This document shows positions 1-64,000 of a stretch of 64,000 bases of DNA, piece by piece; the stretch's first letter is position 1; every line of letters begins with the position of its first letter. The stretch is taken from NCBI GenBank assembly GCA_003167215.1, contig PMTV01000049.1:298-64297 (forward strand), given 5' to 3'. The notes below the pieces were generated by a model that did no database searches, had not been told where the DNA came from, and saw only the letters and a program-made list of their open reading frames with translations. The DNA comes from Acidobacteriota bacterium (GTDB lineage Bacteria > Acidobacteriota > Terriglobia > Acidiferrales > UBA7541). A program made the translations under genes and the position numbers.

Positions 1-1476
1 ATCCTGGCGACAGTCCAGGGCTTCTATCAGAAGCTGTTGCAAGACTCGCTCGGCGGTGATGTGCCCATTCCGAGCGGGCTCGATGAGGTCTCGCTCCGTC
101 ACGCGGAAGGGGACCTTCCGGAAACTCTCTCCCGGATGTATCGCTGGCTATATCTGCTGGATATGGCCATCACGCCCGCGATGCTGCGCCAGGCGCTCAC
201 TCCAGACACGGATTCCGAAGTCGCCGAGGCTCTGCTTCGCTACTTTGTGAAGCGCCGCGAGCCGAGCGAAGTCAACCGCGACAAAACCGATCTCATTTCA
301 ACTTTTCTTTACCGCCATCCCCGCGTCCCCGGCCAATGGCAGCAGCGCGGCTACGGGCTGGACGGAGCGCTGCCGCTGTCTCCGTTCGAGATTGCCCTGA
401 TCGAGATTCTTGCCGATAGCGACGTGCCCTCGCTGCCCGAAGAGCATGTGCAACTGCTGCGAAACTTCGATCCCTTGCGGGAAGAGATTGCCCGCTATCG
501 CGATTTCAACTCCCTCATCGACTCCGGCATTGTTTCGCGGGTGCGCGAGTTGAAGCGCTGGCTCGATCGCTCCTTCTATCATCCCGGCGTGCTGGCCACG
601 GTCGCCGCCCACAATGCGGCGTTCGGCGCGCGTTTTGACCAGCTCTTCAGCAAAGCCCTGGCCGAGATCAAACAATTCGCCCAAGCCCTGGACGAAATGG
701 GAGGCAGCATTCTCAGCACGGTGGACGGCGTGGAAGTCACGGTCGACCACGTGGCCGCGATTGAGCAGAAAGAAATGCTCGAGGCCGACTACGGCAGTAC
801 GCTGGAAAAATTTCGCCGCGTCTCTCGCTTGAAAAAAGAACTGGACCGGCGTCCACCGATCCGCAAGTCATTGCTCGCGCCAGCCGCCGGGCACAAAACG
901 CGATCCTCCGGCGGGACGGCCGCTGCTCCCAAATCGGCACGAGTTGCCGCTGCCCAAGCGCCCGCTGCGGCGCAGGCGTTCCAGCCCCCGGTCATCACGG
1001 CGCAGCAAATCTCCGCCGAAGAAGGCAAATTGCGCCGCGTCGAGGAATCGATCCGGATCTTTGTCCGCGTGGCCGATCCCAAGTTTCGTCAGGTTGTGCC
1101 CATGCGCTTCTTCAATCTGACGCTAACCTCGCCCGAAGCCGAAGCCTACAATGCCGATTTCCTCGAGGAAAACAGCCTTCGCGCCGATGTCGCCCGCAGG
1201 CTGATCCGTCTGGTTTCCTGTGTGGCCCGAGTCAACACGGAACTCGAAGAACTAAAACGCAGCCAGAGCATGTCTTCGCTATGGAAGCTGCACGCCGACG
1301 CGCTGGTCGTCTTGCTCGACATCGCCAGCACCGCGACGGAAGAAGCCGCCGGAGTTGCCAAAATAGCTGAAACTAAAGACGCTGCCGCATCCGCCAAAGC
1401 CATTCGCGAAACCATGCAGAAACTCCGCGACCGCTCCGATCTGGCTGTGAAAGCTCTAGCGCATCCAGGAAACTAG
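1..1476 (+). CDS. Unrecognised protein, 5' end cut off by the window
   Basis: The reading frame is open from the first base of the window (a TTG at 37 is only an internal codon option), so the N-terminus lies outside. At least 491 residues are visible. I do not recognise the family. No signal peptide or membrane segment is visible. The protein is mostly helical and charged, with a low-complexity Ala/Pro-rich linker at about residues 290-330 joining two helical parts; the C-terminal part is rich in Arg, Glu and Ala and could form coiled coil. It reads towards the RNase E/G gene, so the two converge. A cytoplasmic structural or scaffold protein is possible, but no function can be assigned. Confidence 0.75.
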   Translation: MLATVQGFYQKLLQDSLGGDVPIPSGLDEVSLRHAEGDLPETLSRMYRWLYLLDMAITPAMLRQALTPDTDSEVAEALLRYFVKRREPSEVNRDKTDLISTFLYRHPRVPGQWQQRGYGLDGALPLSPFEIALIEILADSDVPSLPEEHVQLLRNFDPLREEIARYRDFNSLIDSGIVSRVRELKRWLDRSFYHPGVLATVAAHNAAFGARFDQLFSKALAEIKQFAQALDEMGGSILSTVDGVEVTVDHVAAIEQKEMLEADYGSTLEKFRRVSRLKKELDRRPPIRKSLLAPAAGHKTRSSGGTAAAPKSARVAAAQAPAAAQAFQPPVITAQQISAEEGKLRRVEESIRIFVRVADPKFRQVVPMRFFNLTLTSPEAEAYNADFLEENSLRADVARRLIRLVSCVARVNTELEELKRSQSMSSLWKLHADALVVLLDIASTATEEAAGVAKIAETKDAAASAKAIRETMQKLRDRSDLAVKALAHPGN

Positions 1477-1653
1477 GGACAACTGTCACCGGCAAGGAAC
1501 GCCGCTTGCACGACAGTCGCGGTGGAAAATCAGAGCTACAACCAGTTGATCCGTCGAGTGGCGGTCGCAAGCTTGGTGGCCGCGGAAGGTAGGCTGGGGC
1601 TGGTAAGACTCGAGAGAGTCAACTCAAGTTAGGCAGGTACTTCGCGCGGCGGA

Positions 1654-1669
1654 CAGCCGAGGGCGGCTG
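1654..1669. repeat. Short hairpin, member of a GGGCGGCTG repeat
   Basis: CAGCCG and CGGCTG form a perfect 6-bp stem around AGGG. The string AGGGCGGCTGC here (1660-1670) recurs exactly at 23516-23526, and in both copies a CCCA..TGGG or CCCA..CGGG element follows, which suggests a small dispersed intergenic repeat. The surrounding 1477-1715 gap holds nothing else that I recognise. Confidence 0.5.
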
Positions 1670-1715
1670 CCCCCACACGGGGCCAATCTGATCACTGACG
1701 GCCGATGGCCGCCAC

Positions 1716-4715
1716 TCAGTTGATATCAAACTGCTCCTGATGCAGCGCCGGGTCGCTCTTCACGATGATGGTCCGCTTGGTAAGTTCTTCCATCTCGTTC
1801 AGCAGTCGGCCATTGTTGGACTTCAACTCCTTGGCCACATCCGGATTCACGCGCAGCATCACGTCTTCGTGCTCCAGATGCTTGGCGATCTTGCGCATCT
1901 CCACGTAAATCTCGTTGGCCACCGTGGTCAGCGATTTCACATAGCCGGTAGACTGGCAATAGGGACACGGCGCGCCGATGGTGCGTTCGAGCGATTGCTT
2001 CACCCGTTTGCGAGTAATCGCGACGAGCCCGAAATCGTTAAACTGCAGCACTTTTGACGGGGCACGGTCGTGGCGCAGTTCTTCCTCGAGCGCCTGCATC
2101 ACGCGCTGCCGGTTGCGGCGCTCATCCATGTCGATGAAGTCGATGATGATGATGCCGCCGAGATCGCGCAAGCGCATCTGGCGGACAATTTCCTTCACCG
2201 CTTCGAGGTTGGTGCGGACGATGGTGTCTTCCAGGCGGTTGGAACCCTTGCCCACGAATTTCCCGGTGTTGACGTCGATGGCTACGAGCGCTTCGGTGTG
2301 GTTGATGACGATGTAGCCGCCGGATTTCAGCCACACTTTCGGGCGCAGGCCTTTGTCAATTTCCTGCTGGATGCCGAACTCTTCGAAGACCGGGGTTTCT
2401 TTGGTATAGAGCTTCACACGGCCCACGAGCTGCGGCTGGAAGCGGCTCATGAAGTCGACGACTTTGGTGTACTCCTCTTCGGTATCGACCCAGATGGCGC
2501 CGAAATCGGGCGTGATGTAATCGCGAAGGATGCGTTCGACCAGGTTCAAATCGCGGTGCAAGATCGAGGGGGCCTTGCGCTGTTCGGAGCGGGCTTTAAT
2601 TTCGGTCCATGTGCGGGTGAGGAATTCCACGTCGGCGCGGACTTCATCGGGAGCGGCGCTGGCTGCAGCGGTGCGCACGATGAAACCGCCGCCTGAAGCG
2701 CCCTTGGCGTCGTTCACCAGATGGCGCAAGCGGGAACGCTCCTCGGCGGATGCGATTTTGCGGGAAACGCCGGTGTGGTCGAGCGTCGGCATGTAAACCA
2801 GGAAGCGGCCGGGAAGAGCGATGTGGCTCGTGATGCGCGCGCCTTTTTTGCCCAACGGCTCCTTGGCGATCTGGACGATTATTTCCTGGCCCTGCTTCAG
2901 CATGTCGGCAATGAGCTGCGTGCGACGAGGCTGCTGCGGGCGGTGATGACCCTGGCTGTGCTGCGGACGGCGATTGCGGTCGTCGCGGCGTCCGCGATCG
3001 CGCTGCCCCCGGCGAGCGGGATTCTGCATGCGCGAGCGGAAATCGTTGCGGACGCGCGCTTGCGTTGGCGGCTGCTCGGCCGGCCGAGGATTTTCCGCCG
3101 ACATGGAGACATCGTTGGCGGGCGGCTGCGCTTCGGAATCCAGATGCTCGGCATGTTCCGGGTGTTCGGCGTCAAGCTGGTCGAGGTGATTTGAATGCTC
3201 ATCGCCTGCGTGCTCTTGGTCTGTGTGCTCGTGCTCGCTTGACGCGTGCTGCGAGCCTTCGTGTTCAACTTCTTCTTCCGCTTCCTCTTCGGCCGCGTCG
3301 ATTTCTTCTGCTTCCGCTTCCGCGTCTGCTTCGGAGCCATGTCCGTCCGCTGCGGCATCTGCGGCGGCGAAAACGCGATCCTGGGCCACGCGCGCGGCGG
3401 CATCATCCTGAGCTTCGGCAATATGCTCGGCTAGCGCGGTGACTTCATCCTCGCTGAGGTCCGAGGGGAGATGGTCATCTTGTGCGCGAACGGTTTCGAC
3501 AGATTCGTGACCGAAGTGAGTTTCGCGATCTGCGCTGGATTCAAGCTGGGCGCGTGGATCATGGAGTTCCCGCGAATCGTGAGCGGGGCGATCTTCGGTT
3601 TCCGTCTGCTCCAAAGGCGATAGAGGCGCGAGAGGCGCGAAACGAACAGCGTCGGGAACGGGGAGAGCGTCGAGATCTTCTTTGGCGTCGATCGGAAGAT
3701 GCTGATGCGCTTTCCACTTGGAGAGCTTCTCGCCGGGAAGGGGCTCCAAGCCGGACGAAGACGTGGACGGGCGGCGAGCTGGAAAAACTGGTGGAGCTAG
3801 GCGAGCGCTCGGGTCCGGGGATTCCGTGTACGTCATGGGCGACTCTTGTGCGGGCGATTCGTAAGCATTCGGCTGGGACTGCGAAGGCTCCAGCGCGAAA
3901 TGGGCAGAAGATTCCGTGGGAATCGGCGCAGCGATATTTTCCGACGGCTCAACGGGAGATGACGCGGGTGCAGCGGGCTTTTCGCGGTATTTCGCGAGAG
4001 ATTCACCCGGCAGAATTATGGATACGTGACCTTCGGCCGAAGCGGGCTCGGCCGAACTTTCTTCATAAGGACGAGACGACGCATACTTTGAAGACGGGAG
4101 TTCGCGGCCGGGTCTCCGCTCGCCGCCGCGGCTTCCGCTATCGCGGCGAAAATTACGGCCACCGCCGCGTCCACCACGACCGCGGAAATTGCGTCCACCT
4201 CGGTCGCCGCCGTGTCCGCCCGATGGGCGATTTTCGTAACGTGGGCGGCTCGGGGGAGGGGCATGGCTTGGTTCGCGCTGAGCTACGGTAGGCGCAAGCG
4301 GGACCGGCTCCGCGGCCGCGAATTCAGAGTGCGAGGCATCGTCGCCAAGGAACGGAACAGCTTCGACATCAGCAGGCTCAAGAGCCGGAATTGTGGCGCC
4401 GGGCGCGGCGAAAACCTGGCCGCCCTGGGCTTCCATCTTTTGAGCTTTCTCCTCTACGGTGGTGACGATGTGGTCGAATTCCTCAATGTCTTCCAGGAAG
4501 TCGCTGACGTAGAGGAAGGCGTCACTATCGAGGCCAATCTCCACAAAGGCGGATTGCATGCCTGGCAGCACGCGCGTCACTTTGCCTTTGTAGATGCTTC
4601 CGACTAACGCAAATTCTTTTTCGCGTTCAACATAGTACTCACAAAGCTGACCTTCTTCGAGAATGGCTACCCGCGTCTCGTGCGGGTTCGCCGAGATGAC
4701 CATTTCCTTCGACAT
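1716..4715 (-). CDS. rng: Ribonuclease E/G with very long insertion in the S1 domain
   Basis: Single-strand-specific endoribonuclease of the RNase E/G family, acting in rRNA maturation and mRNA decay. The first ~90 residues are the start of the S1 domain (IYKGKVTRVLPGMQSAFV). The S1 strand resumes only at about residue 598 (GQEIIVQIAKEPLGKKG). The ~500 residues between are disordered: an RGG/GRGG tract at about 162-208, an acidic His/Glu-rich tract at about 457-535 and an Arg-rich tract at about 550-597. The DNase I-like catalytic part follows, with the metal-binding aspartates in AIDVNTG (about 812) and DFIDMDE (about 860), and the CPYC zinc-link near 915. The start is supported by GAGGAG five bases upstream. 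It is the last gene of the mre-rod block, 238 bp after rodA, so it may have its own promoter. E. coli RNase E carries its scaffold at the C-terminus, which is absent here. Confidence 0.93.
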   Translation of the reverse strand: MSKEMVISANPHETRVAILEEGQLCEYYVEREKEFALVGSIYKGKVTRVLPGMQSAFVEIGLDSDAFLYVSDFLEDIEEFDHIVTTVEEKAQKMEAQGGQVFAAPGATIPALEPADVEAVPFLGDDASHSEFAAAEPVPLAPTVAQREPSHAPPPSRPRYENRPSGGHGGDRGGRNFRGRGGRGGGRNFRRDSGSRGGERRPGRELPSSKYASSRPYEESSAEPASAEGHVSIILPGESLAKYREKPAAPASSPVEPSENIAAPIPTESSAHFALEPSQSQPNAYESPAQESPMTYTESPDPSARLAPPVFPARRPSTSSSGLEPLPGEKLSKWKAHQHLPIDAKEDLDALPVPDAVRFAPLAPLSPLEQTETEDRPAHDSRELHDPRAQLESSADRETHFGHESVETVRAQDDHLPSDLSEDEVTALAEHIAEAQDDAAARVAQDRVFAAADAAADGHGSEADAEAEAEEIDAAEEEAEEEVEHEGSQHASSEHEHTDQEHAGDEHSNHLDQLDAEHPEHAEHLDSEAQPPANDVSMSAENPRPAEQPPTQARVRNDFRSRMQNPARRGQRDRGRRDDRNRRPQHSQGHHRPQQPRRTQLIADMLKQGQEIIVQIAKEPLGKKGARITSHIALPGRFLVYMPTLDHTGVSRKIASAEERSRLRHLVNDAKGASGGGFIVRTAAASAAPDEVRADVEFLTRTWTEIKARSEQRKAPSILHRDLNLVERILRDYITPDFGAIWVDTEEEYTKVVDFMSRFQPQLVGRVKLYTKETPVFEEFGIQQEIDKGLRPKVWLKSGGYIVINHTEALVAIDVNTGKFVGKGSNRLEDTIVRTNLEAVKEIVRQMRLRDLGGIIIIDFIDMDERRNRQRVMQALEEELRHDRAPSKVLQFNDFGLVAITRKRVKQSLERTIGAPCPYCQSTGYVKSLTTVANEIYVEMRKIAKHLEHEDVMLRVNPDVAKELKSNNGRLLNEMEELTKRTIIVKSDPALHQEQFDIN

Positions 4716-4953
4716 GTAAACTCCTCATGGCGCATCGGAGGGCGGCGGCGCACACACATGCGCGCGCTCGGCCGGCGTGGGGCAAGGCGAAACCTTGTAC
4801 TCGCCACGACGTGCCGCTCAGGAAAGACTTGTCAGAATGTGCGATTGCTTTCCTCACCGATGCTTACCTGATCTTGAAATTGAATTCCCGGCCTATGGCT
4901 CGGGGTACTGAAGTGCTGATGCCTCTAATTCTTTGTGTCATGTAGTTGCGGGT

Positions 4954-6054
4954 TCAGTTGACGAAACGGCGCATGCGTACGTTCATCACCAGACCCAAAG
5001 CCAAAAAGACAAATGCCGTTGCCGACCCGCCGTAGCTCATCAGCGGCAAGGGAATTCCGGTAACCGGCATGTAGCCTATCACCATTGAAGCGTTGACCAG
5101 AACATGAAAGCCGAGGATGGCGGTCACTCCCATCACGATGAACATTCCGGCACGATCTTTTGCTTTCTGCGCGTTGTCCACCAGCCGCAGAATCAAACCA
5201 AGATACAACAGCAAGACGACGCAAACGCCGATGAAGCCCTGTTCCTCGGCAAGCGCGGCCAGAATGAAATCAGAATATCGCACGGGCACGAAGCCCAGCT
5301 GGTTCTGGCTGCCTTTGCCGAAACCTTTGCCCCAAAATCCGCCCGAGCCGACGGCAATCTCAGACTGCAGAACCTGATAGCCGGCGCTGCGCGGGTTCTC
5401 CTCGGGGTGGAGGAATGTTTCGATACGCTGCTGCTGGTAAGGCTTTAGATGGTGCCGCATATTCCAGCCTACTGGAATCATGAGCGCTACCAGCACCAAG
5501 CCGACGGCCATATGCTTCCATTCAATTCCTGCAAGGAATGCGCCAACAATGGCGACGGGAACCAGCACCATCGCCGTTCCCAAATCCGGCTGCATCAAAA
5601 TTAAGCCTACCGGAATGCAGGTGAGCGCGGCAACTTTCACCAGATCCGTAAGCGTCAGCCGGTCCGTGCGGACTTCGCTAAAGAACCGAGCCAGCACAAT
5701 GATTATAATCAACTTCATCAACTCTGACACTTGGAAATTGGGGCCACCACCCAGCGAGACCCAGCGCTTCGCTCCGAAGCGCGAATGGCCGATCACCAGA
5801 ACAACCAGCAAAGTAGCCAGTCCGAACATGTAAAGCACGGGAGCCTGATCCATTAGGGTGTGGTAATCAATCCGCGAAATAATGAACATTGCGGCGATAC
5901 CGACGCCAAGCCACATAAGTTGTTTCCATTGCATTCCGACCATAGCGCTGGCGTGCGTGGAAGAATAAATCTCCAGCACGCCGAGAGTGGTGATGGCGGC
6001 AACGATGGCGAGCAAGACCCAATCGAAATCCTGAGTGCGCGGGCGGTCTTTCAT
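4954..6054 (-). CDS. rodA: Rod shape-determining peptidoglycan polymerase RodA
   Basis: SEDS-family integral membrane glycosyltransferase that polymerises lipid II for the elongasome together with PBP2. The 366 residues fit the family. About ten hydrophobic segments are visible, with the typical GxGFWGKGFGKGSQNQLGFVP loop and the conserved C-terminal stretch PLPLMSYGGSA. The start ATG overlaps the mrdA stop codon (ATGA), so the two are translationally coupled, as expected for partners working as a pair. Confidence 0.95.
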   Translation of the reverse strand: MKDRPRTQDFDWVLLAIVAAITTLGVLEIYSSTHASAMVGMQWKQLMWLGVGIAAMFIISRIDYHTLMDQAPVLYMFGLATLLVVLVIGHSRFGAKRWVSLGGGPNFQVSELMKLIIIIVLARFFSEVRTDRLTLTDLVKVAALTCIPVGLILMQPDLGTAMVLVPVAIVGAFLAGIEWKHMAVGLVLVALMIPVGWNMRHHLKPYQQQRIETFLHPEENPRSAGYQVLQSEIAVGSGGFWGKGFGKGSQNQLGFVPVRYSDFILAALAEEQGFIGVCVVLLLYLGLILRLVDNAQKAKDRAGMFIVMGVTAILGFHVLVNASMVIGYMPVTGIPLPLMSYGGSATAFVFLALGLVMNVRMRRFVN

Positions 6055-7910
6055 GGACGCTTTGCTCCAACGGTCGCAACAAGAGGCTGCGTTGAATTGG
6101 GCTGCGCGGGCGGATCCGTGATGGCTTGCTGTTGCGTGCGAGCGTTCTTCTTATCGTAATAGGCTTTCACGATGTCGCGCACAACTGGTCCGGCAGCTTC
6201 GCCGCCGTGCTCCATGGTGTCTTGAACGATTGCGGCAATGACGATTTCCGGGTTGCGACGAGGGGCGAAGCCGACGAACCAACCATCCATTGTCTTAGTG
6301 CCGAGGCGTTTTGCGGCATCGTAGCTCATCAACTGAGCTGTGCCGGACTTCCCGCACAAATCGACGTTTTGCAGACGGAGATGATATCCGGTACCGCCGC
6401 CTTCATTGACGACGCCGTAGAGTCCCTGGGTCACCTGCTCGACAGTATTGTCGGAGATTGCGAAATGATCGACTTTCGAATTCGCAAAATTTTTGAGCAG
6501 GTGAGGTTGGACCAAAGTACCGCCGCTGGCGACGGCAGCAGCCATTCGGGCTAGTTGAATCGGTGTGACTGTTACAGCGCCTTGGCCCACGGCCACAGAA
6601 ATTGTTTCGCCTGCATACCATTTGTGGTGATAGACGCGTTCGACCCACTCTTCGGAAGGCATGAGTCCGGGTTCTTCGCTCGGCAAGTCAATTCCAGTGC
6701 GCCTGCCGAGACCGAGGCCAGAGGCGTAATGGGAGATAGTGTCAATTCCGAGCAGCTTTCCGACGTTATAGAAAAAAACGTCGCAGGAGTCGACGATGGC
6801 CGCGTGGAGGGCTACTACGCCGTGTCCCTGCGGTCTCCAGCAGTGAAATGTGCGCCCGTAGAAATTTGCATATCCCGGGCAATAAGCGGTGAAGTTTTCG
6901 GAAATTTGTTTGGATTCAAGCATGGCCGTGGCCATTACAATCTTGAATACTGAGCCAGGAGCCAGTTGCGCCTGGATGGCGCGATTTAGAAGCGGCGTCC
7001 TTTTATCGGTGTTGAGCGACTGCCATTCTTCCTTGGGGACTCTGACGGCAAAATCATTGGGATCAAAAGTTGGGCGGCTAACCATGGCGAGGACTTCGCC
7101 GGTGCGCGCGTCCATCGCTACCACGGCTCCTTGCTTGCCCACCATGTCCGCTTCTGCGATAGCCTGCAGATCGTAGTCGATGGTGAGCTGAACCGGTTTC
7201 CCGGGAATGGCTTCCACGTTGTCGAGGGTGCGCATAACCTTACCCACGCTGTTGACGACAACTCGGCGCATTCCGTCGGTGCCTTCCAGTTGATCGTTGT
7301 ATTCCTTCTCAAGTCCCGCTTTGCCCACGAGATCTCCGGGACGATACTGTCCTTCGCTCTGATCCATGTCCTGCACGGAGACTTCGCCGACGTAGCCAAT
7401 TGCGCTTGCGAGCATGGAATCGTGCGGATATCTGCGGCGTTGAACCATCATGAGTTCGAGTACGGGAATGTCGGCGCGATGCGATTCGACGAAAGCAATA
7501 TCCGCCTGGGTTGCGGCAGGCTTAATTATCACCGGCAGAAACTTCGGCTCATTCTTGGCTGCTTCCAGTTCCTGCCGCAAATCGTCGGGATCGATTCCGA
7601 GGCCGTCTTCGATTTGGGGAAGGCTCTTCTCCAGCGATTTCAGGTCATCGCGCATGAGCAGAATGCTAAAAGAAGGGTAGCTATCGACGAGCACGCGGCC
7701 TTCGCGGTCGAGCATGGGCCCGCGCGGGGCGATAATCGGGATGGAACGTACACGGTTACGTTCCGCGAGATCGGCAAAATGGCCGGACTGCACGACCTGG
7801 AGCTTCCAGAAGCCGACCATGAGTAGCGCGACTATAGCGACAAACACATAGGAGACCAGTGCCAGCCGACCCTGCGGGATTCTTTGGTCGTTAACGCTCC
7901 ACGATGGCAA
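6051..7910 (-). CDS. mrdA: Penicillin-binding protein 2, elongasome transpeptidase
   Basis: Class B PBP of 619 residues that cross-links peptidoglycan during cell elongation. One N-terminal membrane anchor (about residues 13-32) is followed by the PBP dimerisation domain and the transpeptidase domain. The serine motif is APGSVFK (about residue 320), the second motif is SCD and the third is KSGT (about residue 520). The start codon is TTG, supported by AGGAG five bases upstream; no ATG is better placed. It couples to rodA by a 4-bp overlap. Upstream, the mre genes are separated from it by a gene on the opposite strand, so mrdA-rodA probably has its own promoter in the 7911-8134 gap. Confidence 0.95.
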   Translation of the reverse strand: MPSWSVNDQRIPQGRLALVSYVFVAIVALLMVGFWKLQVVQSGHFADLAERNRVRSIPIIAPRGPMLDREGRVLVDSYPSFSILLMRDDLKSLEKSLPQIEDGLGIDPDDLRQELEAAKNEPKFLPVIIKPAATQADIAFVESHRADIPVLELMMVQRRRYPHDSMLASAIGYVGEVSVQDMDQSEGQYRPGDLVGKAGLEKEYNDQLEGTDGMRRVVVNSVGKVMRTLDNVEAIPGKPVQLTIDYDLQAIAEADMVGKQGAVVAMDARTGEVLAMVSRPTFDPNDFAVRVPKEEWQSLNTDKRTPLLNRAIQAQLAPGSVFKIVMATAMLESKQISENFTAYCPGYANFYGRTFHCWRPQGHGVVALHAAIVDSCDVFFYNVGKLLGIDTISHYASGLGLGRRTGIDLPSEEPGLMPSEEWVERVYHHKWYAGETISVAVGQGAVTVTPIQLARMAAAVASGGTLVQPHLLKNFANSKVDHFAISDNTVEQVTQGLYGVVNEGGGTGYHLRLQNVDLCGKSGTAQLMSYDAAKRLGTKTMDGWFVGFAPRRNPEIVIAAIVQDTMEHGGEAAGPVVRDIVKAYYDKKNARTQQQAITDPPAQPNSTQPLVATVGAKRP

Positions 7911-8134
7911 TTGAACTCCTGCGGTGTCGTACTAGAACCTGGCGCACCGTCCGACTCGAGTCAGAACAAATCTCGAAGTACCATTCAAATTAGCACCTTG
8001 CGAGGAGTGGCCGCAAGGCGCAGATGTCTAGTCCGTTACCTGAACTAAACGCCGGCGCCGAACAATGTTTACTCTCGCGATGGCAGTTGCTAGTATTTTT
8101 GCGGTCTTCCGATCCTTTTCGGGGTGTGCGACTT

Positions 8135-8899
8135 ATGCGGCAGGGCTGTTTGCGAATCTGCGCGGTATTGATAACTTTGCTGGCCGTGGGTCTCGGTGGC
8201 TTCTCTCCGCGGCCCGCGCGCGCTGAGTCGAAGTATATGTTCCTAACGGTCACCGACTACGAAGCTGGAATTTCCTACCGGCAAGCGCAGTGGCATGCTC
8301 CCATAGGCCACCTGATTAATCCGTGCTCTTACGCCGATCATTTCGTAGCGACGATCGACTGGAATGACGGCTCCGGAGAACACAAGCCGGATACCAATGT
8401 ACAGACGAGGATGCTGCAGACAATTCCCGTGGTTCAAAGCGGAATCTATCTATTTTGGGACGACGAGCACGTCGCCAACAGGATCGGAACTCAAGTTGTG
8501 ACGACCAAAGTTGCGCTTCACTGTGCGGGAGACCCTGCCGGAGACCGGGAATACATAGAACAAAACGAAGTGACCATATACTCCCGAATTCCCGTAAATC
8601 AAGTTGAGTTTACGAAGAATGGGAAGAGCATCAGCACCGTGAAGGGACACGATAACGTCGATTTGACCATCACACTCGATGCTCCGGCGCCGCCGTCGGG
8701 CACATGGGTGAAGCTTGAAGTGATGCCCGCCGGAAATTTGAACACTCTGCCACCGTACGTACAAGTCTCCGGGCGCGAAACCCAAGAGACAATACGCAAC
8801 CTGGAGTTGAAAAAGCCAGACGCCGACTTTGGGATTGTGGTGACGGCGTCCACGGTGGGACGCTCCCAAGAGTCGCAGAAGCTGACCGTCACGCCGTAA
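8135..8899 (+). CDS. Secreted protein of unknown function inside the mre block
   Basis: A 254-residue protein on the strand opposite to its neighbours. I chose the ATG at 8135 because it directly precedes a typical signal peptide (LRICAVLITLLAVGL, then ARAES as likely cleavage site); the frame could also start at 8024. The mature part is rich in beta-strand-like sequence, and its last ~100 residues (VEFTKNGKSISTVKGHDNVDLTITLDAP) look like an Ig-like or cadherin-like beta-sandwich. Only a few cysteines are present. I do not recognise the family. Its position between mreD and mrdA breaks up an otherwise uniform leftward cluster. Confidence 0.8.
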   Translation: MRQGCLRICAVLITLLAVGLGGFSPRPARAESKYMFLTVTDYEAGISYRQAQWHAPIGHLINPCSYADHFVATIDWNDGSGEHKPDTNVQTRMLQTIPVVQSGIYLFWDDEHVANRIGTQVVTTKVALHCAGDPAGDREYIEQNEVTIYSRIPVNQVEFTKNGKSISTVKGHDNVDLTITLDAPAPPSGTWVKLEVMPAGNLNTLPPYVQVSGRETQETIRNLELKKPDADFGIVVTASTVGRSQESQKLTVTP

Positions 8900-9007
8900 T
8901 CCGCGAATACCCCTGCGGCACCGCATCTTCTCTTGAATTAGAGCGCGGCAAGAACCCTCCCATTACAACCCATTGGAAGCACGACGTCCTTGAGGTGCGT
9001 TCTTAAG

Positions 9008-9541
9008 TTAGGACGATTTGCGGAGGCGATCGAGAAGCGCGAAAAGAATCACACCGAAGGCTGCGGTCACCAGGGAGTCTGTAAATAGATGTATGGTGAA
9101 CAAGGGCGCGGAATGGTTCAGCAGAACGCGCTGAGTGAGCGCCAGGATCGCCTGGTGAAAGTGGAAGAACAGAAAGATGAGACCGAAACGGCTGAGCGGA
9201 TGCTCGGTATCAATCCTCGCGCCGACCGAAGATGCGGAATAGCCGACGATCGTTTTCGCGATGCCGTACATGCCGATCGGATTGTCGTGGCTGAGAGCGT
9301 CTTGCAGAATACCGATGGCTCCTCCGAGAAACAATCCCGACACAGGATTGCGCCTGCTGACTCCGAAATAGATGGTCACGAGCAGCGGAAGATCGATCAG
9401 CTCGGACCAGCGCCCGTATTTATGCAGGAAGGCCTGAAAAACGAGCGCGAGCAGGCAGGTCCCCAGGACGGTGCCGCCGTAAAACTTGTGCACCTCGACA
9501 TTTGGCTCCGAGTGCGCTCCGAGATTCATCATGTATGCCAT
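9008..9541 (-). CDS. mreD: Rod shape-determining protein MreD
   Basis: Small integral membrane protein of 177 residues with about five hydrophobic segments; part of the MreBCD elongasome scaffold. MreD is poorly conserved, so the call rests on size, membrane profile, the conserved-looking GLFLGGAIGILQDALS segment, and position immediately after mreC (one base between stop and start). A second ATG three codons downstream is an alternative start. Confidence 0.88.
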   Translation of the reverse strand: MAYMMNLGAHSEPNVEVHKFYGGTVLGTCLLALVFQAFLHKYGRWSELIDLPLLVTIYFGVSRRNPVSGLFLGGAIGILQDALSHDNPIGMYGIAKTIVGYSASSVGARIDTEHPLSRFGLIFLFFHFHQAILALTQRVLLNHSAPLFTIHLFTDSLVTAAFGVILFALLDRLRKSS

Positions 9542-9542
9542 T

Positions 9543-10523
9543 TTATTGTTGAGGGGTGGGCGGCACGGGTGCCGGAGTTTTATTCACAGGCGGAGCCGGT
9601 TTAAATTTATTTGGATCGGAAACAATCCCGACAGATCTTGGCGCTGAGGGTGCGGCCGCCGCTACGCCGGTCCCTGCCGGACTCTCTTCCGTCTTTTTCG
9701 GCGCGAGTTCCTGAAGCGAGAGCAGCACGATTACATCTTCCAGGCGGTCGAGCCGTGCGGCAGGCTGCACGGAGATCGTTTGAAATGGATTGCCCGGTCT
9801 CACGGAACCGACGGTGCCGATCACCAAGTCCTTAGGGAAAATGCGATCCTCACCGGAGGTGACGATCACATCTCCGGCCTGAAGCTTTTCTTCGTTGATG
9901 ACGTATTCCATGTGCGGCTCGGGATCGCCACTGCCTCGGACGACGCCATGCGTGCGCGAAACGGCAAAAAGAGCGCCCACGCCACTGTCTTTGTCATTGA
10001 TGAGTAGAACTTGTGCGGTAGAAGGAAAGACCTCGACGATTTTCCCCACTACGCCATCGGGCGTGATCACGCCCATGTTGCGCCGCAGGTGATCGCGTTC
10101 GCCGCGATTGATGAAGAGTGTGTGAGAGGTAGGATCGGCGCTGGCGCCAATTACTTGCGCGGCGAGCATAGGTGCTTCGGGATGCGATTCATGAAAATTC
10201 AGCAGCGTTTCCAGGCGCTGAGCTTCGGCGGAGCGACTTTCCAGCTCGGAGTTCCGGAGGCGGAGTTTGTCCACTTCGCTGCGCAAATGCTCATTCTCCG
10301 CGCGGCTATTGCGCAAGCCAACGTAGCCGCTCCAAAGACCGCCGACGTGGGAAAAGGTCCACGTTCCCGCGCGCTCGAGAGGAGTCATCAATTGCACGGC
10401 CCAATAGCGGATCAGCCGCACATTGTTTTCCCGTTTGATCTGAAACGCGAGCAGAAGCACCTGCGCAAGAACGACAGTCGCGAGCAGAGTCAGCGGGCGA
10501 TGGCGTGAAAAAGTATCGATCAT
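9543..10523 (-). CDS. mreC: Rod shape-determining protein MreC
   Basis: Periplasmic scaffold that links MreB/MreD to PBP2. It has 326 residues: an N-terminal membrane anchor (about 10-27), a coiled coil with LRSEVDKLRLRNSELESRS (about 80-110), and the beta-barrel MreC core (VIGASADPTSHTLFINRG to VGSVRPGN). The tail from about residue 278 is a Pro/Ala-rich disordered extension. The SD site is weak. It lies between mreB and mreD with gaps of 20 bases and one base, consistent with one transcript. Confidence 0.95.
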   Translation of the reverse strand: MIDTFSRHRPLTLLATVVLAQVLLLAFQIKRENNVRLIRYWAVQLMTPLERAGTWTFSHVGGLWSGYVGLRNSRAENEHLRSEVDKLRLRNSELESRSAEAQRLETLLNFHESHPEAPMLAAQVIGASADPTSHTLFINRGERDHLRRNMGVITPDGVVGKIVEVFPSTAQVLLINDKDSGVGALFAVSRTHGVVRGSGDPEPHMEYVINEEKLQAGDVIVTSGEDRIFPKDLVIGTVGSVRPGNPFQTISVQPAARLDRLEDVIVLLSLQELAPKKTEESPAGTGVAAAAPSAPRSVGIVSDPNKFKPAPPVNKTPAPVPPTPQQ

Positions 10524-10543
10524 GGTTTCAACAGCCTATTGGC

Positions 10544-11605
<1,062 letters not shown>

Positions 11606-11672
11606 CTACTTATGCGCTTTTGCGGCGGCGGTTTGTTTGGCGCTCTTCCGAAACTGCTTGCGCATAGCTATA

Positions 11673-12950
11673 TTACGGGATCACCACTTGCAAGCGCGTC
11701 GTCTTTGTTCCGCCTCGACGATTCTGGCCCGTGATGATGACCTCGTGGCTGCCCTTTTGCATCGGTGGCAGAAAATGGCGGAACTGCCCGTCCGATTGAA
11801 TGCTGGCGACCGGCTCACCGTTGATAATTAGCGCCGCTCCGGGCTCTGTGCGCCCGATGATCTCGACGACGTTGCCTTGCAACACAGTGTTGTTCACTTC
11901 GAGCAGCATATCCTGCTCTTTACCCTGAATCACCAGCGCGAATTTATAGGGATCGCTCTGATCGCTGACGGCATTCTTCTCATCGACGGCGCGAACTCTC
12001 CAATAATAATCGCCGGGATCAAGCCCCACAATGTCCACGCCCTCGGAAGTTGTTTTCTTATCTGCCACAACCTTACTGAACATAGCGGTCGTGCTGACCT
12101 GGAACTCGTAGGACTTAGCTGTAGCCACGGGCTTCCAGGAGAAATGGACCGGATCACGTTTTGGATCTGCGACGGTGATGGCCTGCAGGTTCAGTGGGGT
12201 ATCCAATTGCGGAGGCGCGAGCACATCCGTCCTGGTGATTGCTCCGCCGGTTGGAAATGTGACGCGTTGCCACTGACCGATATCCAGATGCTCGCCGCCG
12301 CGATTCAGTTCTGCGCTTCCGGAAGCAATCGTGATTTGTTGCTGCTTGGTTGTCGGATCGCTGCTCACAGCAGCGCGGCTGTTCGCGCGCAGAGAAGCGA
12401 CGGCGTTTTCAAAGGAAACTTCCGCCTTGGAGCCTGGGACTTCCCATGCGCCGGTAGCGAGATCCACCTGGCCCGAGCTGATGTGTACGCCGACCTGCGA
12501 AGCGTGATCCTGCTCGACGATGTTTTCCTCCACGGTCACAAGAGTATCGCCTTTCACCGTGTAGGTAGTGCCGTCGGCAAAGGCCATGCGGGCCACGCCT
12601 TCTGGACCGGTCTGGATCAGATCGCCTTTATCGAGCGTGAGCTGATAATCGGCGCTCTGCCATTCAACGGAATTCACTTTCTTTACCTGTACTTTTCCAT
12701 CGAGGTTGACGAAGCGTGCCTGCCGCGCGGTGATGGTGGCGACACCCGCATCGTGTGCCGACACAGCCTCGTTAAGACGCTTCATAATTTTGGTGGACAG
12801 ATCGGGGAAGGTAAAGTACGTCGCGACACCGATTCCGCCAATGATCAAGATGACGTACAAGGCCACCGTCTTGTATGTGACCGTGTGCCAATAGACTTCG
12901 ACCCGCGAGATTTTAGGCTTCGCCGGTTCGGTGGATTTTTGGTCTATCAT
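11673..12950 (-). CDS. Membrane-anchored FecR-domain protein
   Basis: A 425-residue protein with a short cytoplasmic N-terminus, one membrane segment (about residues 29-47) and a long periplasmic part. Residues ~85-235 fit a FecR domain (GDLIQTGPEGVARMAFADGT is typical of the family). After it come a fibronectin-III-like module (PVHFSWKPVATAKSYEFQVS...DPGDYYWRVRA) and a C-terminal Ig-like module. It lies 88 bp upstream of mreB in the same direction, so it may be co-transcribed with the cell-shape genes. Unlike classical FecR, no FecI-type sigma factor is near, so a structural, peptidoglycan- or polysaccharide-binding role is as likely as signalling. Confidence 0.85.
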   Translation of the reverse strand: MIDQKSTEPAKPKISRVEVYWHTVTYKTVALYVILIIGGIGVATYFTFPDLSTKIMKRLNEAVSAHDAGVATITARQARFVNLDGKVQVKKVNSVEWQSADYQLTLDKGDLIQTGPEGVARMAFADGTTYTVKGDTLVTVEENIVEQDHASQVGVHISSGQVDLATGAWEVPGSKAEVSFENAVASLRANSRAAVSSDPTTKQQQITIASGSAELNRGGEHLDIGQWQRVTFPTGGAITRTDVLAPPQLDTPLNLQAITVADPKRDPVHFSWKPVATAKSYEFQVSTTAMFSKVVADKKTTSEGVDIVGLDPGDYYWRVRAVDEKNAVSDQSDPYKFALVIQGKEQDMLLEVNNTVLQGNVVEIIGRTEPGAALIINGEPVASIQSDGQFRHFLPPMQKGSHEVIITGQNRRGGTKTTRLQVVIP

Positions 12951-13286
12951 GATTTATTAGGGCTAATCTGGAAATCTAGCATACGGGTATGGGCCATTCA
13001 ACTCGGCGCGCGCGGAGTTGCGGAAACTGCTAACCCCTACTTGTTCCAATCGGTTAACGGCAGGCGGAGCGGCGATGCCGATACGTCATGGATGCGGATG
13101 GGTGGGTGCCCGCCAGTAGAGGCAGTAGTGCCAGAATGGGGCCATAATGGAGGTTGACCATTGGGAGCCATTTTAGGGAGACTATCTGTTCCGGATGGGC
13201 GTCCTCACCTCCTATTATTTGCTTCAAATCTGGGCGAGGCTGGCTCCCGTAGTTGAAGTGACCTAAAAGCTGCGAGGAACAAGATC
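12951..13286. other. 336-bp intergenic region between divergent genes
   Basis: No convincing small gene is seen. The region should contain the promoters of both the FecR-domain gene (leftward) and the aminotransferase gene (rightward). A GAGGA SD for the latter is at its right edge. No clear hexamer pair or riboswitch was recognised. Confidence 0.6.
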
Positions 13287-14501
13287 ATGAATGAAATTAT
13301 TGGCGAACTCCTTCCGCCGGCACGTTTGATGATGACTCCGGGCCCTTCTTGCATGGACCCGCGCGTGTACCGCGCCATGTCGGCGCCGCTGGTCGGGCAT
13401 ATGGACCCCTGGTTCATCGAAATGATGAATGATGTACAAGTGCTGCTGCGGCGCGTGTTTCAGACCAAGAATCGCGTGACCTATCCTGTCTCCGCTTCAG
13501 GTTCCGGCGGGATCGAAGCTGCGGTGCTGAATCCTCTGGAAGAAGGCGATGAGTGCATCGTGTGCGTGAATGGAATGTTTTCCGAGCGCATGGCCGTGAT
13601 CGCCGAACGCACTCCGGCAAAAGTGATTCGAGTGGAGGGCGAGCTCGGCCGTACGGTTGATCCGGAAGCTGTTCGCCGTGCTGGCAAAGGAAAGAAAATT
13701 AAGTTTGTAGGGCTGGCGCACGGAGAAACTTCCACGGGAGTGGTGCAACGGCTGGAGAATTATCGCAAGGTTGCGGACGAGCTCGGGGCGCTGCTTATCG
13801 TAGATACGGTCGCCTCGCTCGCCGGCATACCGCTCAACGTGGATCGCGAAGGCATTGATATTTGCTTCAGCGGCACGCAAAAAGCTATCAGCGCGCCGCC
13901 GGGCATGGCGCCGATCACCATTAACAGCCGAGTGGAAGATTTGATACGCGCGCGCAAGACGCCGGTGGAGAGTTGGTATTTCGATTTCACGCCCATTATG
14001 ACCATGTGGGGTTCGGAGCGCACGTACCATCACACGCCGCCCGTGTCGCTTATCTACGGCCTGCGGGAGGCGCTGCGCATCGTGTTGGAAGAGGGGCTTG
14101 AGGCGCGGTGGGAGCGGCATCTGCGCAATCAGCAGGCCCTGATTGCGGGGATCGAAGCTATGGAACTTGAGCTATTTGTTTCGAATCCCGCCGACCGGTT
14201 GGTAACCGTGACTGCCGTAAAGATTCCCAGCGGGCTTGAAGACGGGAAAGTCCGACAGCAGCTTTTGAACGAATTCAACCTCGAGATCGCCGGTGGCATC
14301 GGCAAGACCAAGGGCAAAATCTGGCGCGTTGGCTTGATGGGCTATTCGTCCCAGAATACGAATGTTCTGCTGTTCCTGGCGGCACTTGAGAAAGTTATGC
14401 TTGATCAGGGACGCCACGTGCCGGCCGGTGCGGGTGTAGCCGCCGCAATTCGCAGCTATCAGGGTACAGCGCAGCCGGTTGCTGTAGGCGCGCGAAAGTA
14501 A
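13287..14501 (+). CDS. Class V PLP-dependent aminotransferase (alanine-glyoxylate type)
   Basis: Predicted alanine(serine)-glyoxylate/pyruvate aminotransferase, cytoplasmic, 404 residues. The N-terminal signature is LMMTPGPSCMDPRVYRAMSAP. The loop GSGGIEAAV is the cofactor-phosphate site, VDTVASLAGIP contains the pyridine-nitrogen Asp, and CFSGTQKAISAPPG contains the Schiff-base lysine, K199. The C-terminal WRVGLMGYSSQNTNV is typical of this group. The ATG is preceded by GAGGA at nine bases. The gene stands alone, ending in its own terminator. Members of this family also act on ureidoglycine or as serine-glyoxylate transaminases, and the sequence alone does not decide. Confidence 0.92.
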   Translation: MNEIIGELLPPARLMMTPGPSCMDPRVYRAMSAPLVGHMDPWFIEMMNDVQVLLRRVFQTKNRVTYPVSASGSGGIEAAVLNPLEEGDECIVCVNGMFSERMAVIAERTPAKVIRVEGELGRTVDPEAVRRAGKGKKIKFVGLAHGETSTGVVQRLENYRKVADELGALLIVDTVASLAGIPLNVDREGIDICFSGTQKAISAPPGMAPITINSRVEDLIRARKTPVESWYFDFTPIMTMWGSERTYHHTPPVSLIYGLREALRIVLEEGLEARWERHLRNQQALIAGIEAMELELFVSNPADRLVTVTAVKIPSGLEDGKVRQQLLNEFNLEIAGGIGKTKGKIWRVGLMGYSSQNTNVLLFLAALEKVMLDQGRHVPAGAGVAAAIRSYQGTAQPVAVGARK

Positions 14502-14515
14502 CGCGCGGTTTTTTT
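14489..14515 (+). terminator. Rho-independent terminator of the aminotransferase gene
   Basis: CGCGCG at 14489-14494 pairs with CGCGCG at 14502-14507 around a 7-base loop that contains the gene's own TAA stop, and is followed by seven T. The stop codon lying in the loop means a terminating ribosome would cover the hairpin. Confidence 0.7.
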
Positions 14516-14556
14516 GATCCGGTAATCTATCTCGTTGTACGAACACGCAAGCTGAC

Positions 14557-14937
14557 ATGGCCAAAAATTCCTATCCCACTATTCCAAATGCCGGCGCGAT
14601 GAGTGATTTCATCGGAGCCTTCGATATTCCCTCGAAAGTCACCGATTACGTTTATCGCTGCCGGTTCTCGCATTGCTGGAACGGAATCGCGACGCGGCAT
14701 GCCGACACGATGGATTGCAAATTTTTTGTGGACGGTAAAGGAGTTGTCCTGGGATTGGCGCACCCCGGCTTCGTAGAGTTTCGCGCTCGAGCCGGACGAA
14801 ACCTTTCCGACCGCGAGGCAAGCTATATTGCCGCTGAATATCTTCGCGGGCGCCTAGAGCAGGAAGATGAGCACGCGCTTTATGATGTCTCCGCTGGGGA
14901 CGTGAATCGCATCATCGAGAAGCTGGGTATTCGTTAA
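14557..14937 (+). CDS. Hypothetical protein, 126 residues
   Basis: Small soluble protein with no signal peptide or membrane segment. The middle (MDCKFFVDGKGVVLGLAHPGF) looks like a beta-hairpin core, and the C-terminal half is helical (LSDREASYIAAEYLRGRLEQ). I do not recognise a domain. The SD is weak. It follows the aminotransferase terminator, so it should have its own promoter. Codon use matches its neighbours, supporting a real gene. Confidence 0.75.
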   Translation: MAKNSYPTIPNAGAMSDFIGAFDIPSKVTDYVYRCRFSHCWNGIATRHADTMDCKFFVDGKGVVLGLAHPGFVEFRARAGRNLSDREASYIAAEYLRGRLEQEDEHALYDVSAGDVNRIIEKLGIR

Positions 14938-15029
14938 CTCGGCCTCGTTGCCTGTCGCAAGATTCCATGCAAACAAAATCGCCGTTTTATCAGTCGAAGA
15001 TTTCGCGGATTGCGCCAGCTTCAACGGGG

Positions 15030-15479
15030 CTAAGTTTTCGGTTTGGGCGAAGAGTCTTTCTTGGCAAACGAGCGAATATAGTTCACCAGGTTCCAGATTG
15101 AATCCGGCTTGGCGCGATCGCCTTCCGACGGCATTTCGCCTTTTCCATTCTTGATGATGTAAAAGAGATCGCCATCCGTGAAGTCTTTCAGTGCGGAAGG
15201 ATCGTGGTAATCAGCCAATTTTGACTTCATATCGGCCGCCAGGTCGCCTTTGCCGTTGCCGTCCTCCCCGTGGCACACGGCGCAGTCAACGTCGTAAACC
15301 TTCTTTCCCTGGGAGAGCGATGCGGGGGTCGGCTTGACGGGATTTGCCAGTTTTGAAGCTTCCGGAGGGATTTTGAATTCGGCCGCCGGAGTATTTGCAC
15401 CGGGCTTTGCTGCCTCCTGCGCCGACACCGAGCAGGCTGCCAGCAGCAGGATCGATAAAACACAAAGGAATTTTCCCAT
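15030..15479 (-). CDS. Class I cytochrome c lipoprotein
   Basis: Exported mono-heme c-type cytochrome of 149 residues. The ATG at 15479 is preceded by GGAGG at four bases, better than the ATG ten codons upstream. The signal peptide ends in a lipobox, LAAC (Cys16), so the protein is probably lipid-anchored. The heme site is CAVCH (residues 66-70) followed by GEDGNGKGD, and the likely distal ligand is the Met in GEMPSEGD. It resembles cytochrome c551/c553-like electron carriers. No oxidase or reductase genes are adjacent, so the partner is unknown. Confidence 0.9.
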   Translation of the reverse strand: MGKFLCVLSILLLAACSVSAQEAAKPGANTPAAEFKIPPEASKLANPVKPTPASLSQGKKVYDVDCAVCHGEDGNGKGDLAADMKSKLADYHDPSALKDFTDGDLFYIIKNGKGEMPSEGDRAKPDSIWNLVNYIRSFAKKDSSPKPKT

Positions 15480-15586
15480 GGAGCCTCCGGCGCCAGAAAT
15501 AATGGCCACGTTGCGGGCATTCTACTCTCCGCGGACGCGCCCAGAAAGCCGTGTTTTAGGTTTCGTTGCGAAAAGGAAGATGCAGT

Positions 15587-15739
15587 TCAGGCGTCGGAGA
15601 GAGATTCGCTGGAGCCGGTACCGTCATTTAATTCACCGACTTCAAAGATTTCGCCGCAGTCGAGGCATTCGACATACTGCGCGTCGTCATCTTTGGCGAT
15701 GAGCTGCGTGCGTTGGTGTTTGCAAACAGGATCGGCCAT
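15587..15739 (-). CDS. Small zinc-ribbon-like protein, 50 residues
   Basis: A short gene easily missed: ATG at 15739, TGA at 15587-15589. The protein begins MADPVCKHQRTQLIAKDDDAQY and carries a CKH and a CLDCGEIFEVGE motif, i.e. Cys/His ligands for a single zinc ribbon with the pattern Cys-x-His near the start and Cys-x-x-Cys near residue 25-28. The tail is acidic. Codon usage is typical for the region. It lies between the cytochrome gene and the divergent AI-2E-family gene. Function unknown; such ribbons often bind nucleic acid or protein. Confidence 0.65.
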   Translation of the reverse strand: MADPVCKHQRTQLIAKDDDAQYVECLDCGEIFEVGELNDGTGSSESLSDA

Positions 15740-15840
15740 CGCGAACCACCAAATACTGCATGAATTGTATCATCTCGGAGTTGACAAACCGGCGGAATGA
15801 CACTATCAGTCTCTTTGACGGCTATCGAAAGAGAGTCTAA

Positions 15841-16932
15841 TTGACAGTCGAATTGACCACGCAAAAGCGCCTGGGCACGGCCTTGTTCTACGGCATCCTC
15901 GTGGTGCTGGCTTATTTGGTTTTTCTTGTCTTCGAGCCGTTTCTCGCTCCGCTTGCCTGGGCGGTGGTTCTTGTGGTGGTCTCGTACCCGGTTTATGCAC
16001 GACTGGCCCGGAAATGGAATCCCACCCTCGCTGCTACCGCGAGCACCGTCGGAGTGATATTGATATTGATTGTGCCGGCGCTGCTGGTGACCGGCGCCTT
16101 TGTTCATCAAGGCGTGGAAGCGGTTCAGGAAGTTCAACAGCAAATTCAGAGCGGCCACTTTTCCTGGGTGAATGATCTGTGGCTTCGCGTTCAAGCCCGC
16201 TTTCCGGATGCGAACCCTGGCAATTTGACCACGGTAATACATCGGTACGCCGATGCAGGCGCCGGTTATCTGGGATCGCGGCTCGGTGCGGTCCTGCGCA
16301 ATACCGCGGTGTTTTTGTTTCACCTCGCCGTGATGATTCTCGCGATGTTTTACCTTTTTCGCGATGGTGATTCGATCGTAGCTCGGTTGCGTGAAGTGCT
16401 GCCATTCGAGAAATCGCATCGCGAAAAAATGATTGACGAAACGCGCGAGCTAATTTTTGCGAGTGTAACTTCGAGTCTGGTGGCTGCCGTGGCGCACGGC
16501 ATCTTAGGAGGCCTGGCGTTTGGATTGACCGGAATTCGCGCGCCGATTTTCTGGGGTGTGATGATGGGGTTCTTCTCGCTGATTCCAGTGGTCGGTTCGG
16601 CGCTGATTTGGGTACCTGCAGCAATCAGCCTCATGGTGGATGGTCACATCGGAATGGGAATCGCTCTAATGATCTTTTGCAGCGTGATTGTGGGTCTGGT
16701 GGACAACATTATTCGCCCGTGGATGATCAGCGGCCGCGCGGAGATGGGTGGTTTAGTCGTGTTTATCAGCGTGCTGGGCGGAATCAGCGTTTTCGGTATG
16801 CTCGGAGTTGTGCTGGGGCCAATTGTGGTGGCGGCTGGGGCCAGCATGCTGGATCTCTACGCGCCGGGCGCATCCGCTAGAAACACGAAAGGCAAAGCGG
16901 GTGGGCACAAATTGGACGGCGTGCTAGAGTAG
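15841..16932 (+). CDS. AI-2E family transporter (PerM/YdiK type)
   Basis: Integral membrane protein of 363 residues with about eight hydrophobic segments: two near the N-terminus, a central soluble stretch (about 85-145), and the conserved C-terminal membrane bundle with GSALIWVPAAISLMVDG and the typical VDNIIRPWMISGRAEM signature. The frame opens directly after a TAA, so TTG at 15841 is the likely start; GAGAG lies just upstream. The family exports varied small solutes, and the AI-2 role holds only for some members, so the substrate is open. The next gene follows 17 bp later, suggesting one transcript. Confidence 0.88.
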   Translation: MTVELTTQKRLGTALFYGILVVLAYLVFLVFEPFLAPLAWAVVLVVVSYPVYARLARKWNPTLAATASTVGVILILIVPALLVTGAFVHQGVEAVQEVQQQIQSGHFSWVNDLWLRVQARFPDANPGNLTTVIHRYADAGAGYLGSRLGAVLRNTAVFLFHLAVMILAMFYLFRDGDSIVARLREVLPFEKSHREKMIDETRELIFASVTSSLVAAVAHGILGGLAFGLTGIRAPIFWGVMMGFFSLIPVVGSALIWVPAAISLMVDGHIGMGIALMIFCSVIVGLVDNIIRPWMISGRAEMGGLVVFISVLGGISVFGMLGVVLGPIVVAAGASMLDLYAPGASARNTKGKAGGHKLDGVLE

Positions 16933-16949
16933 CGGCCTTTGGAAGCGGG

Positions 16950-19400
16950 ATGAAGAAAAATTCCAATTCGAAACATCCGAGCTTGCCGCCGGAAAAACTG
17001 CGGTGGCACTGCGATCCGGCACGAATCCCGTTTGAAACGACGGCGGAAGTGGAGCCGTCCACTGGCGATTCGGGGCAGGATCGCGCACTGCGTGCGCTGC
17101 GCATGGGCGTGGAACTGACGGCGCCCGGCTACAATCTGTTTGTCTGCGGACTCTCCGGGACGAGCCGTGGCGGAATGATCGTGCGGATGATCGAAGATAT
17201 GCATCCGCAGAGCGAGATTGCTCCGGACCGCTGCTACGTCAACAATTTCAAGAACAGTGACCGGCCGCGTCTGTTGACCCTGACGCGCGGGCAAGCGAAT
17301 GCGTTCAAGAAGGAAGTGGAAACCGGAATCGATTTTCTGCGGCGCCGCATTCCGCAGGTGTTTGAAGGCGAGCCTTTCCAGCGCCAGAAGACCCGCATCG
17401 TCGAGCGCTTCACGCTGCGTGAGAAGGAATTGATGGACGATTTCACGCGGCGCATCGCGCGCGAACAATTCGCCCTGGGCCGGATGCAAGTGGGCGCCGT
17501 GGCCCTGCCGGAAATTTTCCCGGTTCTGGAAGGCGCAATGGTTCCGATCGAAGAAATTCCCAAGCTGGTGCAAGATGGCAAACTGGAAAGTACCGCTGCG
17601 GAAGAGCTGGAGCGCAAGTACGACCAGTTCCGGCAGGAATTTACCGTCGTTTATCGCAAGACTCTTTCTCTTTCACGCGAGCTAGCCAGTGAAATGAGCT
17701 ACCTGGAGCAGGAAGCCGCTTCGGTGCTGGTGGACGGCGTGATTGAGGAACTCAAGGAAAAATACCCAACCACTCAAATCTCCGAATATCTGGAGGAGGT
17801 GCGGCATCACATTCTCGATAATCTGGAGCCCTTCAAAGAACGCGAAGGGGAAGAAGATCAGCCACCATCGGAGGGTGGAGCGGGTGGACCGCGCGCCGAG
17901 CGCACGGACCGGGATCCATTTCGCGTGTACGGCGTAAACGTGATTCTCGCCCATGGCGAGCGCGAGAAATGCCCGGTAATCTTCGAGACCATTCCGACAT
18001 ACGCAAATTTATTTGGCACAATTCATCGCAGCTATGATGCACGCGGCGGATGGAGTTCCGATTTTATGGACTTGCGCGGCGGTTCGCTGCTGCGCGCCGA
18101 CGGCGGCTATCTGGTGATGTACGCGCTCGATGCGTTGACCGAGACGGGCGTGTGGCGCACGCTGAAACGCACGCTGAATCATGGCAAGCTCGAAATTCAG
18201 CCTGTGGATGTATTTTTTCCGTTCAGCACGGCGGCCTTGAAGCCGGAACCGATTGATACGCACGTGAAGATTATTCTGATCGGCGACCGCGATATGTACG
18301 AGATGCTTTACGATTTTGAAGAAGACTTCCGCAAGATTTTTAAAGTCCGCGTGGAATTTGATGAGGAAATGAATTGGAGCGACGAAATCATCCGCGAGTA
18401 TGCCGGGCGTCTCCGCAAGATTTCAAACGACGAGAACCTTTCTCCATTCGATCGCAGCGCATTCGCGGCGATCCTCGAACATGGAGTGCGGCTGGCGGGC
18501 CGGCGCGGGAAAATCACCGCCCGCTTTTTTGATCTTGCCGATCTTGCGCGCGAGGCCTGCTATGTCGCGCGAAACGAAAAGCAGGAAGTGGTGACCGCGG
18601 AGCATGTTCGCAAGGCGCTGGACGCAAAGGTGGAGCGCCACAACCTTACCGAAACGAAGATTCGCGAGATGATCGACCAGAATCTGCTGTTCATCGATAC
18701 CACCGGCGCCCGCGTGGGCCAGGTGAACGGACTAAGCGTGCTCGAAATCGGTGGATATCCGTTTGGCAAACCAGTGCGCATCACGGCTTCGGCGTCACTG
18801 GGCAAAACCGGGATCATCAATATCGAGCGCGAATCGAATCTGAGCGGGCGTTTTCACGATAAAGGCGTACAGATTATTTCCGGTTATCTGCGCCGTACCT
18901 TCGCGCAGGACAAACCTCTTTCGCTTTCCGCGAGCCTTTGTTTCGAACAGTCTTATTCCGGAGTGGACGGCGATAGCGCGAGCTCGGCGGAAGTGTACGC
19001 ATTGTTGTCCGCGCTCTCCGGGCTTCCCATCAGGCAGGAGCTTGCCGTGACGGGATCCGTGAATCAGCATGGTGATATTCAGCCCATCGGCGGCGTGAAC
19101 CAAAAAATCGAAGGGTTCTACGACGTATGCAAATTAAAAGGCCTAACCGGAAAGCAGGGTGTGCTTATTCCGGCGGAAAATGTGGACGACCTGATGCTCC
19201 GCGACGAGGTGATCGAGGCGGTGGCCAAGGGACAGTTTCATATCTATCCGGTTGGCACGGTAGAGCAGGGGATTGAGATCCTTACCGGCGTTAGCGCCGG
19301 CAAGCACACTTCCAATGGAAAATTCACGCTAGGCGGCGTTTTCGCCAGAGTAGATGCCCGCCTGCACGACATGGCTCAGACCATGCGGAAATTTCACTAG
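16950..19400 (+). CDS. Lon-like ATP-dependent protease (LonB/YcbZ/AsrA type)
   Basis: 816-residue protein of the COG1067 group. The C-terminal domain is a Lon S16 protease: catalytic Ser676 in DGDSAS and Lys719 in GGVNQKIEG, 43 residues apart as in E. coli Lon. The middle holds the AAA-type module (Walker B-like DGGYLVMYALD, then arginine-containing helical domain). The N-terminal P-loop is degenerate: residues 67-75 read GLSGTSRGG, where GxxxxGK[ST] is expected, so Lys is Arg and the Ser/Thr is Gly. No N-terminal Lon substrate domain and no membrane segment. GGAAG precedes the ATG. Probably co-transcribed with the AI-2E-family gene. ATP use is therefore uncertain, whereas the peptidase site looks intact. 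Confidence 0.9.
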   Translation: MKKNSNSKHPSLPPEKLRWHCDPARIPFETTAEVEPSTGDSGQDRALRALRMGVELTAPGYNLFVCGLSGTSRGGMIVRMIEDMHPQSEIAPDRCYVNNFKNSDRPRLLTLTRGQANAFKKEVETGIDFLRRRIPQVFEGEPFQRQKTRIVERFTLREKELMDDFTRRIAREQFALGRMQVGAVALPEIFPVLEGAMVPIEEIPKLVQDGKLESTAAEELERKYDQFRQEFTVVYRKTLSLSRELASEMSYLEQEAASVLVDGVIEELKEKYPTTQISEYLEEVRHHILDNLEPFKEREGEEDQPPSEGGAGGPRAERTDRDPFRVYGVNVILAHGEREKCPVIFETIPTYANLFGTIHRSYDARGGWSSDFMDLRGGSLLRADGGYLVMYALDALTETGVWRTLKRTLNHGKLEIQPVDVFFPFSTAALKPEPIDTHVKIILIGDRDMYEMLYDFEEDFRKIFKVRVEFDEEMNWSDEIIREYAGRLRKISNDENLSPFDRSAFAAILEHGVRLAGRRGKITARFFDLADLAREACYVARNEKQEVVTAEHVRKALDAKVERHNLTETKIREMIDQNLLFIDTTGARVGQVNGLSVLEIGGYPFGKPVRITASASLGKTGIINIERESNLSGRFHDKGVQIISGYLRRTFAQDKPLSLSASLCFEQSYSGVDGDSASSAEVYALLSALSGLPIRQELAVTGSVNQHGDIQPIGGVNQKIEGFYDVCKLKGLTGKQGVLIPAENVDDLMLRDEVIEAVAKGQFHIYPVGTVEQGIEILTGVSAGKHTSNGKFTLGGVFARVDARLHDMAQTMRKFH

Positions 19401-19423
19401 GACTATTGCGCGGGTGTAATGTC

Positions 19424-19436
19424 CCCCCAAAGGGGG
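19424..19436. terminator. Short GC hairpin between convergent genes
   Basis: CCCCC-AAA-GGGGG lies exactly between the Lon-like gene and the convergent PDZ gene stop codon. The stem is only 5 bp with a 3-base loop and no T-tract, so a terminating role is uncertain. Confidence 0.3.
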
Positions 19437-20660
19437 TCAAATCAGACGTTTCATCTGAACCACAATGTCCTGAGTTTTCCCGTTTCGTTCGATCAATAGC
19501 TTGTACCTGTGGCCGACTTGGCGAAAGAGATCCCGGATAGCAGTGAGTGTCATGTCCGCGGCGGGTTCTTCGTCGATTCCAGCAATTACGTCTCCTTCGC
19601 GAATACCGGCCGCAGCGCCAGGCGTTCCCGGCTGAACTCGAACGATTTCAAAAGTCCTGAGTCCGGTCCCTTTTGCGACGATCGAGAGGCCGCTCATATC
19701 TTCCTCGGCGAACTTATTGAACTGTAGGTTTGGTTCCAGAATTATTCGCTGATGCGGAAGGTCAAAAATCACCGTAAAGCGCCGCAGAAAGCCCGCGCCG
19801 ATTGTGCCGGCGATATTTTTACTTTGCGCGGAAGATGGATTGGACTGAGAAAACGCGGCGACCGGCTCTTCGATCGTGTAACCGCCAAGTTGAAAGGCCT
19901 TTAAACGGCCCAGGAGAATCTTCGCGCCGGCGTCTACCGACGGGTAGGACGCGGGAATCGTTTTGAAACGATTCGGAGAAATGCCGTGGGAATCGGTAAA
20001 GGTCCTGGAGAAAACGATCGAGGAGTCGAGCGCTGTGTTCACAACGAAATCGGCTTCCAGCGTCTTATGCCCCGGGATGGAAATTTTTGCTCGGACCAGC
20101 GGTGTGGTCCCGGCGAAGGTTCCCTGAACACCCTTGGCTGCTCCGGAATAAGTATAGGTTGCGGGATCGTAGAGCTGGATTGTCTGTCTCGAATAATCGA
20201 TCACAACCACCAAACGGGAGAAAAAGTCCGCTCCCAAAGTTCCCTGATAGGGCACGCCTATCTGAGTGCTGAAATCGTTTCTGGCCGCGACCGCGAGGCT
20301 ACTCATGGGCAGCGCGAGACCTGGGAGATTGAGGACGCAATTTTGTATAGTCGAACTCGACTTGTCGGCGGGGACCGCGGCGTCAAGTACGCGGCTTGGA
20401 TCCACCGACGTTGCGCTTGCGGCGGAATCCAGTTCGAAAAGCGAAGGTTTGCCCTGATTAATGCTTACGGGAAGAAATATGAGATTGGAGATGAAGGTTG
20501 CCGGGGCTTGCGCGGCGTTGCCGCTGTAGGAGAATCGAGCGGGCTCGGTATTTTCTTGCTGTGCCAGCGCAGGCGATTGCCCGCGCAACGCAGGCTCAAG
20601 GCGGAAGCTGAGGGCCAAGGTGCAAATAAAGATCAGAAAGATTGTGCATCGCCGGCTCAT
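19437..20660 (-). CDS. Secreted aspartyl-protease-like protein with PDZ domain
   Basis: 407 residues with an N-terminal signal peptide (IFLIFICTLALSFRL). Two retropepsin/pepsin-like lobes are visible: the first with FELDSAASATSV, where the D-S-A triad is the catalytic Asp motif, and a second half with a less clear active-site motif. A C-terminal PDZ domain (about 325-405) has VQPGTPGAAAGIREGDVIAGI. The protein is expected in the periplasm or at the cell surface. GGGAG precedes the ATG. Family members are common in acidobacteria, but their substrates are not known to me. Confidence 0.85.
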   Translation of the reverse strand: MSRRCTIFLIFICTLALSFRLEPALRGQSPALAQQENTEPARFSYSGNAAQAPATFISNLIFLPVSINQGKPSLFELDSAASATSVDPSRVLDAAVPADKSSSTIQNCVLNLPGLALPMSSLAVAARNDFSTQIGVPYQGTLGADFFSRLVVVIDYSRQTIQLYDPATYTYSGAAKGVQGTFAGTTPLVRAKISIPGHKTLEADFVVNTALDSSIVFSRTFTDSHGISPNRFKTIPASYPSVDAGAKILLGRLKAFQLGGYTIEEPVAAFSQSNPSSAQSKNIAGTIGAGFLRRFTVIFDLPHQRIILEPNLQFNKFAEEDMSGLSIVAKGTGLRTFEIVRVQPGTPGAAAGIREGDVIAGIDEEPAADMTLTAIRDLFRQVGHRYKLLIERNGKTQDIVVQMKRLI

Positions 20661-20748
20661 TCAATCTCCCATGGTATGAGCGCACGCAAAAAGCAAAGGG
20701 CGGAAACCGTTGTGATCGGATAAAAACCTAACGGACCCCAAACAGCGT

Positions 20749-22488
20749 TTACTGGATGTAATAATCAAAGTAAATGCCGTTGGAATCTTTCCACCAGCCG
20801 TTCGCACTAACGTGCAAATGGCGACTGAATAGGCCGGGCTTGATCGCCTGCAGCCACTCGGCAGAGGGAGGATTTTTCTGCTTTTCCGTTTGCTCCAGTT
20901 GTTGCACGTAGCGAATTATTACTTTATCCCACGGTATCCGAGTAAGGTCTGCGCCGCCGACCCCGGAAAGTTTCTCCGGCATAAGCGACCGCAAATGAAT
21001 GAAATCGGTGTTTGAGAAAATCGAGCCTGCCGAATCTGCGGCGGGTTTTCCATTGATCCGTGCTACCGCTTCACGCACCATCGCCTTACGGGGAGCCACG
21101 ATTATAAATTGCGGCATTACGGCGAGATAATAAAAGCTGCGGCGTTCCTGCCCGCTGGTTGGATCGTGCGTGGGATATGACAAATCCAGGTAGGTTGTAT
21201 CGCCTGAGGTATCTTCCGCGGCAATCATTTTGGCGAGACCGGCGCGCAAGAGCCTGAGCACATCCTGAGGCCTCTGAATTGTGAGCGCAAACATCTGCTG
21301 GGAGTTTCCGTCCTCGGTGAACGAAAGCTGGGAGGCGACCTCGCCGGTAAAGAGCTGCAGCGCGTCCGTGACTGACATTCCCAGAAAGCCCTGCGCCATG
21401 GCTTCGACGCTCGCGAAGCCCATCGCCTGCTGAGGCGTGACGGCTGCCAGAACAGCTTCTCGAATCATTTGATACAACGGCGCAAAGTTGAATCGGGAAA
21501 TACCGAAATACGAGGCCGTGCCGACGATCGACTGCGTCTGGAAGGTTGCTGAGCTCGCGCCTGCAAATTCGAAAGGGCTTCCCGCGGAAGTGTCTCCAAG
21601 AATCCCGCCGCGTAGGTGCACCGCTTCACCGGAAAAACTTATGCCTCCGCCCGCCACGTGAATTCTATCTAGATGGAGATTGTGAATAAATTTCGCTAAC
21701 GGCTGATCCTTCTGATCGGAGGGAATCCATTGATCCGGATCGAGGGTGCGCGCGAAATACTCCACGGCCGCGTCGGATCCTATATAGGGGCGAATGGCCT
21801 GGTATTCGGGCAGTTGCGTCACCGAAGTTGCCGGCTTACGTGCACCGCTGAAGCGCGTCACGAGATCCTCAATCACTTCTTTCTGACTGGCAAATACAAG
21901 ATAATTTGTCGTTTGGGCGCTGTACTCGGTGTTTGCGTTCGGCCCTTCGACTCTGACCTCGATGGAAGTTCCGCCGAAGCTATAGGTTGTGATTTGCGGC
22001 TTCTCTTTGCTGGCGGCCCGAGCGGCCAATTTCAATTTCTGGACTAAATCGGTCTTGCCGGTCATATCATATACAAGGAACAAACTGCCGAGATGCGAAG
22101 GATCGCCCGGGGAAGCGGCTTTGGAAGGTGCCGAGCCCGCAATTAACCCGGCCGCTGTGGGATTATCGAGTAATGATATTAGGTCGGATAGTTGTACCAC
22201 CGGAGCCGCAGACCCATCCTTCTGCTGATGTTGCAGAAGATTCTTCGCGAGCGCTTGCCGGATAACGTCGAAATCCGGATCTTCCAGAAGCTGCAATACG
22301 TGGTTTTTTTTATCTGCGCCACCCAAAAATGACTTGCCGCGCCATTGCACGTAAAAAAGAGTGTTCTGCGGCAGGCGCTCGGAAATAGGGGGAGTTTGAG
22401 CGAACAGCGAACTGCCGGCAAAAATACAAACGAAAACTACGGCGATGGCGCGACAAAACAAATGACCGCCAGGCCGCCGGAAACGCAT
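20749..22488 (-). CDS. Exported DUF3352-like protein
   Basis: 579 residues from the ATG at 22488, chosen because AGGAG lies eight bases upstream; a GTG 13 codons earlier is possible. A signal peptide (FCRAIAVVFVCIFAGSSLFAQ) is followed by LPQNTLFYVQWRG, typical of DUF3352-like exported proteins, then alternating alpha/beta sequence. No catalytic motif is evident. It probably forms a leftward transcript with the coiled-coil gene upstream. Confidence 0.7.
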   Translation of the reverse strand: MRFRRPGGHLFCRAIAVVFVCIFAGSSLFAQTPPISERLPQNTLFYVQWRGKSFLGGADKKNHVLQLLEDPDFDVIRQALAKNLLQHQQKDGSAAPVVQLSDLISLLDNPTAAGLIAGSAPSKAASPGDPSHLGSLFLVYDMTGKTDLVQKLKLAARAASKEKPQITTYSFGGTSIEVRVEGPNANTEYSAQTTNYLVFASQKEVIEDLVTRFSGARKPATSVTQLPEYQAIRPYIGSDAAVEYFARTLDPDQWIPSDQKDQPLAKFIHNLHLDRIHVAGGGISFSGEAVHLRGGILGDTSAGSPFEFAGASSATFQTQSIVGTASYFGISRFNFAPLYQMIREAVLAAVTPQQAMGFASVEAMAQGFLGMSVTDALQLFTGEVASQLSFTEDGNSQQMFALTIQRPQDVLRLLRAGLAKMIAAEDTSGDTTYLDLSYPTHDPTSGQERRSFYYLAVMPQFIIVAPRKAMVREAVARINGKPAADSAGSIFSNTDFIHLRSLMPEKLSGVGGADLTRIPWDKVIIRYVQQLEQTEKQKNPPSAEWLQAIKPGLFSRHLHVSANGWWKDSNGIYFDYYIQ

Positions 22489-22597
22489 GCGCAGCTCTCC
22501 TGTAACGCTCGATCGTTCCGCGTTCACGCGCTCACCCCCGTAAGTTTGTGATTTTCCGAAACGGCCTCTTGCGATTCAACCTCATTCGTCCATGGTT

Positions 22598-23500
22598 CTA
22601 ATTCCCCGGCGGGGTACTCGAAGGCGCGCTGGACGGCGCCCCGGCCGGTACGCTGGGAGGTGCCGCACGCGCCGACTTGGGCGTGCTCAAATATCCCTTC
22701 GCTGTATCCTTGGTGAGATCGAACACGACGATTTCGTAGGGCGCGCGAGCTCCGCGGACGTAAAACTGAATTGGTTCGCCAACGGTTTTGTCTTTTTTCT
22801 CGATGGTTTTGTCGTCCGCCACAACATTCAACGTGTATTTAAAACGCTTAGTATCGGTTTTGCGTAGCTGCACCTGAATGGGGCCGACGCGATCGGGGCC
22901 CTGGGAAGATTTGGCAAGCGTGAATTCAAAAATGTCGCGCTCGCCCATGCGCTTGAGTTCTTCTACTTCGTCATGATTTCTAGCGATCAAGCCGCTCTGC
23001 ACACCCAAGTCGCCGATGGTGCTCTGCAGCTTGGTCTTCGTTGTTTCCAGGTCGGCCTTGGTTGCAGCCACATCATTCTTGGTTCCGTTGAGTTCGGTGG
23101 CCACCTGCCCAAACTTCGTAGTAGTGTCGGCCTGTACTTCTCCGATTTGTTCTTTCAACTGCGCGTCGCTCTTTTGCTGCTCCTTCTTGATGGATTGCGC
23201 CAAGCTGCGCGCGCGCGCGAGTTCATCTTGAGTTAATCCTAGTTTTTGTGACGTTACTTCGAGCTGCCCTTTCAGGTCCGCTACGCGCGAATTCGTCTTG
23301 TCGACCTCGGCAGCGAGCGCTTGAAACTTCCTATCGGCGTCGTCCAAGCCTTTGTGAAAATTTTGACGTGCCGCGTAACCTGCATACAACAAATAGCCCA
23401 CCAACGCAAAAGCTACGACGAAAAGCAGCGTCACCCAACGCGGCAGTCCTGCTTCGGTCACATGCGTCACTTCCACGGGGGTGTTCGGGTTAGAACTCAT
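22598..23500 (-). CDS. Membrane-anchored coiled-coil protein
   Basis: 300 residues. The ATG at 23500 has AAGGAGG four bases upstream and is preferred over an ATG 12 codons earlier. One membrane segment at about residues 22-42, then a long coiled coil (about 50-185; repeated L-x(6) heptads with ADLETTKTKLQ) and a compact C-terminal domain (FEFTLAKSSQGPDRVGPIQVQL to YEIVVFDL) ending in an Ala/Pro/Ser tail. The arrangement suggests an envelope protein with a periplasmic stalk. No specific function recognised. Confidence 0.8.
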   Translation of the reverse strand: MSSNPNTPVEVTHVTEAGLPRWVTLLFVVAFALVGYLLYAGYAARQNFHKGLDDADRKFQALAAEVDKTNSRVADLKGQLEVTSQKLGLTQDELARARSLAQSIKKEQQKSDAQLKEQIGEVQADTTTKFGQVATELNGTKNDVAATKADLETTKTKLQSTIGDLGVQSGLIARNHDEVEELKRMGERDIFEFTLAKSSQGPDRVGPIQVQLRKTDTKRFKYTLNVVADDKTIEKKDKTVGEPIQFYVRGARAPYEIVVFDLTKDTAKGYLSTPKSARAAPPSVPAGAPSSAPSSTPPGN

Positions 23501-23516
23501 CGAGCCTCCTTGGGCA

Positions 23517-23534
23517 GGGCGGCTGCAGCCGCCC
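23517..23534. repeat. Perfect 18-bp palindrome, GGGCGGCTG repeat
   Basis: GGGCGGCTG followed by its exact reverse complement CAGCCGCCC, just upstream of the coiled-coil gene and between it and queF. It shares AGGGCGGCTGC and a following CCCA..GGG element with the copy near 1660. It may be a transcriptional roadblock/terminator for queF-side transcription or a dispersed repeat. Confidence 0.55.
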
Positions 23535-23572
23535 ATATGGGACGGAATTATGGCTGACGCTTGGCAGGAAGT

Positions 23573-23983
23573 CTATGCCCGGCGCGGACCTTTGTTACTT
23601 CCCCGGGACGGCCATCGCGCTTCCACCGTGGTGGTCAGCCCGCCTCGCGGTGTGAATTCGCCGGTCACGCGAAACCAAGCGGGATGGACTGCGGCTACAA
23701 AATCGCGCAGCATTCGGTTCACCGCGTTTTCGTAAAAGATCCCGAGATCGCGGTAAGACAGCAGATACATTTTGATGGATTTCAATTCGAGGCAGAGTTT
23801 TTTCGGCTGGTACTGGATCGTAATGACTCCGTAGTCCGGAAGGCCTGTCTTGGGGCAGACGGAGGTGTACTCCGGAAATCGAATGGTAATTTCGTAGCCG
23901 GGGAAATGATTCGGCCAGGTTTCCAGAGCGGGAAGCTTTGCGTCAATTCCCGCGCGCGCGTGCGCGGCGGTATAGTCGGGCAT
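23573..23983 (-). CDS. queF: NADPH-dependent preQ0 reductase (7-cyano-7-deazaguanine reductase)
   Basis: Reduces preQ0 to preQ1 in queuosine biosynthesis; cytoplasmic, T-fold. At 136 residues this is the short unimodular type. The catalytic Cys43 sits in YTSVCPKTGLPD, with the proton-relay Asp50 seven residues later, matching the known Cys/Asp spacing of the B. subtilis enzyme. The QueF motif follows as LELKSIKMYLLSYRDLGIFYE. AAGGA precedes the ATG at six bases. No other queuosine genes are in the window. Confidence 0.96.
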   Translation of the reverse strand: MPDYTAAHARAGIDAKLPALETWPNHFPGYEITIRFPEYTSVCPKTGLPDYGVITIQYQPKKLCLELKSIKMYLLSYRDLGIFYENAVNRMLRDFVAAVHPAWFRVTGEFTPRGGLTTTVEARWPSRGSNKGPRRA

Positions 23984-24043
23984 ACGGATTCCTTTCCGAC
24001 GCTATTCTACACGCGCAGCGCCGCGGAACGGAATTGCTTAAAC

Positions 24044-24072
24044 TTGCTCCGCGCGAAAGTTTTAGGTATGCT
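24044..24072 (+). promoter_or_regulatory. Candidate sigma70-type promoter for the zinc-ribbon gene
   Basis: TTGCTC at 24044-24049 and TATGCT at 24067-24072 are separated by exactly 17 bases, 29 bases before the downstream ATG. The match is moderate; the spacing is ideal. Confidence 0.4.
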
Positions 24073-24101
24073 GCGGGCGAAAAGAGGAGCAATTTCACAC
24101 G

Positions 24102-24470
24102 ATGATTTGTCCGCGATGCCGCAGCGCCAATTGTTTTCAATCGCATCGCGACGGCGTGTTGGATTACTCCCTTTCGGCAGTCGGCCTGCGCCCCTGGCGA
24201 TGCCACACCTGCGATCACCGATATTGTGCCTGGCGCGTAGCGGCCACCTTTGAGCGGTTTGCCCATTGCTCCAAATGCGGAAATTTCGATCTGGAACACA
24301 TTTCTAGCGAACGCGTGGAGTCAGGAACTTTGCTCCGCTTGAAGCGCTGGCTGCATTTTCCGGCTTACCGCTGCGATCCTTGTCGAGAAAGATTTTTCAG
24401 CGTACGCCTATTCCGCCGTATCCGCCCCTCTATGGTCTCGAGCACTTTGGACCGCCCCGCAGAAAGTTAG
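24102..24470 (+). CDS. Multiple zinc-ribbon protein, 122 residues
   Basis: Small Cys-rich protein with four CxxC knuckles: CPRC at the start, CHTC near residue 33, CSKC near 56 and CDPC near 92, enough for two zinc ribbons. The C-terminal part is basic (Arg-rich). AGAGGAG lies upstream of the ATG. No signal peptide or membrane segment is clear. Divergent from queF. Nucleic-acid binding is plausible, but I do not recognise the family. Confidence 0.75.
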   Translation: MICPRCRSANCFQSHRDGVLDYSLSAVGLRPWRCHTCDHRYCAWRVAATFERFAHCSKCGNFDLEHISSERVESGTLLRLKRWLHFPAYRCDPCRERFFSVRLFRRIRPSMVSSTLDRPAES

Positions 24471-24530
24471 GCTTCATTTCTTGAATTCTGCAGTGATAAT
24501 TTTGCGAGAGCGGTTCCGAGCGGACTAGAA

Positions 24531-25820
24531 TTAATGGATGGCGCCCACTTCGTAATTTAGCGCGGAAATGGCGGTTTCGTAATCGTACTTGGCGCTGGCT
24601 TGCGTAATTTCGGCCTGGGTCATATTTAGCTGCGCTTGACTCAACTCGATGATGGAACTCAAGCCCAGCTTGTAGCGCTGCTCGGCGAGATCGAGCGCCT
24701 GCGTCGCCTGACTCAAGAGTTGTTGCGTCACGGCAAGACGCTGGAACGCTGCATTGGATTCGAGCCACGCTTTGCGAACCTCGCGCACAATGTCGTTCTG
24801 CAGGCCCCGAAGATACTGCTCCTGCGCCCGAGCTTGTGCGTTGGCTTCGGCGCGCAATGCGCCGAATTCGTGCCCGTTGAAGAGTGGAATATTTACGTTA
24901 AAGCCCGCTGCCGCGTACCGGCTTCCCAGCGGTTCTTCGCGATAAGGGGCCAGCCCCGCCGCGCCTACTGCTGAGATCGTAGGGAACCACAAATCTCGCT
25001 CAGCGGTCGCATAGCTTTGGGCCGAGCGAACGTCCAGGCGTCGGCTGACCAGTTCCGGCCGATTTTGCAATGCTTGCGAAATTAGTATGGAGACATTTGG
25101 AGACGGAGCCGGCGGCACTGGCTCTTCCATCAGAGTGAATATTTTCTCATCGGGATAGCCGAGTGCAGTGGAAAGGTCCGCGTAGGAGTCCTCTACTCCG
25201 TTTTGGGCTTGAATGAGCAAGAGCTGTGCCTGAGCCAAGTCCACATTGGCAAAGCTCACGTCCAATCCGGATCTGAGCTTGTTCTGCTCCAAGGCTGTAA
25301 TTTGATCGGATACGAGCTGGCGATTTTTTACGGTTTCTTGGGCAACGCGCAGAACAGCCTGCGCCCGCAACACGGAGTAGTAGGCCCGGTCAACATTGAT
25401 CAGGACGTCCGCGCGCGAGGTGGTCACATTCTCTTTCTCTGCTTGCGCGTGCAGGCTGGAGCTTTTTACCAATTCATGGGTCCGGCCGAAGTCGGTAACC
25501 AGCTGGTTAACGGTGATTCCGTTTGCGAATCGGTCGTAGATAATCGGATTGTTTAACGCGCCGGCGGAAATTCGACTATCGTGCTCAGATTCCGCGCCGG
25601 TAATACTGCCAACGGCTTGAGGATAGTAGGCTGAGCGCGCTTGCGTCACCTGGGCTTGTGCGGCATTTGCCAAATATCCGGCCGCCTGAATTTGCGGATG
25701 ATTTTGGATAGCGATTTTCTCAGCATCTGCGAGAGAGAGGCTCTGAGTACCTTGTGCCGCACACGGGATGGCCATCAGGGCGACCGCTGCTAAATTCAAA
25801 AATAAATGACGCGGGGACAT
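24531..25820 (-). CDS. TolC-family outer-membrane efflux channel
   Basis: 429 residues: signal peptide (LNLAAVALMAIPCAAQ), then two repeated TolC domains with long helical hairpins (AQAQVTQARSAYYP, LAEQRYKLGLSSIIELSQAQ). It forms the outer-membrane exit duct for the RND pump encoded directly upstream; the pump's TAA and this ATG overlap by one base (TAATG), so the pair is translationally coupled. Confidence 0.93.
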   Translation of the reverse strand: MSPRHLFLNLAAVALMAIPCAAQGTQSLSLADAEKIAIQNHPQIQAAGYLANAAQAQVTQARSAYYPQAVGSITGAESEHDSRISAGALNNPIIYDRFANGITVNQLVTDFGRTHELVKSSSLHAQAEKENVTTSRADVLINVDRAYYSVLRAQAVLRVAQETVKNRQLVSDQITALEQNKLRSGLDVSFANVDLAQAQLLLIQAQNGVEDSYADLSTALGYPDEKIFTLMEEPVPPAPSPNVSILISQALQNRPELVSRRLDVRSAQSYATAERDLWFPTISAVGAAGLAPYREEPLGSRYAAAGFNVNIPLFNGHEFGALRAEANAQARAQEQYLRGLQNDIVREVRKAWLESNAAFQRLAVTQQLLSQATQALDLAEQRYKLGLSSIIELSQAQLNMTQAEITQASAKYDYETAISALNYEVGAIH

Positions 25821-28800
25821 TAGTGCGCCTCCTCTGGAAGAACCGCCATCGTCGGGGCTTTACGATGTTGATACATAAGAAGGTACGCTGCTGGGACTAC
25901 GAAGATGGTGAGAATGATGGAAGAAACCAATCCGCCAATAATCACGCGAGCGAGTGGCGCATAGGCTTCGCTGCCGGTTTCCAGTTTGAAAGCCATGGGA
26001 AGAAGCCCGACGACGGTTGCCAGCGAAGTCATCAGAATAGGGCGAAGCCGAATGCGGCACGCGTGCGCTACCGCTTCGACCAAAGTGTGCCCCTGGCTGC
26101 GCAGCACGTTCGCAAAATCAACGATCAAGATGCTGTTGGAAACCACCATTCCTTGCAACATTACGATTCCCATGAGCGATTGAATGTTCAGGGTTGTTCC
26201 CGTGAATGCCAGAGTCAAGATCACGCCCACGAGACCGGTCGGAACAGCAAGCACAATCAGAAACGGATCGATGAACGAAGCGAACTGCGCGACCAAAATC
26301 AAGTAAACGAGCAAAACCGCCAGCAAGAGTCCCAGGCCGAAACTCTTGAACGAGGATTCCATAGTGACCACCAGCCCGCGCACATTGATGCGGACGTTCG
26401 GTGGGAGTTGAGCGCCGGCGATAATCTTGGAGATTGCCTTAGCCGGACCGCCGATGTCTTCTCCCGTGGGAGCTACATACACGTCAAACGTTCGCTGCAA
26501 TTGATAATGGTCCACTTCCGTGGGCGTCTGAATCTGAGTCACATCGGCCACCTGGCTAAGGAATGTCGGCATTTTGAGATTGGGAGAACGCAACGGCATA
26601 GCCTTCAAATCGTCGATGGACTTCACTTGATTTTCCGGGTACTGCACGCTCACGAAATAGTTGTTGCCGGTTTTTGGATCAACCCAGTAGCTGGGCGCGA
26701 TCATGACGTCCGAAGTGAGCGCGGTGATTACGTTGTCCACGACTTCTTTGGGGCTGAGGCCGAGCTGGCTGGCGCGCTCGCGATTGACGGTCAGCTGCAA
26801 CGCCGGATAATCCATATCCTGCGGGATATAAACGTCCGATACGCCCGGTACTTTCTCGATTTGGCGCGCCAGATTTTGGGCGATGGCGTCGCCGGTTTTC
26901 AGATCCATCCCGCTTACTTGAACATCAATCGGCGCGGGCATGCCTTGGTTTAGAACGGCATCAACCAAGCCTCCCGATTGAAAATACGTGCGCAACTGCG
27001 GCAATTCCTTCGCCACTTGCTCGCGCACCTCGCGCATATAAACAAAACTGCTGACACTGTGATCCTCCTTAAGGCCTACGTTCACAGTGGCCGTGTGCAT
27101 TCCGGAGTTAGGGGTGAACAGAGCGGACAGGTCGGGAAAAACGCCGATATTTGAAACGATCGTGCTTAGGTCCGAGGGTTTGACAATTTTCCGGATGATG
27201 TCCTCAACCTGCTTCACGTAATCGTTGGTCAGTTCGATGCGAGTTCCAGTGGGCGCTTTGACATTGATGACGAACTCGCCGGCATCGGTGCGTGGAAAGA
27301 AGGCGACGCCTATCAAGGGCGTAAAGGCAAAGCACAAGAGGAAGAAAATGGCGAAGCCCCAAACAACTTCGCGGGGGCGGTCGAGCGCTTTGCGCACCCA
27401 GCGCTCGTAAACATTCAGCATCCGCTCAAATTTTGCGTTAAAGCCTGCATGAAACCGCTCGCCCCAGGATTTAGGTGAATTCGCCGATTCTTCTTCCAGG
27501 TTGTGGACGGGCTTCAGAAAATAAGCGCAAAAAAGGGGCACGACCGTTACGGCATCAAAATAGGAAGCGAACAATGCGATTACCACGGCCAGAGCGAGAG
27601 CGGAGAATAAATATTTGCTTACCCCGAAAAGGAAAGTGACCGGAAAGAACACCACAATCGCAACCAGCATAATAGCGAGAACCGGCAATGCTACTTCGTT
27701 TGCTCCGTTCACAGCCGCAACCTTGGGAGCTTCGCCAAGCTCGAGATGGCGGTAAATGTTTTCCAGAACTACCACCGAATCGTCAATTAACCGGGAAAAA
27801 GCGAGCGCAAGGCCGCTGAGGACCATGCTATTAATCGTTTTGTTCGCTGAATGAAGGACGAAAAAAGTGATCATCACAGAAAGAGGAATCGAGAGGAAGA
27901 CTGCTGCCGTGGCGCGAAAACTTCCCAGGAATATCCAAATCATGATGGCGGTGAGCAGCACACCGAGGCCGCCTTCCCGCAACACGGTTGAAATGGCGCC
28001 CTTGACGAAAACGGATTGGTCAAACACGACATGGACCTTCAGCTGCGCGGGAATATCGCGAAGAGTTTTGATCGCCTTTCGAATGCCGTCCACCACGGCG
28101 ATTGTGTTGGTATCGCCGCCCTGCTTGAGGATCGGGACGTACACGGATTTTTGTCCATTCACGCGCACGATGTTGTACTGCAGAAACGAGCTGTCCACGG
28201 CTTTGCCAATGTCGGAGACGAATACGGATTTCTCGCCTTCCGTTTTCAACGGGATATCGTTGATAGCCTCCGCATTCGCCACCTGCGCGTTTGTGTAAAT
28301 GTTGTAGTCCATTGGGCCGATGCGAACGTCGCCCGCGGGAAGGATCAGGTTTGACTGATCGATGGCGCGCACCACATCCATGGGGCTCAATTCGTGAGCT
28401 TGCAATTTCAGCGGATCCACATCGATCATGATCTGGCGGTAACGTCCGCCGTAAGGCGGAGGCACCGTAGCGCCGGGAACGCCTGCAATCTGGTTGCGGA
28501 TGCTGAACTGCAAATAATCATGAAGCTGCGTTTCGCTCAAACCTTGGCCCTCTACGGTCAACAGGCACACCGGAAGACTTGACGCATCCACTTTCATCAC
28601 GACAGGCGGAAGCGTACCCTGTGGCAGCCGCCGCAGGTCCGCCATGGCCAGATTTGAAATTTGGGTAACGTCCGCGTTGGCATCCGATCCAGGCTGAAAA
28701 TAAATTTTAATCAGGCTGACTCCAGCCATCGACCGCGATTCCATGTGATCGATTCCGCTGCCGAGCGTGAAGAACCGCTCGAACGTGTCGGTGATGTCGG

Positions 28801-28975
28801 CTTCAATTTGCTCGGGCGGCATTCCATTGTAAAAAGTGGCTACCAGGACCACGGGAATGTCGATGGGAGGAAACATATCCACGGGCATTTGCACCAAAGC
28901 CGTTAGGCCAAGTACACAGACTAGAAGGCACAGGACGATGATGAAGTAAGGGTGTCGTATGGAAAATGTCGGCAT
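25820..28975 (-). CDS. RND efflux pump, inner-membrane permease
   Basis: 1051 residues, the usual length for AcrB/MdtB-like pumps. Twelve membrane segments are expected, with the first directly at the N-terminus (PYFIIVLCLLVCVLGL) and two large periplasmic loops. The proton-relay pair is present as LIDDSVVVLENI in the fourth membrane helix region. The C-terminal half has the mirror pattern ILIVDFAN. A SD (AGGAAA) precedes the ATG. It works with the adaptor gene upstream (8 bp gap) and the TolC gene downstream. The substrate cannot be read from the sequence; the DD pair favours the general drug/organic type rather than a metal (CzcA) pump. Confidence 0.95.
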   Translation of the reverse strand: MPTFSIRHPYFIIVLCLLVCVLGLTALVQMPVDMFPPIDIPVVLVATFYNGMPPEQIEADITDTFERFFTLGSGIDHMESRSMAGVSLIKIYFQPGSDANADVTQISNLAMADLRRLPQGTLPPVVMKVDASSLPVCLLTVEGQGLSETQLHDYLQFSIRNQIAGVPGATVPPPYGGRYRQIMIDVDPLKLQAHELSPMDVVRAIDQSNLILPAGDVRIGPMDYNIYTNAQVANAEAINDIPLKTEGEKSVFVSDIGKAVDSSFLQYNIVRVNGQKSVYVPILKQGGDTNTIAVVDGIRKAIKTLRDIPAQLKVHVVFDQSVFVKGAISTVLREGGLGVLLTAIMIWIFLGSFRATAAVFLSIPLSVMITFFVLHSANKTINSMVLSGLALAFSRLIDDSVVVLENIYRHLELGEAPKVAAVNGANEVALPVLAIMLVAIVVFFPVTFLFGVSKYLFSALALAVVIALFASYFDAVTVVPLFCAYFLKPVHNLEEESANSPKSWGERFHAGFNAKFERMLNVYERWVRKALDRPREVVWGFAIFFLLCFAFTPLIGVAFFPRTDAGEFVINVKAPTGTRIELTNDYVKQVEDIIRKIVKPSDLSTIVSNIGVFPDLSALFTPNSGMHTATVNVGLKEDHSVSSFVYMREVREQVAKELPQLRTYFQSGGLVDAVLNQGMPAPIDVQVSGMDLKTGDAIAQNLARQIEKVPGVSDVYIPQDMDYPALQLTVNRERASQLGLSPKEVVDNVITALTSDVMIAPSYWVDPKTGNNYFVSVQYPENQVKSIDDLKAMPLRSPNLKMPTFLSQVADVTQIQTPTEVDHYQLQRTFDVYVAPTGEDIGGPAKAISKIIAGAQLPPNVRINVRGLVVTMESSFKSFGLGLLLAVLLVYLILVAQFASFIDPFLIVLAVPTGLVGVILTLAFTGTTLNIQSLMGIVMLQGMVVSNSILIVDFANVLRSQGHTLVEAVAHACRIRLRPILMTSLATVVGLLPMAFKLETGSEAYAPLARVIIGGLVSSIILTIFVVPAAYLLMYQHRKAPTMAVLPEEAH

Positions 28976-28983
28976 TGGGTTTC

Positions 28984-30213
28984 CTAATTCATTCCCGGAG
29001 CAGAAACCGTTTGAGGTGAGACAAGCTCTCCGACCTTGAACTGATTCTGTTCGCCAAAAATGACGTTATCGTTTTCATTTAAGCCGGACAAAACCTCTGC
29101 TTCTGCGGCGGTCTGAATACCTAGCTTGACGTCGCGTCTTTCCACTCGGTTTGAAGCGTTTACCAGAAGCACGGTGCCGGAACTGCTGCCCGTGGATTCC
29201 ACTGCTTGAACGGGGACGCTCAAAACGTTCGAAGCCGAGCGCAGCGGAATCTTCACGGAAGCATACATTCCAGGCACCAGCAGATAGTTGGGGTTGGGGA
29301 CTTGAACTTCTGTGTGCATCGTGCGCGTTTGTGTGTCGATTTGATCGGAAAATCTGACGACTTTTCCCGTGAATGAATTTTTCGCCTGCGACACCTCGAT
29401 ATCCACGGTGTCTCCGACATGAACGTCGGCGACGGCTCTTTCCGGCACGGGAATCACTAGCCGCAAAATATCGTTTTGCGAGAGCTGGCACAGAGCCAGG
29501 TCTCCCTTGTTCGAAGATGTTCCGGCGGGAAGCAGAGCGCCGGTGTAGGCGTAAATCTTGGTTACCACACCGTCAAAAGGCGCCGTGATTCGTGCATATG
29601 CGAACATCGCCTCATCCTTCCCGAGCGCGGCTTTGGCGGCAAGTAATCCCTGCTCCGCGGCAGCGACCGCGTCTCTTGCAGACGAAACGCCCGCGTTGGC
29701 TTCCAGATCTTTGCCTTGCGCGGTGTCAACCTCTTCCTGCGCCATTAGCTCAGGCCTCGACTTTTGCACTTCCGCGAGCCGTGTGTAGGTGAGGTGCGCG
29801 ACGGTATAAGCGGACTGTGCTCGATTAAGCTCTTCGCGAGCGCGTGAGAGGTCCTGGTCGCTCCGGCGAGCGCCTGCTTCGTCTTGTTGCAATTGCTGTT
29901 GCAGCTCGGGAATTTCCAGCTCAGCGAGGAGTTGCCCCTTCTTGACGTGCGTTCCCCAGTCCACGTATAGCGTTTTGATGTAGCCGGAGACTTTCGCATA
30001 AACTTCGATTTCCTGCAGCGGCTCGAATTCCGAGGCGATTTCAAGAGTATTCGAAAGGTTGCGCCGCGCGACCTTCACCACCGGAGCGGTCGGGGCATGC
30101 GCTGCATCTTCGGCCTCGGCCTTGCGAGCATTTCCGCAACCGGCCAGAGTCCCTACCAGAAATCCTGTAGAAATCAGCAGTGCGAGGTACCCGCACCTTT
30201 TGTTTGTTTTCAT
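28984..30213 (-). CDS. RND efflux periplasmic adaptor (membrane fusion protein)
   Basis: 409 residues. The N-terminus has a lipobox, LAGC (Cys26), so it is probably a lipoprotein in the inner membrane. The lipoyl half-motif EVYAKVSGYIKTLYVDWGTHVKKGQLL is followed by the helical hairpin (about 105-195), the second lipoyl half (ITAPFDGVVTKIYAYTGALL) and beta-barrel domain. It bridges the pump and TolC of the same operon. Confidence 0.94.
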   Translation of the reverse strand: MKTNKRCGYLALLISTGFLVGTLAGCGNARKAEAEDAAHAPTAPVVKVARRNLSNTLEIASEFEPLQEIEVYAKVSGYIKTLYVDWGTHVKKGQLLAELEIPELQQQLQQDEAGARRSDQDLSRAREELNRAQSAYTVAHLTYTRLAEVQKSRPELMAQEEVDTAQGKDLEANAGVSSARDAVAAAEQGLLAAKAALGKDEAMFAYARITAPFDGVVTKIYAYTGALLPAGTSSNKGDLALCQLSQNDILRLVIPVPERAVADVHVGDTVDIEVSQAKNSFTGKVVRFSDQIDTQTRTMHTEVQVPNPNYLLVPGMYASVKIPLRSASNVLSVPVQAVESTGSSSGTVLLVNASNRVERRDVKLGIQTAAEAEVLSGLNENDNVIFGEQNQFKVGELVSPQTVSAPGMN

Positions 30214-30262
30214 CTGTTCACCCGAAAATCCTTAGAACTCATCTCGTTCAAAACTCGAGGAA

Positions 30263-30961
30263 TCAAGATTCCAATCGCTTTACTGCATCATGTAACTTTC
30301 CCAGTGTGAACTCATTCGAGCGGCAAATTTCGACTAAGGCTTGTCTCTTTTGTAAGATGGTATTGACTGCCGAAGGGACGCGTGCGGCTATCTCGCGCGG
30401 AATGGTTTGAACTCCGTGGATGTCTCCTTGCATCAAGTCTCCGGGTTTGACGTTCATCCCACCCACTTCTACAGTGCCTCCAAAATCGAAAACATGGGCG
30501 TAAGCGTGCGACACGGAAACGTTGCCGGCAAACATTTGAAATCCCGCTGCCCGAAGAGCCCGAAGATCGCGCACCGCTCCATTGGTTACGATTCCGTGGC
30601 ACCCCAGAGCCATCAGAATATGTGCGTGGACTTCGCCTACGAACGCGCCCAAGCCGGGGCTGTTGTCCACATCCTGGACCACCACGACGCGAGGTTCTGG
30701 AATTGTCTGTATGTACTGCCACCACTCCGGCCGGGCGTAATAGCTGTGCCCCTCCATCGGAGGATCCGCGCTGCGGATTCTCGCCGTGGCGGCATAGCCC
30801 ACCAGTCGCGGAAGTTCCGGGAAAATGCAGCGGATGCTCGAATTTGTAAAGCCTATGTTTCGCAGGCGTACATTAAATGTTTCAATTGCGCTGGCTACGA
30901 TGCATGTGCTGAGCTCGCGCAACTGGCTAAGGACTTCGGGCGAGAAAGGCTCCGTATTCAT
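30263..30961 (-). CDS. RraA-family protein (aldolase-like)
   Basis: 232 residues from the ATG at 30961, which has AGGAG five bases upstream (the longer frame lacks an SD). The RraA/HMG-aldolase fold signature is GIVTNGAVRDLRALRAAGF, with the conserved G-x-x-R-D metal/substrate site, and a preceding HILMALGCHG. Many family members are 4-hydroxy-4-methyl-2-oxoglutarate/oxaloacetate-lyases; the E. coli RraA role as RNase E inhibitor is restricted. It lies 49 bp upstream of the efflux adaptor gene in the same direction and might share its transcript. Confidence 0.88.
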   Translation of the reverse strand: MNTEPFSPEVLSQLRELSTCIVASAIETFNVRLRNIGFTNSSIRCIFPELPRLVGYAATARIRSADPPMEGHSYYARPEWWQYIQTIPEPRVVVVQDVDNSPGLGAFVGEVHAHILMALGCHGIVTNGAVRDLRALRAAGFQMFAGNVSVSHAYAHVFDFGGTVEVGGMNVKPGDLMQGDIHGVQTIPREIAARVPSAVNTILQKRQALVEICRSNEFTLGKLHDAVKRLES

Positions 30962-31065
30962 GTCAACTCCTGTCGCGTAAACGGCCCGCGAAAAACTCGA
31001 CAACAGAAGGCCCGCAGCTTAACTCAAAGAATTAAGCTGAAAGTTCACTGAGAAACATGCCTGTT

Positions 31066-31395
31066 TTAAGACCGGGAAGAAGGGGGAGAGCGATGCTGAA
31101 TAGAAACAGTGACCGCGATGGAAGGAGAAGGAAGGCAAATCTCCTCGACTCCATGATTTCTCGTAGCAAACGGTTGTGGCGGAAGAACCCTCGCGACGGG
31201 ACAGAGCGGCGCTCGCTCTAAGGCTACCGGCGTCGGAGCCACTTTCATCTTGGTTGCGATATTGACGTAATGCGTGGGATTTGACTTCGCGAAATACTGG
31301 CTGTTTTTAGCGAGCGTCGACAATCCTGCGACCGCGAACAGCAGCAAGACGACCGTTGCGATTTGAAGGCTGGCCTTGAATAACCGGCTTCTCAT
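31066..31395 (-). CDS. Small single-pass membrane or secreted protein
   Basis: 109 residues starting at the ATG at 31395, where a basic start and hydrophobic segment (LQIATVVLLLFAVAGLSTLA) make a signal anchor. The rest is unrecognised and Pro/Ser-rich at the end. The SD is weak. It lies downstream of the porin terminator, so it needs its own promoter in 31396-31500. The longer frame running back to 31527 would include the terminator and is unlikely. Confidence 0.5.
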   Translation of the reverse strand: MRSRLFKASLQIATVVLLLFAVAGLSTLAKNSQYFAKSNPTHYVNIATKMKVAPTPVALERAPLCPVARVLPPQPFATRNHGVEEICLPSPSIAVTVSIQHRSPPSSRS

Positions 31396-31501
31396 CAGCT
31401 CGCTCACTCTTACTCTAAGCACTCCTCGATTATGGCTGCCCGGCGTGGTGAAAGCAAGAATGGGAATTAGGCTTGTGTCGAAATGCTGGATCGGTCGGCC
31501 T

Positions 31502-31538
31502 AAAAAAATACGGGACGCCCGATACACTGGGCGTCCCG
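31502..31538 (-). terminator. Rho-independent terminator of the porin gene
   Basis: A perfect 10-bp stem, CGGGACGCCC with GGGCGTCCCG, around an 8-base loop, followed on the minus strand by TA and seven T. It starts 18 bases after the porin stop codon. Confidence 0.9.
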
Positions 31539-31555
31539 CAATCGTGCCATTTGAT

Positions 31556-33598
31556 CTAAGGCAGGTAATAACGGAACGACGTGAAGATCATATTGTCGAT
31601 TCCGTGTGGCTGCGAAGAAACGCCTGCTGTACCGGTAGAGCCGACCCAGGTGTTGCGCACTATGTAGGAGTACTGCGGTCCCCACTGGATGCGGCCCTTC
31701 TCTCCTGCATAGATGCGATACCAGAATCCCAGCGTGCCTTCGATGATGTTCCGGGCATCTCCGGCGCAGTTAGACAGCGAGCCGGGAATAAAACCAGTGG
31801 ATCCCAGAACGCCTGTCGTATTCGGAGGGTTACCTGGAGTGGCCACGGGCAGCGGTTCAACATTGCACCCGTCGTTTCTGATGGAGGGCGAGCCGTACCC
31901 TTCGTGGCCAGTGGCACCGGTGACTGCATTGGTGAAGGTGTATGACGCTCGGGCCGAATATTCCCCGCCAACGTACATATAAACATCCAACTTTGGCGTG
32001 GGATGCAATTCGATCGTGCCCAAGGCCTGATAGTTCCGGAGCAGCGCGAGTGTTCCGTCAGGACGGACCGTTGAATCCGGCAAGCCGGACGTGCCATAGC
32101 GGCCAATCCCGTTTCCGCCCAGGAAGTGAACCCCGATTTCGACCTTCTTGCTGAGCAGAGGCACGCGAGCGTTTGCGCCAATTCCACCGCCGGTTCTTGA
32201 GTTGTTAAAGGCGCCCGAAGTTGGACTGTTTGAGCCTGTTAGCAGGCAAGCCGTGGCTGGAATGTCCGGGAAATTGGGATTGGGTGTCGTGCCGTTGTTG
32301 AACCCGCCGTTTGCGTAGTAGCATGGGTAGGCTCGATCTCGAAATTCTGATACCAATCCGAAAACTTCGAAGTGTCCCCAGCCTGGATCTACAGCAGCCT
32401 TGAAAACGAAGTCCGGCGTCTTGCTATAGGCGTAGGTCCCGGTTGGATTGTAAAGTCCGGAACTGACGCCTGGAGCGCCGATGAGGAAATTGTTATAGGT
32501 CGTAGTGGACAGTGTCGGAGTGGTTACATCGGACTGGTTCCCGTTGGTGAAGCTGAGATCAGTGATCGTTGGATTGCCGTGAACCGTCGCGGTGGTTGCA
32601 GATTCCTCTACCGAAGCTGCCAGAGTAAATTTATCTCCAAAAGTCTTGGCTACGCGGAAACCGTACTGCCGCGCCCAGCTAAAACCGACCGTGTACTGCG
32701 GGTCTATGGTCAGCGGAACACCTTCCGAACGGTTATCTACGGCCTTCTTTGTTTCGGTGACCAAGCTCCACATCTGGCCGCCCGTGACGCTCCAGCCATT
32801 ATCGAACTTGGCTTGGCCCCATCCTTGGCGTAGACGAAGTACGTAGCTGTTACTCTCATTGTCGTTCGAAGTAATACCCGCGCCGAGGAAGTCGGTCTCG
32901 ACGTAGCCCGTGAGCTTTACGTTTACGAGTTTGCCCTCGGCTAGCATGCTGAGCCGGGACTGACGTGCGCTGCCGTTGAATTCCGTTGTCTGGCCTCCCG
33001 AGTTGCCGGGGAACGGGACGCTGTTGAAGGGAGTGTTGATGTCCGCGCCCATGGCCTTATTGCGGAAAACCGTTTCTGCGGCCAGGAAACCTCCGGGTGT
33101 AATCGTGATTCCCTTGAAGTGAATGGCGGCTGGTGTTTCATTGCCCAATTGCGGCGACCCGTTGCCCGTACCTGTCGGCATGCCACCGACCGGAGTGGAA
33201 GCAACGCCGGCCGTGTGGCCGTCGGGATCCGTACTGTTGGTGGTGGCTACGAAGCCCTCGCGGACGCTGCTGGAGCTGACTTCGCTCTCCAGCACTTGCA
33301 TTCTCTGCTGCTGTTCCTTCAGTTGTTCGCTTTGCGCTTGCAGCAGCTTGGATTGAGCCTCGATGAGATCCCGGAGTTGCTGAAGTTCGCTCTCCAGGCT
33401 CGCAGGCGCCGGCTTTCCCGCATCTGTCTTTGCTGCAGGCGTCGTGGTGTCTCCAGCCTTTTCCTTGTCCGCAGTGGTGGTACTGTTAGTTGTGTTGGAC
33501 GCTGTCGCATTCTTCGCGTCTCCTGTTCCGTCAGTTCCCGCCATCGCCGGCGATACAATCATGCCGAACGCCAAAAGCCACGTTACAAAAATTCGCAT
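31556..33598 (-). CDS. Outer-membrane beta-barrel porin with N-terminal coiled coil
   Basis: 680 residues from the ATG at 33598 (AAGGAGG upstream), beginning with a signal peptide (VTWLLAFGMIVSPAMAG). A Thr/Ala-rich linker and a coiled coil (LRDLIEAQSKLLQAQSEQL, about 75-110) precede a long barrel of alternating aromatic strands (GFSWARQYGFRVAKTFGDKF) ending with ...RYYLP, an aromatic-rich C-terminal strand as in outer-membrane proteins. The DcaP-like arrangement suggests a trimeric porin. The substrate is unknown. Confidence 0.88.
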   Translation of the reverse strand: MRIFVTWLLAFGMIVSPAMAGTDGTGDAKNATASNTTNSTTTADKEKAGDTTTPAAKTDAGKPAPASLESELQQLRDLIEAQSKLLQAQSEQLKEQQQRMQVLESEVSSSSVREGFVATTNSTDPDGHTAGVASTPVGGMPTGTGNGSPQLGNETPAAIHFKGITITPGGFLAAETVFRNKAMGADINTPFNSVPFPGNSGGQTTEFNGSARQSRLSMLAEGKLVNVKLTGYVETDFLGAGITSNDNESNSYVLRLRQGWGQAKFDNGWSVTGGQMWSLVTETKKAVDNRSEGVPLTIDPQYTVGFSWARQYGFRVAKTFGDKFTLAASVEESATTATVHGNPTITDLSFTNGNQSDVTTPTLSTTTYNNFLIGAPGVSSGLYNPTGTYAYSKTPDFVFKAAVDPGWGHFEVFGLVSEFRDRAYPCYYANGGFNNGTTPNPNFPDIPATACLLTGSNSPTSGAFNNSRTGGGIGANARVPLLSKKVEIGVHFLGGNGIGRYGTSGLPDSTVRPDGTLALLRNYQALGTIELHPTPKLDVYMYVGGEYSARASYTFTNAVTGATGHEGYGSPSIRNDGCNVEPLPVATPGNPPNTTGVLGSTGFIPGSLSNCAGDARNIIEGTLGFWYRIYAGEKGRIQWGPQYSYIVRNTWVGSTGTAGVSSQPHGIDNMIFTSFRYYLP

Positions 33599-34085
33599 TC
33601 CTTCCTCCTTGAATTTCACTTCTGAATCCCTGCTTAATTCCTGAAAGTGCACTTCCGGTGCTGAACCGAAGGCTGGGTTTCGAACGGCATCCATGGAAGT
33701 TGCGCCCTGGTATCCCCCGGCACGGGCCATAAATTACAGAAGATTTTCAATTTAGTCACTTCATACTATCGAGCTACCGACCGAGCAAAACTTATGGACG
33801 GCTTTACCCGCGGCACGCACACCAGACACAAGTCGCGGCGCACGAACCTTATGCGTCCTGTTTGAATCCGCTGTGACAGGAATGTGAATTGTGTGTGACT
33901 AACCCTTCCCGCCGCTTTTGGCTTCATGTTCGCGCGCGATAGATGCAAAGTAGTTCGAAACGGGAACAATCCTTGACGAGAGAGGGCCTGCGTGAGCGCA
34001 AGCCTAGCGGACATCCGCGGAGTCTGTTGCGGGTACTTGCACCGATAATTCACTCATGCGAAAATTACGTCCGATTCACACCCAT
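33599..34085. other. 487-bp intergenic region upstream of the porin
   Basis: No convincing gene or repeat. It should hold the leftward porin promoter and the rightward promoter of tRNA-Glu, but no good hexamer pair was found. A short open frame here (33766-34053 on the minus strand) has no start context or recognisable content. Confidence 0.55.
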
Positions 34086-34160
34086 GGCGATATCGTCTAA
34101 AGGTTAGGACGGAGCCCTCTCAAGGCTCAAATCCGGGTTCGAGTCCCGGTATCGCTACCA
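34086..34160 (+). tRNA. tRNA-Glu (anticodon CUC)
   Basis: 75 nt with all arms. The acceptor GGCGATA pairs with TATCGCT (one G-U), the D-loop has TAAAGGTTA, the anticodon stem GAGCC/GGCTC surrounds the loop CTCTCAA with anticodon CTC, and the T-arm CCGGG/CCCGG surrounds TTCGAGT. The 3' CCA is encoded. It decodes GAG. The following 34161-34436 contains no gene that I recognise and no sign of an integrated element. Confidence 0.97.
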
Positions 34161-34436
34161 ATACGGTATGTGTTTCCTTGCGACCGTTTCTTACTGATTT
34201 TGACAAATCTTCATTCCTTCGATTAGGTCGCACCAGCTAGGGTGCGAGATCTCGATATCGTCAGAGGGTATTCCAACGCTCGATTGGAACTGGCGGAGAG
34301 CCAGGCAGCAAGTGAGCCAGACTGCAGCTCTATCAGACTGGTTTATGGAGCAGAGATTTACCTCGCGGGATTGTGTGGAATCGAGAAACCGGAAATCGTG
34401 CGGCCACTCGGCCCTCAAGCGGCTATAACAACTCGT

Positions 34437-35021
34437 TTACTGGCACTGGGCGATAGCTTCCTCCCATGAATCCGAATTGCATAGCGGCAACCGGTGCGTC
34501 TCGGAATGCTTGACGATCCACAATCCTTCACTATTCGTTAGGTAGATCAAGTGTCGGCCGTCCTCGGAATATATGCTTGTGACCCCGTCAAACGACTTGA
34601 CCGTACGCGGATTCTTCGGGTCGCTCAGATCCATCAGCCTTACGCTCTGTGTGGGGGCAGTGCCTTGTCCCGACTTATCGGATTGAATCGCGATGGCGAG
34701 TCCGGCGCCGACGTCAGTCAATTTGCCTCCCGAAGCCACGCGCTCAACGATCTGCGGGTTTTTCGGATCGGTGACGTTCACTACAGTGAAGTGCACGTTC
34801 TGTTGCAGATAGAGATATTGCGCCCCGTTCTCTTGTTGCAAAAAAATCTGTCTTACCGCTGATCCAGGCACTGGCAGATGCGCCAGCACGGTGGTCCTCT
34901 CTATTTTCTCGGATTTGGAGTTGTCCTGAGCTGCCGCCCGGGTGTGATTCGGCAAAAAAATCGGTGAAATCAGCGTCAATGCGGCGCCTGCAACAATTCC
35001 TAAACTCATTTTGCGAAGCAT
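34437..35021 (-). CDS. Exported LVIVD-repeat-like protein
   Basis: 194 residues; the ATG at 35021 has AGGAGG nine bases upstream. A signal peptide (LGIVAGAALTLISPIFL) is followed by two or more beta-propeller-type blades: VVNVTDPKNPQIVERV and VRLMDLSDPKNPRTVKSF, the D-P-K-N-P signature of LVIVD repeats. The protein is too short for a full propeller, so it may oligomerise or be a shortened copy. Function unknown. Confidence 0.8.
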   Translation of the reverse strand: MLRKMSLGIVAGAALTLISPIFLPNHTRAAAQDNSKSEKIERTTVLAHLPVPGSAVRQIFLQQENGAQYLYLQQNVHFTVVNVTDPKNPQIVERVASGGKLTDVGAGLAIAIQSDKSGQGTAPTQSVRLMDLSDPKNPRTVKSFDGVTSIYSEDGRHLIYLTNSEGLWIVKHSETHRLPLCNSDSWEEAIAQCQ

Positions 35022-35181
35022 ATCGATAATTCCTCCTCGCGAGGCAGGCTCCATTCAGCTGAAATGTCCATTCTAAACTGGCGCCCGACCCGGAACATAC
35101 ACCCGGCCTCCCCTAAAAGCAATAGTCACCCGGTTTCGGTACTCGAAAAATCAGAAGAAACGTTTCAGTGCACTTGCCGTT

Positions 35182-35655
35182 TTATTGTATGTGGCAGGAT
35201 TTAATTCCCTGTTTCTCGAAGTATTGCTGGTGGTATTCCTCGGCGCGATAAAATTCCGAAGCCGGGACAATTTCGGTCACGATGGGTTTCTTGAAGACTC
35301 CTTCCTTAACTAACACGTCTTTTGACGCGCGAGCTGCGGCCTCCTGCTGTGCATCGTGGAAAAAAATAGCCGAACGATACTGTGAGCCGACGTCGGGACC
35401 TTGGCGGTTCAACGTCGTTGGGTCGTGACTCTTCCAGAAGACGGCGAGAAGTTCGAGGTAGGAAACTCTGCTTGGATCAAATTCCACCTGGACAGCTTCG
35501 GCGTGCCCCGTGCGTCCGCCGCAAACATCCTTGTAAGTCGGATTCTTCATCGTGCCGCCGGTGTAACCGGAGGTCACGGAAGTGACGCCTTCCACCTGCC
35601 GGAATGCGTCCTCCACGCCCCAGAAACACCCTGCTGCGAATGTAGCCTTAGCCAT
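35182..35655 (-). CDS. msrA: Peptide methionine sulfoxide reductase A
   Basis: Reduces the S-form of methionine sulfoxide in proteins, a repair enzyme for oxidative damage. 157 residues from the ATG at 35655, so that the catalytic Cys10 falls in the usual AAGCFWGVE motif near the N-terminus; GGGAG lies about nine bases upstream. Also visible are the SGYTGG loop, the [11 protein letters not shown] segment and [24 protein letters not shown] Cys near the C-terminus (KSCHIQ) can act as resolving residue. Confidence 0.97.
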
Positions 35656-35726
35656 AGCTTCAACTCCCTTCACTCGATTCTGACGAAACTCCAATACCTA
35701 TGTTGCCATATTGCCCGATTCCGGTC

Positions 35727-35748
35727 GAGTCGGGCGCGAGTCGGGCGC
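35727..35748. repeat. Tandem 11-bp direct repeat
   Basis: GAGTCGGGCGC occurs twice in immediate succession between msrA and the glycosyltransferase gene. No further copies follow. Confidence 0.6.
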
Positions 35749-35790
35749 AAGCTTAGCGGCTGGCGGAATCCCGCCTACCTCAGTATTTCC

Positions 35791-36978
35791 CTAGGTAAGC
35801 CGGGCAGCGAGCACGCCGCTGTGGTTCTTCTCGTTTGCTTGGCCGGTCTGTTCGAGGATTCTTTTCAGGAAGCCCGGGATTTCGAAGACAGCTTGATTTT
35901 TCATAGCCGCGGCATTGTCGCGATAACGCGCCAGAGCTGCTGGTTCGATCAGCTGCGCAACGGCTTTATCGATGCCGCGAAAACTGTGCAGCACAACGCC
36001 GGCTTCGTTTTCAAGGATCCAATCCGCGTTGTAACGCTCCTGAGGCAGCGTCCATGCGTTTCTTTCCACGATCACGGGAAGCCGCATCGCAAGAGCTTCG
36101 CTTAAACTTCCGGGGCCGGGCTTGCCGATAAAAAAATCCGCGAGCTGCATGTAGTAATTCACACGGGTCGTAAATCCTTCGACAAAAATTGGAAACCGAA
36201 ACTTCCGAGCGCGCAGGGCGGCCGCAAGTTTGTCATTTTTCCCGCAGATGACGATCAACTGAAGTTCCAACGCGGAACGATCCAGCTGTTCCACGATTTC
36301 CAAGATGACTTTGGAGCCGTGTCCGCCAAAAAGAATCAGCCCGGTCGGCAGATCGGGACGAAGGCCTAAACGCTGCTGCTCCCCGATGCGATCTTCCACG
36401 GGGGCCTCGTAAAAGCGGGGATGAAGAATCATCCCGGAGGCGCGGAAGATACGGTCGTCCGAATGGCCTAGCTCATGGGCTTGCTCAACCGCACGCTTCG
36501 AACCGCAAACGAAATGTTGCTTCTGATTGCGCTCGATCCAAAAATGCGGCGGAAAATCGGCAACATCCGTAAGCACGGTGACGAATGGTCGTCCAGGAAA
36601 TGCACGATGAAAGCTTTCGTAAAGCGCTCGATTAAAGTGTGGCACGAATGACACAGTCATCCGCGGCTGCGTTTCCCTCCAATGGCGCTCGAGTAGGCGG
36701 ACCGTAGTGCGATGATAGCCTCGGATTGCCAGCTGCAGCACCTTCATGAGCTGGGTGCTGCCTAGGGTCCAGCCAGTTCGCAGCATGTTGTTATAGCAAT
36801 CCTGGATACGTACCCCAGTGAATTTCTTGAGGACATCCAGCTGGTCGAGTAACTCCTGCAGATTTGTCAGCCGAACATCCCAAGGGAGCCCCTGCGCCCG
36901 AATGGACATTTCGAGCGCAGTAGCAGCCGCGCGATGGCCCCCGCCAGCGTCAAAGAAACAGAACTCTATTCGCTCCAT
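35791..36978 (-). CDS. MGDG-synthase/UgtP-like glycosyltransferase (GT28)
   Basis: 395 residues. The N-terminus DAGGGHRAAATAL is the glycine loop of the MGDG-synthase/processive diacylglycerol glycosyltransferase type, and the middle VLTDVADFPPHFW matches its acceptor-domain signature. The C-terminal domain has the nucleotide-sugar site FIGKPGPGSLSEALA. The enzyme should add a hexose from UDP-sugar to a lipid acceptor at the cytoplasmic membrane face. It is divergent from the PHP/PAP2 pair. Glucosylation or galactosylation cannot be told apart here. Confidence 0.85.
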   Translation of the reverse strand: MERIEFCFFDAGGGHRAAATALEMSIRAQGLPWDVRLTNLQELLDQLDVLKKFTGVRIQDCYNNMLRTGWTLGSTQLMKVLQLAIRGYHRTTVRLLERHWRETQPRMTVSFVPHFNRALYESFHRAFPGRPFVTVLTDVADFPPHFWIERNQKQHFVCGSKRAVEQAHELGHSDDRIFRASGMILHPRFYEAPVEDRIGEQQRLGLRPDLPTGLILFGGHGSKVILEIVEQLDRSALELQLIVICGKNDKLAAALRARKFRFPIFVEGFTTRVNYYMQLADFFIGKPGPGSLSEALAMRLPVIVERNAWTLPQERYNADWILENEAGVVLHSFRGIDKAVAQLIEPAALARYRDNAAAMKNQAVFEIPGFLKRILEQTGQANEKNHSGVLAARLT

Positions 36979-37128
36979 GCGGGCGCAGTCTGGCAGCCGT
37001 GATGCCGTCCTTTGCTACAGCAATGTTAAAGTTCCGATTTGGGTGTCCAAGTAGTTAAGTAGCTGTATTTTCTTAAGATTAGCCTGGTTGTAATCTCCCT
37101 GTAACGCGCGTCTTCTACTCTTGTCGTT

Positions 37129-38016
37129 GTGAAGTGCGACCTTCATGTCCACTCGTACTTTTCTGGAGCCTGCACCACTCCCTTTGCCCGAAAATTCTGT
37201 CGCGAAAGTTATAGCGATCCTGAGCAGCTCTACGCTCTGCTGCGCCAGCGCGGCATGAGCCTGTTTACGCTTACCGACCATGACTCGATCGAGGGAGCGG
37301 AAAAATTGCGGCGCCATCCGGACTTCTTCGTGAGTGAGGAGCTAACTTGCAGAATGCCGAGCGGCACCGAAGCTCACATCGGCGTGTACGACCTGAGCGA
37401 GCGGCAACATACCCAACTCCTGCGGCGGCGCAACGACCTGGTCGCGTTGCTGATGTATCTCACCGAGCGCCGGCTTTTCTTCAGCATCAATCACGTTTTC
37501 TCGAGCGTTACAGGCAGGCGCGAGACCGAGGATTTTGAGTGGTTTCGAAGATACTTTCCGGCCGTAGAAACGCGCAACAGTCACATGCTCGAGAGCACTA
37601 ACAGCCAGGCCGCGCAACTTGGGAAGCGCTGGCACAAGATCGCCATCGGCGGGAGCGACGCGCACGCCCTTCCGTCCGCTGGAAGCGCATACACGGCTGT
37701 TCCGGGCGCACGCGATAAAGAAGAATTCTTTGCGGGATTGCGCGGTGGGATGGGGCGCGTAGCCGGAGAATCAGGCAGTTTTAAAAAACTCACGCGGGAC
37801 GTGTTTGTAATCGCGGCCGAAATGATGCGCGAAAAATCCTGGACCGCCCTGCTGTCGCCGCTCGCCGTACTGATCCCAGCTATCACCTGTTTGAACTATT
37901 ACCAGGAAAAAAGATTCGGCCGCCACTGGGCGGAAGAAATTCTTGGCGAATCGAACGTCCGAAAATATCCCCGCTGGATCTCGATGCCGCAGCCCGCTGC
38001 GGAGGAGTTCATATGA
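37129..38016 (+). CDS. PHP-domain phosphoesterase
   Basis: 295 residues, beginning with GTG directly in VKCDLHVHSYFSG; the frame is closed by a stop ten codons upstream, so this start is nearly forced although no SD is seen. PHP metal motifs: DLHVHS at the N-terminus, LTDHDSIEG near residue 48, and GSDAHAL near residue 177. These ligands are typical of metal-dependent phosphoesterases such as those hydrolysing nucleoside or sugar phosphates. It overlaps the PAP2 gene by four bases (ATGA). Confidence 0.88.
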   Translation: MKCDLHVHSYFSGACTTPFARKFCRESYSDPEQLYALLRQRGMSLFTLTDHDSIEGAEKLRRHPDFFVSEELTCRMPSGTEAHIGVYDLSERQHTQLLRRRNDLVALLMYLTERRLFFSINHVFSSVTGRRETEDFEWFRRYFPAVETRNSHMLESTNSQAAQLGKRWHKIAIGGSDAHALPSAGSAYTAVPGARDKEEFFAGLRGGMGRVAGESGSFKKLTRDVFVIAAEMMREKSWTALLSPLAVLIPAITCLNYYQEKRFGRHWAEEILGESNVRKYPRWISMPQPAAEEFI

Positions 38017-38555
38017 CGGTAGCGAAATCGGTGTGGAACCAGATTCAGTCGAACGATCATCGCTTGATGCGCCGCGTGCACCGCTGGCGCGCTCCGCGTT
38101 GGTTTCGCATTTTGATGATTGTAACGACGCGGCTCGGGGACGGCTGGTTGTGGTATGCGCTGGGCATGATTCTGCTGCTTTACGGTGGCGATCGCAGGTT
38201 CTTGGCGATTGGCGCAGGCGCGTCGGCTGCCGCTGCCGGCATCTTTCTCTTCCGCGCACTCAAGCGCACGAGCCGGCGGCAACGCCCGTGCGAGATCGAA
38301 CCGCACTGCTGGGCCTCGATCCTGCCGCCCGACAAGTATTCATTTCCCTCCGGACATTCCATCACTGCTTTTGCGGTCGCGCTGTCCATCGGGCTCTTCT
38401 ACCCTGACCTTCAGGGCTGCTTGCTCGCGGTCGCGTTCTTGATTGCTTCTTCACGAATCATCCTCGGAATGCATTTCCTTAGCGATGTTCTGGCAGGCTC
38501 GGCTATTGGAGCCGCACTCGGTTTCGCCAGCTTTCACATTTTCTCGGCGCTCTGA
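38013..38555 (+). CDS. PAP2-family membrane phosphatase
   Basis: 180 residues with about five membrane segments. All three catalytic motifs are present: KRTSRRQRP, PSGHS and SRIILGMHFLSD, the latter with the nucleophile His. Acts on lipid phosphates such as phosphatidic acid or undecaprenyl pyrophosphate at the outer face of the inner membrane. Translational coupling to the PHP gene and the nearby glycosyltransferase suggest a glycolipid pathway. Confidence 0.92.
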   Translation: MTVAKSVWNQIQSNDHRLMRRVHRWRAPRWFRILMIVTTRLGDGWLWYALGMILLLYGGDRRFLAIGAGASAAAAGIFLFRALKRTSRRQRPCEIEPHCWASILPPDKYSFPSGHSITAFAVALSIGLFYPDLQGCLLAVAFLIASSRIILGMHFLSDVLAGSAIGAALGFASFHIFSAL

Positions 38556-38697
38556 TATTCCTACGCCCTGCCTACTCATCCCCGCGCCGTCCTCCATGGA
38601 GAAGACCAGGAGGCGCAGGCTTGCCTTGGGGCGCTGCCAATTTCTCCGAGGCAATCAGAGCCGGATGAGTGCGCGCCTTCAGCGACGTACTCATGGA

Positions 38698-39984
38698 TCA
38701 CAAATCCAGAGGAAGCGGATTCTTGCCTGTGATTAAGCGCGCGGAGCGATCGAAGGTGATGTAAAGCCAAGCCCATTGCAGCAAAATCAGCAGACGGTTT
38801 TGGAATTCAATGATGTAAAGCAGGTGGATGAAGACCCAGATCAGCCAGGCGGGCCAGCCCGAAATTTGCAGCCAGTTTAGATCTGCCACAGCGGCGCCGC
38901 GCCCAATCGTCGCAAGATTTCCCTTATCGAAATAGTGGAACGGCGGCAACTGTTTGTTTCTCAGGCGCGCCTGAATTAGCTTTCCGACGTACGCACCTTG
39001 CTGAATGGCCGGTTGCGCAACGCCCGGAAGAGGCTTGCCCGTTTGATGGCTGAAATTCGCCAAATCCCCGATAACGAAAATCTCCGGATGTCCCGGAATC
39101 GTCAGATCCGGATTCACAACCACGCGGCCGGCATTGTCGAGTGTTGCGCCCGCTTCTTTCGAAAGGATACGGCCGAGCGGTGAAGCTAGAACTCCAGCGG
39201 CCCACAGCACCGTGCGAGTGGGAATCGATTCCGTGCGGTCGCCCTGTTTGATGGTCACCGACTCGGCCTGAATGTTTGTGACCATCGCGCCTGTGCGCAC
39301 CACGACTCCGAGCTTGACGAGCATTTTGCGCGCTGCTTCGGAAAGTTTCGGCGGGTAAGAAGGTAGAGCGCGGTCCGCGCCTTCGACCAGAATGATTTGC
39401 GATTGCGAAGGGTCGATGTCGCGAAAATCGTGCGAGAGGGTGTCGTGAGCGATTTCACCCAACGCGCCGGCAAGTTCCGCGCCGGTCGGGCCGCCGCCGA
39501 CAATCACAAACGTCATCCACGCTTTCAGTTTCGCCTGATCGCGCTCGCGTTCAGCCGCTTCGAAAGCAAGGAGGATGCGGCCGCGCATGGCTGTGGCGTC
39601 TTCCACTGTTTTCAGGCCAGGAGCGAACTCCTCCCATTCATCGTGGCCGAAATACTGATGGGTCGCGCCGGTGGCGACCACCAGCGTGTCGTAGGAGACC
39701 GCGCCGTCACTTAAAATGACGCGCCGATTCGCGGCATCAATATGCACGGCTTCAGCCAGCAAAACTCTTGCATTTTTCTGGCCGGCAAGAATTTGCCGCA
39801 GCGGAGCGGCAATGTTGGCAGGGGAGAGCGAACCAGTCGCCACTTGATAGAGCAGCGGCTGAAATAGATGGTAGTTGCAGCGATCCAGAAGTGTGATTTC
39901 AACTGGAGCGTGCTTTAATTTGTGGGTGGCGCTGAGGCCGCCAAAGCCCCCGCCGAGAATCACCACTCGATGCCGATCCGCCAT
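38698..39984 (-). CDS. Type II NADH dehydrogenase (NDH-2 family)
   Basis: 428 residues from the ATG at 39984, chosen because the Rossmann motif VVILGGGFGGLSA begins five residues later; the frame could extend ~50 residues upstream but lacks support. The second nucleotide site is VIVGGGPTGAELAGAL and the FAD site is IFVIGDLA. A hydrophobic C-terminal stretch (WPAWLIWVFIHLLYIIEF) anchors it to the membrane. It passes electrons from NADH to quinone without pumping protons. No adjacent respiratory genes. Confidence 0.93.
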   Translation of the reverse strand: MADRHRVVILGGGFGGLSATHKLKHAPVEITLLDRCNYHLFQPLLYQVATGSLSPANIAAPLRQILAGQKNARVLLAEAVHIDAANRRVILSDGAVSYDTLVVATGATHQYFGHDEWEEFAPGLKTVEDATAMRGRILLAFEAAERERDQAKLKAWMTFVIVGGGPTGAELAGALGEIAHDTLSHDFRDIDPSQSQIILVEGADRALPSYPPKLSEAARKMLVKLGVVVRTGAMVTNIQAESVTIKQGDRTESIPTRTVLWAAGVLASPLGRILSKEAGATLDNAGRVVVNPDLTIPGHPEIFVIGDLANFSHQTGKPLPGVAQPAIQQGAYVGKLIQARLRNKQLPPFHYFDKGNLATIGRGAAVADLNWLQISGWPAWLIWVFIHLLYIIEFQNRLLILLQWAWLYITFDRSARLITGKNPLPLDL

Positions 39985-40151
39985 TCTTCTGAGCCTCTTT
40001 CTTATTCGATGTGCCTGCGGCACAAGACGGTCCAAGAATGGCATAAAACGAGAGGGGAGAAAACGGACTTGAAGATGAAGGGACAAAGCCTGTCGGGCGG
40101 GAAGGCTCGCATTGCCGGCCAAATGCCTTCCCGCCAACAAGAGTAACCTAG

Positions 40152-40703
40152 TTAAGCGCGTGCAGCCTTGGACTTGGGTTTATTAGCAACTGGAACCTCT
40201 TCTTCATTGGAAGCTTCGGGATTGATGGCGTCTACGTTAATCGTGACCGCAAGCTCCGTCAGTTTCTGATCCGTTTCTTTCTCTTCCTCGAGAGTTTCCT
40301 CAAGGAGTTCCACCGCCCGATCGTTACCGAGAAGTTCAGCATAAGTACGAACCGTGCCGTACGCCGCGATTTCGTAATGCTCGACGCGCTGGGCCGCGGA
40401 GATCAAGGCTGCGTCCAACACGTCCCCTTCGAATTCGTCCATCATTTCTTTTCCTTCCCCGATAAGCCCTTCCATTCCACCACATTTCTTGCCGGTCGGT
40501 TTTTCGCCAAGCTCCGTGCAGATTTCCTCGATTCGGCGAGCGTGCTCTTTGGTCTGTTCTAGATGGTGTTCGAATCCAGCGCGGAGATTTCCGGACGTGG
40601 CGGCCTTGGCCATCTTCGGCAAGGCCTTGATCAGTTGGTTTTCTGCGCTATAGATATCCTTCAGTTCGTCGACAAATAGTTCCATAAGGTCTTTGTGTTC
40701 CAT
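40152..40703 (-). CDS. YciE/YciF ferritin-like protein (DUF892)
   Basis: 183 residues. The helical core has the conserved DELKDIYSAENQLIKALPKMA near the start, then repeated E/H pairs (FEHHLEQTKEHARRIEE; EHYEIAAYGTV; EETLEEEKETDQKL), the probable di-iron ligands. The C-terminus is a basic tail (NKPKSKAARA). AAGGAGA lies six bases before the ATG. The family is induced by osmotic and general stress in enterobacteria. Confidence 0.93.
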   Translation of the reverse strand: MEHKDLMELFVDELKDIYSAENQLIKALPKMAKAATSGNLRAGFEHHLEQTKEHARRIEEICTELGEKPTGKKCGGMEGLIGEGKEMMDEFEGDVLDAALISAAQRVEHYEIAAYGTVRTYAELLGNDRAVELLEETLEEEKETDQKLTELAVTINVDAINPEASNEEEVPVANKPKSKAARA

Positions 40704-40866
40704 TTGGATCTCCTTGAGAGCTTTAGGATGATTACCCGAAATTCTGCCCTAACTCGCTTTTATTCGAATAACTTCTTCAGTGAAATGATACGTAGCGCCT
40801 GAATGAGGGGATATCGGGTGAAATCATTAGAACAGAAAGCAGATTCCCGTAGAACCCTTGAGGAAG

Positions 40867-41397
40867 TTATTGCTCGGGAAGCTTGTCCTCTAATTCGCTA
40901 GCCAGCTTGTGTACATCGGTCGCATCGGCAAAGCCCTGAAGTTCTTGATTAGAAGATGCGATATCGACGCCCATGTGCTGGCAGATCTTCCGTTGCATCT
41001 CAAGCATTGTGGTAAGTTCCTGTTCGGCGAGCATGCTGACCTGCAGATCGAGGTGCGAGCGCCTTTCCGCCTGCCGGGTCATGCGGTTTTGGCTGAGCAA
41101 CACAAAAATAGTGAGGACGACGCTTTCAGATGAAATGATGAGGGCAAGAATGCCAAAAGGGAATGGATCGAAAGGTTTTACGCCCGGGATCAAGTTTAGA
41201 TTGATGGCGCTCCAGGCGAGTACCAGGAGAATTTGCAACAGCAGGAAAGCCACGCTACCGATAAATTTTGCTATGGTCTCGCTTATGCGTTCGGCCGCAG
41301 TTCGGCGCTTGAGCGCGTCCTGCTCCAGTTTCGCAATCGCTTCGATGTTGTACTGCGTGGGATTTCTTTTGGCTTGATCGGGCAAAGCGTTTGGCAT
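40867..41397 (-). CDS. DUF1003 membrane protein
   Basis: 176 residues with two central membrane segments (SVAFLLLQILLVLAWSAI and FPFGILALIISSESVVL), followed by the very typical DUF1003 tail LLSQNRMTRQAERRSHLDLQ. An acidic C-terminus follows. The function is unknown; DUF1003 proteins are sometimes placed beside Mg/K transport or stress genes, as here. Confidence 0.92.
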   Translation of the reverse strand: MPNALPDQAKRNPTQYNIEAIAKLEQDALKRRTAAERISETIAKFIGSVAFLLLQILLVLAWSAINLNLIPGVKPFDPFPFGILALIISSESVVLTIFVLLSQNRMTRQAERRSHLDLQVSMLAEQELTTMLEMQRKICQHMGVDIASSNQELQGFADATDVHKLASELEDKLPEQ

Positions 41398-41494
41398 ATT
41401 GATTCCGAAGTCCCGGCTGGAAGGGGATTCGCAGCGAAATCTACGCTATTGAGGCTCTGGAAAGGCTCGTACCTTTTGTCGCAACACTCGAAGA

Positions 41495-42340
41495 TTAGCC
41501 TGTTTTTCTTCCCTGCTTTCTTTCGGTCTTCGCCGCTCGAACCACGGAGGGTTTCTTTTCCGCCACGGCTGCGGGTTTCTTGGCCAGACTTTTCTTCAAT
41601 GCTTCCATTAAATCGATCACGGGCGCTTTAGCCGGCCCGTGCGGCATCGCCGTAATTTTTCGACCGCTGCTCTTGGCTTCAATTAAATTCTGCAAACCAG
41701 CCTGATAGGTGTCGTGGTACTTGTCGGGCTCAAAAGGAGCGGCCAGGCTCTCGATAAGCTGCTGAGCAAGCGTGCGCTCCTGGTCTTTTATTTGGCTCTT
41801 ATCGGTGTGCCCGTAATCAGCCTCGGCGCGAATTTCATTCGAATAGAACATGGTGTGGAGAGTTAGTCCATGCTCGCGCGGGCGAATGATCACGATGTAC
41901 TCGCGGTTGTGCATGGCGATTTTCGCGATACCCGCGTATCCGGATTTTTCCATGGCTTCGGTCAGGAGTTGATAGGCCCGCTGGCCGGCTTCTTCTGGGG
42001 CGATGTAGTAAGAAGCATCAAAGTAGACCGGATCGACTTCGCCGAGCTTGACGAATTCGAGAATTTCCATGGTGTGTGCGGTTTCTGGCTCAACTTCGTC
42101 GAGTTCTTCCTGAGTGAAGAGTAGATATTGGCCCTTTTCGTACTCGTACCCTTTTTCGACTTCCGAGCGCTCTACCATGCGGTCGCAAGTGGGGCAAAAC
42201 AAAGGCTGTTTCAGGCGCGTATGACAGACTTTGTGGAGCTGATTGAAGCTGATTCGTTCCGTGCGCGCCGCCGGGGAAAGCCGAATAGGGATAGAGATCA
42301 ATCCGAAGGTCAGGTAGCCTTTCCAGGTTGAGCTGGGCAT
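41495..42340 (-). CDS. ku: Ku homologue, non-homologous end joining
   Basis: 281 residues. The N-terminus (STWKGYLTFGLISIPIRL) and the region YYIAPEEAGQRAYQLLTEAM are diagnostic of bacterial Ku. A CPTCDRMVERSEVEKGYEYEKGQY stretch follows the family pattern, and the C-terminus is lysine-rich (KSLAKKPAAV...). Ku dimerises on DNA ends and recruits LigD. LigD is not in this window. GGGAG precedes the ATG. Confidence 0.96.
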   Translation of the reverse strand: MPSSTWKGYLTFGLISIPIRLSPAARTERISFNQLHKVCHTRLKQPLFCPTCDRMVERSEVEKGYEYEKGQYLLFTQEELDEVEPETAHTMEILEFVKLGEVDPVYFDASYYIAPEEAGQRAYQLLTEAMEKSGYAGIAKIAMHNREYIVIIRPREHGLTLHTMFYSNEIRAEADYGHTDKSQIKDQERTLAQQLIESLAAPFEPDKYHDTYQAGLQNLIEAKSSGRKITAMPHGPAKAPVIDLMEALKKSLAKKPAAVAEKKPSVVRAAKTERKQGRKTG

Positions 42341-42443
42341 AAATCACTCCCAAGAGGGTTGTAGCTTCTTGTTCGGTCTGGAGCGAGACTAACCCGAGAG
42401 CTCGAGCGCGTCAATGCTCCCGTGCGCAACCGTCGTTTAAAGG

Positions 42444-42599
42444 TTATAGACGGTCTGCCAGTATGAGAACCACGAGGATGATGAGGATCAGGCCTAGGCC
42501 GCCGCTAGGGTAGTAACCCCAGCCTGCGCTATAGGGCCACGTGGGAAGCGCTCCCAACAGCAATAACACTACGAATATGATTAGAATGGTCCTGAGCAT
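42444..42599 (-). CDS. DUF3309-family small membrane protein
   Basis: 51 residues from the ATG at 42599 (GGAGGAG ten bases upstream). Two hydrophobic segments flank a WPYSAGWGYYPSGG loop, exactly the DUF3309 pattern (TILIIFVVLLLLGALP at the start, ILIILVVLILADRL at the end). Function unknown; these peptides accompany stress genes such as those to the left. Confidence 0.85.
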   Translation of the reverse strand: MLRTILIIFVVLLLLGALPTWPYSAGWGYYPSGGLGLILIILVVLILADRL

Positions 42600-42871
42600 G
42601 GGGCTTGTCTCCTCCGTCGTACGTCCGTCTAGTTTCGATGCCAATTGGCGCAAACGGCTAAAAGCTGGCGCCGTTGTGGATGGCGGGCACTATACGGTTA
42701 ACCGGAGTGGAATCACCATGCGGGGAAGGCTGTAGAGCGGAAGCTGAGTTCCTGTAGTTTAATTGTGGTTAACGGTGAGGCTTTTGCTCGATTTACAACG
42801 TCACCCTTGGAGTTTCCACGGAGGCTCTCCTCAAGCAGTTCCGAAAGCCCTTCCTTTGCGGAGGAGGAAAC

Positions 42872-42949
42872 ATGGCTCCGAAGCGGCGTGCCGACGAACT
42901 TCCCAACGGAAATGTTCAGGAACTCGGCGAACCGCGCATAGGCGGATAA
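42872..42949 (+). CDS. Possible 25-residue leader-type ORF
   Basis: ATG 42872 to TAA 42949, preceded at four bases by GGAGGAGGAAA, an unusually strong SD. The peptide (MAPKRRADELPNGNV...) is basic then acidic and not recognised. It lies in the 380-bp gap 42600-42979, whose other sequence shows nothing. It could be a leader peptide for the downstream small membrane protein, or chance. Confidence 0.35.
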   Translation: MAPKRRADELPNGNVQELGEPRIGG

Positions 42950-42979
42950 GCTGTAGAATGGCCGAGTGGGCCGCTACGC

Positions 42980-43258
42980 ATGAGTGCCAAGCGCATACTC
43001 CTTACAACGATTGCCATGCTCTTGGTGATCTACATAGCTGATTGGGCATGGTTCTTGCACCGCTCGAGCAACCCCGCCGTCGGCAACGCTCTGGGGTCGG
43101 TGACTTACTATTACGCGAGCGCGCTCAAGGACGGCAAGGCCGAAGTCTATTTTGATCAGCCTCAAACCGAAGTGTGCGTCCATTCACTTTTTCCTCATTC
43201 CGGGTACAACCCGTGTTGGTACGCGAGCCGACGAAGTAACGTCAGGACCATCGACTAA
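42980..43258 (+). CDS. Small membrane-anchored protein, 92 residues
   Basis: N-terminal membrane segment (LLTTIAMLLVIYIADWAWFL) followed by a short soluble part with GSVTYYYASALKDGK and two Cys (EVCVHSLFPHSGYNPCWY), which could form a disulphide outside the cytoplasm. The SD is weak. It precedes the ABC ATPase gene by 75 bp on the same strand. Family not recognised. Confidence 0.65.
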   Translation: MSAKRILLTTIAMLLVIYIADWAWFLHRSSNPAVGNALGSVTYYYASALKDGKAEVYFDQPQTEVCVHSLFPHSGYNPCWYASRRSNVRTID

Positions 43259-43333
43259 CACGTCTCAATCCGTGGGCCCACGCAATCCGTAGTTTCATCC
43301 TCAGAAAACCGTAGTAGGCTGTGCGGTGAAAAT

Positions 43334-45073
43334 ATGACTCCGCCAATGGCCGAAAAACTTCAAGAGCTTCTGTCCCAAAGGAAATGGGAGTCCTTGTTCG
43401 AACTGCTGCGAGGATTGAGCCCTAGTGCCGCTGCGGATCTGATCATGGGCATGCGGTTCGAAGAGCAGCAACTTCTGTTCCGGCAACTCCCGATTCCACT
43501 GGCGGCCACGATTATCAATCATCTGCCGTACTTCCATGCATACGTCTTACTGCATTCGCGGCCTGTTCAAGAAATGGCCTCGATTGTGGAAGCGATGAAT
43601 CCAGGGGAGCGAGACCATTTTCTGGACGCGCTGCCTGAGGAAGCCTGGACATCGTTGATGGACGAACTCGCCGAGGCGGGTTCCGGGGCCGCCTCGGGGG
43701 TGGCGGAAATATCTGAGCTTGCGCAAGAAAAAGAGATTGCTGCGCAGCCCGCGGCTGACGAGAAGCCGATTATTGAGGCGAGGGGAATCGAAAAGAGTTT
43801 CAAGCAGAAGGATGGAAGCGACATTCAGGTGATCGCGCCTGTTGATTTGTCGTTGGAGTCGGGCACGATTATCGCTCTGCTGGGGCCATCCGGCTCTGGG
43901 AAATCCACTTTACTGCGAATTCTCTCCGGTTTGGCTGCGCCGACGGCGGGTGAAGTGCTCTGGCACGGGAAGCCTGTGGGCGCGTGCAGTCCCAACGTCG
44001 CGATTGTGTTTCAAAGCTTCGCGTTGTTCCCGTGGCTTACGGTACTGGAAAATGTGGAGTCGCCATTGCTCGCTCGTGGCATGGAGCATGACGAGCGGCA
44101 TCGCCGCGCGTTGAAAGCTTTGGATTCGGTGGGATTGAAAAATTTTGAGACCGCGTATCCGAAAGAATTATCCGGCGGAATGAAACAGCGCGTGGGATTC
44201 GCGCGGGCCTTGGCGGTGGAGCCGGAAGTCTTATTCATGGACGAGCCGTTTTCGGCGTTAGACGTGTTGACTGCGGAAAACCTGCGCGGCGATTTGATGG
44301 AGCTATGGCTGGCAAAAAAAATCCCCACTCGCAGCATTTTTATCGTGACTCACAACATTGAGGAAGCAGTCTTATTAGCGGATCGCGTGATCGTCCTGGG
44401 GCGCAATCCCGCGCGTATCAGAGCGGATTTTCGCATTGCCTTGCCGCAGCCGAGAGACCGAAAATCCGCCGCTTTCTTTCCTTACGTCGATTACATTTAC
44501 AAAGTAATGACCAAGCCGGAACTTACGCTTGCGCCGCCTTCGGCCATGGCCAAGCAACCCACTCCGATGCTGCCTCACGCCCGACCCGGAGGCGTTGCGG
44601 GCTTGCTCGAACTCTTGATGGACCGCGGGGGAGAAGAGGACCTTTATCACGTGGCCGAGACGCTTTTGCTCGAAGTGGACGACCTGCTTCCGATTCTGGA
44701 CGCTGCCACCATGCTGGCATTCGCCACCGCTCATGAAGGAGACGTCAAGATTACGCCGCCGGGGCGAACCTTTGCCGAAGCGGATATTCCCACTCGAAAG
44801 CGATTGTTCCGCGAAGCTTTGACGCATGTGCCGTTGATGCAGCAGATCGTTACGGCGCTGGAGAATAAGTCCGACCACACCATGCCCGTGGAATTTTTCC
44901 GCGATTTACTGGACGAGCGCCTTCCGGCCCACGACGTGGAGCAGCAGATCGAAACCGCATTAAATTGGGGCCGCTACGCGGATCTTTTCACCTATGACTC
45001 GGCTAGTGATCGGCTGCGATTAATTCTCGCCGGAGAAGCCGCGAATTCCCAAGAAGCTGCTCCTCTGCACTGA
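43334..45073 (+). CDS. ABC transporter ATPase with N-terminal MgtE_N-like and C-terminal AAA-associated domains
   Basis: 579 residues in three parts. Residues ~8-115 resemble the cytoplasmic MgtE N-domain: helical repeats such as LRGLSPSAAADLIMGM and EMASIVEAMNPGERDHFLDAL. Residues ~135-365 form a NitT/TauT-type ABC ATPase: Walker A 184-191 (GPSGSGKS), signature LSGGMKQR near 280, Walker B LFMDEP near 302, switch His in IFIVTHN. Residues ~420-560 match the AAA-associated C-terminal domain found on some nitrate/sulfonate-type ATPases (EALTHVPLMQQIVTALE). Its stop overlaps the permease start by one base (TGATG). No binding protein is adjacent. The MgtE_N domain senses Mg2+ in MgtE channels; whether it does here is unknown. 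Confidence 0.88.
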   Translation: MTPPMAEKLQELLSQRKWESLFELLRGLSPSAAADLIMGMRFEEQQLLFRQLPIPLAATIINHLPYFHAYVLLHSRPVQEMASIVEAMNPGERDHFLDALPEEAWTSLMDELAEAGSGAASGVAEISELAQEKEIAAQPAADEKPIIEARGIEKSFKQKDGSDIQVIAPVDLSLESGTIIALLGPSGSGKSTLLRILSGLAAPTAGEVLWHGKPVGACSPNVAIVFQSFALFPWLTVLENVESPLLARGMEHDERHRRALKALDSVGLKNFETAYPKELSGGMKQRVGFARALAVEPEVLFMDEPFSALDVLTAENLRGDLMELWLAKKIPTRSIFIVTHNIEEAVLLADRVIVLGRNPARIRADFRIALPQPRDRKSAAFFPYVDYIYKVMTKPELTLAPPSAMAKQPTPMLPHARPGGVAGLLELLMDRGGEEDLYHVAETLLLEVDDLLPILDAATMLAFATAHEGDVKITPPGRTFAEADIPTRKRLFREALTHVPLMQQIVTALENKSDHTMPVEFFRDLLDERLPAHDVEQQIETALNWGRYADLFTYDSASDRLRLILAGEAANSQEAAPLH

Positions 45074-46818
45074 TGCCTCGCGCTAAAACATCGGCGGGAA
45101 TCTTGACCTGGGGAACCATCCCCCGAGCTGTGCCATCCATCTTGCAAGACCTCCCGATTATTTTCGCGGGGTTCGCGCTGTTTTACGCCTTGCTGTCCAT
45201 GACTCATTACTGGATGGCGCCGGCGAATGCGGGGACCGCAATTCAATTGCGGGTGGGTGCGCTGCCGAAGTATGCGATGTTTTCCGTGTTACGCATCGCA
45301 ATAGCTTATGTATTCAGCCTGGCGTTCACTCTGGTGTATGGCTATATCGCAGCGTATAACGCGAGAGCTGAAAAATTCATGATTCCATTGCTCGACACGC
45401 TACAGTCAATTCCGGTTCTAAGTTTCCTGCCCGGCGTGATGCTCTCGATGGTCGCACTGTTTCCCACCAGGCAACTGGGCGTCGAACTTGGGTCCATCCT
45501 GCTGATTTTTACCGGGCAGGTGTGGAACATGACCTTCAGTTTCTATTCCTCGTTGAAAAGTATTCCCCGCGAAATGAGGGAAGTAGCGCAAGTATACCGC
45601 TGGAGCTGGTGGCAAAGATTTACGCAGATGGAGCTGCCGTACGCGGCGATCGGCCTGGTGTGGAATTCCATGATGTCTGTGGCGGGCGGCTGGTTTTTTC
45701 TAATGGCCTGCGAGATGTTTATTTTGGGGAACCGCGATCTGCGCCTTCCCGGCCTGGGCTCGTATTTACAAACGGCGGCCAATGCCGGCGATACCCGAGC
45801 GATCGTTTGGGGACTTGGAGTGATGATCGGAATCATCGTGCTGATCGATCAGCTAATCTGGCGGCCCGTAATCGCGTGGTCGGAGAAATTCAAATTCGAA
45901 CAAGTGGAGTCCGTGGAACCGCCGCGCTCATTTGTTCTGGATTTCCTGCAGCGCTCCAAGGTTCTGCCGTTTCTGGCTCGCGTGGCAGTGAGGCCGTTGC
46001 GCGAGTATCTGAGTTTATATTTCGCAAACCGGCATGCCGCGGCCGGCGAGAACGGAAAGCCCGGCACGATGGGCAAATGGATATCGCGGGCTCTCTTGGC
46101 CGCGATGATAGCCGGCCTGGCCTATGCATTCGTGAAGATGAGTATCTTGCTGGCTGGGCTCACAATCGCGGAAGTGCGCGGCATCTTCGTGGGAGCCGGC
46201 GCTACGCTTCTTCGAGTGGCGTTTATTCTGGTGCTCGCTGGACTTTGGACAATTCCCGCGGGGGTGATCGTTGGCCTGAAACCGAAACTTTCTGCAATTG
46301 TGCAACCACTGGCGCAAATCGCCGCGTCGGTCCCGGCCACGGCGCTATTTCCGATTATTCTCCTCGTGCTCATTCGAGCCGGAGGCGGACTCGGAATCGG
46401 TTCCATCGTGCTGCTGCTGTTGGGAACGCAGTGGTACATCCTGTTCAACGTAATTGCGGGAGCGATGGCGATACCGACGGATTTGAAAGAAGTGTGCAAT
46501 GTGTTCCGCTTCGACAAACTTGAAAGATGGCGCGAACTGTACTTGCCCGCGATATTTCCCTATCTCGTGACGGGTTTTGTCACCGCGTCCGGCGGTGCCT
46601 GGAACGCGAGCATCATCGCGGAATATTTCCGCTTCAAGGGCCACACATATACTGTAACGGGCCTCGGATCGGTAATCAGCAATGCGACCGACACGGGAAA
46701 CTTCCGCGTTCTGATGGCCGCAACGATTCTGATGGCCGCGATGGTGGTAACCATCAATCGCCTTTTGTGGCGAAGACTTTATGCGCTGGCCGCAACAAGA
46801 TTTAAACTCGAAGGCTAA
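45073..46818 (+). CDS. ABC transporter permease, two fused BPD_transp domains
   Basis: 581 residues with two tandem NitT/TauT-like permease units. Each has the EAA-type coupling loop: EVAQVYRWSWWQRFTQMELP in the first half and EVCNVFRFDKLERWRELYLP in the second. About twelve membrane segments are expected. Translationally coupled to the ATPase upstream, so the two subunits form a complete transporter core with a pseudo-dimeric membrane part. The substrate is unknown; the lack of a periplasmic binding protein nearby means it is encoded elsewhere or not needed. Confidence 0.9.
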   Translation: MPRAKTSAGILTWGTIPRAVPSILQDLPIIFAGFALFYALLSMTHYWMAPANAGTAIQLRVGALPKYAMFSVLRIAIAYVFSLAFTLVYGYIAAYNARAEKFMIPLLDTLQSIPVLSFLPGVMLSMVALFPTRQLGVELGSILLIFTGQVWNMTFSFYSSLKSIPREMREVAQVYRWSWWQRFTQMELPYAAIGLVWNSMMSVAGGWFFLMACEMFILGNRDLRLPGLGSYLQTAANAGDTRAIVWGLGVMIGIIVLIDQLIWRPVIAWSEKFKFEQVESVEPPRSFVLDFLQRSKVLPFLARVAVRPLREYLSLYFANRHAAAGENGKPGTMGKWISRALLAAMIAGLAYAFVKMSILLAGLTIAEVRGIFVGAGATLLRVAFILVLAGLWTIPAGVIVGLKPKLSAIVQPLAQIAASVPATALFPIILLVLIRAGGGLGIGSIVLLLLGTQWYILFNVIAGAMAIPTDLKEVCNVFRFDKLERWRELYLPAIFPYLVTGFVTASGGAWNASIIAEYFRFKGHTYTVTGLGSVISNATDTGNFRVLMAATILMAAMVVTINRLLWRRLYALAATRFKLEG

Positions 46819-47073
46819 CCCGTTCCAAATCGATACAGGCCCCGTTTTTTCATTACGAAATCCTTACGTCCCGCTTATGACTCCCTAATGCCCAGGCTGT
46901 AGGATTTTTCGGCACTTAGGTTTCTGAAGAAACGATGCCCCCTGGCAGTGTGTGGCGCACATCGAAACGCTGAGTGAGTTCCGTCACTGCCAAAACGTCG
47001 GATGCCCGAGGCGTCGCATGTGCAGAAACTAAAGCGAGGGGTGGCCTGAAGTCCGCGGGAGGCACCAACCCGA

Positions 47074-47244
47074 ATGGCCCTGATTTTGCTGGCTCTATGG
47101 GTAGCGGGGGTGAGCTTTTATCTCTTCGTTTTCGTGCATTTCGTATTCGACGAAAAGCGCAACCGAATGAGTTCCGGCACACGGCCGGCAGTGATCCGGC
47201 CGAAGAGAAAGGTGCCGAAAGCGCACCTAGACGAGCCAGATTGA
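47074..47244 (+). CDS. Small single-pass membrane protein, 56 residues
   Basis: ATG 47074 to TGA 47244, with GGGAGG eleven bases upstream. One membrane segment (ALILLALWVAGVSFYLFVFV), then a basic cytoplasmic-type tail (EKRNRM...RPKRKVPK). It ends 22 bp before the porin gene that leads the kdp block, suggesting co-transcription. Not a recognised family. The 255 bp to its left (46819-47073) hold no other gene and may contain the kdp promoter. Confidence 0.6.
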   Translation: MALILLALWVAGVSFYLFVFVHFVFDEKRNRMSSGTRPAVIRPKRKVPKAHLDEPD

Positions 47245-47266
47245 CTTAAAAAGGGAGAAAATTTCC

Positions 47267-48982
47267 ATGCTGAGGATCATATCGTCCTTTAAATTGCAAA
47301 TCGGTTTTTGCGCGCTGGCCTTGGTGCTGGGGTCGCATCCTTGCTTCGCACAAACAAGCGGCCAAGCCTCCGGTCAACAGGCGAGCGCTGCGGATCAGCA
47401 AATACCCCCGGCCGTGGCGAAGAAGCTTGAGGCGATGGAAGCACGCATCGAGCAACTGGAAGCGGAGCTGAAGGCTCGTCCCGCGGAAGCGCCGCTATCG
47501 CCAAAAGCTTCGGCACCTGTCCCGTCTGCTCCTCCGGTAGCAACGTCCTCTTCCAGTACAGCAGCGACCTCCGCACCATTAACTGCGCAAGCGCAAAGCG
47601 AGCCAACGGCCGCGCAAACCCCCGCTGCCGCGGGCGGTAAAGTAGAGCCGTTTTCGGATGCGGACTGGACTTGGTTAAACGGCAATCCCCGCACTAAGGA
47701 TATATATTGGGACACGAAATTCTTTACGCCAGAGATCAGAACTGACACCGACTATGTTTTCGACTTCAACCATCCGACGGACCACTCGATGGGCGGCTCA
47801 AGTGAGCTTTTCCGGTCGCAAGAAGTCCAACTGGAGCAACTCGGGATCGGCGGCGACTTCCACTATGACAATGTTCGCGCCAGATTTATGACCCAGTTCG
47901 GCATGTATTCGGTGACCACGCCTCGGAATGACCCCAGCCCCGGGCATGGTCAATGGGATCTCGCCGATGCGTACCGCTACATATCAGAAGCATATGGTGG
48001 ATATCACTTCAACGTACTGGACGGGATCAACGTTGACGCCGGGATTTTCATGTCCTATGTCGGCCTGTTCAGTTACTACAACTTCGATAATTGGGCCTAT
48101 CAACCCTCCTACGTTTCCTCCAACACTCCATGGTTTTTCAATGGCGTGCGCGTACAAATTTTTCCCACGAAACATCTGAAGATTGAGCCCTGGTTCATCA
48201 ATGGTTGGCAAGCGTACGCCTCGGCCAATCACACACCGGGTCTCGGAGGCCAGCTCAAATGGACTCCCACAAGCTACATCAACGTCATCTCCAACAATTA
48301 TGGCTTGGGTGAGGATGACCTATTCGTTCCCCACCGAAAGCGCATCCACACCGACAACAGTATTGAGGTCAAGTACTACGACCGGCCGGGCCGGACGCTC
48401 GACAAGATGGCGTTCACACTCACAGGCGATTTGGGTTGTGAATACGGCAGTGGCGTAAGCTGCTACGGCGATCACAAAGGCGGACCCAAGCAGAGCTTCG
48501 TGGGATTCATGCTGTACAACCGCTTCTGGTTCCACAAAGACCTATTCGCCATAACGCTTGGTGGTGGAAAGATCAACAATCCGGGACGATATTTGGTACT
48601 GCTTCCGCCGATCAATGGAGAGACCGCCATTACGGCCTCGACGAATTCTCCATACTTTACGGAGAACCCTGGGAATCCCTTTAAAGCCTGGGATTCGTCA
48701 TTCACGTTTGACTACATGCCCAAGCAATACGTCACTTTTCGCTGGGAGTACGATTATCGCCACGCGAATGTGCCGTACTGGTCTGGCCGCGGCGGGATTA
48801 CGCCTCCCGGTGGGAATAACAACTTTCCCCAATTCTACGCCTGCAGTAACGGTTCCTCGTCCGGGCAAACAAGCCTGGGCCCGGCGGAAACGGCCTGCGG
48901 CGGCGGACTCAGTAGCGTGTGGTTCCCGGATCTTCGCAGGGATGAATCGTTTATTGATATGTCCATCATGGTGAAATTCTAG
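47267..48982 (+). CDS. OmpL-like beta-barrel porin of the kdp block
   Basis: 571 residues: signal peptide (FCALALVLGSHPCFAQ), a coiled coil (VAKKLEAMEARIEQLEAELK, about 47-70), a Ser/Ala/Pro linker and a barrel of the BBP2/OmpL type with many aromatic alternating strands (YISEAYGGYHFNVL, FVGFMLYNRFWFHKD) ending in MSIMVKF with a terminal Phe. GGGAGAAAA lies before the ATG. It is followed 48 bp later by the small peptide gene and kdpFABC in the same direction, suggesting outer-membrane entry for the solute pumped by Kdp. Confidence 0.88.
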   Translation: MLRIISSFKLQIGFCALALVLGSHPCFAQTSGQASGQQASAADQQIPPAVAKKLEAMEARIEQLEAELKARPAEAPLSPKASAPVPSAPPVATSSSSTAATSAPLTAQAQSEPTAAQTPAAAGGKVEPFSDADWTWLNGNPRTKDIYWDTKFFTPEIRTDTDYVFDFNHPTDHSMGGSSELFRSQEVQLEQLGIGGDFHYDNVRARFMTQFGMYSVTTPRNDPSPGHGQWDLADAYRYISEAYGGYHFNVLDGINVDAGIFMSYVGLFSYYNFDNWAYQPSYVSSNTPWFFNGVRVQIFPTKHLKIEPWFINGWQAYASANHTPGLGGQLKWTPTSYINVISNNYGLGEDDLFVPHRKRIHTDNSIEVKYYDRPGRTLDKMAFTLTGDLGCEYGSGVSCYGDHKGGPKQSFVGFMLYNRFWFHKDLFAITLGGGKINNPGRYLVLLPPINGETAITASTNSPYFTENPGNPFKAWDSSFTFDYMPKQYVTFRWEYDYRHANVPYWSGRGGITPPGGNNNFPQFYACSNGSSSGQTSLGPAETACGGGLSSVWFPDLRRDESFIDMSIMVKF

Positions 48983-49030
48983 ACTGCCGGAACACTGGGT
49001 CTCTCTAGGCGAGCGGAGGAGCAAGTAACG

Positions 49031-49117
49031 ATGCGCGATTTTATTTTTGTGATGTGCACGATTGGTTTTTTCGTCGCGGCGATTGTGTACGTGTGGGGCT
49101 GTGACCGGCTGAAGTAA
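49031..49117 (+). CDS. 28-residue membrane peptide between porin and kdpF
   Basis: ATG 49031 to TAA 49117, preceded by GGAGGAG at nine bases. The peptide is one membrane segment (FIFVMCTIGFFVAAIVYVWG) with a short polar CDRLK end. It is as long as KdpF but different in sequence, and kdpF itself starts 12 bp later. The strong SD, tight spacing and lack of any other reading make it a likely real gene and a second small Kdp-associated subunit. Confidence 0.7.
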   Translation: MRDFIFVMCTIGFFVAAIVYVWGCDRLK

Positions 49118-49129
49118 GGAGTACATGAA

Positions 49130-49216
49130 ATGACGGGGAATGTAATTTTATTGGGAGTTTGCGTGCTGTTGCTCGCTTACCTGGTGGCGGCGCTGCTCTG
49201 GCCGGAGAAATTTTAA
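49130..49216 (+). CDS. kdpF: Potassium-transporting ATPase small subunit KdpF
   Basis: 28 residues: one membrane helix (VILLGVCVLLLAYLVAALLWPEKF) ending in the WPE-F signature that is typical for KdpF. It stabilises the KdpFABC complex in the membrane. An AAGGAG SD lies nine bases before the ATG; the stop is two bases before the kdpA start. Confidence 0.93.
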   Translation: MTGNVILLGVCVLLLAYLVAALLWPEKF

Positions 49217-49218
49217 TT

Positions 49219-50991
49219 ATGACTGCGAATGGCTGGTTTCAAATCGGACTTTTTTTGCTCATTATTTTTGCGTTGACCAAGCCGATGGGCGTTTTTATGG
49301 CTCGCGTATTCGACGGGGGGAAAACATTTCTCGACCCGATGTTGCGTCCGCTCGAGCGATTGCTGTACCGCGTCACCGGCGTGGACGATACGAGAGAAAT
49401 GCGCTGGACGGAATACGCGATAGCCATGCTTCTTTTCAGCGGCGTATCCATGGTCGTTCTCTATCTGATCCAGCGTTTCCAGGCCTGGCTGCCATGGAAT
49501 CCCCAACACTGGACGAACGTGGCCCCGGATTTGGCGTTTAACACCGCCGCGTCGTTTACGACGAATACGAACTGGCAAGCCTATTCGGGCGAAACGACGA
49601 TGAGTTATTTCACCCAGATGGCCGGGCTTGCCTATCACAATTTCATGTCCGCTGCGACAGGGATAGCCCTGGCGATAGCTGTGATCCGCGGCATTGCCCG
49701 GCGCGAGAAAGAGACCCTCGGAAACTTTTGGGTGGATCTCACACGCGCAATCTTGTGGGTTCTGCTGCCCGCTTGCATTGTGATTGCATTGTTTTTCGTA
49801 TCACAAGGAATGATTCAGAATTTCAAGCCGTACGTCACCACACAGCTTTTGGATCCGCAGACCGTGCAAGTAACCGGCGCGGACGGAAAAACGACACAAC
49901 AGCGAATAACCGAGCAATTGATTCCCCAGGGTCCGGTGGCATCCCAGGAAGTTATCAAGATGTTCGGCACGAACGGAGGTGGGTTTTTCAACGCCAATAG
50001 CGCGCACCCCTATGAGAATCCCAATCCGCTCACGAACTTCATTCAGATAATCCTAATTTTCGCCATTCCCGCGGGACTTACCTACACGCTGGGCCGCATG
50101 ACCGGCTCGCAGAAGCACGGATGGGCGGTGTGGAGCGCCATGGCCGCGCTCTTTGTTGCCGGCGTGATCTGCGCTTACACGGCGGAATCGAGAGGAAATC
50201 CGCTACTTCACGGCACGGACCAAAAAGTAAGCGCCACTCAGCCGGGCGGCAATATGGAAGGAAAAGAGGTGCGCTTCGGGATCGCGAATTCAGCGCTCTT
50301 TGCCACAGTAACGACAGATGCAAGCTGCGGGGCGGTGAACGGGATGCACGATTCCTTCACGCCGCTCGGCGGAATGATACCGCTGATTAACATGATGCTG
50401 GGCGAAGTGGTATTCGGGGGAGTGGGCGCCGGACTCTACGGCGTACTGGTGATGGTAATCCTGGCCGTATTCATCGCTGGATTGATGGTTGGTCGAACGC
50501 CCGAATATCTCGGCAAGAAAATCGAAGCATACGACGTGAAAATGGCCATGCTTTCGGTGCTCATTTTCTCTCTGATCATACTTATTTTCACGGCCATCGG
50601 AGTAGTGACCTCCTACGGAAAAGCCGGCATTTCAAATCCCGGGCCTCATGGATTATCCCAGATTTTGTACGCCTACACGTCGGGAGCGGCGAATAACGGA
50701 TCGGCATTCGGTGGAGGAAACTGGAATTCGCTTTGGTACAACGTCACCATGTCGTTCGACATGTTGCTTGGAAGATTTTTCATGGTTATTCCCGTGCTGG
50801 CGATTGCAGGGAGTCTGGCGCGAAAGAAAATCGTGCCGGAATCCGCTGGGACTTTCCCGGTAACTACGCCCTTATTCTCGGCTCTGTTGGTTTCGGTCGT
50901 CCTGATCGTCAGTGCGCTGACGTTTTTCCCGGCCCTTAGTCTGGGGCCGATTCTGGAGCACTTATTGATGAACGCTGGAAAGGTCTTTTAA
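49219..50991 (+). CDS. kdpA: Potassium-transporting ATPase subunit KdpA
   Basis: 590 residues from the ATG at 49219, directly after the kdpF stop (the frame could run 20 codons further upstream into kdpF, but [19 protein letters not shown] is the usual N-terminus). KdpA is the channel-like K+-binding subunit related to Trk/HKT. Selectivity-filter type loops are seen ([50 protein letters not shown]). The GGAGAAA SD overlaps the kdpF end. Confidence 0.97.
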
Positions 50992-50998
50992 GGCTACG

Positions 50999-53047
50999 AT
51001 GACAATTACTTCCAATACAGTAAAGAAATCTCTCTGGACCTCCGGAATTATCGGCGTTGCCGTGAAGGATTCATTCGTAAAGCTGAATCCTCGCACGCTG
51101 ATGAAGAACCCGGTCATGTTCGTGGTGGAGGTGGGGTCCGTCGTCACTAGCGTCGGGCTCATAAGCGATTTGGTGCGCCACAACGGCAACTTCGGATTCG
51201 AGCTTCAGATCACGCTGTGGCTCTGGTTCACGGTCCTCTTTGCGAATTTCGCCGAAGCCATGGCTGAGGGACGTGGAAAGGCTCAGGCCGAAACGTTGCG
51301 CAAAGCTCGCCTGGAAACAATGGCCAAGCGGATGAAACCGGACGGCACCTTGGAAGAGGTCTCCGGGTCGAAGTTGAGAGTCGGAGACTTAGTGGTCATT
51401 GCTGCGGGAGAATTCATACCCGGAGACGGCGAAGTGGTAGTCGGCGTGGCCTCGGTGGACGAATCCGCTATCACCGGAGAATCCGCTCCAGTCATCCGCG
51501 AGTCCGGCGGCGACCGCTCGGCGGTCACCGGTGGGACGCGCGTGCTCTCCGATCAAATCACCGTGAAAATCACAGCGAATCCGGGAGAAACATTCCTGGA
51601 TAGAATGATCAAGCTTGTCGAGGGCGCCGAGCGCCAGAAAACTCCGAACGAAATTGCCCTCAATATTCTCCTCGCCGGACTGACAATTATTTTCCTGCTC
51701 GCCGTGGTCACACTTCAGCCCATGGCTATTTATAGCGGCGCTCCTCAATCGGTCTTCGTTTTGATCGCGTTGCTGGTCTGCTTGATTCCTACCACTATCG
51801 GCGGGCTGCTATCCGCCATCGGAATCGCGGGAATGGACCGCGTGGTGCAGAGGAACGTGCTTGCAATGTCGGGAAGGGCCGTAGAAGCGGCGGGGGATGT
51901 GGACACTTTGCTGCTCGACAAGACCGGCACAATCACGCTGGGGAATCGTCGCGCAACAGAACTCGTTCCGGCACCCGGCGTGAAGGAACAAGACCTTGCG
52001 GATGCAGCGCAACTTGCTTCGCTGGCTGACGAGACTCCGGAAGGTCGCTCGATCGTCGTTCTGGCCAAGGAAAAATACAACCTGCGCGGCCGGGAGCTTT
52101 CGTCCTACGCCGCTACCTTTATTCCATTTTCCGCGCAAACCAGAATGTCAGGAGTAGATCTCGACGGGCGCGAAATCCGCAAAGGCGCTCCGGACGCCAT
52201 CCTTCAATACTGTGCTCAGCCCGGCGGCCGCGCTCCAGTTGAGGTGGAAGAAACGGTCAAGGCGATTTCAAATGCCGGAGGCACGCCGCTGCTGGTGGCG
52301 GAAGATCGCCGCGTGCTGGGAACCATCTACCTGAAGGATATCGTGAAAGGCGGGATGCGCGAACGGTTCGATCAACTGCGCGCGATGGGAATTCGAACGG
52401 TGATGATTACCGGCGATAATCCGCTGACGGCGGCTGCCATTGCGCGAGAGGCCGGGGTGGATGATTTTCTGGCGCAAGCGAAACCCGAGGACAAACTTGC
52501 GCTGATTCGCCGCGAGCAGGCCAAAGGCAAACTAGTAGCTATGACGGGAGACGGCACAAATGACGCTCCCGCATTGGCTCAAGCGGACGTCGGCGTGGCC
52601 ATGAACGCGGGAACGCAAGCCGCAAAAGAAGCCGGCAACATGGTCGATCTCGATTCCAATCCCACGAAGTTGATCGAGATTGTGGAAATCGGCAAGCAAC
52701 TGCTGATCACTCGAGGCGCGCTGACGACGTTTTCTGTTGCCAATGACGTCGCAAAATATTTCGCCATCATTCCGGCGATGTTTGCAGGAGCATTCCCGCA
52801 ACTCGGCGTACTGAACGTGATGAGTTTGAAGACGCCGCAGTCGGCCGTGCTTTCCGCGGTGATTTTCAATGCGCTGATTATTATCGCTCTGGTCCCGCTT
52901 GCTCTGCGGGGCGTGAAGTACGTCCCGGCGGGCGCGGAAGAACTGCTGCGCCGAAATCTGTTGATCTATGGACTGGGAGGCGTGATCGCCCCATTTCTGG
53001 GAATCAAGTTGATTGACGAGATCATCACTCATATTGGTCTGGCATGA
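50999..53047 (+). CDS. kdpB: Potassium-transporting P-type ATPase subunit KdpB
   Basis: 682 residues, P-type ATPase. The phosphorylated Asp307 lies in [14 protein letters not shown], the same number as in E. coli KdpB. Other signatures are TGES in the actuator domain ([12 protein letters not shown]), KGAPDAIL in the nucleotide domain and [18 protein letters not shown] in the P-domain. Energises K+ uptake with KdpA. Seven bases after kdpA. Confidence 0.98.
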
Positions 53048-53054
53048 GGACAAC

Positions 53055-53630
53055 GTGAAAAGAAATCTGCTGATTTCGATTTGGATGACACTGGCTACCA
53101 CGGTGCTTCTCGGGATCGTCTATCCGCTGGTCGTCACCGGACTTGCCCAGGTGCTATATCCCCGCCGGGCAAACGGAGAACTGATTGAGTCTCGCGGCAA
53201 GCTGGTGGGTTCGCGTCTGATTGGACAGCCCTTCACGTCTCCGGGCTATTTTCATTCCAGGCCTTCCGCGGCAGGTCCGGCAGGCTACGATCCCACGCAA
53301 TCGGGCGGATCGAATCTCGCTCCCACAAATAAAGCGTTGCTCGACCGCGTTTCTGCAAGCGTGCAGACGCTGCACGCCGAGAATCCAAACGCCCCGATCC
53401 CGATCGATCTGGTCACCGCATCGGCGTCCGGCTTGGATCCGGACATCTCCCCGGCTGCGGCAGAGTTTCAGATTCCTCGCGTGGCAAAAGAACGCAAGAT
53501 GAATCAGGACGACCTGCGAGCGCTCGTGCAGCAGCACACCGAGCAACGCCAGTTCGGATTTCTTGGCGAGCCGCGTGTAAATGTTCTCGGACTTAATCTG
53601 GAACTAGACCAAATTCACGCGATACAATGA
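53055..53630 (+). CDS. kdpC: Potassium-transporting ATPase subunit KdpC
   Basis: 191 residues starting with GTG at 53055, chosen because GAGGA lies four bases upstream and the frame would otherwise begin inside kdpB. A single N-terminal membrane segment (TTVLLGIVYPLVVTGLAQ), then the periplasmic domain with GSRLIGQPFTSPGYFHSRPSA and SGLDPDISPAAAEFQIPRVAK, both typical. It stabilises and stimulates KdpB. Ends 16 bp from the convergent kdpE stop. Confidence 0.96.
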   Translation: MKRNLLISIWMTLATTVLLGIVYPLVVTGLAQVLYPRRANGELIESRGKLVGSRLIGQPFTSPGYFHSRPSAAGPAGYDPTQSGGSNLAPTNKALLDRVSASVQTLHAENPNAPIPIDLVTASASGLDPDISPAAAEFQIPRVAKERKMNQDDLRALVQQHTEQRQFGFLGEPRVNVLGLNLELDQIHAIQ

Positions 53631-53646
53631 ATATTATTTTTCCGGA

Positions 53647-54345
53647 TCAGTGGTCAGTGGCTTGCGGCGGATTGAATTTATACCCGACCCAGGGCTCCGT
53701 GTGGATGTAGCGAGGCTTGCGCGGATCCGGCTCGATCTTTTTTCTCAGTTGATTGATGAATACACGCAGGTACTCCGTTTCTTCGCCGTAATCCGGCCCC
53801 CACACGGCCTGTAGCAGGCGGCGATGCCCCAGCGTCTTTCCCTGATTTGCAACGAGATGCCGCAGCAGCTCGAACTCTTTTGGAGTAAGCCGAACCGGAT
53901 TGTTCTTCACCATGACCACGCGTTTTTCGAAGTCAATCTGGAGATCGTCCGTCAGGAAGGGCGGCGCGGCATCGCCAGGCGCGCTCCGCCTGAGCGCGGC
54001 GCGGATGCGCGCCATTAATTCCTGCACACCGAAGGGCTTCACTACGTAGTCGTCCGCGCCGGCGTCGAGCGCCTGCACTTTGTCACGTTCGCTGTTTCGG
54101 ATGGTGAGCATGATGATGGGCACGTCGCTGGAAGTCCGGATTTCCGCGCAGGTTTCAATGCCTGAAATTCCCGGCATGTTCACATCGAGGATAATAAGGT
54201 CAGGCCGCTCAGCGCGAAGCTTTTCGAGAGCTTCCTCTCCGCTGGCGGCTTCTACAACGGTATAACCGTGCGAAGTAAGGGTGGTGAGCATGACGCGGCG
54301 AATTTGGGGTTCGTCGTCAACGATCAGAATGGTCGCGGTGCTCAT
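53647..54345 (-). CDS. kdpE: KdpE response regulator
   Basis: 232 residues: receiver domain with acidic pocket DDE (10-12), phosphorylated Asp54 in ILDVNMPG and switch Lys in VVKPFG, followed by an OmpR/PhoB-type winged helix (FELLRHLVANQGKTLGHRRLL...RVFINQLRKKIEPDP). It should activate the adjacent kdp genes. Its ATG overlaps the stop of the kinase gene by four bases (ATGA). Confidence 0.95.
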   Translation of the reverse strand: MSTATILIVDDEPQIRRVMLTTLTSHGYTVVEAASGEEALEKLRAERPDLIILDVNMPGISGIETCAEIRTSSDVPIIMLTIRNSERDKVQALDAGADDYVVKPFGVQELMARIRAALRRSAPGDAAPPFLTDDLQIDFEKRVVMVKNNPVRLTPKEFELLRHLVANQGKTLGHRRLLQAVWGPDYGEETEYLRVFINQLRKKIEPDPRKPRYIHTEPWVGYKFNPPQATDH

Positions 54346-55811
54346 GAGCTTCCCGGGCGTGTGTGATCGATCGGCAACGTGAAGGAGAAGACGGAACCTT
54401 GGCCACGCTGGCTGGTTAGGTTCATCGATCCTCCATGAGCCACCACGATTGCTTTGGCAATCGGCAGGCCCATTCCTGTTCCCTGAACCAAGAAGCGCTG
54501 ATCCTTGCCGCGATAAAATTTCTCAAAGATCAGGCTTTGCTCCAGGTCGTCGATTCCGGCGCCGCGATCGGCCACGCTGGTGGCCAGAAAATCTCCGCTT
54601 AGCTCCGCCGTAATCGTAATGGGTTCGTCGGCTGGGGAGTATTGATTGGCGTTCTCAATTAGATGCGAAAGAGCCTCTTTCACCAGCTCGAGATCAACTC
54701 GAACGCGCGGAAGTCCGGTCGCAACCACGACTCGCACCGTGCGATTGCCCAGTGTGGACTTGCATCGGATCAAAGCGGCGTCAATCACGTTTTCGATGGA
54801 TGTGGATTCAAACTTGAGCTGCACTTCGCCCGCATCGAGACGTGCCATCTCGGCGGCTTCGCCAACCAGCCGGTTCAACCGGTCGCTTTCTTCATTGATG
54901 ACGACGAGAAGATCTTGCCGTTGCGCGTCGCTAAGCCCCGCGTTGGTCAAAAGGTTTGTCACCGAAGCTTTAATCGACGTGAGCGGAGTTCGCAGGTTGT
55001 GCGTGACCGACTCAGTCAGAGCCGTACGCAAACGCTCGCCCTCGCGCGTGGCTTCGGTTTGTCCCAGTTGCTCGATCGCACGGGCACGCTCCATGGCCAC
55101 GGCGATCAACGTACCGATAGCCTCCAGCGTTTGGCGGGAAAGAGTCGACCCCGAAATTCCCAGGCTGCCGATCGGGCGTACCCCTAGCCGAACCGGAACG
55201 AAGCAGAGACTGTTCGGAACGTCAATCACGGGCTCTTCACGAGCCACGATGGCTTTCAGGCTGTCGATATCCAGGCGCGGGATCACCGGGCCTGAGCGGT
55301 ACACTTTCTGTTTTTCGGAGAGCAACAAAGCCGCTGCGCCCACTTCAAACGTATTCACAATCTGCGCAGGAATTCGGTTGAGTAGCTGAATCACGTTGCC
55401 GGATTCGAGCAGACCCTGGCTGAAGGCATATAATTTTTCGATCTCTCGCCTTCGCGCGGAAGCGTCTTCAGCCTTTTGGCGCGCGCGTGTGGATAGAGTG
55501 CTGGCAATGACGGAAACCACGAGGAAAGCGAAAAGTGCGACCCAGTTCTGCGGATCGGCAACCGTGAATTTTCCTACTGGCGGAAGGAAGTAATAATTGA
55601 ATGCCAGCATTGCCGCGATGGACATAAACACCGAGACGGGAATGCCCCAAACCGTGGAAACGGCTAAAATAGCGAGAAGAAATGTAAGAGCAACGGTAGT
55701 GGGATTGACCGGAAGCACGCGGCGGTAGAATAGGGAAATTCCGAGAACCAGACCTAAAGCCGCTGCAAACCTGAGAAAACGGTAGAGAAATGGCTCGCGC
55801 ACGTATGCCAT
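54342..55811 (-). CDS. KdpD C-terminal half: DUF4118-GAF-histidine kinase
   Basis: 489 residues. Four membrane segments of the DUF4118 domain (about 11-110, with FNYYFLPPVGKFTVADPQNW) are followed by a GAF domain (about 130-245), HisKA with His271 in THNLRTPL and a HATPase domain with N-box NANQYSP and GTGMGLPIAKAIV. This is the kinase part of KdpD without the N-terminal KdpD and USP domains, which are encoded by the neighbouring divergent gene. It should phosphorylate KdpE, with which it overlaps. The start ATG lies 45 bp from the most likely start of the divergent gene. Confidence 0.92.
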   Translation of the reverse strand: MAYVREPFLYRFLRFAAALGLVLGISLFYRRVLPVNPTTVALTFLLAILAVSTVWGIPVSVFMSIAAMLAFNYYFLPPVGKFTVADPQNWVALFAFLVVSVIASTLSTRARQKAEDASARRREIEKLYAFSQGLLESGNVIQLLNRIPAQIVNTFEVGAAALLLSEKQKVYRSGPVIPRLDIDSLKAIVAREEPVIDVPNSLCFVPVRLGVRPIGSLGISGSTLSRQTLEAIGTLIAVAMERARAIEQLGQTEATREGERLRTALTESVTHNLRTPLTSIKASVTNLLTNAGLSDAQRQDLLVVINEESDRLNRLVGEAAEMARLDAGEVQLKFESTSIENVIDAALIRCKSTLGNRTVRVVVATGLPRVRVDLELVKEALSHLIENANQYSPADEPITITAELSGDFLATSVADRGAGIDDLEQSLIFEKFYRGKDQRFLVQGTGMGLPIAKAIVVAHGGSMNLTSQRGQGSVFSFTLPIDHTRPGSS

Positions 55812-55855
55812 TCTATCGTAGCTTTACCACTCGCTCGCAGAAGAGATTAAACGGA

Positions 55856-56977
55856 ATGCCAAAGACTCCTGAAGAATGGCTGGCGGTATCGAAGCCGCCG
55901 GAAAAAACCAAGGGCATATTGAAGCTGTTTCTAGGCTATGCGCCCGGCGTTGGAAAAACGTACAGCATGCTGAGCGAGGCCATCCGGAGAAAGGGCCGGG
56001 GAGAAGACCTTGCGATCGGTGTGGTGGAGACGCACGGCAGAAAAGGCATCGCGGAATTGGTGCCTCAATTGGAGAGCATCCCGCGCCGCAAAATCGATTA
56101 CAAAGGCACAATTTTTGAAGAGATGGATACGGATGCGATCATCGCGCGAAATCCGCAGGTGGTTTTGGTGGACGAGCTAGCCCACACAAACATTCCCGGC
56201 AGCAAGCATCGCAAGCGCTATGAGGACGTGCTCGAACTCATCGAGGCGAAGATCGACGTTCTCTCAACTTTAAACATTCAGCACATCGAAAGCATTGCGC
56301 CCACCGTGCGGGCCATTACCGGAGTGCAAGTACGCGAAACCGTGCCGGATTGGGTCCTGCAAATGGCGGACGAAACGGTAATGATCGATTTGACTCCCGA
56401 GGCTCTGCAGAACCGCATGAAGCGTGGCGACGTTTACGGCGGCGAAAAAGTGGAACAAGCGCTTAAGAATTTTTTTCGCCGCGGTAACCTGATCGCTTTG
56501 CGCGAACTGGCCCTGCGTCAAGTGGCGGAACAAGTGGATCGCAGCTTGGAGTCCTACATGGTGGAAAAGGACATCCGCGAAAGCTGGGCTGTTCGCGAAC
56601 GCATCGCGGTGTGCATCAGCGGCAATCCGAAAGCGCAGTATCTGGTGGCGCGGGCAGCGCGCATGGCGCGTCGGATGGATGCGGAACTCTACGCCATCCA
56701 TGTTGACGATCGCCCAGTGGACGAACAGAGCGAGAAAGCCCTCGTTGCAAACTTGCAATTTGCGGAAAGCTTGGGCGCCAAGCCGGTGCGCCTGAAAGGC
56801 GAAAATATTGCCGACGCCACGGCGCAATTCGTGCGAGACAAACACGTAACCCAGGTAATTTTCGGCCGCTCGGCGGTTGAGGGCTGGCGGAAACTGCGTT
56901 ACATGAACGCCATCAATCGGTTCTTACGCGATGCGCCCGCGGTAGATGTTCACATCGTGACGCAAGAACCCGATTAG
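55856..56977 (+). CDS. KdpD N-terminal half: KdpD sensor domain plus USP domain
   Basis: 373 residues from the ATG at 55856, matched to the usual KdpD N-terminus about 20 residues before the core; upstream ATGs at 55790 and 55805 would overlap the divergent kinase gene. The KdpD domain carries Walker A GYAPGVGKT (27-35), VVETHGRKG, Walker B-like VVLVDELAHTN and the STLNIQHIESIAPTV segment. A USP-type domain starts near residue 230 (IAVCISGNPKAQYLVARAARMARRM) with GRSAVEGWRK near the end. It lacks any membrane or kinase domain and must act on the separately encoded kinase, perhaps binding nucleotides or c-di-AMP. Confidence 0.9.
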   Translation: MPKTPEEWLAVSKPPEKTKGILKLFLGYAPGVGKTYSMLSEAIRRKGRGEDLAIGVVETHGRKGIAELVPQLESIPRRKIDYKGTIFEEMDTDAIIARNPQVVLVDELAHTNIPGSKHRKRYEDVLELIEAKIDVLSTLNIQHIESIAPTVRAITGVQVRETVPDWVLQMADETVMIDLTPEALQNRMKRGDVYGGEKVEQALKNFFRRGNLIALRELALRQVAEQVDRSLESYMVEKDIRESWAVRERIAVCISGNPKAQYLVARAARMARRMDAELYAIHVDDRPVDEQSEKALVANLQFAESLGAKPVRLKGENIADATAQFVRDKHVTQVIFGRSAVEGWRKLRYMNAINRFLRDAPAVDVHIVTQEPD

Positions 56978-56987
56978 ACCGCCATTC

Positions 56988-58352
56988 CTATTCGTTGTCC
57001 GCAGGTACGTCAAACTTCACAAGATCAGACTGGAAGCCCTTGGTCTTGACCGCCCCGTAAGCAATCCCGATGACCATCCAGATGCCACCGGCAATTTGTG
57101 CCGCGGGACTAAGATTCAGCCAGATGAAAAAACAAACTAAAAATCCCAGAACGGGCGAAACCAGGTCAGTCCAATGCTTCTCTTTGGCCCGCAAGTAGTA
57201 TCGGGTAAGCGCTGCAGCATTCACCCCCATAAAAGCTATCAACGCCCCGAAATTAAGCAATTCTGCGCCGCGTTCGTAGCTGATTAGGAACGCGCCGGCC
57301 AGCGCAAGAGCGCCGACGAAGATGACATTGTTTCGCGGGATGTGATTCTTGGGATCAATAGCGCCAAAAAACTTCTTAGGGATCCCGTTGCTGCGTCCCA
57401 TCCCATAGAGCAAGCGCGACGCTCCGAGTTGCGAACCCATTCCCGAACCGACATTCGCGATCAAAATCGTGAAGTTGAGCAAATGGAAAAGAAAGAAACC
57501 GCCGGCTCGCAGGGCCACTAACGGAAACGCAGATTCCACTTTGTCCGGCGGAAACGGATTCGAGCCCCACACGAGCTGCGCTGCATATACTTCGAGCGAT
57601 GCTAATACTCCGGTGATCACGCACACCAGAACAGTCGCCAGCATAATGTTTCGCCGCGGATTTTCTACTTCTTCTGAGAATGTCGATATCGCGTCGAAGC
57701 CGATGTAAGTGAGGACCGCAATCGAAGTGCCGCGAAAGACGCCGCCGAAACTAAACGTCTGGGGATTATAGAATGGTTGCCAGAAAAAACCGCTGCCGTA
57801 TTGGTGCAACCCCCAGATAAAGCGGATCACGAACGCAAAAAATATCACTACGACGATGGACATCCCGGCCGCCAGCACATCGTTTATCCGTGCTGAAGTT
57901 TTAACCGCACGCAGGTTAAGCACGGTGAAGGCAGCTGCATATCCGGTGGCTAGCGCCCAATAAGGTACCGCGGGCAAAATATTTTGAGTCAACTTGCTGC
58001 AGATCACCGTGCAGATCAGTGGGTTCAGAATGTAGTCCATCAACATCGCCCAGCCGGTGACGTACCCAAGCGAAGGATGGATTTCCTGGCCGACGTAGGT
58101 GTATGCGGAACCCGCGCTCGGATAAGCGCGCGCCATTTTGCCGTAACTCACAGCGGTAAAGAGCATCGCCACCATGGCGATCAGAATCGTGGTTACCACG
58201 TGGCCCCGCGCTGCGTTACTGATTACGCCGTAAATCCCCATCGGCGCGATCGGCTGAATAATCACGATGCCGATGATGATGAGGTCCCAAAGGTGAAGAG
58301 TGCGTTTGAGTGTGACCGGCGCAGGCGATGGCGAACTTGCTTCGTTGCTCAT
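56988..58352 (-). CDS. APC-superfamily amino acid permease
   Basis: 454 residues with about twelve membrane segments. Signatures: helix 1 unwinding region with VIQPIAPMGIYGVI, and AYPSAGSAYTYVGQEIHPSLGYVTGW, typical of the family; FRGTSIAVLTYIGFDAISTFSEEVENPRRN is the helix-6 region. Its ATG overlaps the stop of the SIS-domain gene by four bases, so it is coupled to the amino-sugar operon. Substrate not determined: amino acids are usual for the family, but an amino sugar is suggested by context. Confidence 0.88.
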   Translation of the reverse strand: MSNEASSPSPAPVTLKRTLHLWDLIIIGIVIIQPIAPMGIYGVISNAARGHVVTTILIAMVAMLFTAVSYGKMARAYPSAGSAYTYVGQEIHPSLGYVTGWAMLMDYILNPLICTVICSKLTQNILPAVPYWALATGYAAAFTVLNLRAVKTSARINDVLAAGMSIVVVIFFAFVIRFIWGLHQYGSGFFWQPFYNPQTFSFGGVFRGTSIAVLTYIGFDAISTFSEEVENPRRNIMLATVLVCVITGVLASLEVYAAQLVWGSNPFPPDKVESAFPLVALRAGGFFLFHLLNFTILIANVGSGMGSQLGASRLLYGMGRSNGIPKKFFGAIDPKNHIPRNNVIFVGALALAGAFLISYERGAELLNFGALIAFMGVNAAALTRYYLRAKEKHWTDLVSPVLGFLVCFFIWLNLSPAAQIAGGIWMVIGIAYGAVKTKGFQSDLVKFDVPADNE

Positions 58353-59500
58353 TCCGTGGTGACCGATTTTACAAGATTCCTGGGATGGTCCACATCGCAG
58401 CCATTCAACGTGGCGAAATGATAAGCAAAAAGTTGCAGCGGCACTACCTCCAGGATCGGTAGCAGCAATTCTGGCGCAGCGGGAACGTGCATGACGCGGT
58501 CTGCAAACGTCGCAATTTCGCGATCTCCTTCGGACGCAATCGCGATTGATTTTCCGCCGCGGCCCTTGATGTACTCGAGCACTGAAAGCGTTTTCTGGTA
58601 TCGCAGCATGGAATCCGGATCGGCCGGATCGCGCGTGGCCAGCACGATCACAGGAAGCTTTTCGTCCACCAACGCATTCGGCCCATGCCGCAGTTCGCCG
58701 GTTGGAAGGCCTTCCGCTTGCACGTAAGAAATTTCCTTCAGCTTCAGCGCTCCTTCACGAGCAATCGCATAATGAACGCCGCGGCCAAGAAATAAAAACG
58801 CTTTCGCCTGTTGATATTCGCGAGCGCATCCGGCGGCCTGCGCGTCCCAGGAAGGAAGAGCCTTTTCGATTTCCACGGGTAGCGCGCGGAGAGAATCCAG
58901 ATGCGCGCCCACAACCCCGGAAGTGATACGGCCGCGTTTGCGCGCCAGAAATAATGCGAGAAGATACAGCATCGTCAACTGTGACGTGAAACTTTTTGTC
59001 GCCGGCACGGCTTTTTCCAGCCCGGCGAACGTATGCAGCGTGGCGCTCGCTTCGCGGGCGATGGTGGAATCGGCAACGTTCGAAATCGCTACGGTTTTTG
59101 CTCCGCGACTGAGCGCCTGGCGTTGCGCTGCTATGGTGTCGGCCGTTTCACCCGATTGCGTTATGACCACCACGATGGGCTCGGTGTCGGCATGCGTGGA
59201 GCGGTAGCAGTATTCGCTGGAATATTCCACGTCCACTGCGATTCCCGCGAGGTCCTCCATCACGATTTCGCCCGCCAAGCCGGCATGGCGGCTCGAGCCG
59301 CTGGCCGCGATAATGATTTTCTTAAAGGCGAAAACCGCGCTTTCAATGGGCTCAAGCGTGTCGGAAAAAATGGATTCCTCTTGTACGTTTCGCCGGATGC
59401 ATTCGCGGATAGCGTGTGGCTGTTCGTAAATCTCGCTGAGCATCGAATTCGGGAAGCTATGCGGCGCCGAATTACCCGGCTTCCAGTGTTCGTTGGGCAT
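58349..59500 (-). CDS. Stand-alone GlmS-type SIS isomerase/deaminase (GlcN-6-P deaminase candidate)
   Basis: 383 residues with two SIS domains but no glutaminase domain. It keeps GlmS isomerase residues: IAASGSSRHAG, VITQSGETADT, EGALKLKEISY, the catalytic-type His in LRHGPNALV, and the C-terminal RNLVKSVTTE with Lys378. Without ammonia supply from glutamine such proteins run as glucosamine-6-phosphate deaminases (NagB-II of Shewanella, GlmD of Thermococcus kodakarensis), giving fructose-6-phosphate and ammonia. Its ATG overlaps the stop of the upstream glucosaminidase gene (TGATG). An AgaS-like aldose/ketose isomerase is an alternative. Confidence 0.88.
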   Translation of the reverse strand: MPNEHWKPGNSAPHSFPNSMLSEIYEQPHAIRECIRRNVQEESIFSDTLEPIESAVFAFKKIIIAASGSSRHAGLAGEIVMEDLAGIAVDVEYSSEYCYRSTHADTEPIVVVITQSGETADTIAAQRQALSRGAKTVAISNVADSTIAREASATLHTFAGLEKAVPATKSFTSQLTMLYLLALFLARKRGRITSGVVGAHLDSLRALPVEIEKALPSWDAQAAGCAREYQQAKAFLFLGRGVHYAIAREGALKLKEISYVQAEGLPTGELRHGPNALVDEKLPVIVLATRDPADPDSMLRYQKTLSVLEYIKGRGGKSIAIASEGDREIATFADRVMHVPAAPELLLPILEVVPLQLFAYHFATLNGCDVDHPRNLVKSVTTE

Positions 59501-62244
59501 CAGCGCCCGCCGCCCGTGCCTTGTGGGGGAACTGCCCTGGCTTCCTTCAACTGGATCTTCGTGCTCTCAATGGTCCAACCCGCGACGGTGAGCTCAAGAG
59601 GATCGGAAACTTCCGACGTGCTCAAGTATCGCGCGTCAATTTCGCGGGATTCTCCGGGCATCAGCTCGATATAATTGTCGTCCCAAAAGACCGGAAGGAT
59701 TTCCGCGGCTTGACCGCTCTTCTGAATTCCAAATCGCACTTGAAACGCCAGATGATCGCTGGGGTTTTTCACCGTCAGATGGACTATAGGACCGTCCGCG
59801 GTCGTGACCCGGCTTCCCTCAACATCGAGTTGCACTTTGGGTAAGTTCTGCAGAGCGCTCAAATCTTCGTACGATGATACGGGCGTGTATTTGTAAGTGG
59901 TTTTCGCCCATTCGTAGACGTCCTTCTTCGAAGAAAGCCAATAAAAGTTAGTACTCGCGGTCTTTCCATCGCTGGTCTGAAGATCGAGCTTCACGAAATA
60001 CAAGGGAGACGCAGGACTAAAAGCTTCCGCGGGAAGCGTGAGAACCTTCGCCACGCCATCCGCATCCACGTCCGTTTGAACCTGGCGGGAGAATCTTTCG
60101 TGCAACGAATCGTCGTAGAGATGCGCTATGACGCTCAAGCCGGTGAATTTCTGATAGAGGCTGTTCACCACTACGATGCTGTTGTCGTCGTACGAATACT
60201 GGACGTGCAAAGGTTCGCAAGCTTTCTTCGTGCCGAAATATCCGCCGGCCGGCTGCTGATAGTAATCGTAAAGGTGCCAGATCAACGAGGGCCAGGCGTT
60301 GTTTAACATCCATTGAATGACGCCGGTAGAAGTGTATTTGTTCCGGGAATAAGCTTCGAACATGGCCCGCTCGCCATCGTAGGCCATGGCCTGCGATTTG
60401 ATTTCGTAATCGTCGAGACCGGCAGGGGCGCCATAAATTGATTTCATCGCTCCGTCAAAGTGGCTTAAATCCTTGAAGCCCTCGGAACCGGCGTGATAAT
60501 TCCAAAAGGAATCCTGAGGCCACAAATGGTCTGCGGGAATAAATTTACGCAGGCAACTCACGAGCGGAACAGCGGGGCCGGGGCCGGTTTCGGTATTGAA
60601 GCCAAAGGCTCCGCCGTATTTGCTAGTGTCAATCAGCCAATAATTTGGCGGGACGTAATCATACGGTCCGGTCATCTTGACGCCCGACTTTCCCGTCACC
60701 GAGGTTGGCGTCGCCGATGCAGAAGAAATAAAAGGATTCGGCCAATCTGTTTCTTTCAATACTTTGATGTATTCCGTTTCAACGTCCGCCGGCGGCGGCA
60801 TATCGCTGCCGTTCAACCACACCAGCATGCTGGGGTGGCTTCGCATACGGAGAATTTGCGAGCGCAAGGATGCGGAAGCGATTTCGAGATCGCCCGGCTG
60901 CCAGTGCTTCCACAGCTCCCAATGATCGCAGCAGCACCAGCCCGCCATAATCAGCACGCCTTGCTCATCTGCGAGATCGTAGAACTCATCCGTCTCCATC
61001 TTTCCTTCCAGACGGATTGTGTTCAGGTTCATCTCGCGGACGTAGCGAAAATCTGTTTCCAGACGGGCCTGATCTGCGCGCAACAGCATATCCGGCGACC
61101 ACCCGCCGCCACGGATGAGAATCTTTTTTCCGTTCACGTAAAATTGCCGCGCGCCCTGCGGATTCAGTTCCGAAGTAATCTCACGGATCCCAAACCTCAC
61201 GTTTTGCTCGTCAGATAAATCGTCGCCTACAACGAAACGCAGATTCAGGTTGTGAAGTTCCTGCGCCCCCATGCGATAGGGCCACCATACTTTCGGATTC
61301 TTGATGCGTAACTGCGGGAACTCATCAGAAGTAAAACGGATTACGCGAGTTTCCCCCGGCTTCAGAGCAAGCGTCTGGCGAAATTTCACATCTTCAATCC
61401 GGCCGTCCAGAAAGCCGGTGATCTGTTTGTCGCTGGCGTTAATCAATTCAGTTTCCACAGCGAGGTCCGCTTCATCGAGCGACGCAGAAGGGAAGTGAGT
61501 GGCCACCATGGGATTGCGAATCGCGACTGCCTCGCTGCTTTGCAAGTAAACGCTGCGCCACAATCCCATGTCCTTGTCGGGAGGCGCCGGGTTCCAATCA
61601 ACCCAGTTAATTCCCAGATCCTTCTCGGTCTGCGCGATGGTTTCCACGCCAAGTGCGTTAGGTCCATCACGGTTCACCATCGAGCTGATATCGAAATCGT
61701 ATGTGCGGTAGGCTCCAGCAATATCCTTTCCACCCGCCACTAACTTGCCGTTCAGCCAGATATTGGCATGGTTGTTGATTCCGCCGAAGTGCAGCCAGAC
61801 GTGCCGCGCCTTGTAATTCGCAGGAAGCACGAATTCGGTGCGATACCACCACGAGCAGCGGAAGGGACTGTCTTTCGGCATAGCGAGCAACGAAAAGTTC
61901 TTGCCGATTGGATAAATTGTCCCTGGAATGTCGCGCAAATTCTTGCCGTAGTACGGGTCCGGATAGGTTTTATCGGCGACCAGCGCGGCCACCACCGTTG
62001 TCGGTACAGTCGCTGAATGCCAGCCGTTCGTCTTGTATCCCGGGGCCGAGATTTGCTCGCCCTTGGCAAGAAACAGGCAAGAAGACTGCAGCGTCCAGCC
62101 TTCATGCAAAAACATTTTCGTGCCCGATGGCTCAGGCGTATTTGCCGACGTAATACACGGCGCGAAAGGCAGAATCAGGCATAAAAAGATTGCGAAGGAT
62201 AAAAACAAAATGAGGCGAACGCCCGGCTGCTGTTTCGACGACAT
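59500..62244 (-). CDS. Secreted GH2 exo-beta-D-glucosaminidase candidate
   Basis: 914 residues. Signal peptide (LILFLSFAIFLCLILPFAP), then the jelly-roll sugar-binding domain (WLHFGGINNHANIWLNGK), Ig-like domains and the TIM-barrel. The candidate acid-base is Asp481 in NGSDMPP and the nucleophile Glu552 in FNTETGPG, 71 residues apart. GH2 beta-galactosidases and mannosidases use Glu in N-E, while the exo-glucosaminidase subfamily (CsxA type) uses Asp in S-D with a spacing of 72. GGAG lies upstream of the ATG. It should release glucosamine from the non-reducing ends of chitosan oligomers in the periplasm or medium. First gene of the coupled trio. Confidence 0.88.
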   Translation of the reverse strand: MSSKQQPGVRLILFLSFAIFLCLILPFAPCITSANTPEPSGTKMFLHEGWTLQSSCLFLAKGEQISAPGYKTNGWHSATVPTTVVAALVADKTYPDPYYGKNLRDIPGTIYPIGKNFSLLAMPKDSPFRCSWWYRTEFVLPANYKARHVWLHFGGINNHANIWLNGKLVAGGKDIAGAYRTYDFDISSMVNRDGPNALGVETIAQTEKDLGINWVDWNPAPPDKDMGLWRSVYLQSSEAVAIRNPMVATHFPSASLDEADLAVETELINASDKQITGFLDGRIEDVKFRQTLALKPGETRVIRFTSDEFPQLRIKNPKVWWPYRMGAQELHNLNLRFVVGDDLSDEQNVRFGIREITSELNPQGARQFYVNGKKILIRGGGWSPDMLLRADQARLETDFRYVREMNLNTIRLEGKMETDEFYDLADEQGVLIMAGWCCCDHWELWKHWQPGDLEIASASLRSQILRMRSHPSMLVWLNGSDMPPPADVETEYIKVLKETDWPNPFISSASATPTSVTGKSGVKMTGPYDYVPPNYWLIDTSKYGGAFGFNTETGPGPAVPLVSCLRKFIPADHLWPQDSFWNYHAGSEGFKDLSHFDGAMKSIYGAPAGLDDYEIKSQAMAYDGERAMFEAYSRNKYTSTGVIQWMLNNAWPSLIWHLYDYYQQPAGGYFGTKKACEPLHVQYSYDDNSIVVVNSLYQKFTGLSVIAHLYDDSLHERFSRQVQTDVDADGVAKVLTLPAEAFSPASPLYFVKLDLQTSDGKTASTNFYWLSSKKDVYEWAKTTYKYTPVSSYEDLSALQNLPKVQLDVEGSRVTTADGPIVHLTVKNPSDHLAFQVRFGIQKSGQAAEILPVFWDDNYIELMPGESREIDARYLSTSEVSDPLELTVAGWTIESTKIQLKEARAVPPQGTGGGR

Positions 62245-62325
62245 TCCCCACTCTCCAAAATCTGTCTATCTGAGCAAGGACAACTGAAATCCATGAAGAT
62301 GGAACGCCGCAACTTCCGTATTGAT

Positions 62326-62346
62326 TTTATTAAAGTTTATTAAACT
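62326..62346. promoter_or_regulatory. AT-rich palindrome and 10-bp tandem repeat, LacI operator candidate
   Basis: TTTATTAAAG is followed directly by TTTATTAAAC (62326-62345). Within it AGTTTA-T-TAAACT (62334-62346) is a perfect inverted repeat with a single central base. The strong AT bias in a GC-rich region and its place about 80-100 bp upstream of the glucosaminidase start, next to a LacI-family gene, suggest operator and/or promoter. Confidence 0.5.
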
Positions 62347-62399
62347 GACGTATTATTCCCACCTTGCCCGTGGTGTCAAGGAAAAACACCCGTGCCGCT

Positions 62400-63485
62400 T
62401 CAATCCGCCCCGGCCCAGGGCACCGAGCGTGAAGATTCGCGCACTACGAGTTCGGGCGCTAGTTTTCGGTGGACTACTTCAAATTCGCGCTCTTCAATCG
62501 TCGCGTTGATGGCCTCCAGCACGATTCCGACCGACGCGCTTCCCAACGCCTCCATGGGCTGTCGCACCGTAGTCAGAGACGGAACCGAAAGCCCGGCAGG
62601 CATCACGTCGTCGAAGCCGATCACCGAGCAATCCTCGGGAACTTTCAAGCCGGCGCGCGCCAATCCGCGAATTGCACCGAAAGCGGTCATGTCGTCAAAC
62701 GCCATCACCGCGGTAAAACGCTTCTTGTGCTTCAAGAGTTCTTCGATAAGTTTGAAGCCGCCCTCGAAGCCGGAATTTGGGTCCAGCGAGTCAGGCAAAT
62801 CCACTACCAGGGCCGGATCGATTTCCAAGCCCACCGAGCGCGCAAACGAACGCACACCACGCCAACGGGGAGAGCTGTCCACCAGCATTTTCGGGCCTCT
62901 AATGAAGGCAATCTTACGATGACCCAGCGAGTAAAGGTGTTCCATCGCCAGATGCGCACCCGCTTCATTGTCCGTCATCACTGAACTGATGGAGCCGCTG
63001 AGCTCGCGGCCGATCATGACCGCAGGAATATTCCTTTTCTCCAGGTCCGCGAGAATATCGATGTCCACAAAAAGCCAGTTAGCGACGAAGACCAGAGCCT
63101 CCACGGGTCGCGCGAGCAGCATCTCCAAATAGCGTTCGAAACGGCCGCGCTGATTGTGGACGTCCGTCAGAATTGGCAGATACGACGCTTGATACAGTGA
63201 GTTTTCGATTCCGCGAAGTATCAAAGTGCAAAACGGGTCCGTGATGTCGAACACCATCACGCCGACCGTGCGATTCCGTTTCGCGCTGAGGAAACGCGAT
63301 ACCACCTTCGGGCGATAGCGGAGCTTTTTCGCGGCTCGCTCGATGCGATCCTTCGTGGACGGCGGAATGTACCTGGCCAGCGGAGCATTATTCAAAACGA
63401 TAGAAACGGTAGCCGGGGAAACGCCGCTTTCCTGCGCCACGTCGCGCAGTGTAACTCCAGACTTCACGGCTTTGCGGCGTGCCAA
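62400..63485 (-). CDS. LacI-family transcriptional regulator
   Basis: 361 residues starting with TTG, supported by GGGAGG six bases upstream. N-terminal HTH with VTLRDVAQESGVSPATVSIVLNN, the hinge helix (KKLRYRPKVVSRFLSAKR) and a periplasmic-binding-protein-like effector domain (TVGVMVFDITDPF; CSVIGFDDVMPAGL). It lies upstream of, and in the same direction as, the glucosaminidase-SIS-permease operon and probably represses it, with an amino sugar or oligomer as likely effector. Confidence 0.93.
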   Translation of the reverse strand: MARRKAVKSGVTLRDVAQESGVSPATVSIVLNNAPLARYIPPSTKDRIERAAKKLRYRPKVVSRFLSAKRNRTVGVMVFDITDPFCTLILRGIENSLYQASYLPILTDVHNQRGRFERYLEMLLARPVEALVFVANWLFVDIDILADLEKRNIPAVMIGRELSGSISSVMTDNEAGAHLAMEHLYSLGHRKIAFIRGPKMLVDSSPRWRGVRSFARSVGLEIDPALVVDLPDSLDPNSGFEGGFKLIEELLKHKKRFTAVMAFDDMTAFGAIRGLARAGLKVPEDCSVIGFDDVMPAGLSVPSLTTVRQPMEALGSASVGIVLEAINATIEEREFEVVHRKLAPELVVRESSRSVPWAGAD

Positions 63486-63646
63486 AACTGTCCTCCCGCG
63501 AAAGTGTTGCAGCTTGTGAGCGTGCGCACATCTTTACCATAGCCCGCGCATCGAGGCCAGCGGAACCAGTCTAAGTCGTCGATGAATGGCGCATGTGGAG
63601 GAACACGCAAATCAGAGGAGCGGTTTATAAAGTCGGAAACTCGAAG

Positions 63647-64000
63647 TTAGACATGAGGGATTTGAGAGGCGTCCCATCCGCCGCCGATGGCCTTGATCAG
63701 TAGCACGCTGGCCGTCATCCGTCTGGTGAGAATTGTTACAGCCGTGACCTCGTCGGTAAGCGCCGCACTTTGGGCCGTAGTCACCTCCAGGTAGCTTGTG
63801 ACCCCGCCCCTGTAACGGGTAATGGACAGCTCGACCGAATGCTTTGCCGCCCCCACCGCAACATCCTCGGTTTGCGCTTCGCCTTGCAAAATGCGCAACG
63901 CGGCCATATTGTCTTCCACTTCTTGGAACGCGCTTAGCACGGTCTGGCGATAATTGTCGATGGACTGATCGTACGCAGCTTTTGCCTGGTCCGACGTGCC
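63647..64000 (-). CDS. TolC/NodT-type efflux outer-membrane protein, C-terminal part
   Basis: The frame is open to the window edge, so only the last ~117 residues are seen: AYDQSIDNYRQTVLSAFQEVEDNMAALR followed by VELSITRYRGGVTSYLEVTTAQSAAL, the typical second-repeat helices of NodT lipoproteins, and a short GGGWDASQ tail. It would be the exit duct of a tripartite efflux system whose other genes lie outside the window to the right. The 161-bp gap before the LacI gene (63486-63646) shows nothing recognisable. Confidence 0.88.
   Translation of the reverse strand, partial: GTSDQAKAAYDQSIDNYRQTVLSAFQEVEDNMAALRILQGEAQTEDVAVGAAKHSVELSITRYRGGVTSYLEVTTAQSAALTDEVTAVTILTRRMTASVLLIKAIGGGWDASQIPHV

What the first reader, a model, noticed from the sequence alone, without database searches (positions are those of the whole stretch)
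54342..56977. KdpD split into two divergently transcribed genes
The KdpD/USP sensor half and the DUF4118-GAF-kinase half are separate genes on opposite strands with start codons only 44-45 bp apart (or overlapping if upstream ATGs are used). The halves must interact in trans, so sensor and kinase levels can be set independently, and one shared control region could serve both.
Basis: partly seen in the sequence, partly recalled or inferred. Interest (0 to 1): 0.6.

Follow-up and report, generated by a model that had tools for sequence, protein, structure and literature searches.

The report
Split potassium sensor, head-to-head halves
In this soil acidobacterium the two working parts of the potassium-sensing protein KdpD are separate proteins made from back-to-back genes; the split was already known in this phylum, but the conserved back-to-back layout, and the absence of the enzyme that makes the usual controlling signal (c-di-AMP), leave open how the pump-inhibiting half is controlled.

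Summary
KdpD-Usp (55856-56977, +) and DUF4118/TM-GAF-like-histidine kinase (54342-55802, -) together cover E. coli KdpD, with all catalytic residues kept, and there is no fused KdpD in the genome. The layout recurs head-to-head in 90 further sampled loci, so it is not an assembly error. The split itself is not new: Silberberg et al. 2024 (PMC11018627) name Acidobacteriota as a main home of separate serine-kinase (ASK) and histidine-kinase chains. "Halves must interact in trans" does not follow, because the N half is a self-sufficient serine kinase whose known target is KdpB Ser162, conserved here. What I add: (1) unlike the described split systems, where the ASK gene lies in the pump operon, here it pairs head-to-head with the kinase gene, in one deep clade; (2) the kinase gene looks leaderless, with a -10 box about 6 nt before its start in 71 of 90 loci (about 1 expected), inside a 53-bp gap; (3) the window's genus and a second genus lack diadenylate cyclase (0 of 56 genomes), so the published c-di-AMP control of short KdpD cannot be assumed; (4) this genome has two Kdp pumps but one KdpD-N. 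What controls the ASK is open.

The parts
55856..56977 (+). kdpD-N (ASK chain): KdpD domain + Usp, 373 aa from ATG 55856 (an upstream in-frame ATG 55790 would give 395 aa)
   Evidence: Pfam PF02702 and Usp; Walker A G-X5-GKT, Walker B DE and Arg190 kept, W39 replaced by Tyr; relatives align from about residue 23 of the long ORF
54342..55802 (-). kdpD-C (HK chain): four-TM DUF4118, GAF-like domain, HisKA, HATPase_c; 486 aa from GTG 55802 (489 aa if ATG 55811 is used)
   Evidence: Pfam; His673 equivalent kept; model with TM helices, alpha/beta domain, DHp and CA, histidine-kinase fold matches; leaderless start
55803..55855 (.). 53-bp divergent gap with a conserved non-coding core ATTCTATCGTAGCTTT (55810-55825)
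   Evidence: alignment of 14 genus loci; core variants across family f1; only exact copy in the window
55810..55815 (-). -10-like TAGAAT 7 nt before the HK GTG start (leaderless promoter, predicted)
   Evidence: TA[GCT]AAT 5-8 nt before an in-frame start in 54/62 family f1 and 17/28 family f11 head-to-head loci, shuffles give 0.8 and 0.5
55839..55846 (+). purine-rich stretch before kdpD-N start, possible ribosome site (inference)
   Evidence: conserved position in genus alignment
53647..54345 (-). kdpE response regulator, 232 aa, overlapping the HK stop codon
   Evidence: Pfam Response_reg + Trans_reg_C; best NCBIfam match KdpE, below its cut-off
49219..50991 (+). kdpA (590 aa from ATG 49219)
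   Evidence: PF03814 815 bits; start
50999..53047 (+). kdpB; keeps T159-G160-E161-S162, the ASK target in E. coli
   Evidence: TIGR01497 1084 bits; alignment
53013..53630 (+). kdpC (ORF bounds; the true start probably lies further in, past the kdpB stop)
   Evidence: PF02669 256 bits
49130..49216 (+). kdpF-like 28-aa membrane peptide MTGNVILLGVCVLLLAYLVAALLWPEKF
   Evidence: sequence and translation; name by resemblance and position

Best explanation
It is a split KdpD regulator of the Kdp K+ pump. The kinase chain (TM/GAF-like/DHp/CA) with KdpE switches kdpFABC transcription with K+ supply. The separate KdpD-Usp chain is an atypical serine kinase (ASK) that shuts the pump off after translation by phosphorylating KdpB Ser162. 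The two chains come from a head-to-head gene pair whose starts are 53 bp apart; the kinase mRNA begins at or next to its start codon. Because this lineage has no diadenylate cyclase, the serine kinase is unlikely to be run by the c-di-AMP route shown for Deinococcus; most likely it is gated by contact with the kinase chain (as in fused KdpD) or by another Usp ligand. Shown by sequence here: layout, its conservation, intact catalytic residues and target, missing cyclase. Inferred: the activities, the leaderless mRNA, the gating.
For: Domain content and all E. coli ASK/HK catalytic residues plus KdpB E161-S162 kept; biochemistry of the ASK in PMC11018627, which also reports separate ASK and HK chains mostly in Acidobacteriota and Chloroflexota. 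Head-to-head pair in 91 loci, one change on a 111-row tree; kdpE travels with the kinase in family f1 (54 loci) but with KdpD-N in f11 (27 loci), while the ASK-HK pair stays together. No DAC (PF02457) in the own genome, 0 of 20 in genus g1 and 0 of 36 in g5, also absent from near-complete one-contig f11 genomes with the same pair. -10 box before the kinase start. In E. coli the N-terminal domain contacts the C-terminal part, and truncated KdpDs fail to repress at high K+ (PMC2714519).
Against: No expression, binding or phosphorylation data for any acidobacterial KdpD were found. DAC absence rests largely on MAGs of 55-99% completeness, though also on near-complete f11 genomes. The cyclase is present in 14 of 89 head-to-head genomes, so the pairing did not arise because of its loss. 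The consensus promoter scan found nothing in 55600-56050, which fits a promoter without a -35 but is not support.
Confidence: 0.7

Rival explanations
1. The halves work as a re-assembled full-length KdpD: the N chain binds the C chain and its main job is to set the kinase/phosphatase balance, with little serine-kinase role.
For: The E. coli N-terminal domain interacts with and is needed by the C-terminal part (PMC2714519; Heermann 2000, seen only as a citation in PMC11018627). Conserved pairing with the kinase gene, and with kdpE in f11. No c-di-AMP synthase.
Against: Walker A/B catalytic residues are intact in the head-to-head KdpD-N chains examined and KdpB Ser162 is kept, so kinase activity looks selected. 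Many split systems keep the N chain with the pump instead.
Confidence: 0.25
2. KdpD-N is still controlled by a small ligand in its Usp domain other than c-di-AMP (for example ATP or AMP) and works independently of the kinase chain.
For: The Usp domain is kept; the position of S. aureus Tyr271 is His in 64 of 76 cyclase-less head-to-head loci but in 0 of 15 cyclase-bearing ones, which suggests a changed pocket.
Against: The Tyr/His link is not significant on the tree (1-2 informative pairs of 5). D. radiodurans has Thr there and E. coli Tyr, so the column is not diagnostic.
Confidence: 0.2
3. A recent inversion or an assembly error broke an ordinary kdpD gene.
For: Opposite strands and a break exactly between domains.
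Against: Same layout in 90 further loci; separate clade from fused KdpD.
Confidence: 0.01

Closest known systems
Split KdpD of Acidobacteriota/Chloroflexota (Silberberg et al. 2024, PMC11018627)
   Same: KdpD/Usp serine-kinase chain plus TM/GAF/DHpCA histidine-kinase chain; same phylum
   Different: The passages I read give no gene layout for these phyla and link short KdpD to c-di-AMP; here the genes are head-to-head and the diadenylate cyclase is missing
Deinococcus radiodurans kdp region (Dani et al. 2017, PMC5716572; checked on plasmid MP1)
   Same: KdpD-N and HK+RR are separate; divergent operons with a very short gap
   Different: KdpD-N lies at the end of the kdpBAC operon, and the short divergent gap is between HK and kdpB, not between the two KdpD halves
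Alicyclobacillus acidocaldarius split kdpD in two divergent kdp operons (Schleussinger et al. 2006; known to me here only through its title and remarks in PMC11018627)
   Same: kdpD split, divergent operons
   Different: According to PMC11018627 the ASK chain stays downstream of the pump; the original paper was not available
E. coli KdpD (fused)
   Same: Catalytic residues of both halves
   Different: One 894-aa chain; fused forms are a separate clade

Membership tests
Short KdpD (ASK chain, KdpD/Usp) | KdpD domain with Walker A G-X5-GKT, Walker B DE, adenine-pair aromatic/Arg | tested here: met
   (aromatic is Tyr instead of Trp39)
Short KdpD (ASK chain, KdpD/Usp) | Usp domain follows and no kinase domains | tested here: met
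Short KdpD (ASK chain, KdpD/Usp) | KdpB target Glu161-Ser162 present | tested here: met
   both KdpB copies of the genome
Short KdpD (ASK chain, KdpD/Usp) | serine kinase activity on KdpB | not testable with these tools
   needs protein
c-di-AMP-controlled short KdpD (D. geothermalis type) | a diadenylate cyclase in the genome | tested here: not met
   PF02457: none in own genome, 0/56 in genera g1 and g5
c-di-AMP-controlled short KdpD (D. geothermalis type) | S. aureus-type c-di-AMP motif (A/G/C)XSXSX2N(Y/F), Tyr/Phe at 271 | tested here: inconclusive
   Window has C-I-S-G-N-P-K-A-Q and His at 271, so the motif is absent; but D. radiodurans also lacks it, so it is not diagnostic
KdpD histidine kinase chain | four TM (DUF4118), GAF, HisKA with His, HATPase_c | tested here: met
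   DUF4118, HisKA, HATPase_c by Pfam, His271; GAF only by predicted fold
Deinococcus-type split kdp operon | KdpD-N gene directly downstream of the pump genes | tested here: not met
   kdpE and HK lie between on the other strand; KdpD-N is head-to-head with HK

The most novel reading that the evidence does not exclude
In Terriglobia-type Acidobacteriota the KdpD serine-kinase chain sits not in the pump operon but in a bidirectional unit with the histidine-kinase gene, and has shed c-di-AMP control, so that the separate K+-sensing kinase chain (or a new ligand) gates it in trans; one such serine kinase may serve two Kdp pumps.
Probability: 0.3. Interest if true: 0.55.

Novelty: new variant of a known kind. 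Interest (0 to 1): 0.35.

Why it matters
It is a natural test of a question left open in Silberberg et al. 2024: what controls the KdpD serine kinase when it is not tethered to the K+-sensing domains. The published answer (c-di-AMP) cannot be assumed where the cyclase is absent, so these organisms could reveal a second mode of control, and the two activities of KdpD can be deleted one at a time without truncating a protein.

Tried and rejected
Recent break or assembly inversion: rejected by conservation and tree. Fused KdpD in relative G102 (953-aa open frame): rejected, the frame only runs antisense through the kinase gene (L123). A c-di-AMP riboswitch or other Rfam element near kdp: none in the window (only a tRNA). 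Sigma-70 consensus promoter in the gap: none. The conserved core as a KdpE site shared with kdpFABC: no second exact copy in the window; 3 hits at up to 3 mismatches against 1.0 expected. Tyr271-to-His as proof of lost c-di-AMP binding: dropped as proof, because the independent-pairs test is underpowered and D. radiodurans breaks the rule. Association of head-to-head layout with cyclase absence (75 of 89 genomes without cyclase, against 2 of 27 with KdpD-N next to the pump) has a tiny Fisher p, but the layout arose once on the tree, so p is not meaningful. D. geothermalis plasmid NC_008010 was not held. The 2006 Alicyclobacillus paper was not read (not found by the searches made). No mechanism was found for the tandem KdpD-N pairs.

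Full report
What is there. The window carries kdpF-A-B-C on the + strand (49130-53630), kdpE and a DUF4118 histidine kinase on the - strand (53647-55802), and a stand-alone KdpD/Usp gene on the + strand (55856-56977). The two ORFs named in the finding are real. Aligned to E. coli MG1655 KdpD they cover the protein end to end with the break at the Usp/transmembrane boundary: N half 40% identical, C half 27%. Walker A G36-K37-T38, Walker B D109-E110, R190 and H673 are all kept, W39 is Tyr, and KdpB keeps E161-S162. An AlphaFold model of the kinase chain (mean pLDDT 75) shows four N-terminal helices, an alpha/beta domain where GAF should be, and a DHp/CA core; PDB matches are histidine kinases such as HK853 and WalK. 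The own genome (3.78 Mb, 68 contigs, 95.7% complete) has a single KdpD domain.

Not an artefact. tblastn of the six kdp proteins over loci from other genomes shows the two halves head-to-head in 91 loci including the window: 62 in the window's family f1 (one of them a second, f11-like copy in G110), 28 in f11 and one in f10. Named members include Candidatus Acidiferrales/Acidiferrum MAGs and the isolate Granulicella aggregans. On a 111-row tree the layout changes once; kdpE changes sides once, lying with the kinase in f1 and with KdpD-N in f11. The pair of KdpD halves is thus the stable unit. kdpABC is often elsewhere (for example L082, L084, L167).

Known or new. Silberberg et al. [quoted passage not shown] In D. 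radiodurans, Anabaena and Alicyclobacillus they note that the ASK chain stays downstream of the pump; I verified this order for D. radiodurans MP1, and it is also the usual order in the other acidobacterial families sampled. So the split is known; the head-to-head pairing of the halves is the difference. A tree of 92 KdpD domains puts fused KdpD in one clade (19 of 20 rows) and the head-to-head chains in another, with two changes in all, so this is an old separation, consistent with the authors' idea that fusion came later; direction cannot be read from the tree.

Start sites and promoter. In 14 genus-level loci a non-coding core ATTCTA(N)CGTAGCTTT is largely kept between the genes. Read on the kinase strand it contains TAGAAT, and an in-frame ATG/GTG follows at a fixed 6-7 nt. 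A systematic test found such a -10 box 5-8 nt before an in-frame start in 54 of 62 f1 and 17 of 28 f11 loci, against 0.8 and 0.5 in shuffles. The kinase gene is therefore probably leaderless and starts at GTG 55802. KdpD-N has a purine-rich stretch before ATG 55856; a TAGCTT at 55819-55824 could be its -10 in close relatives only (inference). A generic sigma-70 scan found nothing.

What controls the ASK. [quoted passage not shown] geothermalis) and on most such species having a diadenylate cyclase. In the window's genus no genome has the cyclase domain PF02457 (0 of 20), nor in genus g5 (0 of 36), and most f11 genomes with the pair, including one-contig 99%-complete ones, lack it too. Outside f1 and f11, short KdpD in the phylum sample nearly always comes with the cyclase (about 36 of 37, my count). 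The cyclase is present in 14 head-to-head genomes, so pairing probably came before its loss. The residue matching S. aureus Tyr271 (needed for c-di-AMP binding, PMC4686210, contacts in PMC8214093) is His in the window and in 64 of 76 cyclase-less head-to-head loci, never His in the 15 cyclase-bearing ones; but this is not significant on the tree, and D. radiodurans (Thr) and E. coli (Tyr) show that the column is not diagnostic. I therefore rest on the missing cyclase, not on the motif.

Two pumps, one ASK. The own genome has a second kdp locus on contig C11 (HK2, kdpE2, a KdpF-like peptide, kdpA2, kdpB2, kdpC2), with KdpB2 also keeping TGES, but no KdpD-N. If both pumps are inhibited by serine phosphorylation, the single KdpD-N must act on both in trans. 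This is inference; G018, G024 and G036 also show two KdpA for one KdpD-N, though some of those second copies may belong to other pump types.

Verdict. Observation confirmed; interpretation partly right; a known kind of split system with a distinct, conserved gene layout and an unexplained input. Interest is moderate: the split would not surprise a specialist who has read the 2024 paper, but the missing cyclase makes an open question testable.

Noticed in passing
L031, L032, L045, L050, L053, L057, L058, L068, L131, L141, L164 (tandem KdpD-N pairs, mostly in loci of the type HK-kdpE-kdpABC-KdpD-N1-KdpD-N2); also a single such copy in L061: The first KdpD-N copy lacks the catalytic Walker B Glu in every case seen (DE to DG, DA or DP; E110A kills the E. 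coli kinase according to PMC11018627) while the second keeps it. The five first copies put in the tree form one clade. Looks like a conserved pseudo-serine-kinase next to an active one.
   Followed up: partly
G000 contig C11, about 24-34 kb (L185, L186): Second kdp system in the window's own genome with its own DUF4118 kinase and KdpE but no KdpD-N; a 2-base N gap breaks kdpB2. A stand-alone receiver and a 174-aa ORF with no Pfam hit follow.
   Followed up: partly
window 47267-48982 and L186:10962-12422: A BBP2 (OmpL-like) porin gene lies next to both kdp loci of this genome, upstream of kdpF in one and downstream of kdpC in the other; possibly a linked outer-membrane route for K+.
   Followed up: no
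window 49031-49117: 28-aa membrane peptide MRDFIFVMCTIGFFVAAIVYVWGCDRLK just before kdpF; a similar one (MDILFVFATVGFFAIGIAYVFGCEKLK) precedes kdpF of the second locus. Possibly a further small Kdp-linked protein.
   Followed up: no
family f1 genomes: Within the family, genomes without any KdpD domain outside the window's genus and g5 often have the diadenylate cyclase, and most with KdpD lack it; phylogenetically clustered, not tested further.
   Followed up: partly
L041:2058-3835 and G019:C92: kdpA broken into two frames in some MAGs (G017, G019), either frameshifts or sequencing errors.
   Followed up: no
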